Counted from the stretch's first letter, positions 1 to 64,000 are shown. The stretch: DNA of 64,000 nt from Candidatus Baldrarchaeota archaeon (GCA_019056805.1 DXJG01000009.1:126015-190014); one strand, 5' to 3'. Notes: generated from the sequence alone by a model not told the origin. Made by a program: numbers and translations.

Positions 1-256
1 ATCCTTCATGATACTAATGCAAATACCCATAATCGAAACCGCAGATCAAGCTTATAGAGCATTTGCAGCTGGAATATCTATCGGATTAGCTGCCCTAGGT
101 GCGGGTTTGGGAGTAGGATATTCGGGAGCTGCTATGTCTGGAGCTATAACGGAGCGTCCTGAAGCTTTCACCAAAAGCTTAATTTCCGTCGTTTTGGCAG
201 AGGCATTGGCCATTTACGGGCTTCTAATATCCTTCATGATACTAATGCAAATATAA
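1..256 (+). CDS. atpK: A/V-type ATP synthase proteolipid subunit K (c), partial at left edge; apparently a multi-hairpin fusion
   Basis: Glycine-rich proteolipid hairpin GISIGLAALGAGLGVGYSGAAMSGAITERPE...LAEALAIYGLLISFMILMQI. The frame stays open to base 2, upstream of the tracked ATG. Confidence 0.9.
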   Translation, partial: SFMILMQIPIIETADQAYRAFAAGISIGLAALGAGLGVGYSGAAMSGAITERPEAFTKSLISVVLAEALAIYGLLISFMILMQI

Positions 257-336
257 TACGAAAAGTAGTTTTCCTCCATTATTTTTAACTATTTATGTAT
301 AGAAATTATAGAAATTTCGAATAAGTTTTCCATTCA

Positions 337-546
337 TCATCTTTTTCTACTTTTTATTATTCCAGCCACATAAAAAAGATGAAGCCACATAATAAAAGTT
401 CCAACAAGAGTACCCACCATGGTACCAAGTATTTCGTTCCCAGATTGACGACCAATTATATATCCAACAGCAGCAAAAATAACAATATCAAGTACAATAC
501 CAGAATATTTAAAAAGATCACCCCAGGTAGGCCCTTCCTTACTCAT
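337..546 (-). CDS. small two-TM membrane protein, possibly AtpI/AtpZ-like ATP synthase accessory protein
   Basis: 69 aa, two hydrophobic segments with glycine-rich motifs, between ATPase genes; weak family assignment. Confidence 0.5.
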   Translation of the reverse strand: MSKEGPTWGDLFKYSGIVLDIVIFAAVGYIIGRQSGNEILGTMVGTLVGTFIMWLHLFYVAGIIKSRKR

Positions 547-586
547 AGTAATTACGCCCTAAATAGTCGTTATTAGTATACTTTTA

Positions 587-1651
587 TTATTCCTTTTGTA
601 TTAAATATTTTCTTATATGAACTGGTATTATTCTTTCTTCCTTCCCCACAACAATTGTTTTCAGATTTTTTATCTCAAACCACTTTAAATTAAGATAGCA
701 AAGTATAGTGCCTATCTGGAACGGATAACCATAGCCTGCCTTTTTACTAGCTTCATAGATAAGTTTATCAAGCTCCACTTCAATTCCTGTTAAAAGATCC
801 TTCTTTTCATATTTCCTTAATACATCATGTAAAATCGAATCATACGGATGAACGGCTAGTGTTTCAACAACTTCGCTAACCGATTTTGCTTCTAAACTCT
901 TCCGTAAGATTTCATCCCTTAGTCTGTAATTTACCCTGAGTAATAACTTTTGAATGGTTAAATGATCCAGCCCTAAAAGTTTTCCCCTCAATAATATTTT
1001 GATATTTATTGAATCTATTTCTACTCCCACTACACGTCTTGATACTCGTTTATCAAGACCACCCATATTGTCCTTGATATATTTCCAAATTTCCTCAAAT
1101 GAAACTCTATCAACAGCTACTTCAAGCGGTAAAATGTTTCGGGTTTCTTCATAATATCTCCAATTCTCCTCTAATGCCTTTCTAAAGATTCTAATGGGGA
1201 TATTTTCTACCATTTCCTTTAGATCCTTTTTCTTTAATAGTTCTTCACAAACTGGTCTAGTAAAAACACTAACTGGTATTATATACCGCATTGCTTCTTC
1301 TAATGGTAAGTTTGCAACTTTTGTTCTCAAAAGAGTTTTCAATGTTCTAGCTTCAAATTTCATGCGAATTTTATTTAAAAACTCTTTTACATCTGATGGA
1401 GAAGATCTATAGAGTGCGCTAAATGTTTCTATAAAATCTTCAGAAAAAACTCTATCCAAAATTTCTGAATTTATTTGTTCAAAAGGAAATGCCACTAGTT
1501 TTGGACCATAGGGACTCTGTTCCAGTAGTCTTACCATTGTTTGGAAACTTTCAGCACCAATTAGGGAATCTATAGCCTCTCTAGTAAGTAACTTACCCAT
1601 CATTCCCCTAACTTTTGCATTTATATAAGCATATTTTGATACCTTACCCAC
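587..1651 (-). CDS. atpC: A/V-type ATP synthase subunit C
   Basis: YAYINAKVRGMMGKLL start and V-ATPase subunit C/d-like repeats; adjacent to other ATPase genes. Confidence 0.85.
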   Translation of the reverse strand: MGKVSKYAYINAKVRGMMGKLLTREAIDSLIGAESFQTMVRLLEQSPYGPKLVAFPFEQINSEILDRVFSEDFIETFSALYRSSPSDVKEFLNKIRMKFEARTLKTLLRTKVANLPLEEAMRYIIPVSVFTRPVCEELLKKKDLKEMVENIPIRIFRKALEENWRYYEETRNILPLEVAVDRVSFEEIWKYIKDNMGGLDKRVSRRVVGVEIDSINIKILLRGKLLGLDHLTIQKLLLRVNYRLRDEILRKSLEAKSVSEVVETLAVHPYDSILHDVLRKYEKKDLLTGIEVELDKLIYEASKKAGYGYPFQIGTILCYLNLKWFEIKNLKTIVVGKEERIIPVHIRKYLIQKE

Positions 1652-1705
1652 TTTATCTCACCATTTCCAGACTAAGAAAAATTTGAGAGATTAAAAAATA
1701 TAGTG

Positions 1706-3202
1706 TTACATTTTGAGTACAGCTTCTGCAGCTTTTTCAACTACTTCTATCGCTGTCCTTGGCCATATTCCTATGAAGATTATCTGTATAGTCAGGATGA
1801 CTATGGGTATGAGTATCGATATTGGTGCCTCTTTTACGTGTTCCATTTCTTTGCTTGGCTCAGCGAATAGTATGATGTGAATTAGTCTCAAATAATAGAC
1901 TACTGAGAAAGCACTGTTGATAAGAGTTAATGCAGCAAGTACTAATTGTCCGCCTACGACGGCTCCCCATATAATCATAAACTTAGATACAAATCCACTT
2001 AATCCTGGAACTCCTGCAATAGCTAAGCATCCCATGAAGAAGCAAAATGCGGTAATAGGCATCTTTCTGCCTATTCCTTTAAGTTCTTCTAGGTTTCTAG
2101 TACCCAATTCGTGGATGAAAGCCCCTGCGCAAAGGAATAACATCCCTTTCATTAACGAATGGTTAAGTACATGAAGAAGTCCTCCAGCTACACCTATCAC
2201 AGCTGCTGTTTCACCGACTCCATTCATCATTCCTACAGCTAAACCTGCAAAAATGTATCCTATGTTCACTATGCTAGAGTATGCTAGCAATCGTTTAATG
2301 TCCTCTTGGAGCAACGCCATAATGTTACCTACGGTCATGGTTAGAACGGCAAAGACGGCAACTATTGTCCCATAATCCAATACCGTAACTGGGAAAGCAA
2401 GAAGTAGTACACGTAAAATACCGTAAACACCGTTTTTGATAACTACTCCTGAAAGCATAGCACTAATTGAGCTTGGCGCTGCGGGGTGTGCATCTGGTAG
2501 CCAGGTGTGCAGCGGTACTATTGACGCCTTCACACCAAATCCGATTATTAGCATACCCACTATTAGATACAACGATGGATCTGTTTTTGCGACTTGTAAA
2601 GCTTGATGGACAGCTTCGTAGCTAAGAGTTCCAGTAAGCCCGTAGATGAGTGATATAGCGTACAGTAACGTAGCAGAGCCGAAGGCTGACATTACGAGGT
2701 ATTTAAAGCCTGCTTCTACAGGTTCCCATGATTCTTTTCGGAAGGAGACAAGGGCATAGCTTGAAACGCTCATTAATTCCCAAGCAACAAAGAGCGTGAA
2801 TAGATCGCCTGCATATACTACTAAATTCATTCCGCCGATTAAGGCTAGTAGAAGTGCATAGTATTTGTCAAGACCAGTGTCTTTCTCCATATATGCGATA
2901 CTATATATTGTTACTAGGAAACCTAGGTTACTGAAGACAAGGGACATAAACCAACTTAACATATCAACTCTAAGGCAAGCCCCACCTGGAGGCTCAAAGA
3001 GGTAATGAAATGTTATTACACCTTGTTGGGATACAAGTTGATAAAAGTATATTACCGATGCTATGGTTCCCAGTGCCACTAGAGCCGCTAGATATCCTGT
3101 GACTTTTTCAACACCTGCTTTTCTAAGTAATATACCGAGTAGTGCAATTATAATTGCTCCTGCAAACGGTATTAATAGGGGTAACAATATTTCCTGTATC
3201 AT
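1706..3202 (-). CDS. nuoN: NuoN/MrpD-like proton-translocating antiporter-type subunit
   Basis: Antiporter-type signatures (LFVAWELMSVSSYALV, KASIVPLHTWLPDAHPAAPSSISAMLSGVVIKNGVYGILR); last gene of NuoJKLMN-like operon. Confidence 0.85.
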   Translation of the reverse strand: MIQEILLPLLIPFAGAIIIALLGILLRKAGVEKVTGYLAALVALGTIASVIYFYQLVSQQGVITFHYLFEPPGGACLRVDMLSWFMSLVFSNLGFLVTIYSIAYMEKDTGLDKYYALLLALIGGMNLVVYAGDLFTLFVAWELMSVSSYALVSFRKESWEPVEAGFKYLVMSAFGSATLLYAISLIYGLTGTLSYEAVHQALQVAKTDPSLYLIVGMLIIGFGVKASIVPLHTWLPDAHPAAPSSISAMLSGVVIKNGVYGILRVLLLAFPVTVLDYGTIVAVFAVLTMTVGNIMALLQEDIKRLLAYSSIVNIGYIFAGLAVGMMNGVGETAAVIGVAGGLLHVLNHSLMKGMLFLCAGAFIHELGTRNLEELKGIGRKMPITAFCFFMGCLAIAGVPGLSGFVSKFMIIWGAVVGGQLVLAALTLINSAFSVVYYLRLIHIILFAEPSKEMEHVKEAPISILIPIVILTIQIIFIGIWPRTAIEVVEKAAEAVLKM

Positions 3203-3205
3203 TTT

Positions 3206-4690
3206 TCACCCACCGATCAGTCTTTCTATTTCTTCAGCAGCTGGAATTAATATTCTTAATACAAGATCTGGATAGAAGCCTAAGAGAACTGCAAGGAAAG
3301 CTAGAATCGCCATAGGAGCCAACATGGTTAAAGGCGGTTCTTTAACATTTTCAAACTCTTCTCTCGGCGGTCCGAAGAACACTCTTCTTATCATCCATAG
3401 TATGTAACCAGCAGTTATTACTGTTGAAATTACAGCAAGCGCTGCAATTAAGTAATGTCCTGATGCGAAGGCTCCTGTGAATATTAGAAACTCGCTGACG
3501 AAACCATTGAGAGGCGGGGTTCCTGCTATTGATAACCCAGCAATGAGTGTTATTGTTGCAGTTATCGGCATTTTTCCTGCTAATCCTCCGAGTTTATCCA
3601 TATCTCTACCCTTTATTGGATCGATTTGATGCATTAGAACTCCTGCTACCATGAAGAGAAGCCCTTTACATATAGCGTGGTTTACTATGTGAAACATTGA
3701 ACCAACTATTCCATACTTTGTAGCTGCTGCTAATCCTAGGAACATGTAACCCATTTGTGATATACTTGAACATGCAAATAATCTCTTGAGATCCTTCTGA
3801 GCTAGAGCTAGTACTCCTCCATAAATCATAGTTACGACAGCTATTCCCATAAACACCGTTGTGTAAATTACAAATATAGTTCCAAAGAAGGTTAGAAGAA
3901 TTCTGGCAACTGCGTAGGTTCCACATTCGATCATAACACCTGAAAGAATAACACTTATCGGGGTTGGAGCTTCTGCGTGTGCATCTGGCAACCAGTTATG
4001 CAACGGGAACAATGCCATTTTTACTGCGAATCCGAGCATAAACAGAATTACTATTATCTTAAGGGTTGATGCTGGAGCTGCTGCTATACCATTAACCATT
4101 TCAGCCGCATATAGATCGAATGTTGCCGTTAAGTTCCATGTAGCTGCGATACCAAGAATTATACAAATAGCGCCTAAGTGGGTAAACATGAAGTATTTGA
4201 ATGCTATTAGTTGAGCCTTTTCTGATGTTCCCCAGCGAGCAATTAGCAACCATGATGGAATTAACATTAATTCCCAGAAGATATAGAACTGAATTAGATT
4301 AGTTGCTAGAACAACACCAACCATACCTGCTATGTAAATGAGTAAAAGCGCGAAATAAAGTTCCTGATTATGTTCATGTGACATGTATCCTATGGAGTAT
4401 AAAGTAGCAAGTGTGCACAACAGTAATATTATCCCTGCAATTGGTGTACTCAAATTGTCTGCTCGTAATCCAAATGTTAATCCGATGATTCCAGCCCATG
4501 AGTACTCCTCTACATATAGACCTGTCTCAAGAACGGTAGGCACCACGCTTATCGAGAATATTGCCAGGGATAGAAAAGAGAGGATAAAGGCTAACCATCC
4601 TGCAGCCTTCGTCGATCCCTTACCTACGGCATATACTATTGGTGCGCCAATAATAAGCAACACAACCATGATTAAGAGCGGACCACTCAT
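3206..4690 (-). CDS. nuoM: NuoM-like subunit
   Basis: FYIFWELMLIPSWLLI and KMALFPLHNWLPDAHAEAPTPISVILSGVMIECGTYAVAR motifs. Confidence 0.9.
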   Translation of the reverse strand: MSGPLLIMVVLLIIGAPIVYAVGKGSTKAAGWLAFILSFLSLAIFSISVVPTVLETGLYVEEYSWAGIIGLTFGLRADNLSTPIAGIILLLCTLATLYSIGYMSHEHNQELYFALLLIYIAGMVGVVLATNLIQFYIFWELMLIPSWLLIARWGTSEKAQLIAFKYFMFTHLGAICIILGIAATWNLTATFDLYAAEMVNGIAAAPASTLKIIVILFMLGFAVKMALFPLHNWLPDAHAEAPTPISVILSGVMIECGTYAVARILLTFFGTIFVIYTTVFMGIAVVTMIYGGVLALAQKDLKRLFACSSISQMGYMFLGLAAATKYGIVGSMFHIVNHAICKGLLFMVAGVLMHQIDPIKGRDMDKLGGLAGKMPITATITLIAGLSIAGTPPLNGFVSEFLIFTGAFASGHYLIAALAVISTVITAGYILWMIRRVFFGPPREEFENVKEPPLTMLAPMAILAFLAVLLGFYPDLVLRILIPAAEEIERLIGG

Positions 4691-4702
4691 TTTTTTCCCT
4701 CC

Positions 4703-6805
4703 TTAACCGAAGAGTAATAGTAATAGTATCGCAATTACACCCAGCATTACAGCGATCATGTTATAGTTTAGATCACCAGTATGTGTTTTTCTGAATGCCT
4801 GGCTAAAACTACGTACAACCCATGCTAACGCATAGTTAAACCTGTCAACGATGCCCTGTTCAAAGAACCTGTAAATTCCCAGACTTAATTTTATGAATCC
4901 GCCAACTATCACCTTTGTGTAAAAGTCATTGATATACCATCTGTTGTAGAAGAATTTGTGTACGGCACGGAAGAATCCATGCTTCTCCAAGAACTCTCCT
5001 GGATCAATTTTATGACTCCAATAGAAGTAATATGCAGGAATTCCTCCAAGGGCAATGGCACCTAGTGTCATAAGGATTGTTGGTGAAAACAATAGTTCTG
5101 CGAATATTTCCATTGATACGTGAACTTCCACTCCTTTCCAGCCTTTGAACATGAATACTTGGAACATTGGAGCGAACAAACCGCCTATAACTGATATTGC
5201 AGCTAGAACCGCTAGTGGAACCCACATCACTGGAGGAGCCTCATGTATATGTTCTCCTTTATGTTCTCTCTCCTTGATGTATTCGCTTTCAGGCCATAGG
5301 AATATTATAGCTATCATCCTAATGCTATAGAATAAGGTTATTGCGGCAGTTATTACTGCCATAAATAACAGTATGTATCCAGTCGTACCAATGAAGGCAT
5401 ATCCATGGGCATATGCTTCGTTAGCGAGTATCCATGCAGCATCAAATATAGTTTCTTTAGACCAAAAGCCGCTGAAGGGTGGTATACCGGCGAGTGATAA
5501 AGCTCCGATGAGCATACATTTGTATGTTATTGGCATATATTGTTTTAAGCCGCCCATTTCAAACATGTCTTTTGTTTCAGTAGCATGTAGAATCGCACCA
5601 GCTGAGAGGAATAAGAGGGCTTTAAAGACTGCATGTGACATAAGGTGGAAGGTTCCTGCATAGTATCCTTCAGCTATTTCTCCGGCAACGTAGCCTATTA
5701 GTCCTCCTACTCCAAGTGCAAGCATCATATATCCTATCTGTGAAATTGTTGAATATGCTAATACCTTTTTAACTTCTCTTGCCACCATTCCCATCGTTGC
5801 AGCTAGAAATGCTGTAAACGCACCTATACAAGCAACTATTAAGGAAAACGTGTATAATGCGCCAGTGAAGTTAATTAATTTGAATACTTCAACAAAGATG
5901 GGTAATACTCGTGCTACTAGGTAAACACCGGCTTTTACCATTGTTGCTGCATGTATGAGTGCAGAAACTGTTGTTGGACCTGCCATAGCTTCTGGTAACC
6001 ATACGTGCAATGGGAATTGAGCACTCTTACCTATAGGTCCACCGAAAAGTAGTATTATAGTTGGTATTAGTAGTCCACTTGCTACAAGTAATCTGGCCCA
6101 TTCTATATATTCCTCGCTTCTAAGTTCAAGAAAGTTGAATGTCGGGTGTCCTGCTTTCCAGGTGAAAACATAAATTGTTAAAATTGCTATTAGAAGGGCT
6201 ACATCGCCTACACGAGTTGTGATGAATGCTTTCATTCCACACATAGCATTATATTCGCCTTCAGTTTTATAATCTGGAACCGGGCTGGGATCTTTTTTCT
6301 TATGCCAGAACCCTATTAGGGCGTACGAACACATTCCGACAATTTCCCAGCCTATGAACATTTGTAGAAAGTTGTTTGCCATAACTAGGAGAACCATTCC
6401 CCCGATAAAGAAGTTCTTGAAGAACCAGTACCTTGTTAAATCAGGATCGCCATGCATGTATCCTAATGCGTACACCATGATTAGAGCACCGAGACCACTG
6501 GCAATATTAGCCATAAAGACACTTAGAGGGTCAACGAGTACTCCTACTTCTATTCCTAACCCTGGGATCCATTCTATTTTCGATTCATATGGAATACTAG
6601 TACTAAGTACCTCTCCAGTGAACCAGTTAACGACTTTCCCCGCGAAGATATCGGGCACCATTGAAAGAGCGAATATAAAGCCAACGATGCTGAACAGAAC
6701 AGCCCCATAATCTCTTACTTTCGGATGGATTTTTGCTAATAAAGGTGTTAATAATGCGCCTATTACAGGAATTCCCCAACATAGCCACGGTGCTAGAGGC
6801 AGCAT
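4703..6805 (-). CDS. nuoL: NuoL-like subunit with C-terminal extension
   Basis: 700 aa; GWEIVGMCSYALIGFWHKK, SAQFPLHVWLPEAMAGPTTVSALIHAATMVKAGVYLVAR. Confidence 0.92.
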   Translation of the reverse strand: MLPLAPWLCWGIPVIGALLTPLLAKIHPKVRDYGAVLFSIVGFIFALSMVPDIFAGKVVNWFTGEVLSTSIPYESKIEWIPGLGIEVGVLVDPLSVFMANIASGLGALIMVYALGYMHGDPDLTRYWFFKNFFIGGMVLLVMANNFLQMFIGWEIVGMCSYALIGFWHKKKDPSPVPDYKTEGEYNAMCGMKAFITTRVGDVALLIAILTIYVFTWKAGHPTFNFLELRSEEYIEWARLLVASGLLIPTIILLFGGPIGKSAQFPLHVWLPEAMAGPTTVSALIHAATMVKAGVYLVARVLPIFVEVFKLINFTGALYTFSLIVACIGAFTAFLAATMGMVAREVKKVLAYSTISQIGYMMLALGVGGLIGYVAGEIAEGYYAGTFHLMSHAVFKALLFLSAGAILHATETKDMFEMGGLKQYMPITYKCMLIGALSLAGIPPFSGFWSKETIFDAAWILANEAYAHGYAFIGTTGYILLFMAVITAAITLFYSIRMIAIIFLWPESEYIKEREHKGEHIHEAPPVMWVPLAVLAAISVIGGLFAPMFQVFMFKGWKGVEVHVSMEIFAELLFSPTILMTLGAIALGGIPAYYFYWSHKIDPGEFLEKHGFFRAVHKFFYNRWYINDFYTKVIVGGFIKLSLGIYRFFEQGIVDRFNYALAWVVRSFSQAFRKTHTGDLNYNMIAVMLGVIAILLLLLFG

Positions 6806-6820
6806 GACCTAACAGCCCCC

Positions 6821-7129
6821 TTACCATTTTAATCTTCTCATTTTTCTAACATCTAAGGTTCCGTAGTGTCGATATATGAGGAGAGTAAGCGACAATGCTA
6901 GAGCTATGACTCCCGCACCAACACCGATTGAAATTATAACAAAGCTACGAGCTAAAGGATCCAGACCTACAGTTGTAGTGCTAAGTGCAATAAAGTTGAG
7001 ATGAGCAGCGTTTATCAATATTTCAATGCCGATTATGAGTTTTATGATATTTCTTTTCGTTGCTAAACAGTAGAGTCCTATTAGATAAAGTATTGCAGCT
7101 GCACCTAAGTACCAATTTAATCCTATCAT
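6821..7129 (-). CDS. nuoK: NuoK-like subunit
   Basis: YLIGLYCLATKRNIIKLIIGIEILINAAHLNFIAL motif. Confidence 0.9.
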   Translation of the reverse strand: MIGLNWYLGAAAILYLIGLYCLATKRNIIKLIIGIEILINAAHLNFIALSTTTVGLDPLARSFVIISIGVGAGVIALALSLTLLIYRHYGTLDVRKMRRLKW

Positions 7130-7677
7130 TCCTTCTCTCCCCTTTCTCTTCTAAATAATGTAGCTACACCCAAACCAGCTACAAATAATGCCATTGCTTG
7201 AATTAATACATCTATTATTCTCACTTGCCAAACAGATTGTGCAACATTTTCCAGAATATTCTGGAAGGGTTTAAGCACAGGGAGATTTAAAGCCTCACCG
7301 TAAACAAAATGAAGGCCAACGTAGCTTGCAATAAACACTTGAACCATAAGAATGGCAATGATTATGAAAAGAAGTCCTCCAGATACCTCTGTAGCAATGT
7401 CATACTTCATTTCTTCCCTTTTTCCCTTTTCACCTGGGGACATTAAACTTAACACTGCCAAGAAAAGAACTATGACAGCACCGGCATACACTAGAAGGTT
7501 AATAACCGCTACGTAAGGTGCGTAGAGCACGTAAAAAATTATACTTAGAACCGTGCTCATTAGACCGAGTGAAACAACTGCATACGCTAATTTTTTTAAT
7601 TCAACGGCTAAAATTGCAAACAGGATTAAGAATCCAATCAACGCAACTTCGATCATAAATTCCAAGCTCATTTCCAT
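7126..7677 (-). CDS. nuoJ: NuoJ-like subunit
   Basis: INLLVYAGAVIVLFLAVLSLMS motif; overlaps nuoK start. Confidence 0.88.
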   Translation of the reverse strand: MEMSLEFMIEVALIGFLILFAILAVELKKLAYAVVSLGLMSTVLSIIFYVLYAPYVAVINLLVYAGAVIVLFLAVLSLMSPGEKGKREEMKYDIATEVSGGLLFIIIAILMVQVFIASYVGLHFVYGEALNLPVLKPFQNILENVAQSVWQVRIIDVLIQAMALFVAGLGVATLFRRERGEKE

Positions 7678-7834
7678 ACCTCGCTGGATTTGCTGTCGCG
7701 TTGTGCAGTGTCTTATTGTAATTATACCCTAAAAAGTTTTCGCCCTAATACTTAAAAGGGTAGAGTTAAAACACAATTTAGTACCCTAAGTTCTCCCTAA
7801 GGACTCGTATTAAAGATTAACGCAGGGGGTTAAA

Positions 7835-8149
7835 TTGGCTAACAAACTCATAGAAATAATAAGTGAAGTTGAAACAAAAGCAAAAGAGATAATTAGCGAA
7901 GCAGAGAAAAAAGCAGAAGAAATAATCAACCAAGCAAAGAAAGAAGCAGAGAATATCAGGGAAAAAGTCTTAAAAGATGCAGAAATCGAAGCAGAAAAAG
8001 TTTGGAAAGATATCTTGACAAGGGCGGAAGCGGAAGCAAAGAAAATAGTTGAAAAAGTAGAAAAAGACATAGAAAAATTAAGAACAGAAGCCCGCGAACA
8101 ATTTGATGAAGCTGTAAAATTAATCATGGATACTATAACTGGGGTGTGA
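7835..8149 (+). CDS. atpH: A-type ATP synthase subunit H (peripheral stalk)
   Basis: 104 aa Ala/Glu/Lys coiled coil directly upstream of subunit E. Confidence 0.75.
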   Translation: MANKLIEIISEVETKAKEIISEAEKKAEEIINQAKKEAENIREKVLKDAEIEAEKVWKDILTRAEAEAKKIVEKVEKDIEKLRTEAREQFDEAVKLIMDTITGV

Positions 8150-8153
8150 TTAA

Positions 8154-8771
8154 TTGAACGAACGGGTAGAAAAAATTGAGGAAATTATAATTAACGAAGC
8201 AAAAGGAAAAGCTGAAAACATTATCGCCAAAGCAAAAGAAGAGGCAAAGAAGATTCTTGATGAAGCTGAACAGGAAGCTAAAAAAGAAGCAGAAGAAATA
8301 ATTAACAAGAAGAAAGCAGACGCTGAAGCCCAAGCTCGCCGTATACTATCAGAAGCAAAATTGGAAGCAAGACTAAAGATACTTAATGCCAAAGAACAGT
8401 TAATATCAGAGGCTTTTGACACTGCCATTGAAAAGTTAAAAGAATTTTCGCAAAGTACACAATATAAAACCGCATTGGAAAATCTCATTAAAGACGCCGC
8501 AATAATTATAAGAGGCGGAGACTTAGAGGTTCTACTTCCAGAAAACACAAACGTGAATCTTGATTTATCAAAAATAGCAAAGGAAGTTGAAAATCAAACC
8601 GGAGTAAAAACTTCACTTAGCATATCCAACGAAACGATTAGAAGCATCGGTGGCGTAATAGTCAGATCAAAAGACCAATTTTTAACCGTGGATAACACTT
8701 TTGAAGCAAGACTTGAAAGGCTACGAGAACAACTTCGTGTAAATGTAGCCAATTTACTCTTTAAAACATAA
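8154..8771 (+). CDS. atpE: A/V-type ATP synthase subunit E
   Basis: Long N-terminal coiled coil plus C-terminal IGGVIVRSKDQFLTVDNTFEARLERLREQLRVNVANLLF. Confidence 0.88.
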   Translation: MNERVEKIEEIIINEAKGKAENIIAKAKEEAKKILDEAEQEAKKEAEEIINKKKADAEAQARRILSEAKLEARLKILNAKEQLISEAFDTAIEKLKEFSQSTQYKTALENLIKDAAIIIRGGDLEVLLPENTNVNLDLSKIAKEVENQTGVKTSLSISNETIRSIGGVIVRSKDQFLTVDNTFEARLERLREQLRVNVANLLFKT

Positions 8772-9016
8772 TTTTCATCCCTTATTTATCCTTAATTAAC
8801 TTTCTTTTATACTCCGAATCTAAAATAATCTAAATCAAACAATCAAACATCAGTTTTACTCCATATCATTATTATAGCATAACATAAAATAATCAATAGC
8901 ATTATGATGAAATTATAATATTACATGAAATCTTAACTATCTTGCCATAAGAAGCATTTCATTCACAATTTTACATGGTGATAAGCAGAAAGTAGAACAA
9001 GGTCGATGTATCGAAT

Positions 9017-9973
9017 ATGGGTGTTAGAATGTCTAGCAAGTCTTGTAGATTTTGTTCTAAACCTGCTATCCTGAGAATACGGTACTCCGGGCTTCTAGTA
9101 TGTAAAAAGCATTTTATAGAGTACTTTGAAAAACGAGTGTTTAGAACAATTCAAAAATATAAAATGATACGAGAGGGAGACAAGGTTTTACTTGGACTTA
9201 GTGGGGGAAAAGACAGCATAGCACTTCTCCATATATTTACAAACCTACAAAATACTTTGAAATTTGAAATTCTTCCCCTCTTTATAGATTTAGGAATTCA
9301 ACTTAATAATTACTCTCAGGTTAGCAGCGAAATAGTAAAAAGAAATTGCAAAAAACTTGGACTAGATGTTATCATCGTAAAAATAAAAGACGAATACGGT
9401 TTTTCGATAGATAATGTTTCCGCCAAGAAATTAAGGAGACCTATATGTTCTGTTTGTGGATTAATTAAACGATATGTACTTAACAGAAAAACCCTTGAGT
9501 TATCAGTTAACAAGGTTGCTACTGGTCATAACCTTAATGATGAAGCAACTTTTCTTCTACAAAACATTATAAACACAGACGTTGACTTGTTATCCAAATT
9601 TGGACCTATTCAACCGACACTTGAAGGACTATTTGTAAGCAGGATAAAACCATTTTTCGAAACATATGAAGATGATATATCACTATATGCGACCCTTAAA
9701 AACCTAGAATACGTTGACACAACTTGCCCATACGCCAAAGATGCTTCGACATTGCAACTTAAAACAATTATAGCAAACCTTGAAAATATAAGACCCGGCG
9801 CAGCCCTGGCTATGGTTAAAGGATTCTACAAAAAAATTAAGCCTTTACTTCAAAGTATTAGAGAAGAAAGAGAAGAAAAAATAACTAAATGCAAAATATG
9901 TGGTATGCCAACATCTATGGAAATTTGCTCATTTTGCCGATTGAGAGACAGAATCGCTAAAACAAATTTTTAA
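9017..9973 (+). CDS. ttuA: tRNA 2-thiolation PP-loop ATPase, TtuA/Ncs6-like (TIGR00269 type)
   Basis: N- and C-terminal CxxC zinc motifs, LLGLSGGKDSIALLHI PP-loop, ATGHNLNDEA. Confidence 0.88.
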   Translation: MGVRMSSKSCRFCSKPAILRIRYSGLLVCKKHFIEYFEKRVFRTIQKYKMIREGDKVLLGLSGGKDSIALLHIFTNLQNTLKFEILPLFIDLGIQLNNYSQVSSEIVKRNCKKLGLDVIIVKIKDEYGFSIDNVSAKKLRRPICSVCGLIKRYVLNRKTLELSVNKVATGHNLNDEATFLLQNIINTDVDLLSKFGPIQPTLEGLFVSRIKPFFETYEDDISLYATLKNLEYVDTTCPYAKDASTLQLKTIIANLENIRPGAALAMVKGFYKKIKPLLQSIREEREEKITKCKICGMPTSMEICSFCRLRDRIAKTNF

Positions 9974-10251
9974 CCATTTTATAAACGCGATTTTTCTTAA
10001 TATCACTTGTGTTATGATTTAGGATACAAGATAATTAAGAAAACGCGGTTTTTAGATGACGTTTATATTTTTTTTCTTTATACTTTTTCTTTATACACAA
10101 AAGGGAAAAATATAATTATAGTGATTGAAAAAGATGCTATGTCATCTAAGTTAAACTTAATAAGGTACACGTTGTTGAATCGATACACTTTTATTAGATG
10201 AATGAAGTTAGTAGTTGGTCTGAGTGTTAGGATTGCTGGGGGTTTAGCAAC

Positions 10252-10566
10252 ATGACCTCTCTAGTAACTTGGATGGGACTAGTAATTTGTGTACTCATAG
10301 CGGTTGTACTTTACCTTTTAGGGAAAAAAATAGCGCCTCCAAGCGAAGAAAACCCTGAAAAAAGAGCACCCTATGCATGCGGTGAAGATTTTCCACCAGA
10401 AGAGGTCCAAGTATATATTCACAATTTCCACTACATTGCTTTCTTCGTGATTTTTGAAGTCGCGGTTCTTCTTCTGGCATTGTCCATGTATTCCTTCTCC
10501 TTCTTCGCTGTGGCGTTATACGCAATTGTTGTTTTTCTAGCACTTTCTCAAATACCAAGGTGGTAG
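10252..10566 (+). CDS. nuoA: NuoA-like subunit
   Basis: KRAPYACGEDFPPEEVQVYIHNFHYIAFFVIFEVAVLLLALSMY resembles NuoA; directly upstream of NuoB-like gene. Confidence 0.8.
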   Translation: MTSLVTWMGLVICVLIAVVLYLLGKKIAPPSEENPEKRAPYACGEDFPPEEVQVYIHNFHYIAFFVIFEVAVLLLALSMYSFSFFAVALYAIVVFLALSQIPRW

Positions 10567-11003
10567 AAATGGCAGTGTTAAGTAAACTTGTAAAATGGGC
10601 GAGAATAAAGTCTCCTTGGATAATTCATTACAACAGTGGTGGTTGCAACGCATGTGATATTGAAGTTGTTGCTGCATTAACCCCTAGATTTGACGTTGAA
10701 CGTTTCGGTATTCTTCTTAAAGGTAGCCCTAGACACGCTGATGTACTAGTTGTCACTGGGCCAGTAACTAGGCAAACTAAAAATAGACTAATTAGAATCT
10801 ATAATCAAATGGCTGATCCAAAATTTGTACTAGCTGTAGGTACCTGCACTATAACTGGCGGAGTATTTCGTGGAGCCTACGGTGTACTGGGCGGAGTAGA
10901 CGAAGCAATACCAGTTGACGTATTTGTTCCTGGATGTCCACCCAAGCCAGAAGCCATAATTCAAGGAGTTGTAAAACTATTAGAAAAATTGCAGAAAACC
11001 TAA
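10560..11003 (+). CDS. nuoB: NuoB-like / group 4 [NiFe]-hydrogenase small subunit
   Basis: SGGCNACDIEVVAALTPRFDVERFGI...GTCTITGG...VPGCPPKPEAI; CxxCDIE is the hydrogenase-type form. Confidence 0.9.
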   Translation: MVEMAVLSKLVKWARIKSPWIIHYNSGGCNACDIEVVAALTPRFDVERFGILLKGSPRHADVLVVTGPVTRQTKNRLIRIYNQMADPKFVLAVGTCTITGGVFRGAYGVLGGVDEAIPVDVFVPGCPPKPEAIIQGVVKLLEKLQKT

Positions 11004-11017
11004 AATAGGAGGTAAAC

Positions 11018-11491
11018 GTGTTGAGCGAAAGTTTAGAAGTTGAAAAAGAAATCGTTGACGACTTCAAAAAAATTCTAGGGGCAGACTTTATAGACGGACA
11101 AGTTCAACGTAAGGGACGAGTCTACATAAAAGTGAAAACAGACGCTTACAAAAAAGCAATAGAACATGCAGTAGAGAAATGGAATACCTACCATCTATCA
11201 ACCATAAGTGGCGTTGACTTGGGAGAAAACATAGAGCTTCTATATCACTTACTTGATCCAAAAGCCAAAATTACCATTACAATAAGAACAGAGATTCCTA
11301 AATCCGACCCAAAGATTGGAACAGTTTCAGATATACTCCCATCTGCCTTAGTATATGAGAGAGAAGTATACGATCTCTTAGGCGTAATATTTACCGGTCA
11401 CCCAGATCTTAGACGTTTAGTCTTACCTGAAGATTTCCCTGAAGGAGTTCACCCACTTAGAAAGGAGTGGAAACCTGAGGAGGTTAAATAG
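11018..11491 (+). CDS. nuoC: NuoC-like subunit
   Basis: YEREVYDLLGVIFTGHPDLRRLVLPEDFPEGVHPLRKEW. Confidence 0.92.
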   Translation: MLSESLEVEKEIVDDFKKILGADFIDGQVQRKGRVYIKVKTDAYKKAIEHAVEKWNTYHLSTISGVDLGENIELLYHLLDPKAKITITIRTEIPKSDPKIGTVSDILPSALVYEREVYDLLGVIFTGHPDLRRLVLPEDFPEGVHPLRKEWKPEEVK

Positions 11492-11493
11492 AA

Positions 11494-12711
11494 ATGAGCG
11501 TTGAAAAAAGAATTTTTAAAATACCTGTTGGCCCACAGCATCCAGCTCTAAAGGAATTTGAACACTTTGTATTTACTGTTGATGGAGAGAGGGTCATAGA
11601 TGTAGGTTTTAGAATAGGTTACACTCACAGAGGCATCGAAAAACTAGCTGAATCAAAAACATATATTCAAAACCTTTATCTCTGTGAAAGAATTTGCGGT
11701 ATTTGTAGTGCGGCTCACCAAGGCTGCTATGCTCAAACCGTTGAAGAACTTGCTGATATTACTGCTCCCCCCAGAGGGACATATATTCGAACATTAATTT
11801 GGGAATTGGAACGTATTCACAGCCACTTATTATGGCTTGGTGTTGCAGCACACGAAATAGGATTTGACACATTATTTATGTTAGTTTGGCGTGATCGAGA
11901 AGTAGTTATGGACCTATTAGAAATGATTTCAGGAAACAGAGTCAACTATGCGATGAGTACTATAGGAGGAGTTCGTAGAGACATATCTGATGAATTAAAA
12001 CATAAAATACTGAAAGGACTAGATATACTTGAGGAAAGAACAAAATATTACAAAGAAGTTTGTATGAAAGAACAAACAATCCTAGCTAGAGCTGCAAATG
12101 TAGGTATATTAACACGAGAACAAGCATTAAAGCTCAACGCGGTCGGTCCAACTGCCCGAGCATCTGGAGTAGACGTAGATCTACGTAGAGACGATCCTTA
12201 TGGAGCATATGATGAAGTACCTTTTAACGTAATAGTTTATGATACATGTGACGTACTTGCCAGAGTTCTAGTGCGAGTTGACGAAACCTTTGAATGTATT
12301 AACATGTGCCGCTGGCTTCTTGAAAACTTACCAGAAGGAGACATAAGAACTAAATTCGCCCGTAAAATTGCCGAAAACGAAGTTGTTGGTAGAGTTGAAG
12401 CACCAAGAGGCGAACTATTCTACTACATAAAGTCTAATGGCACCGATAAACCTGAAAGACTTAAAGTTCGAACACCCACGCTAGCTAACATACTCCCAGT
12501 TTGTGAAATGCTTAAAGGAGGATATATCGCTGACATACCCATTGTACTCGCTGGAATTGATCCATGCTTTGCATGTATGGATCGTGCGCTCTTTATAGAC
12601 GAGAACTCAGAAAAGAAATGGGTGTGGAGTAGGGAACAATTGAGAATATATTCAATTAAGTGGTATAAGGAACATGGCAATGAGGTGGTGAGGGAAAGAT
12701 GGAAACAATAG
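11494..12711 (+). CDS. nuoD: NuoD-like / group 4 [NiFe]-hydrogenase large subunit with intact cysteine motifs
   Basis: L1 CERICGICSAAHQGCYAQ and L2 IDPCFACMDR, i.e. the two CxxC pairs of [NiFe] hydrogenases. Confidence 0.92.
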   Translation: MSVEKRIFKIPVGPQHPALKEFEHFVFTVDGERVIDVGFRIGYTHRGIEKLAESKTYIQNLYLCERICGICSAAHQGCYAQTVEELADITAPPRGTYIRTLIWELERIHSHLLWLGVAAHEIGFDTLFMLVWRDREVVMDLLEMISGNRVNYAMSTIGGVRRDISDELKHKILKGLDILEERTKYYKEVCMKEQTILARAANVGILTREQALKLNAVGPTARASGVDVDLRRDDPYGAYDEVPFNVIVYDTCDVLARVLVRVDETFECINMCRWLLENLPEGDIRTKFARKIAENEVVGRVEAPRGELFYYIKSNGTDKPERLKVRTPTLANILPVCEMLKGGYIADIPIVLAGIDPCFACMDRALFIDENSEKKWVWSREQLRIYSIKWYKEHGNEVVRERWKQ

Positions 12712-13694
12712 AGTTACTTATTCTTCTCCTTAAATTTATAGTATTTCCCGGAGCCATTTTCTGTATAGCATACGGTTTCTTCCTAGAGTGGTTCGATAGA
12801 AAACTTTACGCTAAATTCCAAAACAGAATCGGACCTTTACTCACAGGACCAAAAGGGTTACTTCAACCATTTGCAGACTTCGTTAAATTATTAGCAAAAG
12901 AGGATATTACACCAGTTGGTGCTGATAAACTCGGGTTCACACTCACTCCCCTACTAACTGTCGCTGTTTCACTGTTCACATTACTGTTCATTCCAATCCA
13001 CTCATTAACAGGAGTACTAAGTTTACCAGGAGATGTTCTACTTGTTTTGTTCATCTCAACCGTATTTGGACTGCTAATCATGTTTGCTGGATACTTCTCT
13101 GGTAATAGATTCTCCATGGTAGGAACAGAGAGAACTGGGCTTCAATTTGTTGGATATGAGATACCCTTTGCTCTTTCCGTTATTTCTGTAGCAGCCGCCG
13201 CGAGAAGCTTAGAAATCACCAACATAGTTAATTACCAAGTCAACATACTCGGTTTACCTTTAATAGTCTTCACTCCCATAGCATTTGCCATATATCTTAT
13301 AAGCGCACTAGCAAAACTAGAAAAAATACCATTTGACATCCCAGAAGCGGAAACAGAGATCGTAGGTGGATGGCAAGTAGAATACAGTGGAAAGAAACTA
13401 GCATTCTTCAGACTTGCCACAGATTTAAAAATGGTCTTTGTCTCAGGACTTGCCGCAGCACTGTTTCTCGGGGGACCATATGGCCCTTCAATTCCAGGCT
13501 TAGAACCAATATTCTACACTATCTGGTTTATCATAAAAACATTAATTGTAATGTTCATATTAAGTAACCTTAGATCGCTTTTCGCCAGATACAGAATAGA
13601 CCAAGTAGTTCATGGATTCTGGAAATACATGGTACCATTAGCAGTATTACAAATCTTAATTGTTGAAGGTCTCATATTTATGGGGGTAATCTAA
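12699..13694 (+). CDS. nuoH: NuoH-like subunit
   Basis: KFQNRIGPLLTGPKGLLQPFADFVKLLAKEDITP and PFDIPEAETEIVGGWQVEYSGKKLAFF. Confidence 0.93.
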   Translation: METIELLILLLKFIVFPGAIFCIAYGFFLEWFDRKLYAKFQNRIGPLLTGPKGLLQPFADFVKLLAKEDITPVGADKLGFTLTPLLTVAVSLFTLLFIPIHSLTGVLSLPGDVLLVLFISTVFGLLIMFAGYFSGNRFSMVGTERTGLQFVGYEIPFALSVISVAAAARSLEITNIVNYQVNILGLPLIVFTPIAFAIYLISALAKLEKIPFDIPEAETEIVGGWQVEYSGKKLAFFRLATDLKMVFVSGLAAALFLGGPYGPSIPGLEPIFYTIWFIIKTLIVMFILSNLRSLFARYRIDQVVHGFWKYMVPLAVLQILIVEGLIFMGVI

Positions 13695-13695
13695 A

Positions 13696-14049
13696 ATGCC
13701 GCTTCCTGGAGCTATGGAAAAAGAATTAATAAAACTTATAGCAAAAAAACCTGCTACAGAAATGTATCCTTTTATTAAAGTAGAACCTCCAGAAGGATAT
13801 CGTGGAAAAATTTCGTTCGACATAGAAAAATGTATCGGCTGTGGTCTTTGCGCCAAAGACTGTCCAGCTGGAGCCATTGAAATGGTAGAAGATGAAAGAA
13901 CAAAACTCAAAAAACGACCAAAATTCATCTATAGTAGATGCCTATTCTGCGCACAGTGCGAAGAATCCTGTCCACGTAAAGCCATAAAACTAACAAAAGA
14001 ATTCGAGCTAGCAGATTACAACAAAGAAGCCATGGTAATCGATGTCTAA
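13696..14049 (+). CDS. nuoI: NuoI-like 2x[4Fe-4S] ferredoxin subunit
   Basis: CIGCGLCAKDCP and CLFCAQCEESCP. Confidence 0.9.
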   Translation: MPLPGAMEKELIKLIAKKPATEMYPFIKVEPPEGYRGKISFDIEKCIGCGLCAKDCPAGAIEMVEDERTKLKKRPKFIYSRCLFCAQCEESCPRKAIKLTKEFELADYNKEAMVIDV

Positions 14050-14147
14050 CGTAAAATATATTTTAAATATTTTCTCTTTTTGTCATAGCAAAAAATAAAG
14101 AATATATAATACAAAACAAAAAGAGGAGAATAGATAAATTAACTTCT

Positions 14148-15521
14148 CTAGTACTTCTTAAGTACTTCTTCTTCTGGTGGTGGCGGCGGAATTAAGCCTT
14201 CCTTCATTAAGAGACGAACAGATTCTCGAGCATTTTTGATAATGGTAGTAGCCCTTTCCCATAATTCTTGCTTACTTGGTTTAACTCTAGCTACTCCTTC
14301 TTTAATGGATTGTAGTGCACAAGCAACAGCTTCTCTCGGATAAACTTCCCACTCTTCCATCGTAGGTACAATGTAATCTTCATGAATACCTTTTTCTTCA
14401 GCAAATTCAGCCAACGCTTTTGCAGCTGCAATACACATATCATCAGTGATTGTCCTAGCTTTTACATCTAAAACTCCTCTAAATATGCCTGGGAATCCAA
14501 GTGAGTTGTTAATCTGGTTTGGAAAGTCTGATCTACCTGTTGCAACGATTCTAGCTCCTGCCTCTTTTGCTTCCCAAGGCCATATTTCAGGTATAGGATT
14601 CGCACATGCAAACACTATGGCATCATCTGCCATACTACTAACCCATTCAGGCTTTATTACACCGGGCCCAGGTTGAGACATGGCTATACAGACATCTACA
14701 CCTTTCATTGCCTCTGCAATTCCACCTTCCCTGCCTTCAGCATTAGTTTTAACACACATCTCCCATTTCCATGGATTTTCGTCCTTCCTTGCTTCAACGT
14801 CCTTCCTATTTGAATGCAATATTCCCTTACTATCAACCATGAAGATGTTTCCAGGTTTAACTCCTGCCTTTATAAGAACAACTGCAGTTCTATAGTTAGC
14901 TGCACCAGCTCCAATCATTGCAACCGTAATCTCGTCCATTTTCTTACCTACTATTTTTAGAGCATTTATTAACCCGGCGAGTGCTACTGTTGCAGTCCCT
15001 TGCTGATCATCATGCCAAACAGGAATATTAAGCTCTTCACGAGCTTTTTCAAGTATATGGAAACATTTTGGCTTCGCTATATCTTCTAAGTTAATTCCAC
15101 CAAATGTTGGTTCAAGCCATTTAAGCGCCGTTATGATTTCATCAGGATCTTTTGTTCCCAAACAGATTGGAAAAGCATCGACTCCACCTAAATATTTGAA
15201 AAGTATTGCTTTACCTTCCATAACAGGCATGGCAGCTTCAGGGCCAATATCACCCAGTCCAAGTACCCTAGTTCCATCACTTACAACTGCCACAAAATTC
15301 CACCTATTAGTATATTCAAAAGACAATTCTGGATCTTTGTGGATTTCTCTACATGGCGCAGCAACCCCAGGAGTGTACCAGATTGCGAAATCGAACATAT
15401 TTCTTATAACACACTTTGGCATTACTTGCAGTTTTCCTTCGTAGAATGGATGGTATGCCATTGCCAATTTTGCTGGTTTTTTAGCTTTCTCAAGAAGTTC
15501 CTCAACTGTTAATTTCTTCAT
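14148..15521 (-). CDS. NAD(P)-dependent malic enzyme
   Basis: YTPGVAAPCREI, VSDGTRVLGLGDIGPEAAMPVMEGKAILFK, IPVWHDDQQGTATV, IGAGAANY. Confidence 0.92.
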   Translation of the reverse strand: MKKLTVEELLEKAKKPAKLAMAYHPFYEGKLQVMPKCVIRNMFDFAIWYTPGVAAPCREIHKDPELSFEYTNRWNFVAVVSDGTRVLGLGDIGPEAAMPVMEGKAILFKYLGGVDAFPICLGTKDPDEIITALKWLEPTFGGINLEDIAKPKCFHILEKAREELNIPVWHDDQQGTATVALAGLINALKIVGKKMDEITVAMIGAGAANYRTAVVLIKAGVKPGNIFMVDSKGILHSNRKDVEARKDENPWKWEMCVKTNAEGREGGIAEAMKGVDVCIAMSQPGPGVIKPEWVSSMADDAIVFACANPIPEIWPWEAKEAGARIVATGRSDFPNQINNSLGFPGIFRGVLDVKARTITDDMCIAAAKALAEFAEEKGIHEDYIVPTMEEWEVYPREAVACALQSIKEGVARVKPSKQELWERATTIIKNARESVRLLMKEGLIPPPPPEEEVLKKY

Positions 15522-15984
15522 TTTAAGCCCACCTCATTAGAAAGTAGTCGTATTTGTTTTTAAACTTTTCATACGGGGTTTACATGGTTGTATTTTCCTT
15601 TTACTTGTTTATTTTTGCTTTGAAATTTTATGGTGGTTTTAAATGGAGAATTATGAATATAAGTGTTTCTTTGATATTTTGGTTTAAATCCATGGATTTC
15701 ATCAAAAATTATTGTAAAATTTCATTGTCTAAATTCAAATTAGACTAGGTATGCTTAAACAGTTAATTTGATAATTTTAAGCAATACTTTCGATACTCTA
15801 TTTAGCATTACATTTTGAAAGAAGAATCCTAGCGGGCTATATACTAAATAAGCTTCATGTTTCGGAGAGCCCTTACTCAAGGAGAATAAACTAATCATCA
15901 TTTCGAAAAAGAAATGGAGGATAAGCCTTCGAAAAGTACTATTAATTTTGTGAGGATTATCCAAAGTCGCCTAAACTCTTATCC

Positions 15985-16353
15985 TTATATTTTTTCATTC
16001 CCAAACCACGTATATAGTAGAAATACTAAAACCACAGTTGCTAAGAACAAATCCATAATACCAAACGGATATATTGTATGAGCTTCAATCATTGTTTCTA
16101 TGCTCAATATCATGGCAAAAACAATTCCCCATTTTTTCATCGACCATGTCGCATAGCCTGCAACTAATCTAGAAAAACCATAAATGGCAGAAAGCGCCGC
16201 CATAAAAATTATTTTTCCTTGGTTATCCTGAAAACCTGCAATAGCAAGGAGTTCACTAGGTAAACTAAGCAACATCACGACACCAGTTATTTCAATAAAA
16301 CCGTGAACAAAAAGCATTACAGAAGCTATTTTTATGCTAGTTTGTTTATCCAT
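15985..16353 (-). CDS. small multi-TM membrane protein, unknown function
   Basis: 122 aa, about four hydrophobic segments. Confidence 0.6.
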   Translation of the reverse strand: MDKQTSIKIASVMLFVHGFIEITGVVMLLSLPSELLAIAGFQDNQGKIIFMAALSAIYGFSRLVAGYATWSMKKWGIVFAMILSIETMIEAHTIYPFGIMDLFLATVVLVFLLYTWFGNEKI

Positions 16354-16569
16354 GTACTCACCTCCTCTATAATTGATTAATTTTAATTATGATACCCTTA
16401 AGTTTAAAATATCGGGGTAAAAGTGTTTGTATACTTATAATCTTCATTGTCTTTTCTTAAATCTTAATTCAATACTAATCTACATACCATCTAATAGCTT
16501 TAAAGGACCGTTTACTCTTGTATTTCAATCTCTCTCAATACGAACCCGTGTTTTTTAGAGGTGATGTTA

Positions 16570-17370
16570 TCATCTAACCAAAAAAGAATAGTATTCTGGT
16601 CGTCTATCCTTTATGAGGTCATTGTAAGGTGTAATCTTTTTGTTTCTAGCCAATTCTATATTTATTTCAGCTATTACGATTTCTTCTTTACTTTTACTTC
16701 CTTTAGCTAAGACGTTTCCTTTTACATCTGTTATCTGACTTTGACCAGTGAACGTTAAATCTCTTTCTTTACCTACTCTATTTGCTGTTATTGTGAATAC
16801 ATGGTTTTCAAGAGATCTTATCTGCATTGCCTTTTGACCATATGGTAAAACTAAATTTGCAGGATGACATATAATTTCAGCGCCTTTTAAAGTAAGAATT
16901 CTCGTAACTTCTGGAAACGCCCAATCAAAACAGATCATGACACCAAAGCTAAAATTATCTTCCCTAATAGCTTCTATAGGTGTATCTCCAGGTTGAAATA
17001 TTAGCTTCTCTTTGGCAAATAAGTGAAGTTTCCTATACTTTCCAATATATCCCTTTGGACCTAAAATAACAGCCGAATTATACAATTTTTCTTGATCTTT
17101 TTCATTTATTCCACCTATAATCCACGTAGAGTGTCTTTTAGCTATTTTTTCCCACTCTTTTACTGTTGGTCCATAAGGCACTGGCTCTGAGCAATCCAAT
17201 GCTTGTTGTTTATTTTCAAAATTATAGCCAGAGTTAGATAATTCAGGAAGAACTAAAAGCCTCGCACCTTTCTCAATAGCTTTCTCTATAAATGTACACG
17301 TTTTAACGAGATTTTCCTCCAAATCTCCCAGCTTAGGTGATATTTGTATTGCAGCAACACATAACTTCAT
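16570..17370 (-). CDS. nitrilase-superfamily carbon-nitrogen hydrolase
   Basis: LLVLPELSNSGY (Glu), KYRKLHLF (Lys), VMICFDWAFPE (Cys) catalytic triad motifs. Confidence 0.92.
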   Translation of the reverse strand: MKLCVAAIQISPKLGDLEENLVKTCTFIEKAIEKGARLLVLPELSNSGYNFENKQQALDCSEPVPYGPTVKEWEKIAKRHSTWIIGGINEKDQEKLYNSAVILGPKGYIGKYRKLHLFAKEKLIFQPGDTPIEAIREDNFSFGVMICFDWAFPEVTRILTLKGAEIICHPANLVLPYGQKAMQIRSLENHVFTITANRVGKERDLTFTGQSQITDVKGNVLAKGSKSKEEIVIAEINIELARNKKITPYNDLIKDRRPEYYSFLVR

Positions 17371-17737
17371 TTCTATTCCCTCTAGATTTTCTAATACTTA
17401 TTTTTGCATCCGAATCGTAATCGCTATATTACTGTTTCATCTCTTAAAAGATGCTACTATCATTCAAAAACAATTTAACTAACTTTAATATTATGCTAAT
17501 TAACATCTTAAGAGGATAATTACAACATGAAAATAACAGAAAAACACTTTAATCGCTAAAAACAAGAGTAAAAGGTTTCATCAGGTGTAACTAAAAACTA
17601 AAACAAATCATAAATTATAAAAGACTACTAAAAATGCTTAAAGAAAAATACGCCAGATTTATCTCAACAAATAAACATCAGTAAAAGTAAAACGGGACTT
17701 TAAAATTTTATTAAGTTCCAAATAGAGAGGAAGAATC

Positions 17738-18745
17738 ATGCTATCATCTAGTGAAGATTTAGCTAAGCTAGTTAGAGAAATTCGAGACTTCATAGGTGTA
17801 GTTAGAAAAGAACCAATCGTTAAAGTTACATCAAGGCTTGTAACAACCCTTAATTTTTCCTCCGCAAGAATTCTAAAAAGTTTCGGAGAAGACTGTGCTA
17901 TCATGCAACTTGATAACAGCGACAAACTTCTACTTTTCGCCACCGATGGTATTTGGCATAAACTTATAGAGGCAGACCCCTATTTTGCAGGTTATTGCTC
18001 CGTCCTTGTAAATGTAAATGATATTGTAGCAAAAGGTGGCAGAGCGATTGCACTCGTTGATGTTCTAGGATTATCCAACCAAGAAGAACTTAATAAAATC
18101 ATAGACGGAATCATTGCCGGATGTAAAAAATTCGGAGTTGCATGCGTAGGCGGTCATCTACACCCAGATAGCCCAATAGCATCAATTTCCGTTGCAATAA
18201 TAGGTACAGTACACAAAGAACACGTAATTTTCAGCGACACTGCAAATACAGGCGACTTAATAATTTTTGCCATAGATCTCGATGGAACATTTCACCCTAA
18301 GTTTAAACTCGCATGGGACACCACATCACATAAATCTCCTAAAAAAGTACAAGAGAAGTTCGAAGCGATTTTTCAAATAGCCGAAGAAAAACTTGCAACA
18401 GCATGCAAAGACATGAGCAACCCAGGTCCAATAGGAACCTTAGCTATGCTTCTCGAAGCAAGCAATGTCGGAGGGAAAATCGAAATCGAAAAAATACCAA
18501 AACCAGAAGATATAGAAATATCTAGGTGGGTTAAAATATATCCTGGTTTCGGAATGGTCCTAACTTCCAGTAAAGATACTTCTAAAAAATGTATCAAAAT
18601 GCTTGAAGATCACGGTATTTCTGCATCGATTGTAGGTAAGGTTATTCAAGAAAGACGTCTTGTTATTGGCGCTAACGATACCTATGTTCCTGTTTTTGAT
18701 TTTTCAAAGGATAATATCTCAGGAAAACCCCGTCTCAAAGAATAG
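17738..18745 (+). CDS. AIR synthase-related / ThiL-PurM superfamily protein
   Basis: DCAIMQLDNSDKLLLFATDGIWHKLIEADPYFAGYCSVLVNVNDIVAKGGRAIALVDVL; ATP-grasp-free PurM-like core. Confidence 0.8.
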   Translation: MLSSSEDLAKLVREIRDFIGVVRKEPIVKVTSRLVTTLNFSSARILKSFGEDCAIMQLDNSDKLLLFATDGIWHKLIEADPYFAGYCSVLVNVNDIVAKGGRAIALVDVLGLSNQEELNKIIDGIIAGCKKFGVACVGGHLHPDSPIASISVAIIGTVHKEHVIFSDTANTGDLIIFAIDLDGTFHPKFKLAWDTTSHKSPKKVQEKFEAIFQIAEEKLATACKDMSNPGPIGTLAMLLEASNVGGKIEIEKIPKPEDIEISRWVKIYPGFGMVLTSSKDTSKKCIKMLEDHGISASIVGKVIQERRLVIGANDTYVPVFDFSKDNISGKPRLKE

Positions 18746-18797
18746 ATCTAAATATTAAAGCGAAATTAACTATAAATAGTAAGTAAAACTTTATTGA

Positions 18798-18897
<100 letters not shown>

Positions 18898-18953
18898 ATA
18901 ATAATTTAGATATATAAATCCTCTACAATGGTATTTCTGGTCTGATTTCATGG

Positions 18954-20285
18954 TTATGAGAAATCTGTTAACTTTGTTTGGCCTTTAAACCTTTTATTTT
19001 CATGTATTTCTTGTTGTTCATATTTTTTTGTTTCAAAAATTATTCCGCCGTATACCCCATCAAATCCTGGTTTGTATTTTATTTGTCCTAGTCTTACCTT
19101 TATTATTGCTTCTGCTACTTTTGGTCCTGCAATTTGACTTATTTCGTCTTTTGGGGCATTTAACATGACGTTGTATTCGTTTCCAAAATGTTGTATGAGA
19201 CTTATGTATGTTTCCCAGATGCTTTTTACTACGGGGCTACTTGTATTCTTTATATACATTAATAGTTCAGTTAGAGGTATTAGGTGGATAAAAGAAGTTG
19301 AATTAGGAGGAATATATCCATCTGGTCTGTCTGCAAGCTCTTCCACTCTTTGCAAAACACCTATTGTCATAGTTCTTCTACAAATCGGACAAATATTATT
19401 AAGTTTTAAGGCTTCTCTTGGATGAAAACACACATCAACTTCGTGTAATTTCCACATACCACTGATCAGATATCTTCGATCTTTCCTATGTCCCGTATAA
19501 TGATACTTGCCGTATTCTGGTGGAACCTCTATGGTCATTTCAAAGCCCGTATTCCTTTTCCCACGTATTGCATCAATTAGAGAATCATAAGTTAGCCTCT
19601 CCACTTCAAAAATGTTTGCCTCTCTACCTAATCTATGAGGATAAGGACTATGACAGTCACTGTTCGAAACAAGTGGGAATTTATCCAATTCTTTTACTCT
19701 CCAGCACATTTTTGGATCTGCACTAAGACCTGTTTCAAGCGCCAAGAGGTTCTCCGTTTGGTCTTCATAACATTCTTTTACACTGTTAAATCCTTTTTGT
19801 CCAAGTACAGAGAAATGTGAAGTCCATATATGGCAAGGAATAATTTCCACTCTTTGATCGACAGATTTTACTATTTCAACAAATTCTGATGCACTTATTT
19901 CAAGTTCTGGTCTTCCATTTAGCGATAAATCTCCATAGTTCTTTAAAACATCGATTAATTGCTCGGCAATCTCAAAATTTGGTACTAAGAGAAGATTGTG
20001 TATTCTCTTAATATGGCCCTCATATTCAAAGTTTGTAGAGATTTCACCCGTAATCATATAACGTATTTCGCTGCTTCTTTTTCGAAATTTGTATAATTCG
20101 GAATTTTCTACTTCAATAAGTTTTTCCTTTAACTCTTTTAACCACTTTGGATGAGTAAAATCTCCTGTACCGATCAGATTAAGTCCTTTCATCTCTCCGT
20201 AGCGATCTATGTTTTCCAATGCCATTTTATTACTTGTCCCTGTACTATACAATGAATGTATATGTAGATCAGCAAATACTTTCAT
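18954..20285 (-). CDS. endoQ: PHP-domain endonuclease Q-like protein
   Basis: MKVFADLHIHSLYSTGTSNKM (likely start at 20285), GTGDFTHPKW, SNSDCHSPYPHRLGREAN, CPICRRT zinc motif. Confidence 0.82.
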   Translation of the reverse strand: MKVFADLHIHSLYSTGTSNKMALENIDRYGEMKGLNLIGTGDFTHPKWLKELKEKLIEVENSELYKFRKRSSEIRYMITGEISTNFEYEGHIKRIHNLLLVPNFEIAEQLIDVLKNYGDLSLNGRPELEISASEFVEIVKSVDQRVEIIPCHIWTSHFSVLGQKGFNSVKECYEDQTENLLALETGLSADPKMCWRVKELDKFPLVSNSDCHSPYPHRLGREANIFEVERLTYDSLIDAIRGKRNTGFEMTIEVPPEYGKYHYTGHRKDRRYLISGMWKLHEVDVCFHPREALKLNNICPICRRTMTIGVLQRVEELADRPDGYIPPNSTSFIHLIPLTELLMYIKNTSSPVVKSIWETYISLIQHFGNEYNVMLNAPKDEISQIAGPKVAEAIIKVRLGQIKYKPGFDGVYGGIIFETKKYEQQEIHENKRFKGQTKLTDFS

Positions 20286-20571
20286 ACTAAAGTCTCCATA
20301 ATCAAGATATAGAAAGGAAATAGCAATCATTATCAGTTAAAAGAAACCAAACTTATATACTTTTACATTTCAACTAAAACCCTCGAATAAGATAGCTTTT
20401 CTCACAAAGTCTCATTCCCTTTAATCTATAATTAAGTTAATTTATAATTAATACAATGAAAAATCACTACTAGGGTTAAAAATAAGATAAAAACCTAAGA
20501 TAAACTATTAAATTTAATATTATATACTATATTGGAATGCATCTTTAAGGGATTAAAGAAATATGTTGTAT

Positions 20572-21099
20572 TTACTCTTCTTTCTTTCTTACTTTTGCAA
20601 AAAGTTCTTTTAATTCTTGTAATGCTTGTCTATGAATATCTTGTCTTGTAACAGGACGTGGGGGAGGCGGAGGCCGTGAAGTTGCTGAAGGAGATGGCGG
20701 AGCCGAGGTAGGAGGTTTAGGTTGCAGGGGAGCTGCTGGCGGTGTAGTAGCTGGTGGTGAGGTAACAGATGTAGGTTGAGATGAAACTGTAGATCTTGGA
20801 GGTATTTGAGTTTGTGGAGGCGGTAAAGGCTGTTGTACTGGTTGTGGATATTGAGGCGGTTGGACCTGCGTTGGCTGTCTTGCTTGGGATTGTATAGTTG
20901 CGGATTGTTTTAATGATGTAATTTGTTTCTCTAAATCTTGCATTCTTTTTTCAACGTCAGTTATTCTTTCCTCTAATATTGATAAGCCATTTAAAATTAG
21001 TTCAAAGAATCTGCCAATAACACTAGCTATTTCGTAAGCGGATTTTGATGGTAATTTTTTCAATAACTTATTAAATATGTTTGCGAAACTTTCAGACAT
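20572..21099 (-). CDS. coiled-coil plus proline-rich low-complexity protein, unknown
   Basis: 175 aa: N-terminal helical/coiled coil, ~90 aa Pro/Gln/Ser/Thr-rich segment, C-terminal basic helix. Confidence 0.75.
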   Translation of the reverse strand: MSESFANIFNKLLKKLPSKSAYEIASVIGRFFELILNGLSILEERITDVEKRMQDLEKQITSLKQSATIQSQARQPTQVQPPQYPQPVQQPLPPPQTQIPPRSTVSSQPTSVTSPPATTPPAAPLQPKPPTSAPPSPSATSRPPPPPRPVTRQDIHRQALQELKELFAKVRKKEE

Positions 21100-21221
21100 G
21101 ATGGATACATCCCCAAGATTGATGTAACATTAACCTTTAAGAACATTTGCATAGATGGAAACATATTCCACCGTTATTCTATACGGGATTTTAATTAATA
21201 ATTAAGGAAATTTAAAAAATC

Positions 21222-30763: not shown

Positions 30764-31528
30764 TTATTCGTCTAAATCTGCCAATTTCCTGCAATGTTCT
30801 TCAAAGAAGTCAAATATTTGAGTTAAAAATTTTACGTTCGATATATTGGACTTATCTCCTTCCTCAAGCTCCCTATGATGCCACCAGTATCCCCACCTGT
30901 AAAACATATAAAGCAAGCCAACAGCGAACACAAGTCCATTACCATAATTTCTTATAGCAGCAACTACCCCTGGCCTATTTCCCATCATTGCAGCCCCCAA
31001 TACAGTCCAATCATTTGAAACTCTTAAAAAATAAGGAGCTATCTTTGGATCTTTACCAGGAATCTCTGCAACTGCTTTTAAATTTTCATTAATTTTATGC
31101 TTTCCCAGAAAATTCCTAATGAGTTCAAAACGTGAATCTACCTTCAAGAACCGTTCCGGAACTCCACAAAAGAACGCATAACTCTTGGCCTTCTCTTCTA
31201 AAAACTCTGCATCGAAAACTCTAAGCAATCTATTTATTCCTTCAAAATTTTCAACCGGCCTGCCAATGAAAAGAATTCCTCCTTCATCAACCCAAGAAGC
31301 AATTTCACGAATCTCTTTGTTATGAAAGGGTATATTACCTGATGCACTTATTATAATAAAAACATCCCAATCATCTAAATCTTCTCTACTTACATTTCCA
31401 CGAGTTAATCCAACGGTGTATCCCCGTTCTTTTTCTAACCACCAAAGAAATCCCCCAATGCCTAGAACTCCTGGCATCTCTGATTCGTACCGATAAACAT
31501 CAATAAGAACATCAAGTATCACATACAA
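30764..31528 (-). CDS. class I glutamine amidotransferase-like / ThuA-like fold protein, unknown function
   Basis: GIGGFLWWLEKERGY...DVFIIISASG...WVDEGGILFIGRP. Confidence 0.45.
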   Translation of the reverse strand: MYVILDVLIDVYRYESEMPGVLGIGGFLWWLEKERGYTVGLTRGNVSREDLDDWDVFIIISASGNIPFHNKEIREIASWVDEGGILFIGRPVENFEGINRLLRVFDAEFLEEKAKSYAFFCGVPERFLKVDSRFELIRNFLGKHKINENLKAVAEIPGKDPKIAPYFLRVSNDWTVLGAAMMGNRPGVVAAIRNYGNGLVFAVGLLYMFYRWGYWWHHRELEEGDKSNISNVKFLTQIFDFFEEHCRKLADLDE

Positions 31529-31651
31529 CCCTCCACTATCCTATATTCAACCCTTTCTCAGCACTATAAAATATGATGCAAGATCACTATTTTAAAATTC
31601 TATTACCACCGGGTAACGGTAAATATTAAAATAATAAAATTAAAGTGTGAG

Positions 31652-33002
31652 TTAAAATCCTTTTTCCTTCAAGAATTTCTCAATTATATCTCTTAGGTCT
31701 GGCTTTCCTATTTCTTGTAGCTCGTATCTCACTCTTAATACTGGCTTATCTACATCGATTAATCGTCTTATATCAATTGGAGTCCCAGTTACAACGATGT
31801 CACACTCTGTTCTTTTAATCGTCTCTTCTAATTCCTTTATTTGCTCTTTACCATAACCCATTGCCGGTAAAACAGGTCCCAGATGAGTGTATTCTTCATA
31901 AACTTCTTTTATTGAACCAACAGCGTAAGGACGCGGATCTATAATCTCCTTAGCTCCAAATTTCCTAGCAGCCAAGTAACCCGCTCCAAAAGGCATATGG
32001 CCATGAGTTACCGTGGGACCATCTTCAACTGCCAATACTCGTTTACCTCTAATCATTTCGGGGTTGTCAACAAACAATGGCATTGCTGCATCAATAATTA
32101 TCGCGTTTGGATTGATCTTTTCCAGATTTCTCCTAACTTTTTCAATGTTTTCTGGAGGTGCGGTTTCAACTTTATTTATAATAAGTACATCTGCCATTCT
32201 TGCATTTGCTTCCCCTGGATATGCACCAACTTCTTGGCCAGCTCTATGAGGGTCAGCCACAACAATGAAGAGATCTGGCTTATAAAATGGGAAATCGTTA
32301 TTTCCACCATCCCAAATAATTAAGTCAGCTTCTTTCTCAGCTTCCCTAAGAATTTTTTCATAATCTACGCCAGCATATACTACAACACCCCTATCGATAA
32401 GTGGCTCATATTCTTCTCTCTCCTCTATGGTACATTCATAGCGGTCTAAATCTTCATAAGAAGCAAATCGCTGACATACCTGTTTTCTTAAGTCTCCGTA
32501 TGGCATTGGATGTCTTATAACAACAACTTTAATACCTTTCTCCTTAAGGAGATCTACAACTCTTCGCGTAGTAGGACTTTTACCGGATCCTGTTCTTACA
32601 GCGCAAATAGCTATTATTGGGACCTTAGATTCTAACATTGTAGATTTTGGACCCATAAGTCTAAAATCAGCACCAGTGGCTAGAACCATAGAAGCTTTGT
32701 GCATAACATCTTCATATACCAGATCGCTGTATGCTAATATCACTTGTTCTACATCAAATTTTTTGACAAGTTCCGGTAATTGTTCCTCAGGGTATATTGG
32801 TATGCCATTTGGATAGTTGGGACCAGCAAGTTCAGGTGGGTATTTTCTCCCAGTTATATTTGGAATTTGAGCTGCTGTAAAAGCAACGACCTCATACAAA
32901 TCATTATTTCTAAAATGTACGTTAAAATTGTGGAATTCGCGAGCCCTCTTAGGGCTTGTCGCGTCCAGCAGCACCCATAATTATTACCTTTATCTTTTTC
33001 AT
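31652..33002 (-). CDS. cyclic 2,3-diphosphoglycerate synthetase-like GTPase; two exons 33002-32958 and 32935-31652
   Basis: Joined start MKKIKVIIMGAAGRD|FHNFNVHFRNNDLYEVVAFTAAQIPNITGRKYPPELAGPNYPNGIPI; P-loop-like GSGKSPTTRRV. Confidence 0.85.
32936..32957 (-). other. predicted 22-nt archaeal-type (BHB) intron in protein-coding gene
   Basis: Minus strand TGGA-CGCG-AC/A-AGCCCT-AAG-AGGGCT-CGCG-AA/T-TCCA: canonical 3-nt bulge / 4-bp helix / 3-nt bulge; removal restores frame. Confidence 0.85.
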
Positions 33003-33212
33003 TCCATAACTCACCTTCTGTTTTTATTACGTCTTTTAACGACGTCTAAAACTTACATCTTTATCTTATTAAACTATTTTCCTATATAACAATCACAACT
33101 AGCTATTTATCCTGTTTAATGTTAAATGTTTTAACTTAATTTTGCAAAATTTTTCTTCATACTATTTAAGAAAAAGTAAAAGGCAAATTATACATGTGAA
33201 ACTCAAAAACAT

Positions 33213-34115
33213 TTATCGCTTCCTTTTCTTCCTGGTAGGCTTTTTCTTTCCCTTTTTACTAATACGTTCGTAAATTTTCTTCATGTTAATAGCATCTCTA
33301 TCCAGCGTAGGTGACTCGCTTATAATAACTGGTTTCAATCCCAACTCAACAATTAACTCCGCAAAAGGTTCAAAAGGAGGGCCAAATTCTTTTTCAGACA
33401 ACAACCTATGAGTCTTCTCACCTTTATCCGTAAATTCCACCTTGGTAAAATGACAATGAAGATCTTTTAGCACATCAGAACCCAGCCTCTTCTCTATTTC
33501 ATCAAGAATTTTTTCATACTCCTTCCTACCTTTAATTAATCCCTGTTCTCTCGCATGGACATGAGCCCAATCTATTGTAGGGCACACTAATTCTACTTGC
33601 TCACACATCGTTAAAATTTCATCTAAACTTCCCAACTGTGAGAGTTTTCCCGTAGTCTCCGGAGCTAAAAGCACACCCTTTATACCCTCAGCCTTAGCCA
33701 TCTCCACAACTTCTCTAATCGCCTCTATACACATTTTCAAAGCTTCTTCTGGAGTTTTCTCTCCATAGTAGCCAGGGTGAAAAACAACTTTTCTAGCACC
33801 CATCCACATCGCAGCCCTCATAGAATCCAAAAGACGCTCCTTAGATTTTTTAAACGTCTCCTTTTTATCTGAAGACAAATTTATATAATAAGGTCCGTGA
33901 AGAGAAACATAAACATCGTTTTCCTTAGCATTTTTTCCCAGTTCTCTTGCCACTTCTTCCTTTATACGCACCCCTCGTACAGCCTGGTATTCGTAAGCAT
34001 CAAGACCTTCCTCTCTAATGTATATGGGGGCTTCAACGGTTGGACCTTTAAAATCTAAAGGATTTCCAGCAGGACCAAAACGTACACGATCAGCCATAAT
34101 TATTCCCCCAACCAA
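33213..34115 (-). CDS. nfo: endonuclease IV-like TIM-barrel (AP endonuclease family 2)
   Basis: SLHGPYYINLSS, KVVFHPGYY, LLAPETTGKLSQLGSLDE, PTIDWAHVHAR, HCHFTKVEF metal-binding motifs. Confidence 0.85.
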   Translation of the reverse strand: MVGGIIMADRVRFGPAGNPLDFKGPTVEAPIYIREEGLDAYEYQAVRGVRIKEEVARELGKNAKENDVYVSLHGPYYINLSSDKKETFKKSKERLLDSMRAAMWMGARKVVFHPGYYGEKTPEEALKMCIEAIREVVEMAKAEGIKGVLLAPETTGKLSQLGSLDEILTMCEQVELVCPTIDWAHVHAREQGLIKGRKEYEKILDEIEKRLGSDVLKDLHCHFTKVEFTDKGEKTHRLLSEKEFGPPFEPFAELIVELGLKPVIISESPTLDRDAINMKKIYERISKKGKKKPTRKKRKR

Positions 34116-34243
34116 ACATCATTACTAGATAAACTAACTTACAACACATTTAATATAATATTCCCCTCCCCATATACATGAGCACATGAAAAATGATAAA
34201 AGGTTAAATGAGCTGCATACTATATAAGAAAAACCATTATCTA

Positions 34244-34343
34244 GGGCCCGTGGCCTAGCAGGATAAGGCGGCGGCCTCCTAAAATCTCCTCAAAGATTGT
34301 AGAAAGCCGCAGATCCCGGGTTCGAATCCCGGCGGGCCCGCCA
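34244..34343 (+). tRNA. tRNA-Arg (CCT) with ~23-nt intron at 37/38 (34282-34304) and encoded CCA
   Basis: Same body as first tRNA; anticodon stem GCGGC/GCCGC around CTCCTA-A; intron has AATCT/AGATT stem. Confidence 0.92.
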
Positions 34344-34367
34344 AAGAACCCTATCCGAGATATAGTT

Positions 34368-36617
34368 TTAGCTTATTGGTTCTCCTACTCTTGGACTTGT
34401 TATAGTTTTTGTCTCTATTCCTAATTCTACCACTTTTTTCAATAATTCGCTAGCTTTTGTTTTTGATAAGTACTTATTATCATTTCCGCAATAATAATCA
34501 TATACACATGATGGGCAGCCATCTCCTTTGCATTTACAGCTTGTTAATATTTTAAGGGCTCTATTAAGTGCCTTTTCAAGTCTTTCTATAAGAAGAAGGG
34601 TAAGACCTGAACCACCCACAGCACCATCATATATGAAAATTGTTCCATCTGGGTATGATATGCCTCCCATTTCTGCTATATCGGCTCCAACAACTGTTTG
34701 TGCCGCTGATATTATCACATGTTCTGCTGCATGGGCAGCAGATGCGGCATCTTCTAAATCCCATTCAGGATTCATGGGTAATTGAAAAGCTATGCCTCTT
34801 GTTTCAAATCTATATTTTAGGGGTTCCTCAAGCATTGTTTCGCTCATTACATGTTTTGTTGTAAAGTCCCTTGTTTTATATCCGTAGACCACATGTTCTA
34901 TTGTCATTTCACTGTAAGTCACTGGAATACCGTAAACTTTTCGTTTCTTGACTGTTGTAAAATCAACAGGTTCTGATCTCCATACAGGTTTTGTTTCCAA
35001 TCTCAAATATTTTGGTATTTGAGTTACTATTGCTCTTTTATAGTCGAATTCAAGAACTTGGTAAAGTTTACCTCCATGCATATAAATTGCTCCGGGATAA
35101 AGCTCCTTTATTGCCATCGGCATTTCTCTAAACCCTAAATATTGTTTCTTAACATTATAAATGTGAATTATATCACCTGTCCCTCTTAGATTTATGGTAT
35201 ACAGAGTTTTCCAGCATTTTTCCAATGGATAAAACATGTTTCTTCGTTCAATTAAATACCCTTGAGATATAAGCTCCTTAATTATTTTCTTCTCTTTCTC
35301 TGACATTCTTTCTACTTCGCTTAGCCTTATAGGACGGTCACATGCCATACCGATAAGATGATTTCTTGTGATTATTGGATTTGTTGGATCAACATATACA
35401 GGTTCAGGCTCCTGCTTGAAGAACTCATCTGGGTTTTCACTATAATATCTGCTAATAGGGTCCTCACCAAGAATGGTAAACACATAGGCAGTTTGACCTC
35501 TTCTCCCAGCTCTTCCAACTCTTTGTAGATATTTTGCAAATGTCGGCGGTATTTCAGTTAAAATTACACAATCTAAATCTCCTATATCTATTCCTAGCTC
35601 AAGGGTAGGTGTTGCAACAACAGCTTCCAACTTACCTTGCTTAAATTCTGTCTCCACCTTCTTTCTAAAATGTTCTGTTAGCCCGGCGCGATGTATTCCT
35701 ATCTTTATTTTTCTCATATCTGCTAATCGCTTTATGGACTCCGCTTCTTTATGACCCCTAACAAAAATTAATGTTTTCTTTCCAGCATTAATCATTATTT
35801 TTACCAGTTCTACAGCCTCACTTATCCTACTTCTTGTCAAAGGCCGTATGAATACATGATACGTTTTACCAGTAACTCTTCCTTTTGAGTATACAACCTC
35901 TACTTTCCTATCAAAAAGAGTTTCACCAAACTTCTCAGGATTACCTATCGTAGCTGATGAACCTATGAATTGAAGCCTTCTTCTAGCTTTCCTTTTTAAT
36001 CTCCTAAGGAGATGATGAACATGAGCCCCAAAAACTCCACTATAAACATGTAACTCGTCCAAAACTACAATTTTAAGGGTGCTAAGTATATCTCTAAACC
36101 ATCTACTAGGCAGTATTCGATTGAGCATATCTGGATTCGAAATTAAAATCGAAGGAGGATTCGCCCTTATTCTTTCCCTATCCTTCTCTGAAGTATCGCC
36201 ATCGTAAATAGCTATCGATATGCCGAAAATACTTGGAAACATCTTGTATACTTTCTCCACTTGATCACGAGCTAGAGCTTTAGTTGGATACATTATAAGT
36301 GCCCTTGTTCCTTCACCAATGTGATGAATACAATCCTGTAAAATAGGTGTTAGGAATGCTTCTGTTTTTCCCGTACCAGTTCCAGAAACAATAACAACAT
36401 CCTTTCCATCTAAAATTTTCCGGATAGCCTCTTCTTGAAACTTATAAAATCTAGTAATTTCCCTTCTTTTCAACGCAGATATAACTGAGGGGCGGAGAGG
36501 TAAATCATCTACATTACAGCCATATGGAATTTCGGTTCTTTCAAGAACTTTCGACACAACCATTTTCCTAGTGTTATCACTTATAACACTTTGAATAATT
36601 GGGTCGTCGGTTATCAT
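34368..36617 (-). CDS. DEAD/DEAH-box helicase with C-terminal Cys4 (Hrq1/MrfA-like, DUF1998)
   Basis: VVSGTGTGKTEAFLTPI, VLDELHVY, SSATIGNP, QRVGRAGRRGQ, C-terminal CKCKGDGCPSCVYDYYCGNDN. Confidence 0.9.
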   Translation of the reverse strand: MITDDPIIQSVISDNTRKMVVSKVLERTEIPYGCNVDDLPLRPSVISALKRREITRFYKFQEEAIRKILDGKDVVIVSGTGTGKTEAFLTPILQDCIHHIGEGTRALIMYPTKALARDQVEKVYKMFPSIFGISIAIYDGDTSEKDRERIRANPPSILISNPDMLNRILPSRWFRDILSTLKIVVLDELHVYSGVFGAHVHHLLRRLKRKARRRLQFIGSSATIGNPEKFGETLFDRKVEVVYSKGRVTGKTYHVFIRPLTRSRISEAVELVKIMINAGKKTLIFVRGHKEAESIKRLADMRKIKIGIHRAGLTEHFRKKVETEFKQGKLEAVVATPTLELGIDIGDLDCVILTEIPPTFAKYLQRVGRAGRRGQTAYVFTILGEDPISRYYSENPDEFFKQEPEPVYVDPTNPIITRNHLIGMACDRPIRLSEVERMSEKEKKIIKELISQGYLIERRNMFYPLEKCWKTLYTINLRGTGDIIHIYNVKKQYLGFREMPMAIKELYPGAIYMHGGKLYQVLEFDYKRAIVTQIPKYLRLETKPVWRSEPVDFTTVKKRKVYGIPVTYSEMTIEHVVYGYKTRDFTTKHVMSETMLEEPLKYRFETRGIAFQLPMNPEWDLEDAASAAHAAEHVIISAAQTVVGADIAEMGGISYPDGTIFIYDGAVGGSGLTLLLIERLEKALNRALKILTSCKCKGDGCPSCVYDYYCGNDNKYLSKTKASELLKKVVELGIETKTITSPRVGEPIS

Positions 36618-36773
36618 AGATTTCCTCTCTACCTAGTTCAAAATATAAGATTTAAATCAAAATTTAAATGTAGTTTCTTCAACAAGGTAAAAAAGTTTAA
36701 GATATAAAGATTTTCTGGGAAATCCTATTTTAGTCTACATCGTATTTCAACCGAATTTAGAAAATGAAATATT

Positions 36774-39692
36774 CTATGTTAGTAGTATTGCTGGTTTTCC
36801 TGGTAATGCTTGTTCTGCTTTAGGATGTTTTTCTTCTTCCGCTCTTTTTATCACCACTTCTTTTAGTCCAGTTTCCTTCGCTATGTAATCTGCAAATTTT
36901 TGAAATACCTCCATTTCTATTTCAGGATCTGTAAATTTCCACAGTCTGCCAGCTTTAACTATTCTTTGAACAAGTTGTTGAACTTTTTTAGCAAATTTCC
37001 TTAAATTTTCATCCTTCATTAACAAAGGCATTAGCGATTTGAAGGTCAACGGTGCGCCAGATTCTACTATTTTTTGGAAAGCTTGATATTTCCATTTTGG
37101 AGCGATGTAAATGTATGCAGTAGACGGTTTTTGATCTTTTATCAAAGACTTAATCTCTTTTATATCGCCTATAGTCTGTAGTACAATTTCTATCGATGTT
37201 TCTATCCTTTCATCTATCAATTTCTCATCGGGGGTTGGCCAAGGTTCCAACGATATGAAACTCTTTTTCCCCATTTTATGCCATATTTCTTCGCAAATAT
37301 GAGGAATTACCGGCGCTAAAAGACGTAGCCATTTATCCAATACGTATCTTAGTACCGCTGCAACTTCATTAATATTTCTATCCTTCATTATCTCCCTGTA
37401 AAAGTCTATATGATGCATGATTTCGAAGAAACTTTGTATTATTGCATCTCTAAATCTTAAATCCTCATAGAATTTTGTAACATTTCGAATAGTTGTGTTT
37501 ATTTTTGAAAGCATCCATCTACTAATACTTGAAACTTTTTCTACTTTTAGTTCTCTTTCAGGCATTTCTAAGATCTCGTTTACCACATTCCAGAAGTGTT
37601 GTAACCTTTTCATAGTTACTGTTACTTCTTTTTCTCTCCAATCCATTGTAGTGGGCAAATCTGCTGCGTATGCCACATACAGCCTATATAGATCACTTGA
37701 ATACTTCTTCGCTATATCTACTAGTGGTATTATGTTTCCATAGGATTTAGACATTTTTCTTCCTTCTTTAATAACTAGCTCATTTAATGTTATCTTTTTA
37801 GGCCATTTTTCCTCCGGGAAGATTGCTACATGATGAAATATGAAGAATGTCAAGTGGTTCGTTATATGTGCAGGAGCTGTATGTCTCTGATCAACTGGAT
37901 ACCAATATTCAAATTCCTCATGCATTTTTCTCAACAAATCTGCTGGAATCCCTGTTTTCTTCGCTACTTCTTCAGGTGTTCCGTTACCCAAGAAAACATA
38001 GTCCCAAAATTCATAGGACAGTTTTGATGAATCTATGTTATTTTCTCTAATATGATGTATTACTGTATAAAATGCCATGTATATTGTCGAATCTGAGAGA
38101 GATTCTATAATCCATTCGGGATCAAATGGCAGAGGTGTCCCTATTCCTCGTTTCCTTGCGCAAGGCCTTTCCCTCAACCATTCTATCGTATCTTCAAAAA
38201 GCTTCCTATATGTTCTTGGAAATATCACCATATTTTCTAAACATTTTCTTGCTTTCTGCTTCCATTCTTCTTTTGAGTAATCTATGAACCACTGATCAGG
38301 TAAAACAACTGCTATAACCTTACCACCACATCTACAGATTACAGGCTTCTCTAAAGCAGTAACTTCATACATAACATCTGCCATACCCAAATCATTCAGA
38401 TACTGAACTACATCATCTTTGATTTCCGACACTTTCCTACCAGCAAATTCACCACAATTCTCCTTCATCACTCCATGATAGTATTCAGCCTTATAAATTT
38501 CTTCGGTTGCTTTTTCCAGCTTGTCCACGTCATCCTGGCTCTTTATTCCCATTTTTTCACATATTTCAACAGCTGGATAATCTCCGAATCCCTCGATCTT
38601 TATAATTGAAATAGGTTTTATTTCTCTAATTTCTTCTATATTTAACCCGAATTCTTTAACCATTTCTCGGTTTTCCTGTAAATCCTTTAACGCTATCCAG
38701 TCAAAAGGAGCATGAGCAGGTACAGAGTATACAACGCCAGTTGCATTATCTGTATCGACAAAACGCCCTGGCAATATAGGTATTTCCCTATTTATCGGTG
38801 CTATACATGTTTTACCTACCAGTTCTTTACCCTTTAATTCTCTTAGTACTTCTACTTTTCTCTCTTGTCTTGATAGTTTAAATGCTGCTTCTTTTGAAAT
38901 TATCCATTTTTCTCCATCAATTCTAGCCTCAACATATGTACCTTCAGGATGTACCCACAGGTTTGTGACACCAAAGATAGTTTCAGGCCTTAATGTAGCT
39001 GCAGCTAAATAACTATCATTCATTTTAAACTTTATAACAGTAAAATCTATTATTTCAGGCTTTATTTCATCTCCGCCTTTTATATCATCTTCACCAACAG
39101 CATTTCCATGATTTACACAAAACAGAATCGGATATTTTCCCTGTTTTATAAATCCTTTTTCATTTAGCTTCTTAAACTGCCACGTAACAAATGCTTGATA
39201 TTCCGGGTCTCCCGTTGTAAATTTTCGTCTCCAATCTATACCGAAACCTAGCGACTTAAAGTCCTGGCTAATTACCTGAGAGAAAAATTTTGCAACGTTC
39301 CAAGGCTCTTTAAACGACTCCGCTATCTCATCTATTTTTCTCTCGTCCTCAACATACAATTTAACATAATCTCTATACTCTCGTATCGCCCCTGGATCTC
39401 CTGACCGGATCCTAGCAGATATTCCCTCTATAGGTGTGCCAGTTATATGAAATGCCATAGGCCAAAGTACATTGTAACCTTGCATCCTCTTGAACCTTGC
39501 AATTAAATCCCCGATAGTATATGTTCGTCCATGTCCTATATGTAGAGCTCCACTCGTATATGGGTAAGGTACGGTTAGGAAAAATTTCTCCTTGCTTGGA
39601 TCAGGATCAGCCTCAAATATTTTTGCTTCTTCCCATTTCTTCTGCCATTTTGCCTCTATGGCTCTTAAAGTTTCTAAGAAATTGCTCGACAA
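36774..39692 (-). CDS. leuS: leucyl-tRNA synthetase
   Basis: TVPYPYTSGALHIGHGRTYTIGD (HIGH) and GRKMSKSYGNIIPL (KMSKS); archaeal LeuRS length. Confidence 0.93.
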   Translation of the reverse strand: MSSNFLETLRAIEAKWQKKWEEAKIFEADPDPSKEKFFLTVPYPYTSGALHIGHGRTYTIGDLIARFKRMQGYNVLWPMAFHITGTPIEGISARIRSGDPGAIREYRDYVKLYVEDERKIDEIAESFKEPWNVAKFFSQVISQDFKSLGFGIDWRRKFTTGDPEYQAFVTWQFKKLNEKGFIKQGKYPILFCVNHGNAVGEDDIKGGDEIKPEIIDFTVIKFKMNDSYLAAATLRPETIFGVTNLWVHPEGTYVEARIDGEKWIISKEAAFKLSRQERKVEVLRELKGKELVGKTCIAPINREIPILPGRFVDTDNATGVVYSVPAHAPFDWIALKDLQENREMVKEFGLNIEEIREIKPISIIKIEGFGDYPAVEICEKMGIKSQDDVDKLEKATEEIYKAEYYHGVMKENCGEFAGRKVSEIKDDVVQYLNDLGMADVMYEVTALEKPVICRCGGKVIAVVLPDQWFIDYSKEEWKQKARKCLENMVIFPRTYRKLFEDTIEWLRERPCARKRGIGTPLPFDPEWIIESLSDSTIYMAFYTVIHHIRENNIDSSKLSYEFWDYVFLGNGTPEEVAKKTGIPADLLRKMHEEFEYWYPVDQRHTAPAHITNHLTFFIFHHVAIFPEEKWPKKITLNELVIKEGRKMSKSYGNIIPLVDIAKKYSSDLYRLYVAYAADLPTTMDWREKEVTVTMKRLQHFWNVVNEILEMPERELKVEKVSSISRWMLSKINTTIRNVTKFYEDLRFRDAIIQSFFEIMHHIDFYREIMKDRNINEVAAVLRYVLDKWLRLLAPVIPHICEEIWHKMGKKSFISLEPWPTPDEKLIDERIETSIEIVLQTIGDIKEIKSLIKDQKPSTAYIYIAPKWKYQAFQKIVESGAPLTFKSLMPLLMKDENLRKFAKKVQQLVQRIVKAGRLWKFTDPEIEMEVFQKFADYIAKETGLKEVVIKRAEEEKHPKAEQALPGKPAILLT

Positions 39693-39994
39693 AATTCAGG
39701 CACCTCCAGATTATTTAGAATAATCATGCTGGCAAAAGTAGATCTTTGATACAGTATTTTAAAGTTGAAAAACATATGTTTGGAAGCTATTTTAATAGAG
39801 AATACAATCCCTCACGCTTTTGGCCTCCTTCTTCTCTAATTATTACTTACTCACATTTAAACTTATGGATTAAAAGACTCGACGATTAATGTCCCTAGAA
39901 TGTTAAAACTGAGAGATTTTATAAGGTGATTGCCACTTAAATATTATGGAAAAATTTAGATTTAAGTTTAAGAACTTCTATTTAGGTGTCTTAA

Positions 39995-40747
39995 TTGCCG
40001 ACATGTCCTCAATGTGGTAATACTGTTTCGCCTGACGAAGTTATTTGTCCTTTTTGTGGTTATAGAGTTGGTACTGAAGAAGTTAAGAGGGTTTTTGAAG
40101 AAGAATATGAAGAAAGAGTACCACCTAAACCCGTATTGACAAAGCTTAAACTTTTATTCATTTCGCCTAAAGAAACTTTCAAAGATCTTGCATATTTTCC
40201 AGAAAATTCCGGCACTTTCTTAATATTGTTGATATGTGCTGTTCTTTCTACCTTAACCATACTTGCAGTTCTTTCTCATTTAAATATAGAAATAAGCTAT
40301 ATGTCTTATATCAGTTTTTTCTTTGGAGGATTCTTTGCTAATTTTATTTTATATGTAATAATATGGTTATTTTTTTCTCTATGTTATTGGATTCCTACTC
40401 GTTTATTTTTTGGGAAAATTAGTTTTAGGAAAGTTTCAGCATTTTTAGGCTATGCTTTGGTAACATTTATTCCAGCTAACTTCATAACTCTAATATTGGC
40501 TCTGATAATTGTACCGCGAATACCTTCTTCAGAAACAGATATTTTAACATTTATTCAAGAAGCACTTAACATACCACCATTTAATATCTATCATATGATC
40601 TTTCTTCCATTTTTGATTGGAACGGGTATACTATATGCTTATGGTGTTAGAGAGGAATTCAAAACTAGTTTTGTAAAATCACTGATTTTTTCTCTTTTTA
40701 CAACAATACTTATCTTACTATTTATTTACAAACTTCTATACCCCTAA
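39995..40747 (+). CDS. zinc-ribbon + Yip1-like integral membrane protein
   Basis: CPQCGNTVSPDEVICPFCGYRVG followed by FISPKETFKDLAYFPENSG and ~5 TM segments, Yip1-domain-like. Confidence 0.72.
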   Translation: MPTCPQCGNTVSPDEVICPFCGYRVGTEEVKRVFEEEYEERVPPKPVLTKLKLLFISPKETFKDLAYFPENSGTFLILLICAVLSTLTILAVLSHLNIEISYMSYISFFFGGFFANFILYVIIWLFFSLCYWIPTRLFFGKISFRKVSAFLGYALVTFIPANFITLILALIIVPRIPSSETDILTFIQEALNIPPFNIYHMIFLPFLIGTGILYAYGVREEFKTSFVKSLIFSLFTTILILLFIYKLLYP

Positions 40748-40750
40748 AAA

Positions 40751-41800
40751 TCAAGCTATTTTTATCTTTAATTTTAGCGGTTTAGCAAGTCTTTCATCAA
40801 CTATAAATATTGCATCTCCTGTTTTCAATCCTAAATCCGAAATTCTCAAATTTTTATCCGAAATTATTTTTCCCTTTATTATAATTTCTGGATTGGCAAG
40901 TCCATATGTAATTATTAACCTGTTTTTAAGCTGGTTTAATGTTTCTTGTTGCTCTAACGTATAGTCGACTCCCTCTATTCTATATTTATCGCTACAAACC
41001 ACACATTCGGGATTTCTTTCCAATTTTATCTTTGTAAGTGATTGCGAAACACCGTCATAAAAAACATAGTTCTCCAATATATTAGGTATTCCTAAGAGTA
41101 TCTTAAGTACTTCTTGAGTTTGTATTCCCCCAATAACAGTAGCTATAGATGCTACAGTTGGAATCTTTTCTTCTTCAACCTTAACTTTTCTTCTTACTCT
41201 ACCCGGCGGTGTACACATTTTTTGAAGCTTTTCTGGTGGTATCAATGGTTGACATTCAAGACAAGCTGTCTTGAACGGTATAACTACTTGAACATTACCA
41301 TACCAACCATAAAAACCTCCATGAACCAAAGGCTTGGACAAGCTTACACACATAGAATTCAACCATCTTCTAACTTCAAAACTATCCAAACCGTCAACAA
41401 TAACATTACATTTTTCAAAATAAGATGTGTCTACTTTCCTTATATCCTTATTTAATGCAACTATTTTTATTTCAGAATTTACCTCCTGAAGCCTTTTCTT
41501 TGCAATCTTCACTTTTGGTTTATTAAGATCATCTTCCCTATATAATAACTGTTTACTTAAATTTGATAACTCTACTGTATCAAAATCAACAAGTATAAGT
41601 TTTCCAACCCCCATCATAGCAAGATTTAAAGCTACAACTGAACCTAAAGCTCCAACCCCAGCTATCAGCACACAGGAATCTTGGAGCTTCTTTTGATCCC
41701 ATTCTTTTAAAAGCAACTGTCTATTATATCTCTCCTTATCTGAACCTATTTTCTTCAATTTTATCCTCCTAACTACCCATATTTCCCTAATTTTTCCCAA
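40751..41800 (-). CDS. E1-like ubiquitin-activating enzyme
   Basis: RYNRQLLLKEW, AGVGALGSVVALNLAMMGVGKLILVDFDTVELSNLSKQLLY, KMCTPPGRV candidate Cys, CLEC/CVVC zinc pairs, C-terminal ubiquitin-fold-like region. Confidence 0.92.
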   Translation of the reverse strand: MGKIREIWVVRRIKLKKIGSDKERYNRQLLLKEWDQKKLQDSCVLIAGVGALGSVVALNLAMMGVGKLILVDFDTVELSNLSKQLLYREDDLNKPKVKIAKKRLQEVNSEIKIVALNKDIRKVDTSYFEKCNVIVDGLDSFEVRRWLNSMCVSLSKPLVHGGFYGWYGNVQVVIPFKTACLECQPLIPPEKLQKMCTPPGRVRRKVKVEEEKIPTVASIATVIGGIQTQEVLKILLGIPNILENYVFYDGVSQSLTKIKLERNPECVVCSDKYRIEGVDYTLEQQETLNQLKNRLIITYGLANPEIIIKGKIISDKNLRISDLGLKTGDAIFIVDERLAKPLKLKIKIA

Positions 41801-42237
41801 GTAGCATATTTTCTGATCCAGTCTTTAACTTTCTTCTTAAATTTTTCAGGATTTTTCTTCATTTCACGAGCTGCATCACGATTAAGCGGATCATCTGGAT
41901 TAGGATAATTTAACAAGTTTCTTATTGTTTCCACTACACCTGTAAGTGATATTGTTGGTGTCCAATCTTTCCCTAATATTCCGACACATACACGCCCCCC
42001 ATAAATGTTAGGATGCCAAATTGGGGTAAGAAACTTGACTTTTGGCGGATCAAATGGAAATGTTCTCGGTATCTCTATTTCGATTTCAAAAACTCCTCCA
42101 TCATAAACACCCGTACCTAAAATATATCCTCTCCACTTTCTCAAGTCGCCTTTTATGGGTTTAAACGTAGGTTCTTCTTCTCTAAGTAACTTTGCTTCGT
42201 AAGCTAATCGAGCCCAAAATTCTTCTTCATTTAGCAT
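41773..42237 (-). CDS. E2-like ubiquitin-conjugating enzyme
   Basis: IEIPRTFPFDPPKVKFLTPIWHPNIYGGRVCVGILGKDWTP: HPN and catalytic Cys in canonical spacing. Confidence 0.95.
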   Translation of the reverse strand: MLNEEEFWARLAYEAKLLREEEPTFKPIKGDLRKWRGYILGTGVYDGGVFEIEIEIPRTFPFDPPKVKFLTPIWHPNIYGGRVCVGILGKDWTPTISLTGVVETIRNLLNYPNPDDPLNRDAAREMKKNPEKFKKKVKDWIRKYATWEKLGKYG

Positions 42238-42269
42238 TGCACTTCACTTCAAAATTGTAGAAAATTTAG

Positions 42270-42503
42270 TTAACCGCCAGTTGTACGAACTATTAAAAAT
42301 ACTTTGTCGTACTCACCGACACCTACTTCTTCTAAAGTTTGACTATCTTCAAGTTGTTTTCCCCTAAATACTAGAAGAACTGTTGATTCAGGTATTTTTT
42401 TATTTTGAGCTATTTGTTTCCTTAAATCTCTTACAGTCGTTTTCGGCGGCACATCAACATCTATTACATCTCCACCTATTGCTGAGACTATTTTTATTTT
42501 CAA
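42270..42503 (-). CDS. ubiquitin-like modifier with terminal GG
   Basis: MKIKIVSAIGGDVIDVDVPPKTTVRDLRKQIAQNKKIPESTVLLVFRGKQLEDSQTLEEVGVGEYDKVFLIVRTTGG*. Confidence 0.95.
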   Translation of the reverse strand: MKIKIVSAIGGDVIDVDVPPKTTVRDLRKQIAQNKKIPESTVLLVFRGKQLEDSQTLEEVGVGEYDKVFLIVRTTGG

Positions 42504-42760
42504 GAGGGTCCCTCCAAACTTGCTAATAATTTATTTTCTTTAAGAGGACGTCTACAATGCGGACATATACCCTTAACATGAAGCCATTCCAACATGTGTT
42601 CCCTATGAGCTGGATAATAACAATAGGGGCAAAAAACTACATCATCTTTGTCCTTGATCTCTAAAGCACAAATCATACATCTCTGGGGCTTTGTCCAGTC
42701 CCATTCACCTACTATCTTTACATTTGAAATTAAAAACCTCGTACAATTTGTTTTGTTCAT
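42500..42760 (-). CDS. small RING-finger protein, candidate E3
   Basis: CMIC-CPYC-AHREH-CPHC Cys/His pattern in 86 aa; overlaps ubiquitin start. Confidence 0.88.
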   Translation of the reverse strand: MNKTNCTRFLISNVKIVGEWDWTKPQRCMICALEIKDKDDVVFCPYCYYPAHREHMLEWLHVKGICPHCRRPLKENKLLASLEGPS

Positions 42761-42908
42761 TTTAGCGTCTCTCTACATAAACTCATTTGTTGTAATATTT
42801 ATTGAACATTTAGTTTTTAACATTGCGCATTAATATATTCATTACTGCGAACTTTACAATAACATCAATACCTAAATTAAGTTCAAGCGTATACGTAATA
42901 AATGATAG

Positions 42909-43349
42909 GTGAGTAATTTGCAAGAAAAAACTAGAAGAACTTCGCCGAATAAAAAAACAATCAATCTTGAAGTTGAGGCCATAAAAACTCCAGCAGGCCT
43001 CGTACCCACTGTAAAAAGTGTGGAGAATATCGTCACTGGTCTTAACGTAATCAGTGAAGACATAGCCGATGTTCGCGACACGTTGCTCGAAAGAGTGTTA
43101 AATGTTGAAAAAGATGTTATTAGCATTAGAAAACTACTTGCAGAACAAATCGTAGCGTTAGAAGCAACAAAAGAAACAATAAAAACATTATCTTCGAAAG
43201 TTACTGATGTAATTGAACAGTTTACCGAAAAATGGCGAGAGATGGAAGAAACCATAATGAGCATAGATGTAACCCTCAGAGAGATTCAAGAAAGATTAGA
43301 AGAAATAACTATTAAAATGGAGGAAGAAGAAAAAACCATAGAATATTAA
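42909..43349 (+). CDS. coiled-coil protein of unknown function in ESCRT operon
   Basis: 146 aa, strong heptad-like pattern, first gene of + strand ESCRT operon. Confidence 0.75.
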   Translation: MSNLQEKTRRTSPNKKTINLEVEAIKTPAGLVPTVKSVENIVTGLNVISEDIADVRDTLLERVLNVEKDVISIRKLLAEQIVALEATKETIKTLSSKVTDVIEQFTEKWREMEETIMSIDVTLREIQERLEEITIKMEEEEKTIEY

Positions 43350-43472
43350 TCACAGCAATTTAAAATATTTATTAGTATTTTGTTCTAAAAATTTATGAGG
43401 CAAATACTTGATTAAGTTAATTAACCTCTTGAAACCATAAAATTAGTTTACCTCTCAGAGGAGTGAAACAAA

Positions 43473-44204
43473 TTGGATGTTAACTTTGACTATGTACTAG
43501 CTCGTGAAGCTCAATTAATGTTTAAAAGAGCTCCCGGATTTGAACCTATTAACGGAGACTTAAAGCGATGGAAAGGCAAAGTTCGAGGGGGAGACAACAA
43601 CTGGATTGAAGTTGAAATAGTAATTCCAGAAACTTTTCCAAATGAACCTCCAATAGTTAAGGTTTTAACTCCAGTAGAACATTCATACGTTGATTCTTCA
43701 ACTGGTCGAGTAAACCTACGTATTCTATCAGAATGGCGCCCAGAATACCACGTGTATCAAGTCGTAAATTCTTTAAAAGGCCTCTTCGTCAGAATACCTC
43801 CGAAAATAGTTAAAACTGCACCTCCCGTTACTCCACCTAGCGAAGATGTTGAACTATTAAGACAACGAATCCGACATTTAGAAGATCAAGTTAGACAACT
43901 ACAGAGAATGCTACATGAAAAAGATGAAGAAATAGCACGTCTCCGAGGACTCATAGCCGTTCACAATGTTCCTGAAAAAGAAACAGAAGTTAAAACCATA
44001 CTTCTCCCAAGCGACGAAAAAGAACGTAAAACTCTTGAACTAGAAAGCGAAAAAATAGCTGTCGAAGATCTAATAAAGAGTTTAAATGAGAAATTTGAAT
44101 CCGGCGACATACAACCTTCAGATTACTATAAACTATACAAAAGATACAGAAAAGAACTCTATCTAATCAATAAGAAACTCGAGGAACTCCGCAAGGGGGA
44201 ATAA
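43473..44204 (+). CDS. vps23: ESCRT-I Vps23/TSG101-like: UEV domain + coiled coil + steadiness-box-like C terminus
   Basis: UBC fold like the neighbouring E2 but GRVNLRIL replaces GRVCVGIL; PTAP-independent Pro linker; coiled coil; EDLIKSLNEKFESGDIQPSDYYKLYKRYRKELYLINKKLEEL. Confidence 0.88.
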   Translation: MDVNFDYVLAREAQLMFKRAPGFEPINGDLKRWKGKVRGGDNNWIEVEIVIPETFPNEPPIVKVLTPVEHSYVDSSTGRVNLRILSEWRPEYHVYQVVNSLKGLFVRIPPKIVKTAPPVTPPSEDVELLRQRIRHLEDQVRQLQRMLHEKDEEIARLRGLIAVHNVPEKETEVKTILLPSDEKERKTLELESEKIAVEDLIKSLNEKFESGDIQPSDYYKLYKRYRKELYLINKKLEELRKGE

Positions 44205-44205
44205 A

Positions 44206-44814
44206 ATGAGAAAAGAAGACAAAGCCATCGATGTCGAAGCAAACTTTTACGCTTGCATCGCTACCCTAGATTCACTAGTAAGGTTTTTTGAAGAAGGAAA
44301 AATAGATCCAGCTATATACAAAAGACAACTACAATCCCTCTTTCGTGACATATTCAAATTTCAAAACATGCTACGAGAAAAAGGTATAGATGTACAATCA
44401 TTCATAGAAAGAGAACGTTTAAAGGAACAGTTTCCCCTAGCAATCCAAAGATTAGAAGCCCCACCTCTAGAAGGAAAAGGACCCACCGAGATTCTTGAAT
44501 CACCCATTGCTGTTGCTTTTAAAGCAGCTGAAATAGTTGCAGATCTAATAACTATTATCGATGCTGCTAAACTTGAAACAATAGCAAATGCAAAAATGTT
44601 AGTCCCATTACTTGAAGACGCATTAATACTCTTAGAAGCTTTTCCTGGTCTTGATAAGGACTACTGGGTTTTGAAAAGCATGAGAAAATGGAGGGACTAC
44701 CTCAGCAATCTTCCTCCTGACAAAGTATTACCACCGGATGAAGTAAAGAAGCTTGAATTTGAAGCTGTAAGATGGCTTAATGACTTTAGAGGGAGATTAA
44801 AAACTTTAAAATAA
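44206..44814 (+). CDS. vps28: ESCRT-I Vps28-like protein
   Basis: N-terminal headpiece-like LDSLVRFFEEGKIDPAIYKRQLQSLF; C-terminal helical bundle with conserved W-YL...KKLEFEAVRWLN. Confidence 0.82.
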   Translation: MRKEDKAIDVEANFYACIATLDSLVRFFEEGKIDPAIYKRQLQSLFRDIFKFQNMLREKGIDVQSFIERERLKEQFPLAIQRLEAPPLEGKGPTEILESPIAVAFKAAEIVADLITIIDAAKLETIANAKMLVPLLEDALILLEAFPGLDKDYWVLKSMRKWRDYLSNLPPDKVLPPDEVKKLEFEAVRWLNDFRGRLKTLK

Positions 44815-44824
44815 GGGATTATGA

Positions 44825-45112
44825 ATGAATGTTGCCGTAGAATTGACAGAACGATTAATCAAACTCATAGATATGTTAGAACTCCGGTTAAACATAGAAT
44901 ATGTTTTAGAAGAATTGGATATGGTTTTATATTTTTCCAAAGCCTTTTTAGGCCTAAACCACAAAGTTACTAAAGAGGCAGAAGAATGGTATAATTTCCT
45001 CTGGGAAAAATACAATAAAAACCCAGGAGCAGTCATTAGTGAAGAGGATTCGAAAAAACTTGTTATGAAAGCTAAAGTTTGGTTTAATATTGTGAAAAGA
45101 ACCTTATGTTAG
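44825..45112 (+). CDS. stand-alone Vps28 C-terminal-domain-like small protein
   Basis: EEWYNFLW...PGAVISEEDSKKLVMKAKVWFNIVKRTL parallels RKWRDYLSNLPPDKVLPPDEVKKLEFEAVRWLNDFRGRL of the upstream gene. Confidence 0.65.
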   Translation: MNVAVELTERLIKLIDMLELRLNIEYVLEELDMVLYFSKAFLGLNHKVTKEAEEWYNFLWEKYNKNPGAVISEEDSKKLVMKAKVWFNIVKRTLC

Positions 45113-45862
45113 GTGAATAATTTGGGATTACATGAAATAGAAAAGCAAGTTAAAATGAAATCCGCTTTCCAAAGAAAAAGAGTAGAATTAATGATGGAAG
45201 AATTAAAAGGGATGTTAAATACAGTAAAAGAACTGAGGGAAAAAGTAGAAGAATTCGAAAAAGAATATGAAGACCTAATAATGGAATTACCTGAATATCA
45301 AAGAAAGCTAGATGCAATTAAAGCTGAAGTTGGGCTCCCTACAACAGAAGAATTTGTAATTAAAAAGAAAAAACCAGGACTACTTGAAAAAATCACAGGT
45401 AAAGGAAAATTCTACGAAGAACTGTCAATGAAAATCTTAGATATTGCTACAAAAGCAGCAAAAGAAACCGGAGGCATCATATCTCTTGCTGATTTAATTC
45501 TAAGGGTTAATAAAATTATTCGTGATATTTCAATTTCTCCAATGGATGTTGTAAAAGCTCTTAAAAAACTTGAAGAGGCCGGGTTAATCTCTGGAGTTAG
45601 AAAACTTAAAAGTGGGGTAAAAATCGTAGAAGTTTATCCCGTGGAACTAACCAAAGATCAAAATGAAATTTTAAGTCTTGCATCTAAAAAGGGCTGGATT
45701 ACCTTAGAGAACGTTATGGTTGAAACAAAATGGAGTAGAGAAAGAGCAATGAGAGCATTAAAAAGCCTCGAAGAAGCAGGGATAGCTATTTACGATCCAA
45801 GTTATACAAAAGGATCTAGATGGTACTTCCCTGGGTTCGTTGGAGAGAAAAAGACAAAATAA
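45113..45862 (+). CDS. vps22: ESCRT-II Vps22/EAP30-like winged-helix protein
   Basis: N-terminal helices then tandem winged-helix region (DVVKALKKLEEAGLISGVRKLKSG...; RAMRALKSLEEAGIAIYD...GSRWYFPGF). Confidence 0.85.
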   Translation: MNNLGLHEIEKQVKMKSAFQRKRVELMMEELKGMLNTVKELREKVEEFEKEYEDLIMELPEYQRKLDAIKAEVGLPTTEEFVIKKKKPGLLEKITGKGKFYEELSMKILDIATKAAKETGGIISLADLILRVNKIIRDISISPMDVVKALKKLEEAGLISGVRKLKSGVKIVEVYPVELTKDQNEILSLASKKGWITLENVMVETKWSRERAMRALKSLEEAGIAIYDPSYTKGSRWYFPGFVGEKKTK

Positions 45863-45902
45863 ACTTACCCTATTTTATTTAATAAGAACTAAAAAGAGAA
45901 GA

Positions 45903-46298
45903 TTAGTCTGATTTATCTTCATTTTCCGATTTAAGTGCTTCGCTTAAAGTTTTTACTTCATTTTCTCCTCTTCTTTTAATCATTATTACAGGTTCTCTGC
46001 CCTCTATTCTTCTTTCCAACCGTTTAATATCTATTAAGTCAATTTTTGTCACTAATCTTCTACTTATGAAGAGATATATGATAACATCTTCTATTTTCTT
46101 CGCTACCTTCGGTTTATGCGCCCTTAGTTCCATAAAATATTTGTAAGCATCTGGCATTAATACAGCTTTAATTATCGCCATTTTTTGCTGTTCAACCTTT
46201 TTTTCTTGCTCTTCCTTCTTCTTTTCCTCTTCCATCTTTTTCATAAGTTCTAGCATTTTTTTCCTCATAATTCTTTGCAGCTCTGGATCCATGTTCAT
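45903..46298 (-). CDS. PDCD5-like DNA-binding protein
   Basis: DPELQRIMRKKMLELMKK...AVLMPDAYKYFMELRAHKPKVAKKIEDVIIYL. Confidence 0.78.
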   Translation of the reverse strand: MNMDPELQRIMRKKMLELMKKMEEEKKKEEQEKKVEQQKMAIIKAVLMPDAYKYFMELRAHKPKVAKKIEDVIIYLFISRRLVTKIDLIDIKRLERRIEGREPVIMIKRRGENEVKTLSEALKSENEDKSD

Positions 46299-46488
46299 AC
46301 CTCCACTAATACCATTTTCACCTTAATGGAGTTAACAAATAATCATCATGTTACTTATATTGCTAGTTGCGAAGTATGCCAAAGTAAAGCTAAAGCCGTA
46401 GTATCTATTTTCAGAATGTATTAAAAACTTACTCTGGAGAAGTATTGTGCGATAGAATTTAAATCTGTTTAAATATCCTATACATAGG

Positions 46489-47787
46489 ATGGTTCAAATG
46501 TCTTTAGAAAGATTGTTTACCAAAGAGTTTGAAAATACTATTAGAAGAGTCTTAAAAGAGATCAAAGAAAAACATGAAACGTTAGCAGAAGTAAGGCTTA
46601 AAAAAGATATTAAAATTATTGAAGATAAACTTTTGACAAGCTTTAAACCTTTTCCAAAAGATGTGGTTTTTGATGAAGATTTTCTTGTAGGAGCGATTGA
46701 TGGTAGCGGAGTTTCCCCACTACTAAGATACGATGATATCATGATACATTTAGTTACAGCTTATCTCTCTGTTCATACTACTGGAACAAAAATAAACTCC
46801 CCAATGAAAAAAGTTGAAGTTACAGGTTATCCACCCATACCCGATGGCGGTAGACTAATCGAAGCATTCTGGTTCTCCATGGACGAAGGTCAAATGTGGA
46901 ATTACCTAGAGAAATTTATTAATCGTACCTATATGATAGACAACCTAGATACGCTGCTCTATCCCTATTTTTCCGACATATCTGGGCGCAAAATCGAAAG
47001 CATCAATGACATCATTGAACTATTAGGCCCTAGATACAGAAACATTACCGGGATCAAAGATCTCATAATTTTGCCTCCTGCAACATCCATAAGAATAATA
47101 CACGACCTCCTTAGGGAGATAACCGAACTCTCTCTAGCAAAAAGAGTTTTAAAATCAAGTTTGTCGATCAAATATTTACTCTTAGACACTACAATGACCC
47201 TTCTCATACCTAAAGGCATAGTTCATCCAAATCTTATTACAGATTACATGCTTAGAGATGTCGTATATGAAGCTAGGAAAAAGAACACCATTGTTATAGC
47301 AATAGCAAAATCCCACACAATTCCATGCACTAACGCCATAGCTAAAATAGCAGAACAAAAATTCGGAAAAAATGCTCACTGGTTCTGTAGACTACCCGGA
47401 GATGAGGATCCAGAAGGGAAGCTAAAAATCTTAGAGGGAAGAAGATACATCCCACCCCGAGGAGCTGTCACCTACATATTTCGCTTCTCATATACAATGC
47501 CTGTCTTCAGACTAGATCTAGATCGTAAGTGGTGGGAGAAAAACGTCTATAGTGACGATTTAAAAGAAATGAAAGAAAACGAAATAACGCTATTTAGAGA
47601 ACTAGATTTCATGAGCCATGATGCACGATGGTACGGATACCCAATGCCTCTTTCCTACGCTCACGACGGATGCACCATCAAAGACGTCGAAGGAATGCTT
47701 TTAATAGAACAAGCCATCAGCATCGCTAAAGAAGAAGGATTTGAAGAAGAGAAGCTAATTACACCAAGAAAACTAATCGGAATATAG
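46489..47787 (+). CDS. nurA: NurA-domain 5'-3' nuclease
   Basis: VGAIDGSGVSPLLRYDD start motif; upstream of herA-mre11-rad50. Confidence 0.75.
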   Translation: MVQMSLERLFTKEFENTIRRVLKEIKEKHETLAEVRLKKDIKIIEDKLLTSFKPFPKDVVFDEDFLVGAIDGSGVSPLLRYDDIMIHLVTAYLSVHTTGTKINSPMKKVEVTGYPPIPDGGRLIEAFWFSMDEGQMWNYLEKFINRTYMIDNLDTLLYPYFSDISGRKIESINDIIELLGPRYRNITGIKDLIILPPATSIRIIHDLLREITELSLAKRVLKSSLSIKYLLLDTTMTLLIPKGIVHPNLITDYMLRDVVYEARKKNTIVIAIAKSHTIPCTNAIAKIAEQKFGKNAHWFCRLPGDEDPEGKLKILEGRRYIPPRGAVTYIFRFSYTMPVFRLDLDRKWWEKNVYSDDLKEMKENEITLFRELDFMSHDARWYGYPMPLSYAHDGCTIKDVEGMLLIEQAISIAKEEGFEEEKLITPRKLIGI

Positions 47788-48018
47788 ATTACATCCTAAA
47801 CTAGACGGATAAGCTGAAATATAATAAATCAAAATTCGCAAAATTATTTCTCGATATATTTTTCTTCTTCTTTTCAAGGAAGGATTGAAAACTTGAGTTC
47901 ATATGCATAAAGTAAATTATTAAGAGAAATGTATATTGAATAAATGATATAAGCGAATCTAATTTATTGTTATTAAGAGATCAGAAGGAAGCTGGACTAT
48001 AACTTTGGTGGGAAAATA

Positions 48019-49782
48019 ATGGAAGAACCAGAGAATCTTTTTGGTGAAGTGTTTGGTAGGCTTGCTGGGGGGACAACAGAGGAAATTCTTCTAATAGCTG
48101 AAAATAAAGATATTTGTGCTGGTGAACTTTTCTTAATTCCATCAAATCGCGGAGGAAAAGAACGAATTTTTCTTTTTAGGGCATTAGATGCAGAAAATAT
48201 AATGAGAAGAGTTTCGGATCTTTCTCGTCTTGCAGGAACTCTCCTTGTAGAGGGAGATGCTTATTTCGCCAATTTGGATAAAGAAAAACTTCTCGGCATC
48301 TTTGGTAAACTTTTAGGTTATGCTGAGAAAACTGGAAATAAGTGGATATTTAGATTACCAAGAAGATTACCAGAACATTTGGCTATAGTATATAGGCCAA
48401 TTCCTGGAATAACGGACAAAATACTTAGAGAAGTGCTGGATAGTCAAATTAGAGGAGAGCTTTATGTTGGTAATCTTCTAGCTGGAGAAAACGAGTTAAA
48501 TATTCCGGTTTATATTCCGTTAAATTTTTTACCAAGTCATTTAGGTATTTTCGGTACTACAGGAGCTGGAAAATCTAATTTAGTTGAAGTCTTGATCAAA
48601 AGTTGTATTGATGTTAACTTAGAAGCATATAAGAAAGGATTAACTAGCACGTATCGAGTCTCGATGGTAGCTATTGATCCTCATGACGAGTTTGCTTTAG
48701 GTGTAGATAAGCGAGGAATTCAAGACATAATCGACGCCATGGATGATGATGTTAGAAGAAATGTAATCGGCGATTTCTATTATTTAACTCCATATCTTGC
48801 AGCCGCAGCACGCAGAGTTAGACCCTATGCTAGAGCAATAAGAATATTGTGGAGTGAAATAACACCACATGATATTTTAAGCATCAGAGAAGTTACACCT
48901 CAACAAGCAGATTTCCTTATTGCAGCCTATAATAAATGGGGAGATAGATGGTTAAGCGAAATTTTCGAAATTGAAGAAGGCGAAGGAGCCCTAGGACATC
49001 CTAGTATAACTGTAAAAGCTGTTCAGAGAAGACTTAGATTTCTACAGAGATCACCCATATTTATTGAAACAGGAGAATCACTACTCGCAGAAATTATTGA
49101 AGCATTAGAATGCGGAAGAGTTCTAGTTGTTAATACAAGCTTATTAAGCGACTTAGAGCAATTTCTATTTACCACAGTTGTTACAAGAACGTTATTTGAT
49201 TTACGTAGAGCTATAAAATCTTCTACAAACTGGTCTGAGTTTGAAAGAAACGCATACGGAAGACTACCAAAAACATTTATGAATAAATTCAAAGACAAAG
49301 CGAAACGACTTTACATTAAAATGAGAGGAGAAGAAGGACAATTTCTAAAAGACATGAAGGAACTTCCAGTAGTTATGATCACGGTTGAAGAAGCACCCTC
49401 CATACTTAACCCTCAACTCATGAAAGGTGAATCTATATTTAAGGACATAGCTCGTCAAGGAAGAAAATTCCGCATAGGCCTCGTAGTAATTTCTCAACAA
49501 GTAACAGCCATTGACAACACTATCCTAAGCAATATGAATACCGAAATAAATCTCAAACTGGGAAATGAAGAGGAAATAAGAGCAGCCATAAAAAATGCTA
49601 GCATAAATATTAGCGGTTTTGAAAGAGAATTCAAGGTCATGGATAGAGGAGAGGCGATTCTAACCGCCAGTTATAGAGAAATGCCCATTCCTTTACGCAT
49701 ACCTAAGTTTGACGATCTTTTTGAAAAGGAAAAAGAAAAATATAAGTTGAAAGAGGGGATCATTGGAGATAGAGGTTTATAA
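48019..49782 (+). CDS. herA: HerA-like DNA helicase/translocase
   Basis: HLGIFGTTGAGKSNLVEVLIK Walker A; VMITVEEAPSIL; ARQGRKFRIGLVVISQQVTAID. Confidence 0.93.
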   Translation: MEEPENLFGEVFGRLAGGTTEEILLIAENKDICAGELFLIPSNRGGKERIFLFRALDAENIMRRVSDLSRLAGTLLVEGDAYFANLDKEKLLGIFGKLLGYAEKTGNKWIFRLPRRLPEHLAIVYRPIPGITDKILREVLDSQIRGELYVGNLLAGENELNIPVYIPLNFLPSHLGIFGTTGAGKSNLVEVLIKSCIDVNLEAYKKGLTSTYRVSMVAIDPHDEFALGVDKRGIQDIIDAMDDDVRRNVIGDFYYLTPYLAAAARRVRPYARAIRILWSEITPHDILSIREVTPQQADFLIAAYNKWGDRWLSEIFEIEEGEGALGHPSITVKAVQRRLRFLQRSPIFIETGESLLAEIIEALECGRVLVVNTSLLSDLEQFLFTTVVTRTLFDLRRAIKSSTNWSEFERNAYGRLPKTFMNKFKDKAKRLYIKMRGEEGQFLKDMKELPVVMITVEEAPSILNPQLMKGESIFKDIARQGRKFRIGLVVISQQVTAIDNTILSNMNTEINLKLGNEEEIRAAIKNASINISGFEREFKVMDRGEAILTASYREMPIPLRIPKFDDLFEKEKEKYKLKEGIIGDRGL

Positions 49783-49792
49783 TGGTGATTTT

Positions 49793-51175
49793 ATGGTAAC
49801 AATTGCACATATAGCTGATACACATCTTGGTCATCGACCGACAACAGGCGTAAAATTTGAATGGGCAGAGGAGAGAAAAATAAGACTTTTGGAGAATGAC
49901 TTTTATGAGGCCTGGAAAAAAATCTTGAAGGAAATTATAGATAGAAAAGATGAAATCGACTTAGTTATACATGCAGGAGACCTTTTTGATTCTCCATGGG
50001 ATAGAAACCCTCATCCACCACCTGAAGCTGCAAGAGAACTTGTTTATAAAACTCTAAAAAAGTTTTTTGAAGAAACAAAAATACCCATGATTATAATTGA
50101 TGGAAATCACGGATCATTCACAGGTTACAAATCCTCAACCCTTGATACATTAAAAATTATATTTGAAGATTATTTATTTGCAGCAACTACATGGGATTTA
50201 AGAGCAGCTCTTTCAAATCAAATCCCTTTAAAATTTAAAGTTAAAGATGCAAATATCTATACGTTTCCCTACATAAACCCCGAGATCTTATATAAGTCTC
50301 AAGCTATAGAGTTATTTAACGCCTGGATTGTAAATGTTCAAAAACCGGAAATAGGTGCAGGGCCAAATATTGCTGTTGCACACGGTATGATTATTGATAA
50401 CACGTTGAATAAGAGAATTTTGGAACTTAATTACGATTACATAGCTCTAGGACATAATCATAAGATGGGGAAGCTAAGTGAAAATGCATGGTATGCTGGA
50501 AGTACTGAGAAATGGAGATTTGATGAATTTGAAGACGAAAAGGGCTTTCTCATAGTCCAGGTTGAAGAGGGAGAAAAACCATCAGTACAAAAAATACCTA
50601 TAAAATCTTCAAGACCTATGCTTGTCGAAAAAATCAAAATAGATACTAGTGACACACCTGACACTATTAGAAATATTGTTCTATCTAAAGTATCTGAACA
50701 TGGACTTCAAACAGGCTGGGATCCCCGTACAGCTGCTAGAGTTAAAGTTGTTTTTGAAGGAAGAACCTTGATGTCTTCTCTTTGGAAAATTAATTCAATG
50801 CTGGAATATCTAAGAAAACAGTTTTTTGAAGACAATAAATTTAATATTGCCCAATTTATCTGGGATTGGAAAAGCGTTGAGAAAACATGGGTTGCCCCAG
50901 CATATGCGCCAGAGGAGAGGGAATGTTTAATAGATGACCCTGAAAAAGATTTTGAAGAATTTCTAAAGTCACAAACAATTGAAGAGGGATACGATACCAG
51001 CTTACTTGTTAAATTAGCAGCCGAGGCAATCAAACAAGCCCTAGGCAAACCAACCGAGCACGAAATACGCAAAGAAATCCAAACAAAACCGAAACAACCA
51101 TCACCTAGAAAAGAAGAAAAAAGGGTAAAACCTAGAAAAAGAGGAACCTTAGATGCATTCTTTGGGGGAGAATAG
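49793..51175 (+). CDS. mre11: Mre11 nuclease
   Basis: MVTIAHIADTHLGHRP, VIHAGDLFDSPWDRNP, IIDGNHGSF, YIALGHNH phosphoesterase motifs. Confidence 0.92.
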   Translation: MVTIAHIADTHLGHRPTTGVKFEWAEERKIRLLENDFYEAWKKILKEIIDRKDEIDLVIHAGDLFDSPWDRNPHPPPEAARELVYKTLKKFFEETKIPMIIIDGNHGSFTGYKSSTLDTLKIIFEDYLFAATTWDLRAALSNQIPLKFKVKDANIYTFPYINPEILYKSQAIELFNAWIVNVQKPEIGAGPNIAVAHGMIIDNTLNKRILELNYDYIALGHNHKMGKLSENAWYAGSTEKWRFDEFEDEKGFLIVQVEEGEKPSVQKIPIKSSRPMLVEKIKIDTSDTPDTIRNIVLSKVSEHGLQTGWDPRTAARVKVVFEGRTLMSSLWKINSMLEYLRKQFFEDNKFNIAQFIWDWKSVEKTWVAPAYAPEERECLIDDPEKDFEEFLKSQTIEEGYDTSLLVKLAAEAIKQALGKPTEHEIRKEIQTKPKQPSPRKEEKRVKPRKRGTLDAFFGGE

Positions 51176-51177
51176 GG

Positions 51178-53292
51178 GTGAGAATCCGTAGAATCCAATT
51201 AATAAATTTTAAACCTTACAAAAAGTTAATTTTACCAAATGAAAAAGACATTTTCCCACGAGGATTAATTTTAATAGAAGGACCTAACTCTACCGGCAAA
51301 ACATCTATCTTAGACTCAATTATATGGGCTCTGTGGGGACCTACTGCTATAGGCACAAGAAATGAAGATTTAATTAAATTCGGTGAAAGATTTTGTCGAG
51401 CTATAGTTGAATTCGAAGTCGATGGTAAAAAATATCTAATAGACAGATCCTATGACAGAAGTTCAGGCATGAAAGTAGTTCTGTACCAATATGATGAAAA
51501 TAAAGGTAAGTTTATCGATATAGCTTCTAAATCTGGAGAAGTTAGTAAGAAAATAGAAGAAATACTTCAAATAGACTATAAACAAGCCCTTAGTACCGTT
51601 ATGGTACGTCAAGGCGAAGTTAATGAGCTAGCGGTTGCTTCTCCCGCAAGTCTACGAGAATTAATTTCGAAAGTCTATAGCTTAGATTTATTAGAAAAGG
51701 TAAACGACGTCCTGAAAAAGGAGGAGAATCTTTTAAAAGAAAAACTCGATGAACTGCAAAGAAAATTTATTCCCATCGAAAGAATTGAAAGCCAACTCAC
51801 CGAAAAAAACAATGAGTTAAAAAGCAAAAAATCACAGTTAAAAGAGAAACAAAAAAAACTTAAAGAGCTAAAAAGTAAAATAAAACAGCTTCCTAGCCCC
51901 GATCTTATCAGAAAAATAGAATCTGCTATGATTCGCATTAATAGTTTTCGAGAAGACTTGTTAAACATAAATAAGAATATCGAAGAATTTGCAAGAAACA
52001 TAGGTATAACTCGTGAGGTTTCAATAAAAACAATAGAGGAGGAAATCAATAAAAGAGATCAACTACTTCAAGAGAAGTTAAAAGAAATCAATGTTCTTGA
52101 AAATGAACTCCGCAATTTAAGTGAGAAAATCGGTGGACTACAAGGAGTAAACAAGGAATTAGAAGATAAAATTATCAGATTACAAAAAGCAGAGAAACTC
52201 GAGGAAGGAGAACTTGAATATCGTTGCCCAACATGTGGCACGACTCTTTCCAAAGAAAAAATGGAAGACATTGTTAATCATTATAGAAAAGAAATAGAGA
52301 ACAACAAACTTACCATTAAAGAACTAATTAAACAGAGAAATAGCCTAAAGGAAAAAGGAGAAGAAAAACGCAGAGAAAAAGAAAAAATACTAGTTGAAAA
52401 GAGTAACCTAACATCGCTGAAGAAGAGAATAGAAGAACTAGAAGAAAAAAGAAGAAATTTGGCAAATCTAGAAAACCAGTTTAAAGAGATGTTGAGCGAA
52501 ACAGGATATAGTAGTGTTGAAGACATTCTTACAAAATTCAATTTCAAAAGTTTAAATGAGCTTTACCAACACGTCACTGACCTCAGTGAAAATATTACAA
52601 GAATAGAGGTAGAAATTGGGAATTTCATTGAAGCCATTGACAGAATAGAGAACGAAATAACAAAACTACAACAAGAAAAAGAAGAAATGTTAAAATTAGA
52701 AAAAGAAATCAAAGAAACCAAAAAAGTACTGCAACATATTACATATCTTAGAAAAGTTTTAATGAAAAACTTCCTTTCTCAATGGGTTGTACAAAAAAGA
52801 CTTTTAGGAACTATAAAGCATACCGCAGCGAGCTATCTTCTAAGATTTACCTGTGGACAATACTCTAATGTCGATTTAGTCCCAACTAAAGCAACTGGTG
52901 AGAGAGGGTCAGGAATACTATTAACAGTTTTAGATGAAAGCGATGGAATAGTTAAAAATAAGGACATGTTAAGCTTCGGCGACAGAACCGCAGTAGGTCT
53001 AGCTTTAAGACTTGGAATCTCAAAAACAATGTCTAGAATTAAACCCCTAAAAGAAAGTACACAAAAAACACCAAGAATCCGCTGTGTACTTTTAGATGAA
53101 CCATTAGGAGGACTAGATTTTTCGAGAAGAAAAGAAGTTATCGATCAATTGGTTGAAGACGAAGGGTTTGAACAAATCTTCCTCATAACTCATATGGAAA
53201 TCGAGAGAAAAACAGAAATCCCCAGAGTTGTTGTCAGAAAAGAGGGTAACATAAGTGTTGCAGAATTCGTCGCTTCAAAACAAGAGCTATAA
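51178..53292 (+). CDS. rad50: Rad50 ATPase
   Basis: IEGPNSTGKTSILDSI Walker A, zinc hook CPTC, LLDEPLGGLDFSRRKEVIDQL; GTG start. Confidence 0.92.
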   Translation: MRIRRIQLINFKPYKKLILPNEKDIFPRGLILIEGPNSTGKTSILDSIIWALWGPTAIGTRNEDLIKFGERFCRAIVEFEVDGKKYLIDRSYDRSSGMKVVLYQYDENKGKFIDIASKSGEVSKKIEEILQIDYKQALSTVMVRQGEVNELAVASPASLRELISKVYSLDLLEKVNDVLKKEENLLKEKLDELQRKFIPIERIESQLTEKNNELKSKKSQLKEKQKKLKELKSKIKQLPSPDLIRKIESAMIRINSFREDLLNINKNIEEFARNIGITREVSIKTIEEEINKRDQLLQEKLKEINVLENELRNLSEKIGGLQGVNKELEDKIIRLQKAEKLEEGELEYRCPTCGTTLSKEKMEDIVNHYRKEIENNKLTIKELIKQRNSLKEKGEEKRREKEKILVEKSNLTSLKKRIEELEEKRRNLANLENQFKEMLSETGYSSVEDILTKFNFKSLNELYQHVTDLSENITRIEVEIGNFIEAIDRIENEITKLQQEKEEMLKLEKEIKETKKVLQHITYLRKVLMKNFLSQWVVQKRLLGTIKHTAASYLLRFTCGQYSNVDLVPTKATGERGSGILLTVLDESDGIVKNKDMLSFGDRTAVGLALRLGISKTMSRIKPLKESTQKTPRIRCVLLDEPLGGLDFSRRKEVIDQLVEDEGFEQIFLITHMEIERKTEIPRVVVRKEGNISVAEFVASKQEL

Positions 53293-53301
53293 ATTATTAA
53301 A

Positions 53302-53493
53302 TCAGTATATGGGGTATGGAAATTCATGTCCACATTTTGGGCATTTAATGTAACCGCAACTTCCCATAGCAGATGATGGGCATCCACGACACGCAAATGC
53401 CCTTGCGTAAGAAACATCAAAGTGATATCCACACTTTGGGCAGGATAACAACTTTTTTCTCACTGCGAGTTCCTCCATTCTACTGACCATCAC
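53302..53493 (-). CDS. small zinc-ribbon protein
   Basis: CPKCGYHFDVSYARAFACRGCPSSAMGSCGYIKCPKCGHEF. Confidence 0.72.
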   Translation of the reverse strand: MMVSRMEELAVRKKLLSCPKCGYHFDVSYARAFACRGCPSSAMGSCGYIKCPKCGHEFPYPIY

Positions 53494-53674
53494 ATCATTT
53501 TTGATATAGACATTTCCGTTTTAAAAATATGGAAAGTACATTTAATGGGAAATTTATATAATTCTAGGTTTATGCAAATGTCATAAGAACGAAAATGCAT
53601 GCTATTGTTATGTCTCAATGATAATACGAAATTTTAATTATAAATAATGGTTAACCTAAACTGGTGGTTGTATC

Positions 53675-54271
53675 ATGGAAGATGCCTCTGAGGCGAAGGG
53701 AACAATTATTATTCGTGGCAGAGCGTACCCAGCTGAAAGAGTTTTGAGAGCTCTCCTAAATCAAAGTTTAGTGGAAATCAAGGTGGAGGGCGGTGATCTG
53801 ATTATTGGTAGAGAAAGAATTCAACCCGTCTATAAATCCGTTATAGAAAAAGCGATGGCTCTCACTTGTTATGGAAGTCTGGCATATTGCTGTAGTCTTG
53901 ATAAACGTTGTGCGAATCGTGATAGGGCTTTAGAACTTTTAGGATTAACTAATGAAGATTATCAAAAATTGAAAGAAGACTTTCATAGAAGGATAATAGA
54001 ATACGCTAAAGGCCACTTGCATCCAGAAACTACAGACATTAAGATAGAAAGTTTTCAAACAGGTTTTGGTGCAGATCAAAGTCGGCAAATCGAGGAAACA
54101 ACAGATTTAGGAACTCTTTTCTCCGACAGTGAGACCTCAAAGGAAACTAAACCTTTACTAGGAACATATGGAAGTGAACAACCTTCACAAATGAAATATT
54201 GTATATATTGTGGTACTCAGTTACCCTCGGATGCAAAATTCTGTTTCAAATGTGGAAGAACAGTAACATGA
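53675..54271 (+). CDS. conserved hypothetical protein with C-terminal zinc ribbon
   Basis: YCIYCGTQLPSDAKFCFKCGR tail; Cys-rich central LTCYGSLAYCCSLDKRCANR. Confidence 0.7.
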   Translation: MEDASEAKGTIIIRGRAYPAERVLRALLNQSLVEIKVEGGDLIIGRERIQPVYKSVIEKAMALTCYGSLAYCCSLDKRCANRDRALELLGLTNEDYQKLKEDFHRRIIEYAKGHLHPETTDIKIESFQTGFGADQSRQIEETTDLGTLFSDSETSKETKPLLGTYGSEQPSQMKYCIYCGTQLPSDAKFCFKCGRTVT

Positions 54272-54279
54272 GAGAAAAA

Positions 54280-57200
54280 TTAAATGAACGTGTCAAGGCT
54301 GCGTATACCCATAATTTCGCTGAAATCTATTCCTAACGCATCTAAAATTTGCTCAAATGTAGTTCTAATGTGATCCTTATATTTTTCCACGTCAATCTCA
54401 TATATTGAGGCATATTGAACGGGTTTAACACCCGGTACTCCTCTAGTTTTTACAAAAGTTATTATATCACCTGGTTTTATCTCTTTTCCTTGTGTTTTAA
54501 GCATTCTTGCAGCCTTTACATGTTGAGGAGTTGTTTTTACATAATGGTGCAAAGGCTTTGTCAGCTGCACCTTAAAAGCCAATTCTTCAAGCGAATACTT
54601 TTTTTCTTCCAATTTTCTATAACATTCTTGAGCTATTTCCCTGATTTTCTTTTTCGCATTTTCAAAATCTTCCACTGACTTAACTTCACCTAATACTTTT
54701 ACAACTTCCATGAAAGCTTTTTGAAGAAATATCGGTGTATTTCTTTTCTTCCCTGTTAAACCCTTAATATCAACACTTCCATCGTTAAATACTCCCAAAT
54801 AGTTCTTTTTCCTTTGAGATAAAGCTAAGTACCTATAAACTTTATCTACATCTAATTCTATTCCAAGTTCTTCATTACTCCACTTAATCAACTCTTTAAT
54901 TTTCTCTTCACTAGGTTCTTTTAAGAAAACGCTATCAGTGTCGCCATACACTACTTCTACTCCTAATTCCTTCGCTTTTTCTATAGTCTTCTTAATAGCA
55001 TACCTCCCTATAGCAGTAGTACTATTATGCACTAAAAGTCCATTAGCAATGAAGTTCATAGTCTTAGGAACAGTTAAATCATAGAACTCTTCCCCAGGGT
55101 TATTTTTTAATACTCTTTTCTTCTGAACTTTACAGAAAATGAGGTCGGAATCAAGTAAATGCCGTATTTTTTGCGCTATTTTCCTTACTTGAGACGAATT
55201 TGCACGTTCTATCAGAGAAAGTAGTCTTTCAGCCTGATATCTAGTAATATAGTTATTCCAGAAATTGCTTCCATATGTAAGCTTATCAGCATCTCTTGAA
55301 GAATATCCAGCAAGTCTTAGTATTCTATAGAAGTCTCTTCCCTTTAAGGGGAAGAAATCAGCCCGTGTCCGTACCTCCCTTCTTCCCTCAAAATACTTTA
55401 AGACGTGATTCAGTTTTCTTCTCTTTTCTTCTGAAGAGAAGTTTATTTTCTCGGCAAAAATTTTAATCGAATTCCTATCACATATATTTATTCGGTACCA
55501 TGTATAAGATCCCTTTCTTTGCTTCTTCGGTGGCGTAGTAATGATACCATCACGGAGTAAGAGGAATCTTATCTGTTCTAAGAAAATTGGATCAGCACTT
55601 GACAAGCTAATAGCTCTAGTACTAACTGTTCCTTCTGCATCAAATATTCCTCTGAGGAAAGCTCTTACAACGTTAATCGGCGATAATTGAATTAACTCGG
55701 GTACACGAGCATATCCCCTCTTTTTCCCTAGTTTTCCTGTCAAAGCATCTAGAGCTCTGGCAAGATTCTTAGATGAAAAACTAAGGTACCAACTACCATT
55801 CTTCTTTCTGATAATTCCACCTCTTACTTGGAAAGTTTTTGAAATGAGAGAACTATAGAACTTTAAAAGCTGTAGGTCTTTATCAAAGAATCTCACATCG
55901 CGGTCATATATTGTTCCATCCCCTTCAAGGTAACCTAAGATTTGAGCAATCCTTTCATCGACATATTCGGGAATTTTTATTTCTTTGACGTGGGTCACGT
56001 GTCCACCCACTGAAATTTGATCGAACTGAGGAAAAGGCTGAGGTGACCCCTCTATATATACTTTTCTAACCCCTACTAGAAGTTCACCTTCCATGACATC
56101 TTTTGCACACTTTTCTCGGATTAATAAGTTATCTGCTACAAACATTTTATGTTCAGGAGAGACAATTATCGAGTATGGATAAGCATACAAATAGATGGCC
56201 TTTTCTTTTCTTTTAGGGATAACATACTGAGGATCAGCATCTGTAACCTTAAAATCTTCCAGTTTAACGCTTTTTAAAGGAGTATTACCTAATTGTGCAT
56301 AATCCTTGATTCTTACAATTAACCCATTAGAAAGTTGCAATAAAGTATCTGGATGAAGACATTCTGCCACTGGTAAACAATAAAAGGGGAAGTGTTCTGC
56401 TCCGAATACACCATAGGAGGCGTTTATGAATACTTTTAGTGCTTGTTGGACAACTGAATACCAGCTTCTTATCTCTTCTGGTAAGCTTTTATCTTTACTC
56501 ATTGGTTTAAACCATCTAACCCTTATATCTCTTAGAAAACCTATTATTTGAGAAGTTAAACCTCTACGTTTCTTACACACCCAATGATTGGTTTCAGGAA
56601 CCTTCTGATCTTTGCACTCTGGATGATTACACCTAACAGTTTCATAACTAAGATTATATCTCTTAATTACCGAAGGATATAATGATGCAAAGTCTAGTAC
56701 TACGACATTGAAGTGTACTCCTGGTTTCGGTTCTACAACAATGGCTCCTTTGTACTTTTTCCCTTTAATAATAGGAGATGTATCTACAGATCCCTTTAAC
56801 CCGCTAATCTCTTCAGGCCTAGGAATTAAATAATTCCTTATTCTATGTTCAGCATAAAAAAGACTTTTAACCCAACTAGACACACCTTGTCTTACGAGAT
56901 CCTCCATTGGTAGTCGTGAAATTCTCATTAACAGTATAATTAGCTTCAATGTTAAGTTATCGTTAAAGGTTGTAAGATCTAAAGTTATTTTTGCATCTTG
57001 ATAATTGTAATGTGCAAGTTCTTCAAGTGCAAGTTCAGATATAGGTTTTTCTATCTCAATTTTACTAACTCCAAGTAAAGCTTTCGCTATCGCGTCCAAT
57101 GTAACTTCTTTGTAAGCATTACCAAATGCATACACTTTAATTGCATTGTTATGGAAGAATTTGTAAAGATCTACATGAACACCATACCTCACATGAGCTT

Positions 57201-58320
57201 CATCTTTGGTGAGCGTAATTGGTATTTCCTCTTTTTTAAATCCAAGCTTTTCAGCTCTATGATAAAGATATCTTAGGTCAAAATTATCTCCATTAAATGT
57301 AACAACAATAGGATACTTGTTAATTATATTAAAAACCTCTTCAATCAACTCTTTTTCATCTTCAAAGTAAACAACCTCAACACCGCTTGGAATGTTACTT
57401 CTGTCTTTAGAACTTTCTAAATTGACACGTTTTAAAACTAAAACTTTATTCAAACCATCTGTCGAAGCAAATGCAGCCGAAATGATAGTATACTCTGCTT
57501 TCCTAGAATCTGGAATTCTATCTAATTCTGGTGTAAATACTTCAATATCAATAGCTACCCTATCAATATGAGGCACTGGATACAAGAAAATAGGCAGATA
57601 TCTTTCTAAAATATCCTTATATCCAGTTTCTTCGCTTTTTAGAAGATTAAAAAGATGTTCCCTAACATTCTTAGGGATTTTTACATCAACTAACTGCAAC
57701 TTATTATCTTTTTCAATGTAAGGCATACCCGGAATCAAATTATTATCGTACATAAAACAATGATGATATCTTATTCTTGCTTCCCAAGCTCTCGAACCCC
57801 AACGATCCTCGGGGAGAAGTTCTCTAAGCGAGTCTGATTTACCACCAATAGAAAGAGGATCATCTGCAATAACTTTAGTCATTACAACTTTCCTATCTCG
57901 AAGCAAATCGTATTTTTCAACCTCTTCCATACCCACTAAGCCCTTATGATTCTTAACACCAGGTATATCTTCAAGTTCCTCTTTACTTAAGTCCGTTAAA
58001 AGATAGGGTCTGTGTGTTTTTTGTGTATCATACCACGTAAAAACCCGTTTACTCTCTGGATTATATAATTTAGCATACGCACAACCTTTAGCACCATCAT
58101 AACCAACAGAAAGCAAAATACCAGATTTAATTTCTTGATCTGTTTTTTCACCCTCCGAAAGAGATACTTCAACATTATACGTCAATTTTTCCTCAACAAT
58201 TTCCTGAACTGGTTCACCTTCTAGTTCTCTAGGCGGTTCTTCGATTGAAGATTTTTTTTCTTCCTTAGCAATGTAATCTAATAGCTTCTTTTGAACAACC
58301 TTTTTCATACCAGAACTCAT
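54280..58320 (-). CDS. polB: family B DNA polymerase with in-frame intein
   Basis: Exonuclease IDIEVF; DFASLYPSVIKRYNLSYET; KVFINASYGVFGAEHFPFYCLPVAE; YGDTDSVF; intein in between. Confidence 0.95.
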   Translation of the reverse strand: MSSGMKKVVQKKLLDYIAKEEKKSSIEEPPRELEGEPVQEIVEEKLTYNVEVSLSEGEKTDQEIKSGILLSVGYDGAKGCAYAKLYNPESKRVFTWYDTQKTHRPYLLTDLSKEELEDIPGVKNHKGLVGMEEVEKYDLLRDRKVVMTKVIADDPLSIGGKSDSLRELLPEDRWGSRAWEARIRYHHCFMYDNNLIPGMPYIEKDNKLQLVDVKIPKNVREHLFNLLKSEETGYKDILERYLPIFLYPVPHIDRVAIDIEVFTPELDRIPDSRKAEYTIISAAFASTDGLNKVLVLKRVNLESSKDRSNIPSGVEVVYFEDEKELIEEVFNIINKYPIVVTFNGDNFDLRYLYHRAEKLGFKKEEIPITLTKDEAHVRYGVHVDLYKFFHNNAIKVYAFGNAYKEVTLDAIAKALLGVSKIEIEKPISELALEELAHYNYQDAKITLDLTTFNDNLTLKLIILLMRISRLPMEDLVRQGVSSWVKSLFYAEHRIRNYLIPRPEEISGLKGSVDTSPIIKGKKYKGAIVVEPKPGVHFNVVVLDFASLYPSVIKRYNLSYETVRCNHPECKDQKVPETNHWVCKKRRGLTSQIIGFLRDIRVRWFKPMSKDKSLPEEIRSWYSVVQQALKVFINASYGVFGAEHFPFYCLPVAECLHPDTLLQLSNGLIVRIKDYAQLGNTPLKSVKLEDFKVTDADPQYVIPKRKEKAIYLYAYPYSIIVSPEHKMFVADNLLIREKCAKDVMEGELLVGVRKVYIEGSPQPFPQFDQISVGGHVTHVKEIKIPEYVDERIAQILGYLEGDGTIYDRDVRFFDKDLQLLKFYSSLISKTFQVRGGIIRKKNGSWYLSFSSKNLARALDALTGKLGKKRGYARVPELIQLSPINVVRAFLRGIFDAEGTVSTRAISLSSADPIFLEQIRFLLLRDGIITTPPKKQRKGSYTWYRINICDRNSIKIFAEKINFSSEEKRRKLNHVLKYFEGRREVRTRADFFPLKGRDFYRILRLAGYSSRDADKLTYGSNFWNNYITRYQAERLLSLIERANSSQVRKIAQKIRHLLDSDLIFCKVQKKRVLKNNPGEEFYDLTVPKTMNFIANGLLVHNSTTAIGRYAIKKTIEKAKELGVEVVYGDTDSVFLKEPSEEKIKELIKWSNEELGIELDVDKVYRYLALSQRKKNYLGVFNDGSVDIKGLTGKKRNTPIFLQKAFMEVVKVLGEVKSVEDFENAKKKIREIAQECYRKLEEKKYSLEELAFKVQLTKPLHHYVKTTPQHVKAARMLKTQGKEIKPGDIITFVKTRGVPGVKPVQYASIYEIDVEKYKDHIRTTFEQILDALGIDFSEIMGIRSLDTFI
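55024..56361 (-). mobile_element. PolB intein (446 aa) with LAGLIDADG homing endonuclease
   Basis: Starts C(LHPDTLLQLSNG), DOD motifs LGYLEGDGTI and LRGIFDAEGTV, ends FIANGLLVHN followed by Ser. Confidence 0.93.
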
Positions 58321-58417
58321 CCCCGAAATAATAGAAACTCAAATAAGGTATAAATGTTCCTCAATATTATTACATACAAAATTACATATTTTATGCGTTC
58401 TCATTGGAGGTGTTTAA

Positions 58418-58843
58418 TTGAAAGTAAAGAAAAACGAAATTGCCGAAGTTTTAGTCATAAAATTAGAGAAGGGAGAAGACCTATTAGAAACTCTAAGCAC
58501 AGTTGTTGAAAAAGAAAATGTCGAAGCTGGGTTCTTTACTGGAATAGGTGCTTTAAACAGGGTGAAAATGGGTATATTTATCGAGGGAAAATATGAAGAG
58601 ATCGTCATAGAAGACGAGTTAGAAATAGTTAGCTTACTTGGAAATGTAAGTCTTAAAGATGGAAAGCCATTTGTACACGCTCACATCATTGTTTCGAAGA
58701 GGGATGGAAGTGCATTTGGTGGACATTTACTTCCAGGATCCATAATTTCTGTTACATGTGAAATATTTCTGATAAAACTAAAAAATGCCATTAAACGGGG
58801 ATTTGACGAAGAAATAAAACTATATCTACTTGATCTTGATTAA
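58418..58843 (+). CDS. PPC/DUF296-domain DNA-binding protein
   Basis: VLVIKLEKGEDLLETLSTVVEKENVEAGFFTGIGALNRVKMG...KPFVHAHIIVSKRDGSAFGGHLLPG. Confidence 0.9.
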   Translation: MKVKKNEIAEVLVIKLEKGEDLLETLSTVVEKENVEAGFFTGIGALNRVKMGIFIEGKYEEIVIEDELEIVSLLGNVSLKDGKPFVHAHIIVSKRDGSAFGGHLLPGSIISVTCEIFLIKLKNAIKRGFDEEIKLYLLDLD

Positions 58844-58902
58844 TAAATATCATCCACTTACTTTTTGCTAATAAATTAAAAAATGTGAAATTTAACATTT
58901 CT

Positions 58903-59319
58903 TTAAATTTGCTTAGATAAAACGATACGTATTTCTCTATAAACGATATCTAAAATTATTTTTAGTGTGGTAAAAATTTTTTCTTTGCTTGAAATTCTGT
59001 ATAAGTACTTTTGTTGCTGTGATATCCAAGTTCTTTCAATAAATCCATGTTTAAAAAGTATTGTAAGCAACTTTTGAGTCCAACTTCTACTTTTTCCGAT
59101 CTTACTTGCGATATCCAAGACTGATAAATCGCTATGTGAAAGTATATTAAGTATTTTTATCGCTGCATCGTTCAAACCAGTTAAGGCCCAAATAATTTTC
59201 ATTTTATCTACATTGTTATCCCTTAAAATACCAAAACTTCTTTCTAAGATTTTAGAAAAACTGATCTTTAAGGGAGTATTTTTATCTAAGTCCTGCTGTT
59301 CATCTATTGACTCATACAT
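58903..59319 (-). CDS. winged-HTH transcriptional regulator-like protein
   Basis: AIKILNILSHSDLSVLDIASKIGKSRSWTQKLLTILFKHGFIERT. Confidence 0.7.
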   Translation of the reverse strand: MYESIDEQQDLDKNTPLKISFSKILERSFGILRDNNVDKMKIIWALTGLNDAAIKILNILSHSDLSVLDIASKIGKSRSWTQKLLTILFKHGFIERTWISQQQKYLYRISSKEKIFTTLKIILDIVYREIRIVLSKQI

Positions 59320-59551
59320 CCTCTCTCCAGCCCCTGACAGCTAAAACTCCCAAGTTCACCGATAAATTGAAACAACTGTACATACTTATTAAGCTATGTA
59401 AGTTTTGAATTTTTTGATAGTTGATATATAACCTAATAAATAAAGACATAGCTACCTTTATCGGCAGAAACTAAAAACAATATAAGGAGTATCAAATTCA
59501 ATAATTCATAAATATCATAGAATCGACAATTTTAAATATTTATGGAATATT

Positions 59552-60409
59552 TTGACAATCCTTAATATCATCTCCCTCAAAATGGAAATTAATAATAGCT
59601 TCTTAAGTTTTAAGCAAACTTTGGTTTCAAATACCGCATATGGGCTGGTAAAGTTGACAAAAAATAAAATAGGTTACTTTGTTGGATGTACCATCGCTAA
59701 ATTTGCAAAAAATATCTATGATGCTACAAGCAAAGTCTTTAATAACTTAAACATAGAATTCGAAGTTTTCGGTGAAAAACAATGCTGCGGAATGCCTTTA
59801 ATTATATCTGGGTATGAGGAAAAAATGAAAGAACATGCAAAAACAGTAATTAACAATATTATCGAGAAAAAAATCCCCTTAATAGTTACGTCATGTCCAG
59901 CATGTTATAGAGCTTTTTCGGAATACTATCCCAAAATTTTAAATTCAAACTTACCGTTCAAAACCTATCATTTTACACAATTTATACATAAAATTATCAA
60001 AGAAAAGAGATTGAACATCAAAAAAACACTGACAATGAAAGTCACTTACCATGATCCATGTGAATTAGGAAGATATAGCAAAATCTACGAAGAACCAAGA
60101 ACTATAATAAAATCAATACCCTCAATCAATTTAGTAGAACTAGAATTTAATAGAGAGAAATCAACTTGCTGCGGTGGAGGAGGCCTCTTAAAAGCAACAT
60201 TTCCCCAAGTTGCTGTCGAAATCGCAAAAGAAAAAATAGAAACTGAAATTATACCTCTCAATGTCAATGCTATAATTACCGCATGTCCATTCTGTTACCT
60301 GAACCTTAGAGATGGCATTAGAGAAAGAGAGGATTCTCTTGAAATCTATAACATAGAAGAAATCTTAGCATTAGCTATCGGAGGAAAAAATAATGGAAAA
60401 AATCGCTGA
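59552..60409 (+). CDS. CCG-domain (HdrB/LutA/GlpC-like) oxidoreductase subunit
   Basis: KQCCGMPL...TSCPACYRAF and STCCGGGGLLKATFP...TACPFCYLNLRD; true start may be internal. Confidence 0.85.
   Translation: MTILNIISLKMEINNSFLSFKQTLVSNTAYGLVKLTKNKIGYFVGCTIAKFAKNIYDATSKVFNNLNIEFEVFGEKQCCGMPLIISGYEEKMKEHAKTVINNIIEKKIPLIVTSCPACYRAFSEYYPKILNSNLPFKTYHFTQFIHKIIKEKRLNIKKTLTMKVTYHDPCELGRYSKIYEEPRTIIKSIPSINLVELEFNREKSTCCGGGGLLKATFPQVAVEIAKEKIETEIIPLNVNAIITACPFCYLNLRDGIREREDSLEIYNIEEILALAIGGKNNGKNR

Positions 60410-64000: not shown

Follow-up and report, generated by a model that had tools for sequence, protein, structure and literature searches.

The window analysed in this study, a stretch of 64,000 nucleotides from Candidatus Baldrarchaeota archaeon (GCA_019056805.1, DXJG01000009.1:126015-190014), encodes all eleven core subunits of complex I together, in two neighbouring and divergent sets of genes. 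On the plus strand (10252-14049) are found the small membrane subunit A (10252-10566; Pfam Oxidored_q4), the small subunit B with the GGCNACDIE motif of the proximal [4Fe-4S] cluster (10560-11003; Oxidored_q6), the 30-kDa subunit C (11018-11491; Complex1_30kDa), the large catalytic subunit D of 405 aa (11494-12711; Complex1_49kDa and NiFeSe_Hases, the latter with 48.1 bits against a cut-off of 25.8), the membrane anchor and E-channel homolog H (12699-13694; NADHdh), and the ferredoxin-like subunit I (13696-14049; Fer4). On the minus strand (1706-7677) are the membrane subunits J (7126-7677; Oxidored_q3, and also MbhD, whose cut-off is barely exceeded) and K (6821-7129), followed by the antiporter-like subunits L (4703-6805; 700 aa, with NuoL models matched to its C-terminus and a score above the curated cut-off of NDH_I_L), M (3206-4690) and N (1706-3202). 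The sequence-only reading had placed A, C, H and I on the plus strand and J, K, L, M and N on the minus strand; the open reading frames and Pfam families agree with these members and with the coordinates that it gave, which are exact, and B, which was missing from that list, brings the set to eleven. The motifs ERICGICSAAH and IDPCFACMDR in the large subunit and GGCNACDIE in the small subunit were likewise read exactly as reported, confirming the observation of a complex I-like set with intact [NiFe] cysteines. The E-values exclude a chance resemblance, and so does conservation: D is 91-92% identical in two congeneric genomes (92% in the closer) and 73% identical in Ca. Baldrarchaeum yapensis. 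The host genome (1.92 Mb, 91% complete) belongs to the same order as the latter species, which NCBI assigns to the Baldrarchaeia in the kingdom Promethearchaeati, the Asgard archaea.

The hydrogenase genes are interleaved with genes for A-type ATP synthase subunits and a TtuA-like gene (8-256, 587-1651, 7835-8771 and 9017-9973). ATP synthase K and C lie beyond N, while H and E (7835-8771, plus strand) and the TtuA-like gene separate J from A; the intervening H and E genes are context and not part of the enzyme. All three genomes from the genus share this arrangement, to the extent that their contigs cover it. Group 4-type clusters of Borrarchaeum (L050, L170) and B. yapensis (L135) likewise have ATP synthase C and K genes as neighbours, as does a cluster lacking the cysteines (L142). 

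All four Ni-Fe cysteines of D are present (C68, C71, C358 and C361), within the L1 and L2 motifs CGICSAAH and DPCFACMDR. The closest solved relative of D is chain L of the Pyrococcus furiosus MBH (E 3.8e-94) and that of B is MbhJ (6cfw_J, E 7.5e-52), both ahead of complex I. When compared with the solved Thermus structure, Cys68-Gly69-Ile70-Cys71 of D lies opposite Asp-Tyr-Leu-His of Nqo4, so that Gly69 aligns with the quinone-site Tyr, and Cys68 and Cys71 align with the Asp before it and the His two positions after it; the second cysteine pair is also gone in Nqo4, which reads DPVMGDVDR. In the small subunit, B and MbhJ share a hydrogenase-type CxxC (CNAC in B), whereas complex I homologs have a tandem CC without the two spacer residues. 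Consistent with these differences, D falls below the NCBI NuoD cut-offs (306.6 versus 459.35 for TIGR01962 and 343.2 versus 360 for PRK06075). D is expected to fall in HydDB subgroup 4g.

Downstream of the predicted cleavage site (...CMDR), D carries a C-terminal tail of 41 residues after R364, and the deposited P. furiosus MbhL chain stops at SCTDR, at the same Arg. Among the homologs of D, 104 of 110 proteins with four cysteines have at least 20 residues after this Arg, compared to none of the 22 with fewer cysteines (Fisher test on distinct sequences, p = 7e-19, a value that overstates the case due to kinship). The six exceptions, with four cysteines but little or no tail, comprise L098, L118, L121, L122 and L123, which are mostly from Chloroflexota or uncultured bacteria and have either no tail or one of seven residues, and L125, which is a Bathyarchaeota contig. 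Some known hydrogenases have no C-terminal tail. Since cysteines and tail go together, and a neutral relic is not expected to have preserved the two, the correlation argues against D being an inactive relic. The combination of four cysteines and a tail, as opposed to lost cysteines and no tail, thus offers a simple test for separating live hydrogenases from complex I relatives, which could be useful for automatic annotation, where names of the NuoB or NuoL type would otherwise be given.

A tree of D was built from 337 columns that excluded both cysteine motifs. In this tree D pairs with its B. yapensis counterpart (99/96, starred), and the two sit among four-cysteine, tailed proteins of Asgard archaea, Bathyarchaeota, other archaea and many bacteria, although the branch order among these relatives is poorly supported and the sample does not contain the published Hfo sequences. 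The homologs without ligands, including Escherichia coli NuoCD and Thermus Nqo4, form a single starred clade (100/100) apart from D. HycE/HyfG, MbhL and a second group 4-like enzyme of the same genome fall outside the set that holds D and complex I, with moderate support (80/89). A further loss of ligands is seen in L152 (genome G020), a very divergent D homolog whose branch is the longest of all and which reads CSCC at the ligand positions.

The genome encodes the maturation proteins HypF (856 bits), HypE (434), HypD (two copies, 492 and 477), HypC and HypB, all above their cut-offs, as well as a HycI endopeptidase of 167 aa (126.3 bits versus an NCBIfam equivalog cut-off of 119.1). HypA was not found in the 1.92-Mb assembly, which at about 91% completeness may have a gap at this gene; it is also possible that the factor has been replaced. 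The two HypD genes are different and lie on separate contigs (L011 8999-10117 and L012 9352-10464). With regard to electron input, NuoF (PF01512) has no match anywhere in the genome, which excludes NADH input of the complex I type, and FpoF and FpoO are absent from the surroundings of the cluster. Among the cluster ORFs of at least 80 aa, none was recognised as an Mrp subunit of the MnhE/F/G type. The earlier statements that the set lacks NuoEFG and Mrp modules are therefore upheld, the former by the genome-wide absence of NuoF.

Both 4Fe-4S motifs of I are complete (CIGCGLCAKDC and CLFCAQCEESC). In the membrane arm, H retains Glu157, 216, 218, 220 and 228 (E. coli numbering), and the antiporter-like subunits retain E154, K260, K395 and K450 in L, E140, K224 and E400 in M, and E142, K225, K256 and K407 in N. 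These correspond to residues that matter for ion translocation in E. coli complex I (L E144/K229/K342/K399, M E144/K234/E407 and N E133/K217/K247/K395), to which K E36, H E157 and E216-E228, and J Y59, all kept as well, also belong. Three positions differ. While Glu36 of K is kept, E. coli Glu72 is replaced by Val; E. coli Glu81 of A is replaced by Ala; and E. coli K265 of M is replaced by Glu, at a position where the alignment is less sure. The changes in K and A are common to most relatives, and with Glu72 and Glu81 missing, coupling could differ from that in complex I.

Taken together, these features indicate that this Asgard archaeon, a member of the Baldrarchaeum order, very probably has an energy-converting [NiFe] hydrogenase of the type called Hfo (Fpo-like hydrogenase), and that the enzyme is most likely ferredoxin-linked and ion-translocating. 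Electrons from reduced ferredoxin would enter through the two clusters of I and pass through the B cluster to the Ni-Fe site of D, where protons would be reduced to H2. The energy released would then expel ions through a membrane arm made up of H, A, J and K together with L, M and N, and the neighbouring A-type ATP synthase could use the resulting gradient. The reverse may also occur, with H2 and an ion gradient yielding reduced ferredoxin. As for assembly, the D precursor would be loaded by the Hyp proteins and then cut by HycI after Arg364. The maturation genes and the phylogeny of D support the earlier prediction of an H2-linked, ion-pumping complex, and its warning against annotation as NADH dehydrogenase also stands, as complex I is ruled out by the missed NuoD cut-offs, the absence of NuoF from the genome, the cysteines and the tail.

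Several alternatives need to be weighed against this assignment. The complex could be a complex I- or Fpo-like oxidoreductase passing electrons from ferredoxin to a quinone or another acceptor, with cysteines that are relics and no Ni-Fe site assembled. Window proteins do pass NuoB- and NuoL-family models, the subunits are those found in complex I, and a 2021 paper suggested a ferredoxin:menaquinone role for complexes without NuoEFG from other Asgard classes (PMC9723677). However, the cysteines, tail and HycI are all retained here, the tail is gone in 22 of 22 homologs that have lost cysteines, and the position of the quinone-site Tyr is occupied by a Gly between two Ni-Fe cysteines, making this explanation very unlikely. 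A sodium-translocating hydrogenase of the Mbh type (group 4d), equipped with an Mrp module, is scarcely credible and is rejected on gene content: although the nearest solved relatives are Mbh subunits and J matches the MbhD domain, no MnhE/F/G-type genes were recognised among ORFs of at least 80 aa, A, K, C and three full antiporter-like subunits are present as in complex I, and the moderately supported branch described above (80/89) lies between D and MbhL.

It is also possible that the enzyme is an active hydrogenase working mainly in reverse, with an ion gradient driving H2-dependent ferredoxin reduction for the Wood-Ljungdahl pathway. The genome encodes an acetyl-CoA synthase (CdhC), which leaves room for H2-driven reduction of ferredoxin alongside the production of H2, and it encodes another, group 3b-like hydrogenase; the same proposal has been made for Bathyarchaeia Hfo by Loh et al. 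(PMC7886697). On the other hand, the adjoining ATP synthase genes suit either direction and the sequence fixes neither, and predominantly reverse operation is considered unlikely, though far from negligible. It is a variant of the Hfo explanation and does not compete with it for the identity of the enzyme.

The Hfo hydrogenase was described by Loh, Herve and Brune in 2021 as an 11-subunit Fpo-like [NiFe] hydrogenase of Bathyarchaeia, with relatives named in Ca. Methanomethylicus mesodigestum and Pyrodictium delaneyi, and at that time no subgroup 4g hydrogenase had been biochemically characterised (PMC7886697); the subgroup has since been reported to be polyphyletic (PMC11291895). The Baldrarchaeum-order complex resembles Hfo in its eleven complex I core subunits, its intact L1 and L2 cysteines, and its lack of an NADH module and of the Na+ transport module of Mbh, and its D shows 52-65% identity to the D subunits of named Bathyarchaeota from similar clusters. 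It differs from Hfo in its Asgard host and in the division of its genes into two divergent sets with an insertion of ATP synthase H and E and TtuA-like genes; J and A are arranged divergently in several Bathyarchaeota too, where the insertion is absent, and a survey of hot-spring Bathyarchaeia found rearranged fpo-like clusters (PMC8407382). A novel group 4 complex I-like hydrogenase, with AlphaFold models, was reported for Freyarchaeia and Atabeyarchaeia in Nature Communications in 2024, and the same paper linked ATP synthase to a group 4 hydrogenase in an Asgard lineage, Freyarchaeia (PMC11291895). Those complexes share with the present one an Asgard host, a group 4 large subunit, NuoL/M/N-like subunits and ATP synthase genes in the same block; however, their genes share a block with those for Hdr and for a group 3 hydrogenase, neither of which was found in the stretch read around the window cluster. 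P. furiosus Mbh (6cfw, group 4d) has the same cysteine ligands and a mature chain ending at the same Arg, but carries a Na+ transport (Mrp-like) module where the window complex, like complex I, has A and K plus three antiporter-like subunits. Nuo and Fpo share the eleven core subunits and most of the ion-channel residues, but the window complex has none of their distinguishing traits, namely the loss of the cysteines and tail, a quinone site, and an input module for NADH or F420. The Baldrarchaeum-order complex is thus real and well preserved, but enzymes of its kind had already been reported from other archaea (2021 and 2024). No paper on an Hfo-type enzyme in Baldrarchaeia was found in the literature searched, and the present results add one Asgard order to the hosts of hydrogenases with a full complex I membrane arm.

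The sequence-only reading had also regarded the complex as a useful intermediate form. The same idea, including the motif argument and the evolutionary point that the pump preceded the use of quinone, was already made in 2021 by Loh et al. (PMC7886697), and is therefore not new. The best tree nests complex I within the Hfo-like set, but the AU test does not reject an alternative in which the 56 Hfo-like rows form one group (p-AU 0.243), and the nesting is accordingly not claimed here. Hfo-like complexes of Asgard archaea, Bathyarchaeia and many bacteria might represent the direct pre-quinone stage, in which the pump arm was assembled in a hydrogenase and from within which complex I and its relatives without cysteines arose by loss of ligands and tail; this scenario is put forward tentatively, as a serious possibility that is somewhat less probable than its opposite.

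Clusters were considered similar when at least seven of A, B, C, D, H, I, J and K and at least two antiporter-like genes were found near D. By this definition, at least 50 of the 80 named loci listed carry a similar cluster, at least 16 of them archaeal and at least 34 bacterial, the latter from at least 10 bacterial phyla. Elsewhere in the same genome, a second four-cysteine group 4-like cluster on contig C11 (L010 8718-14482) contains a C-D fusion with a 28-aa tail, an HdrB-like CCG protein, a HycB-like ferredoxin, homologs of NuoB, NuoI and NuoH, and a small unassigned protein of 105 aa, with no antiporter-like subunit within the 19 kb read. On contig C9 (L009 5836-9785), four genes resemble a group 3b-type sulfhydrogenase, whose large subunit fits the HydA/ShyA models best, yet falls under their cut-offs. 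Tandem ATP synthase proteolipid genes, one of them a two-hairpin fusion, lie beside a run of N in the assembly (L013 10673-12072; window 8-256). Finally, translations of the B. yapensis locus L047 (4800-8506) place HdrB-, HdrC-, lipoate ligase- and GcvH-like genes between the membrane-arm genes and A.
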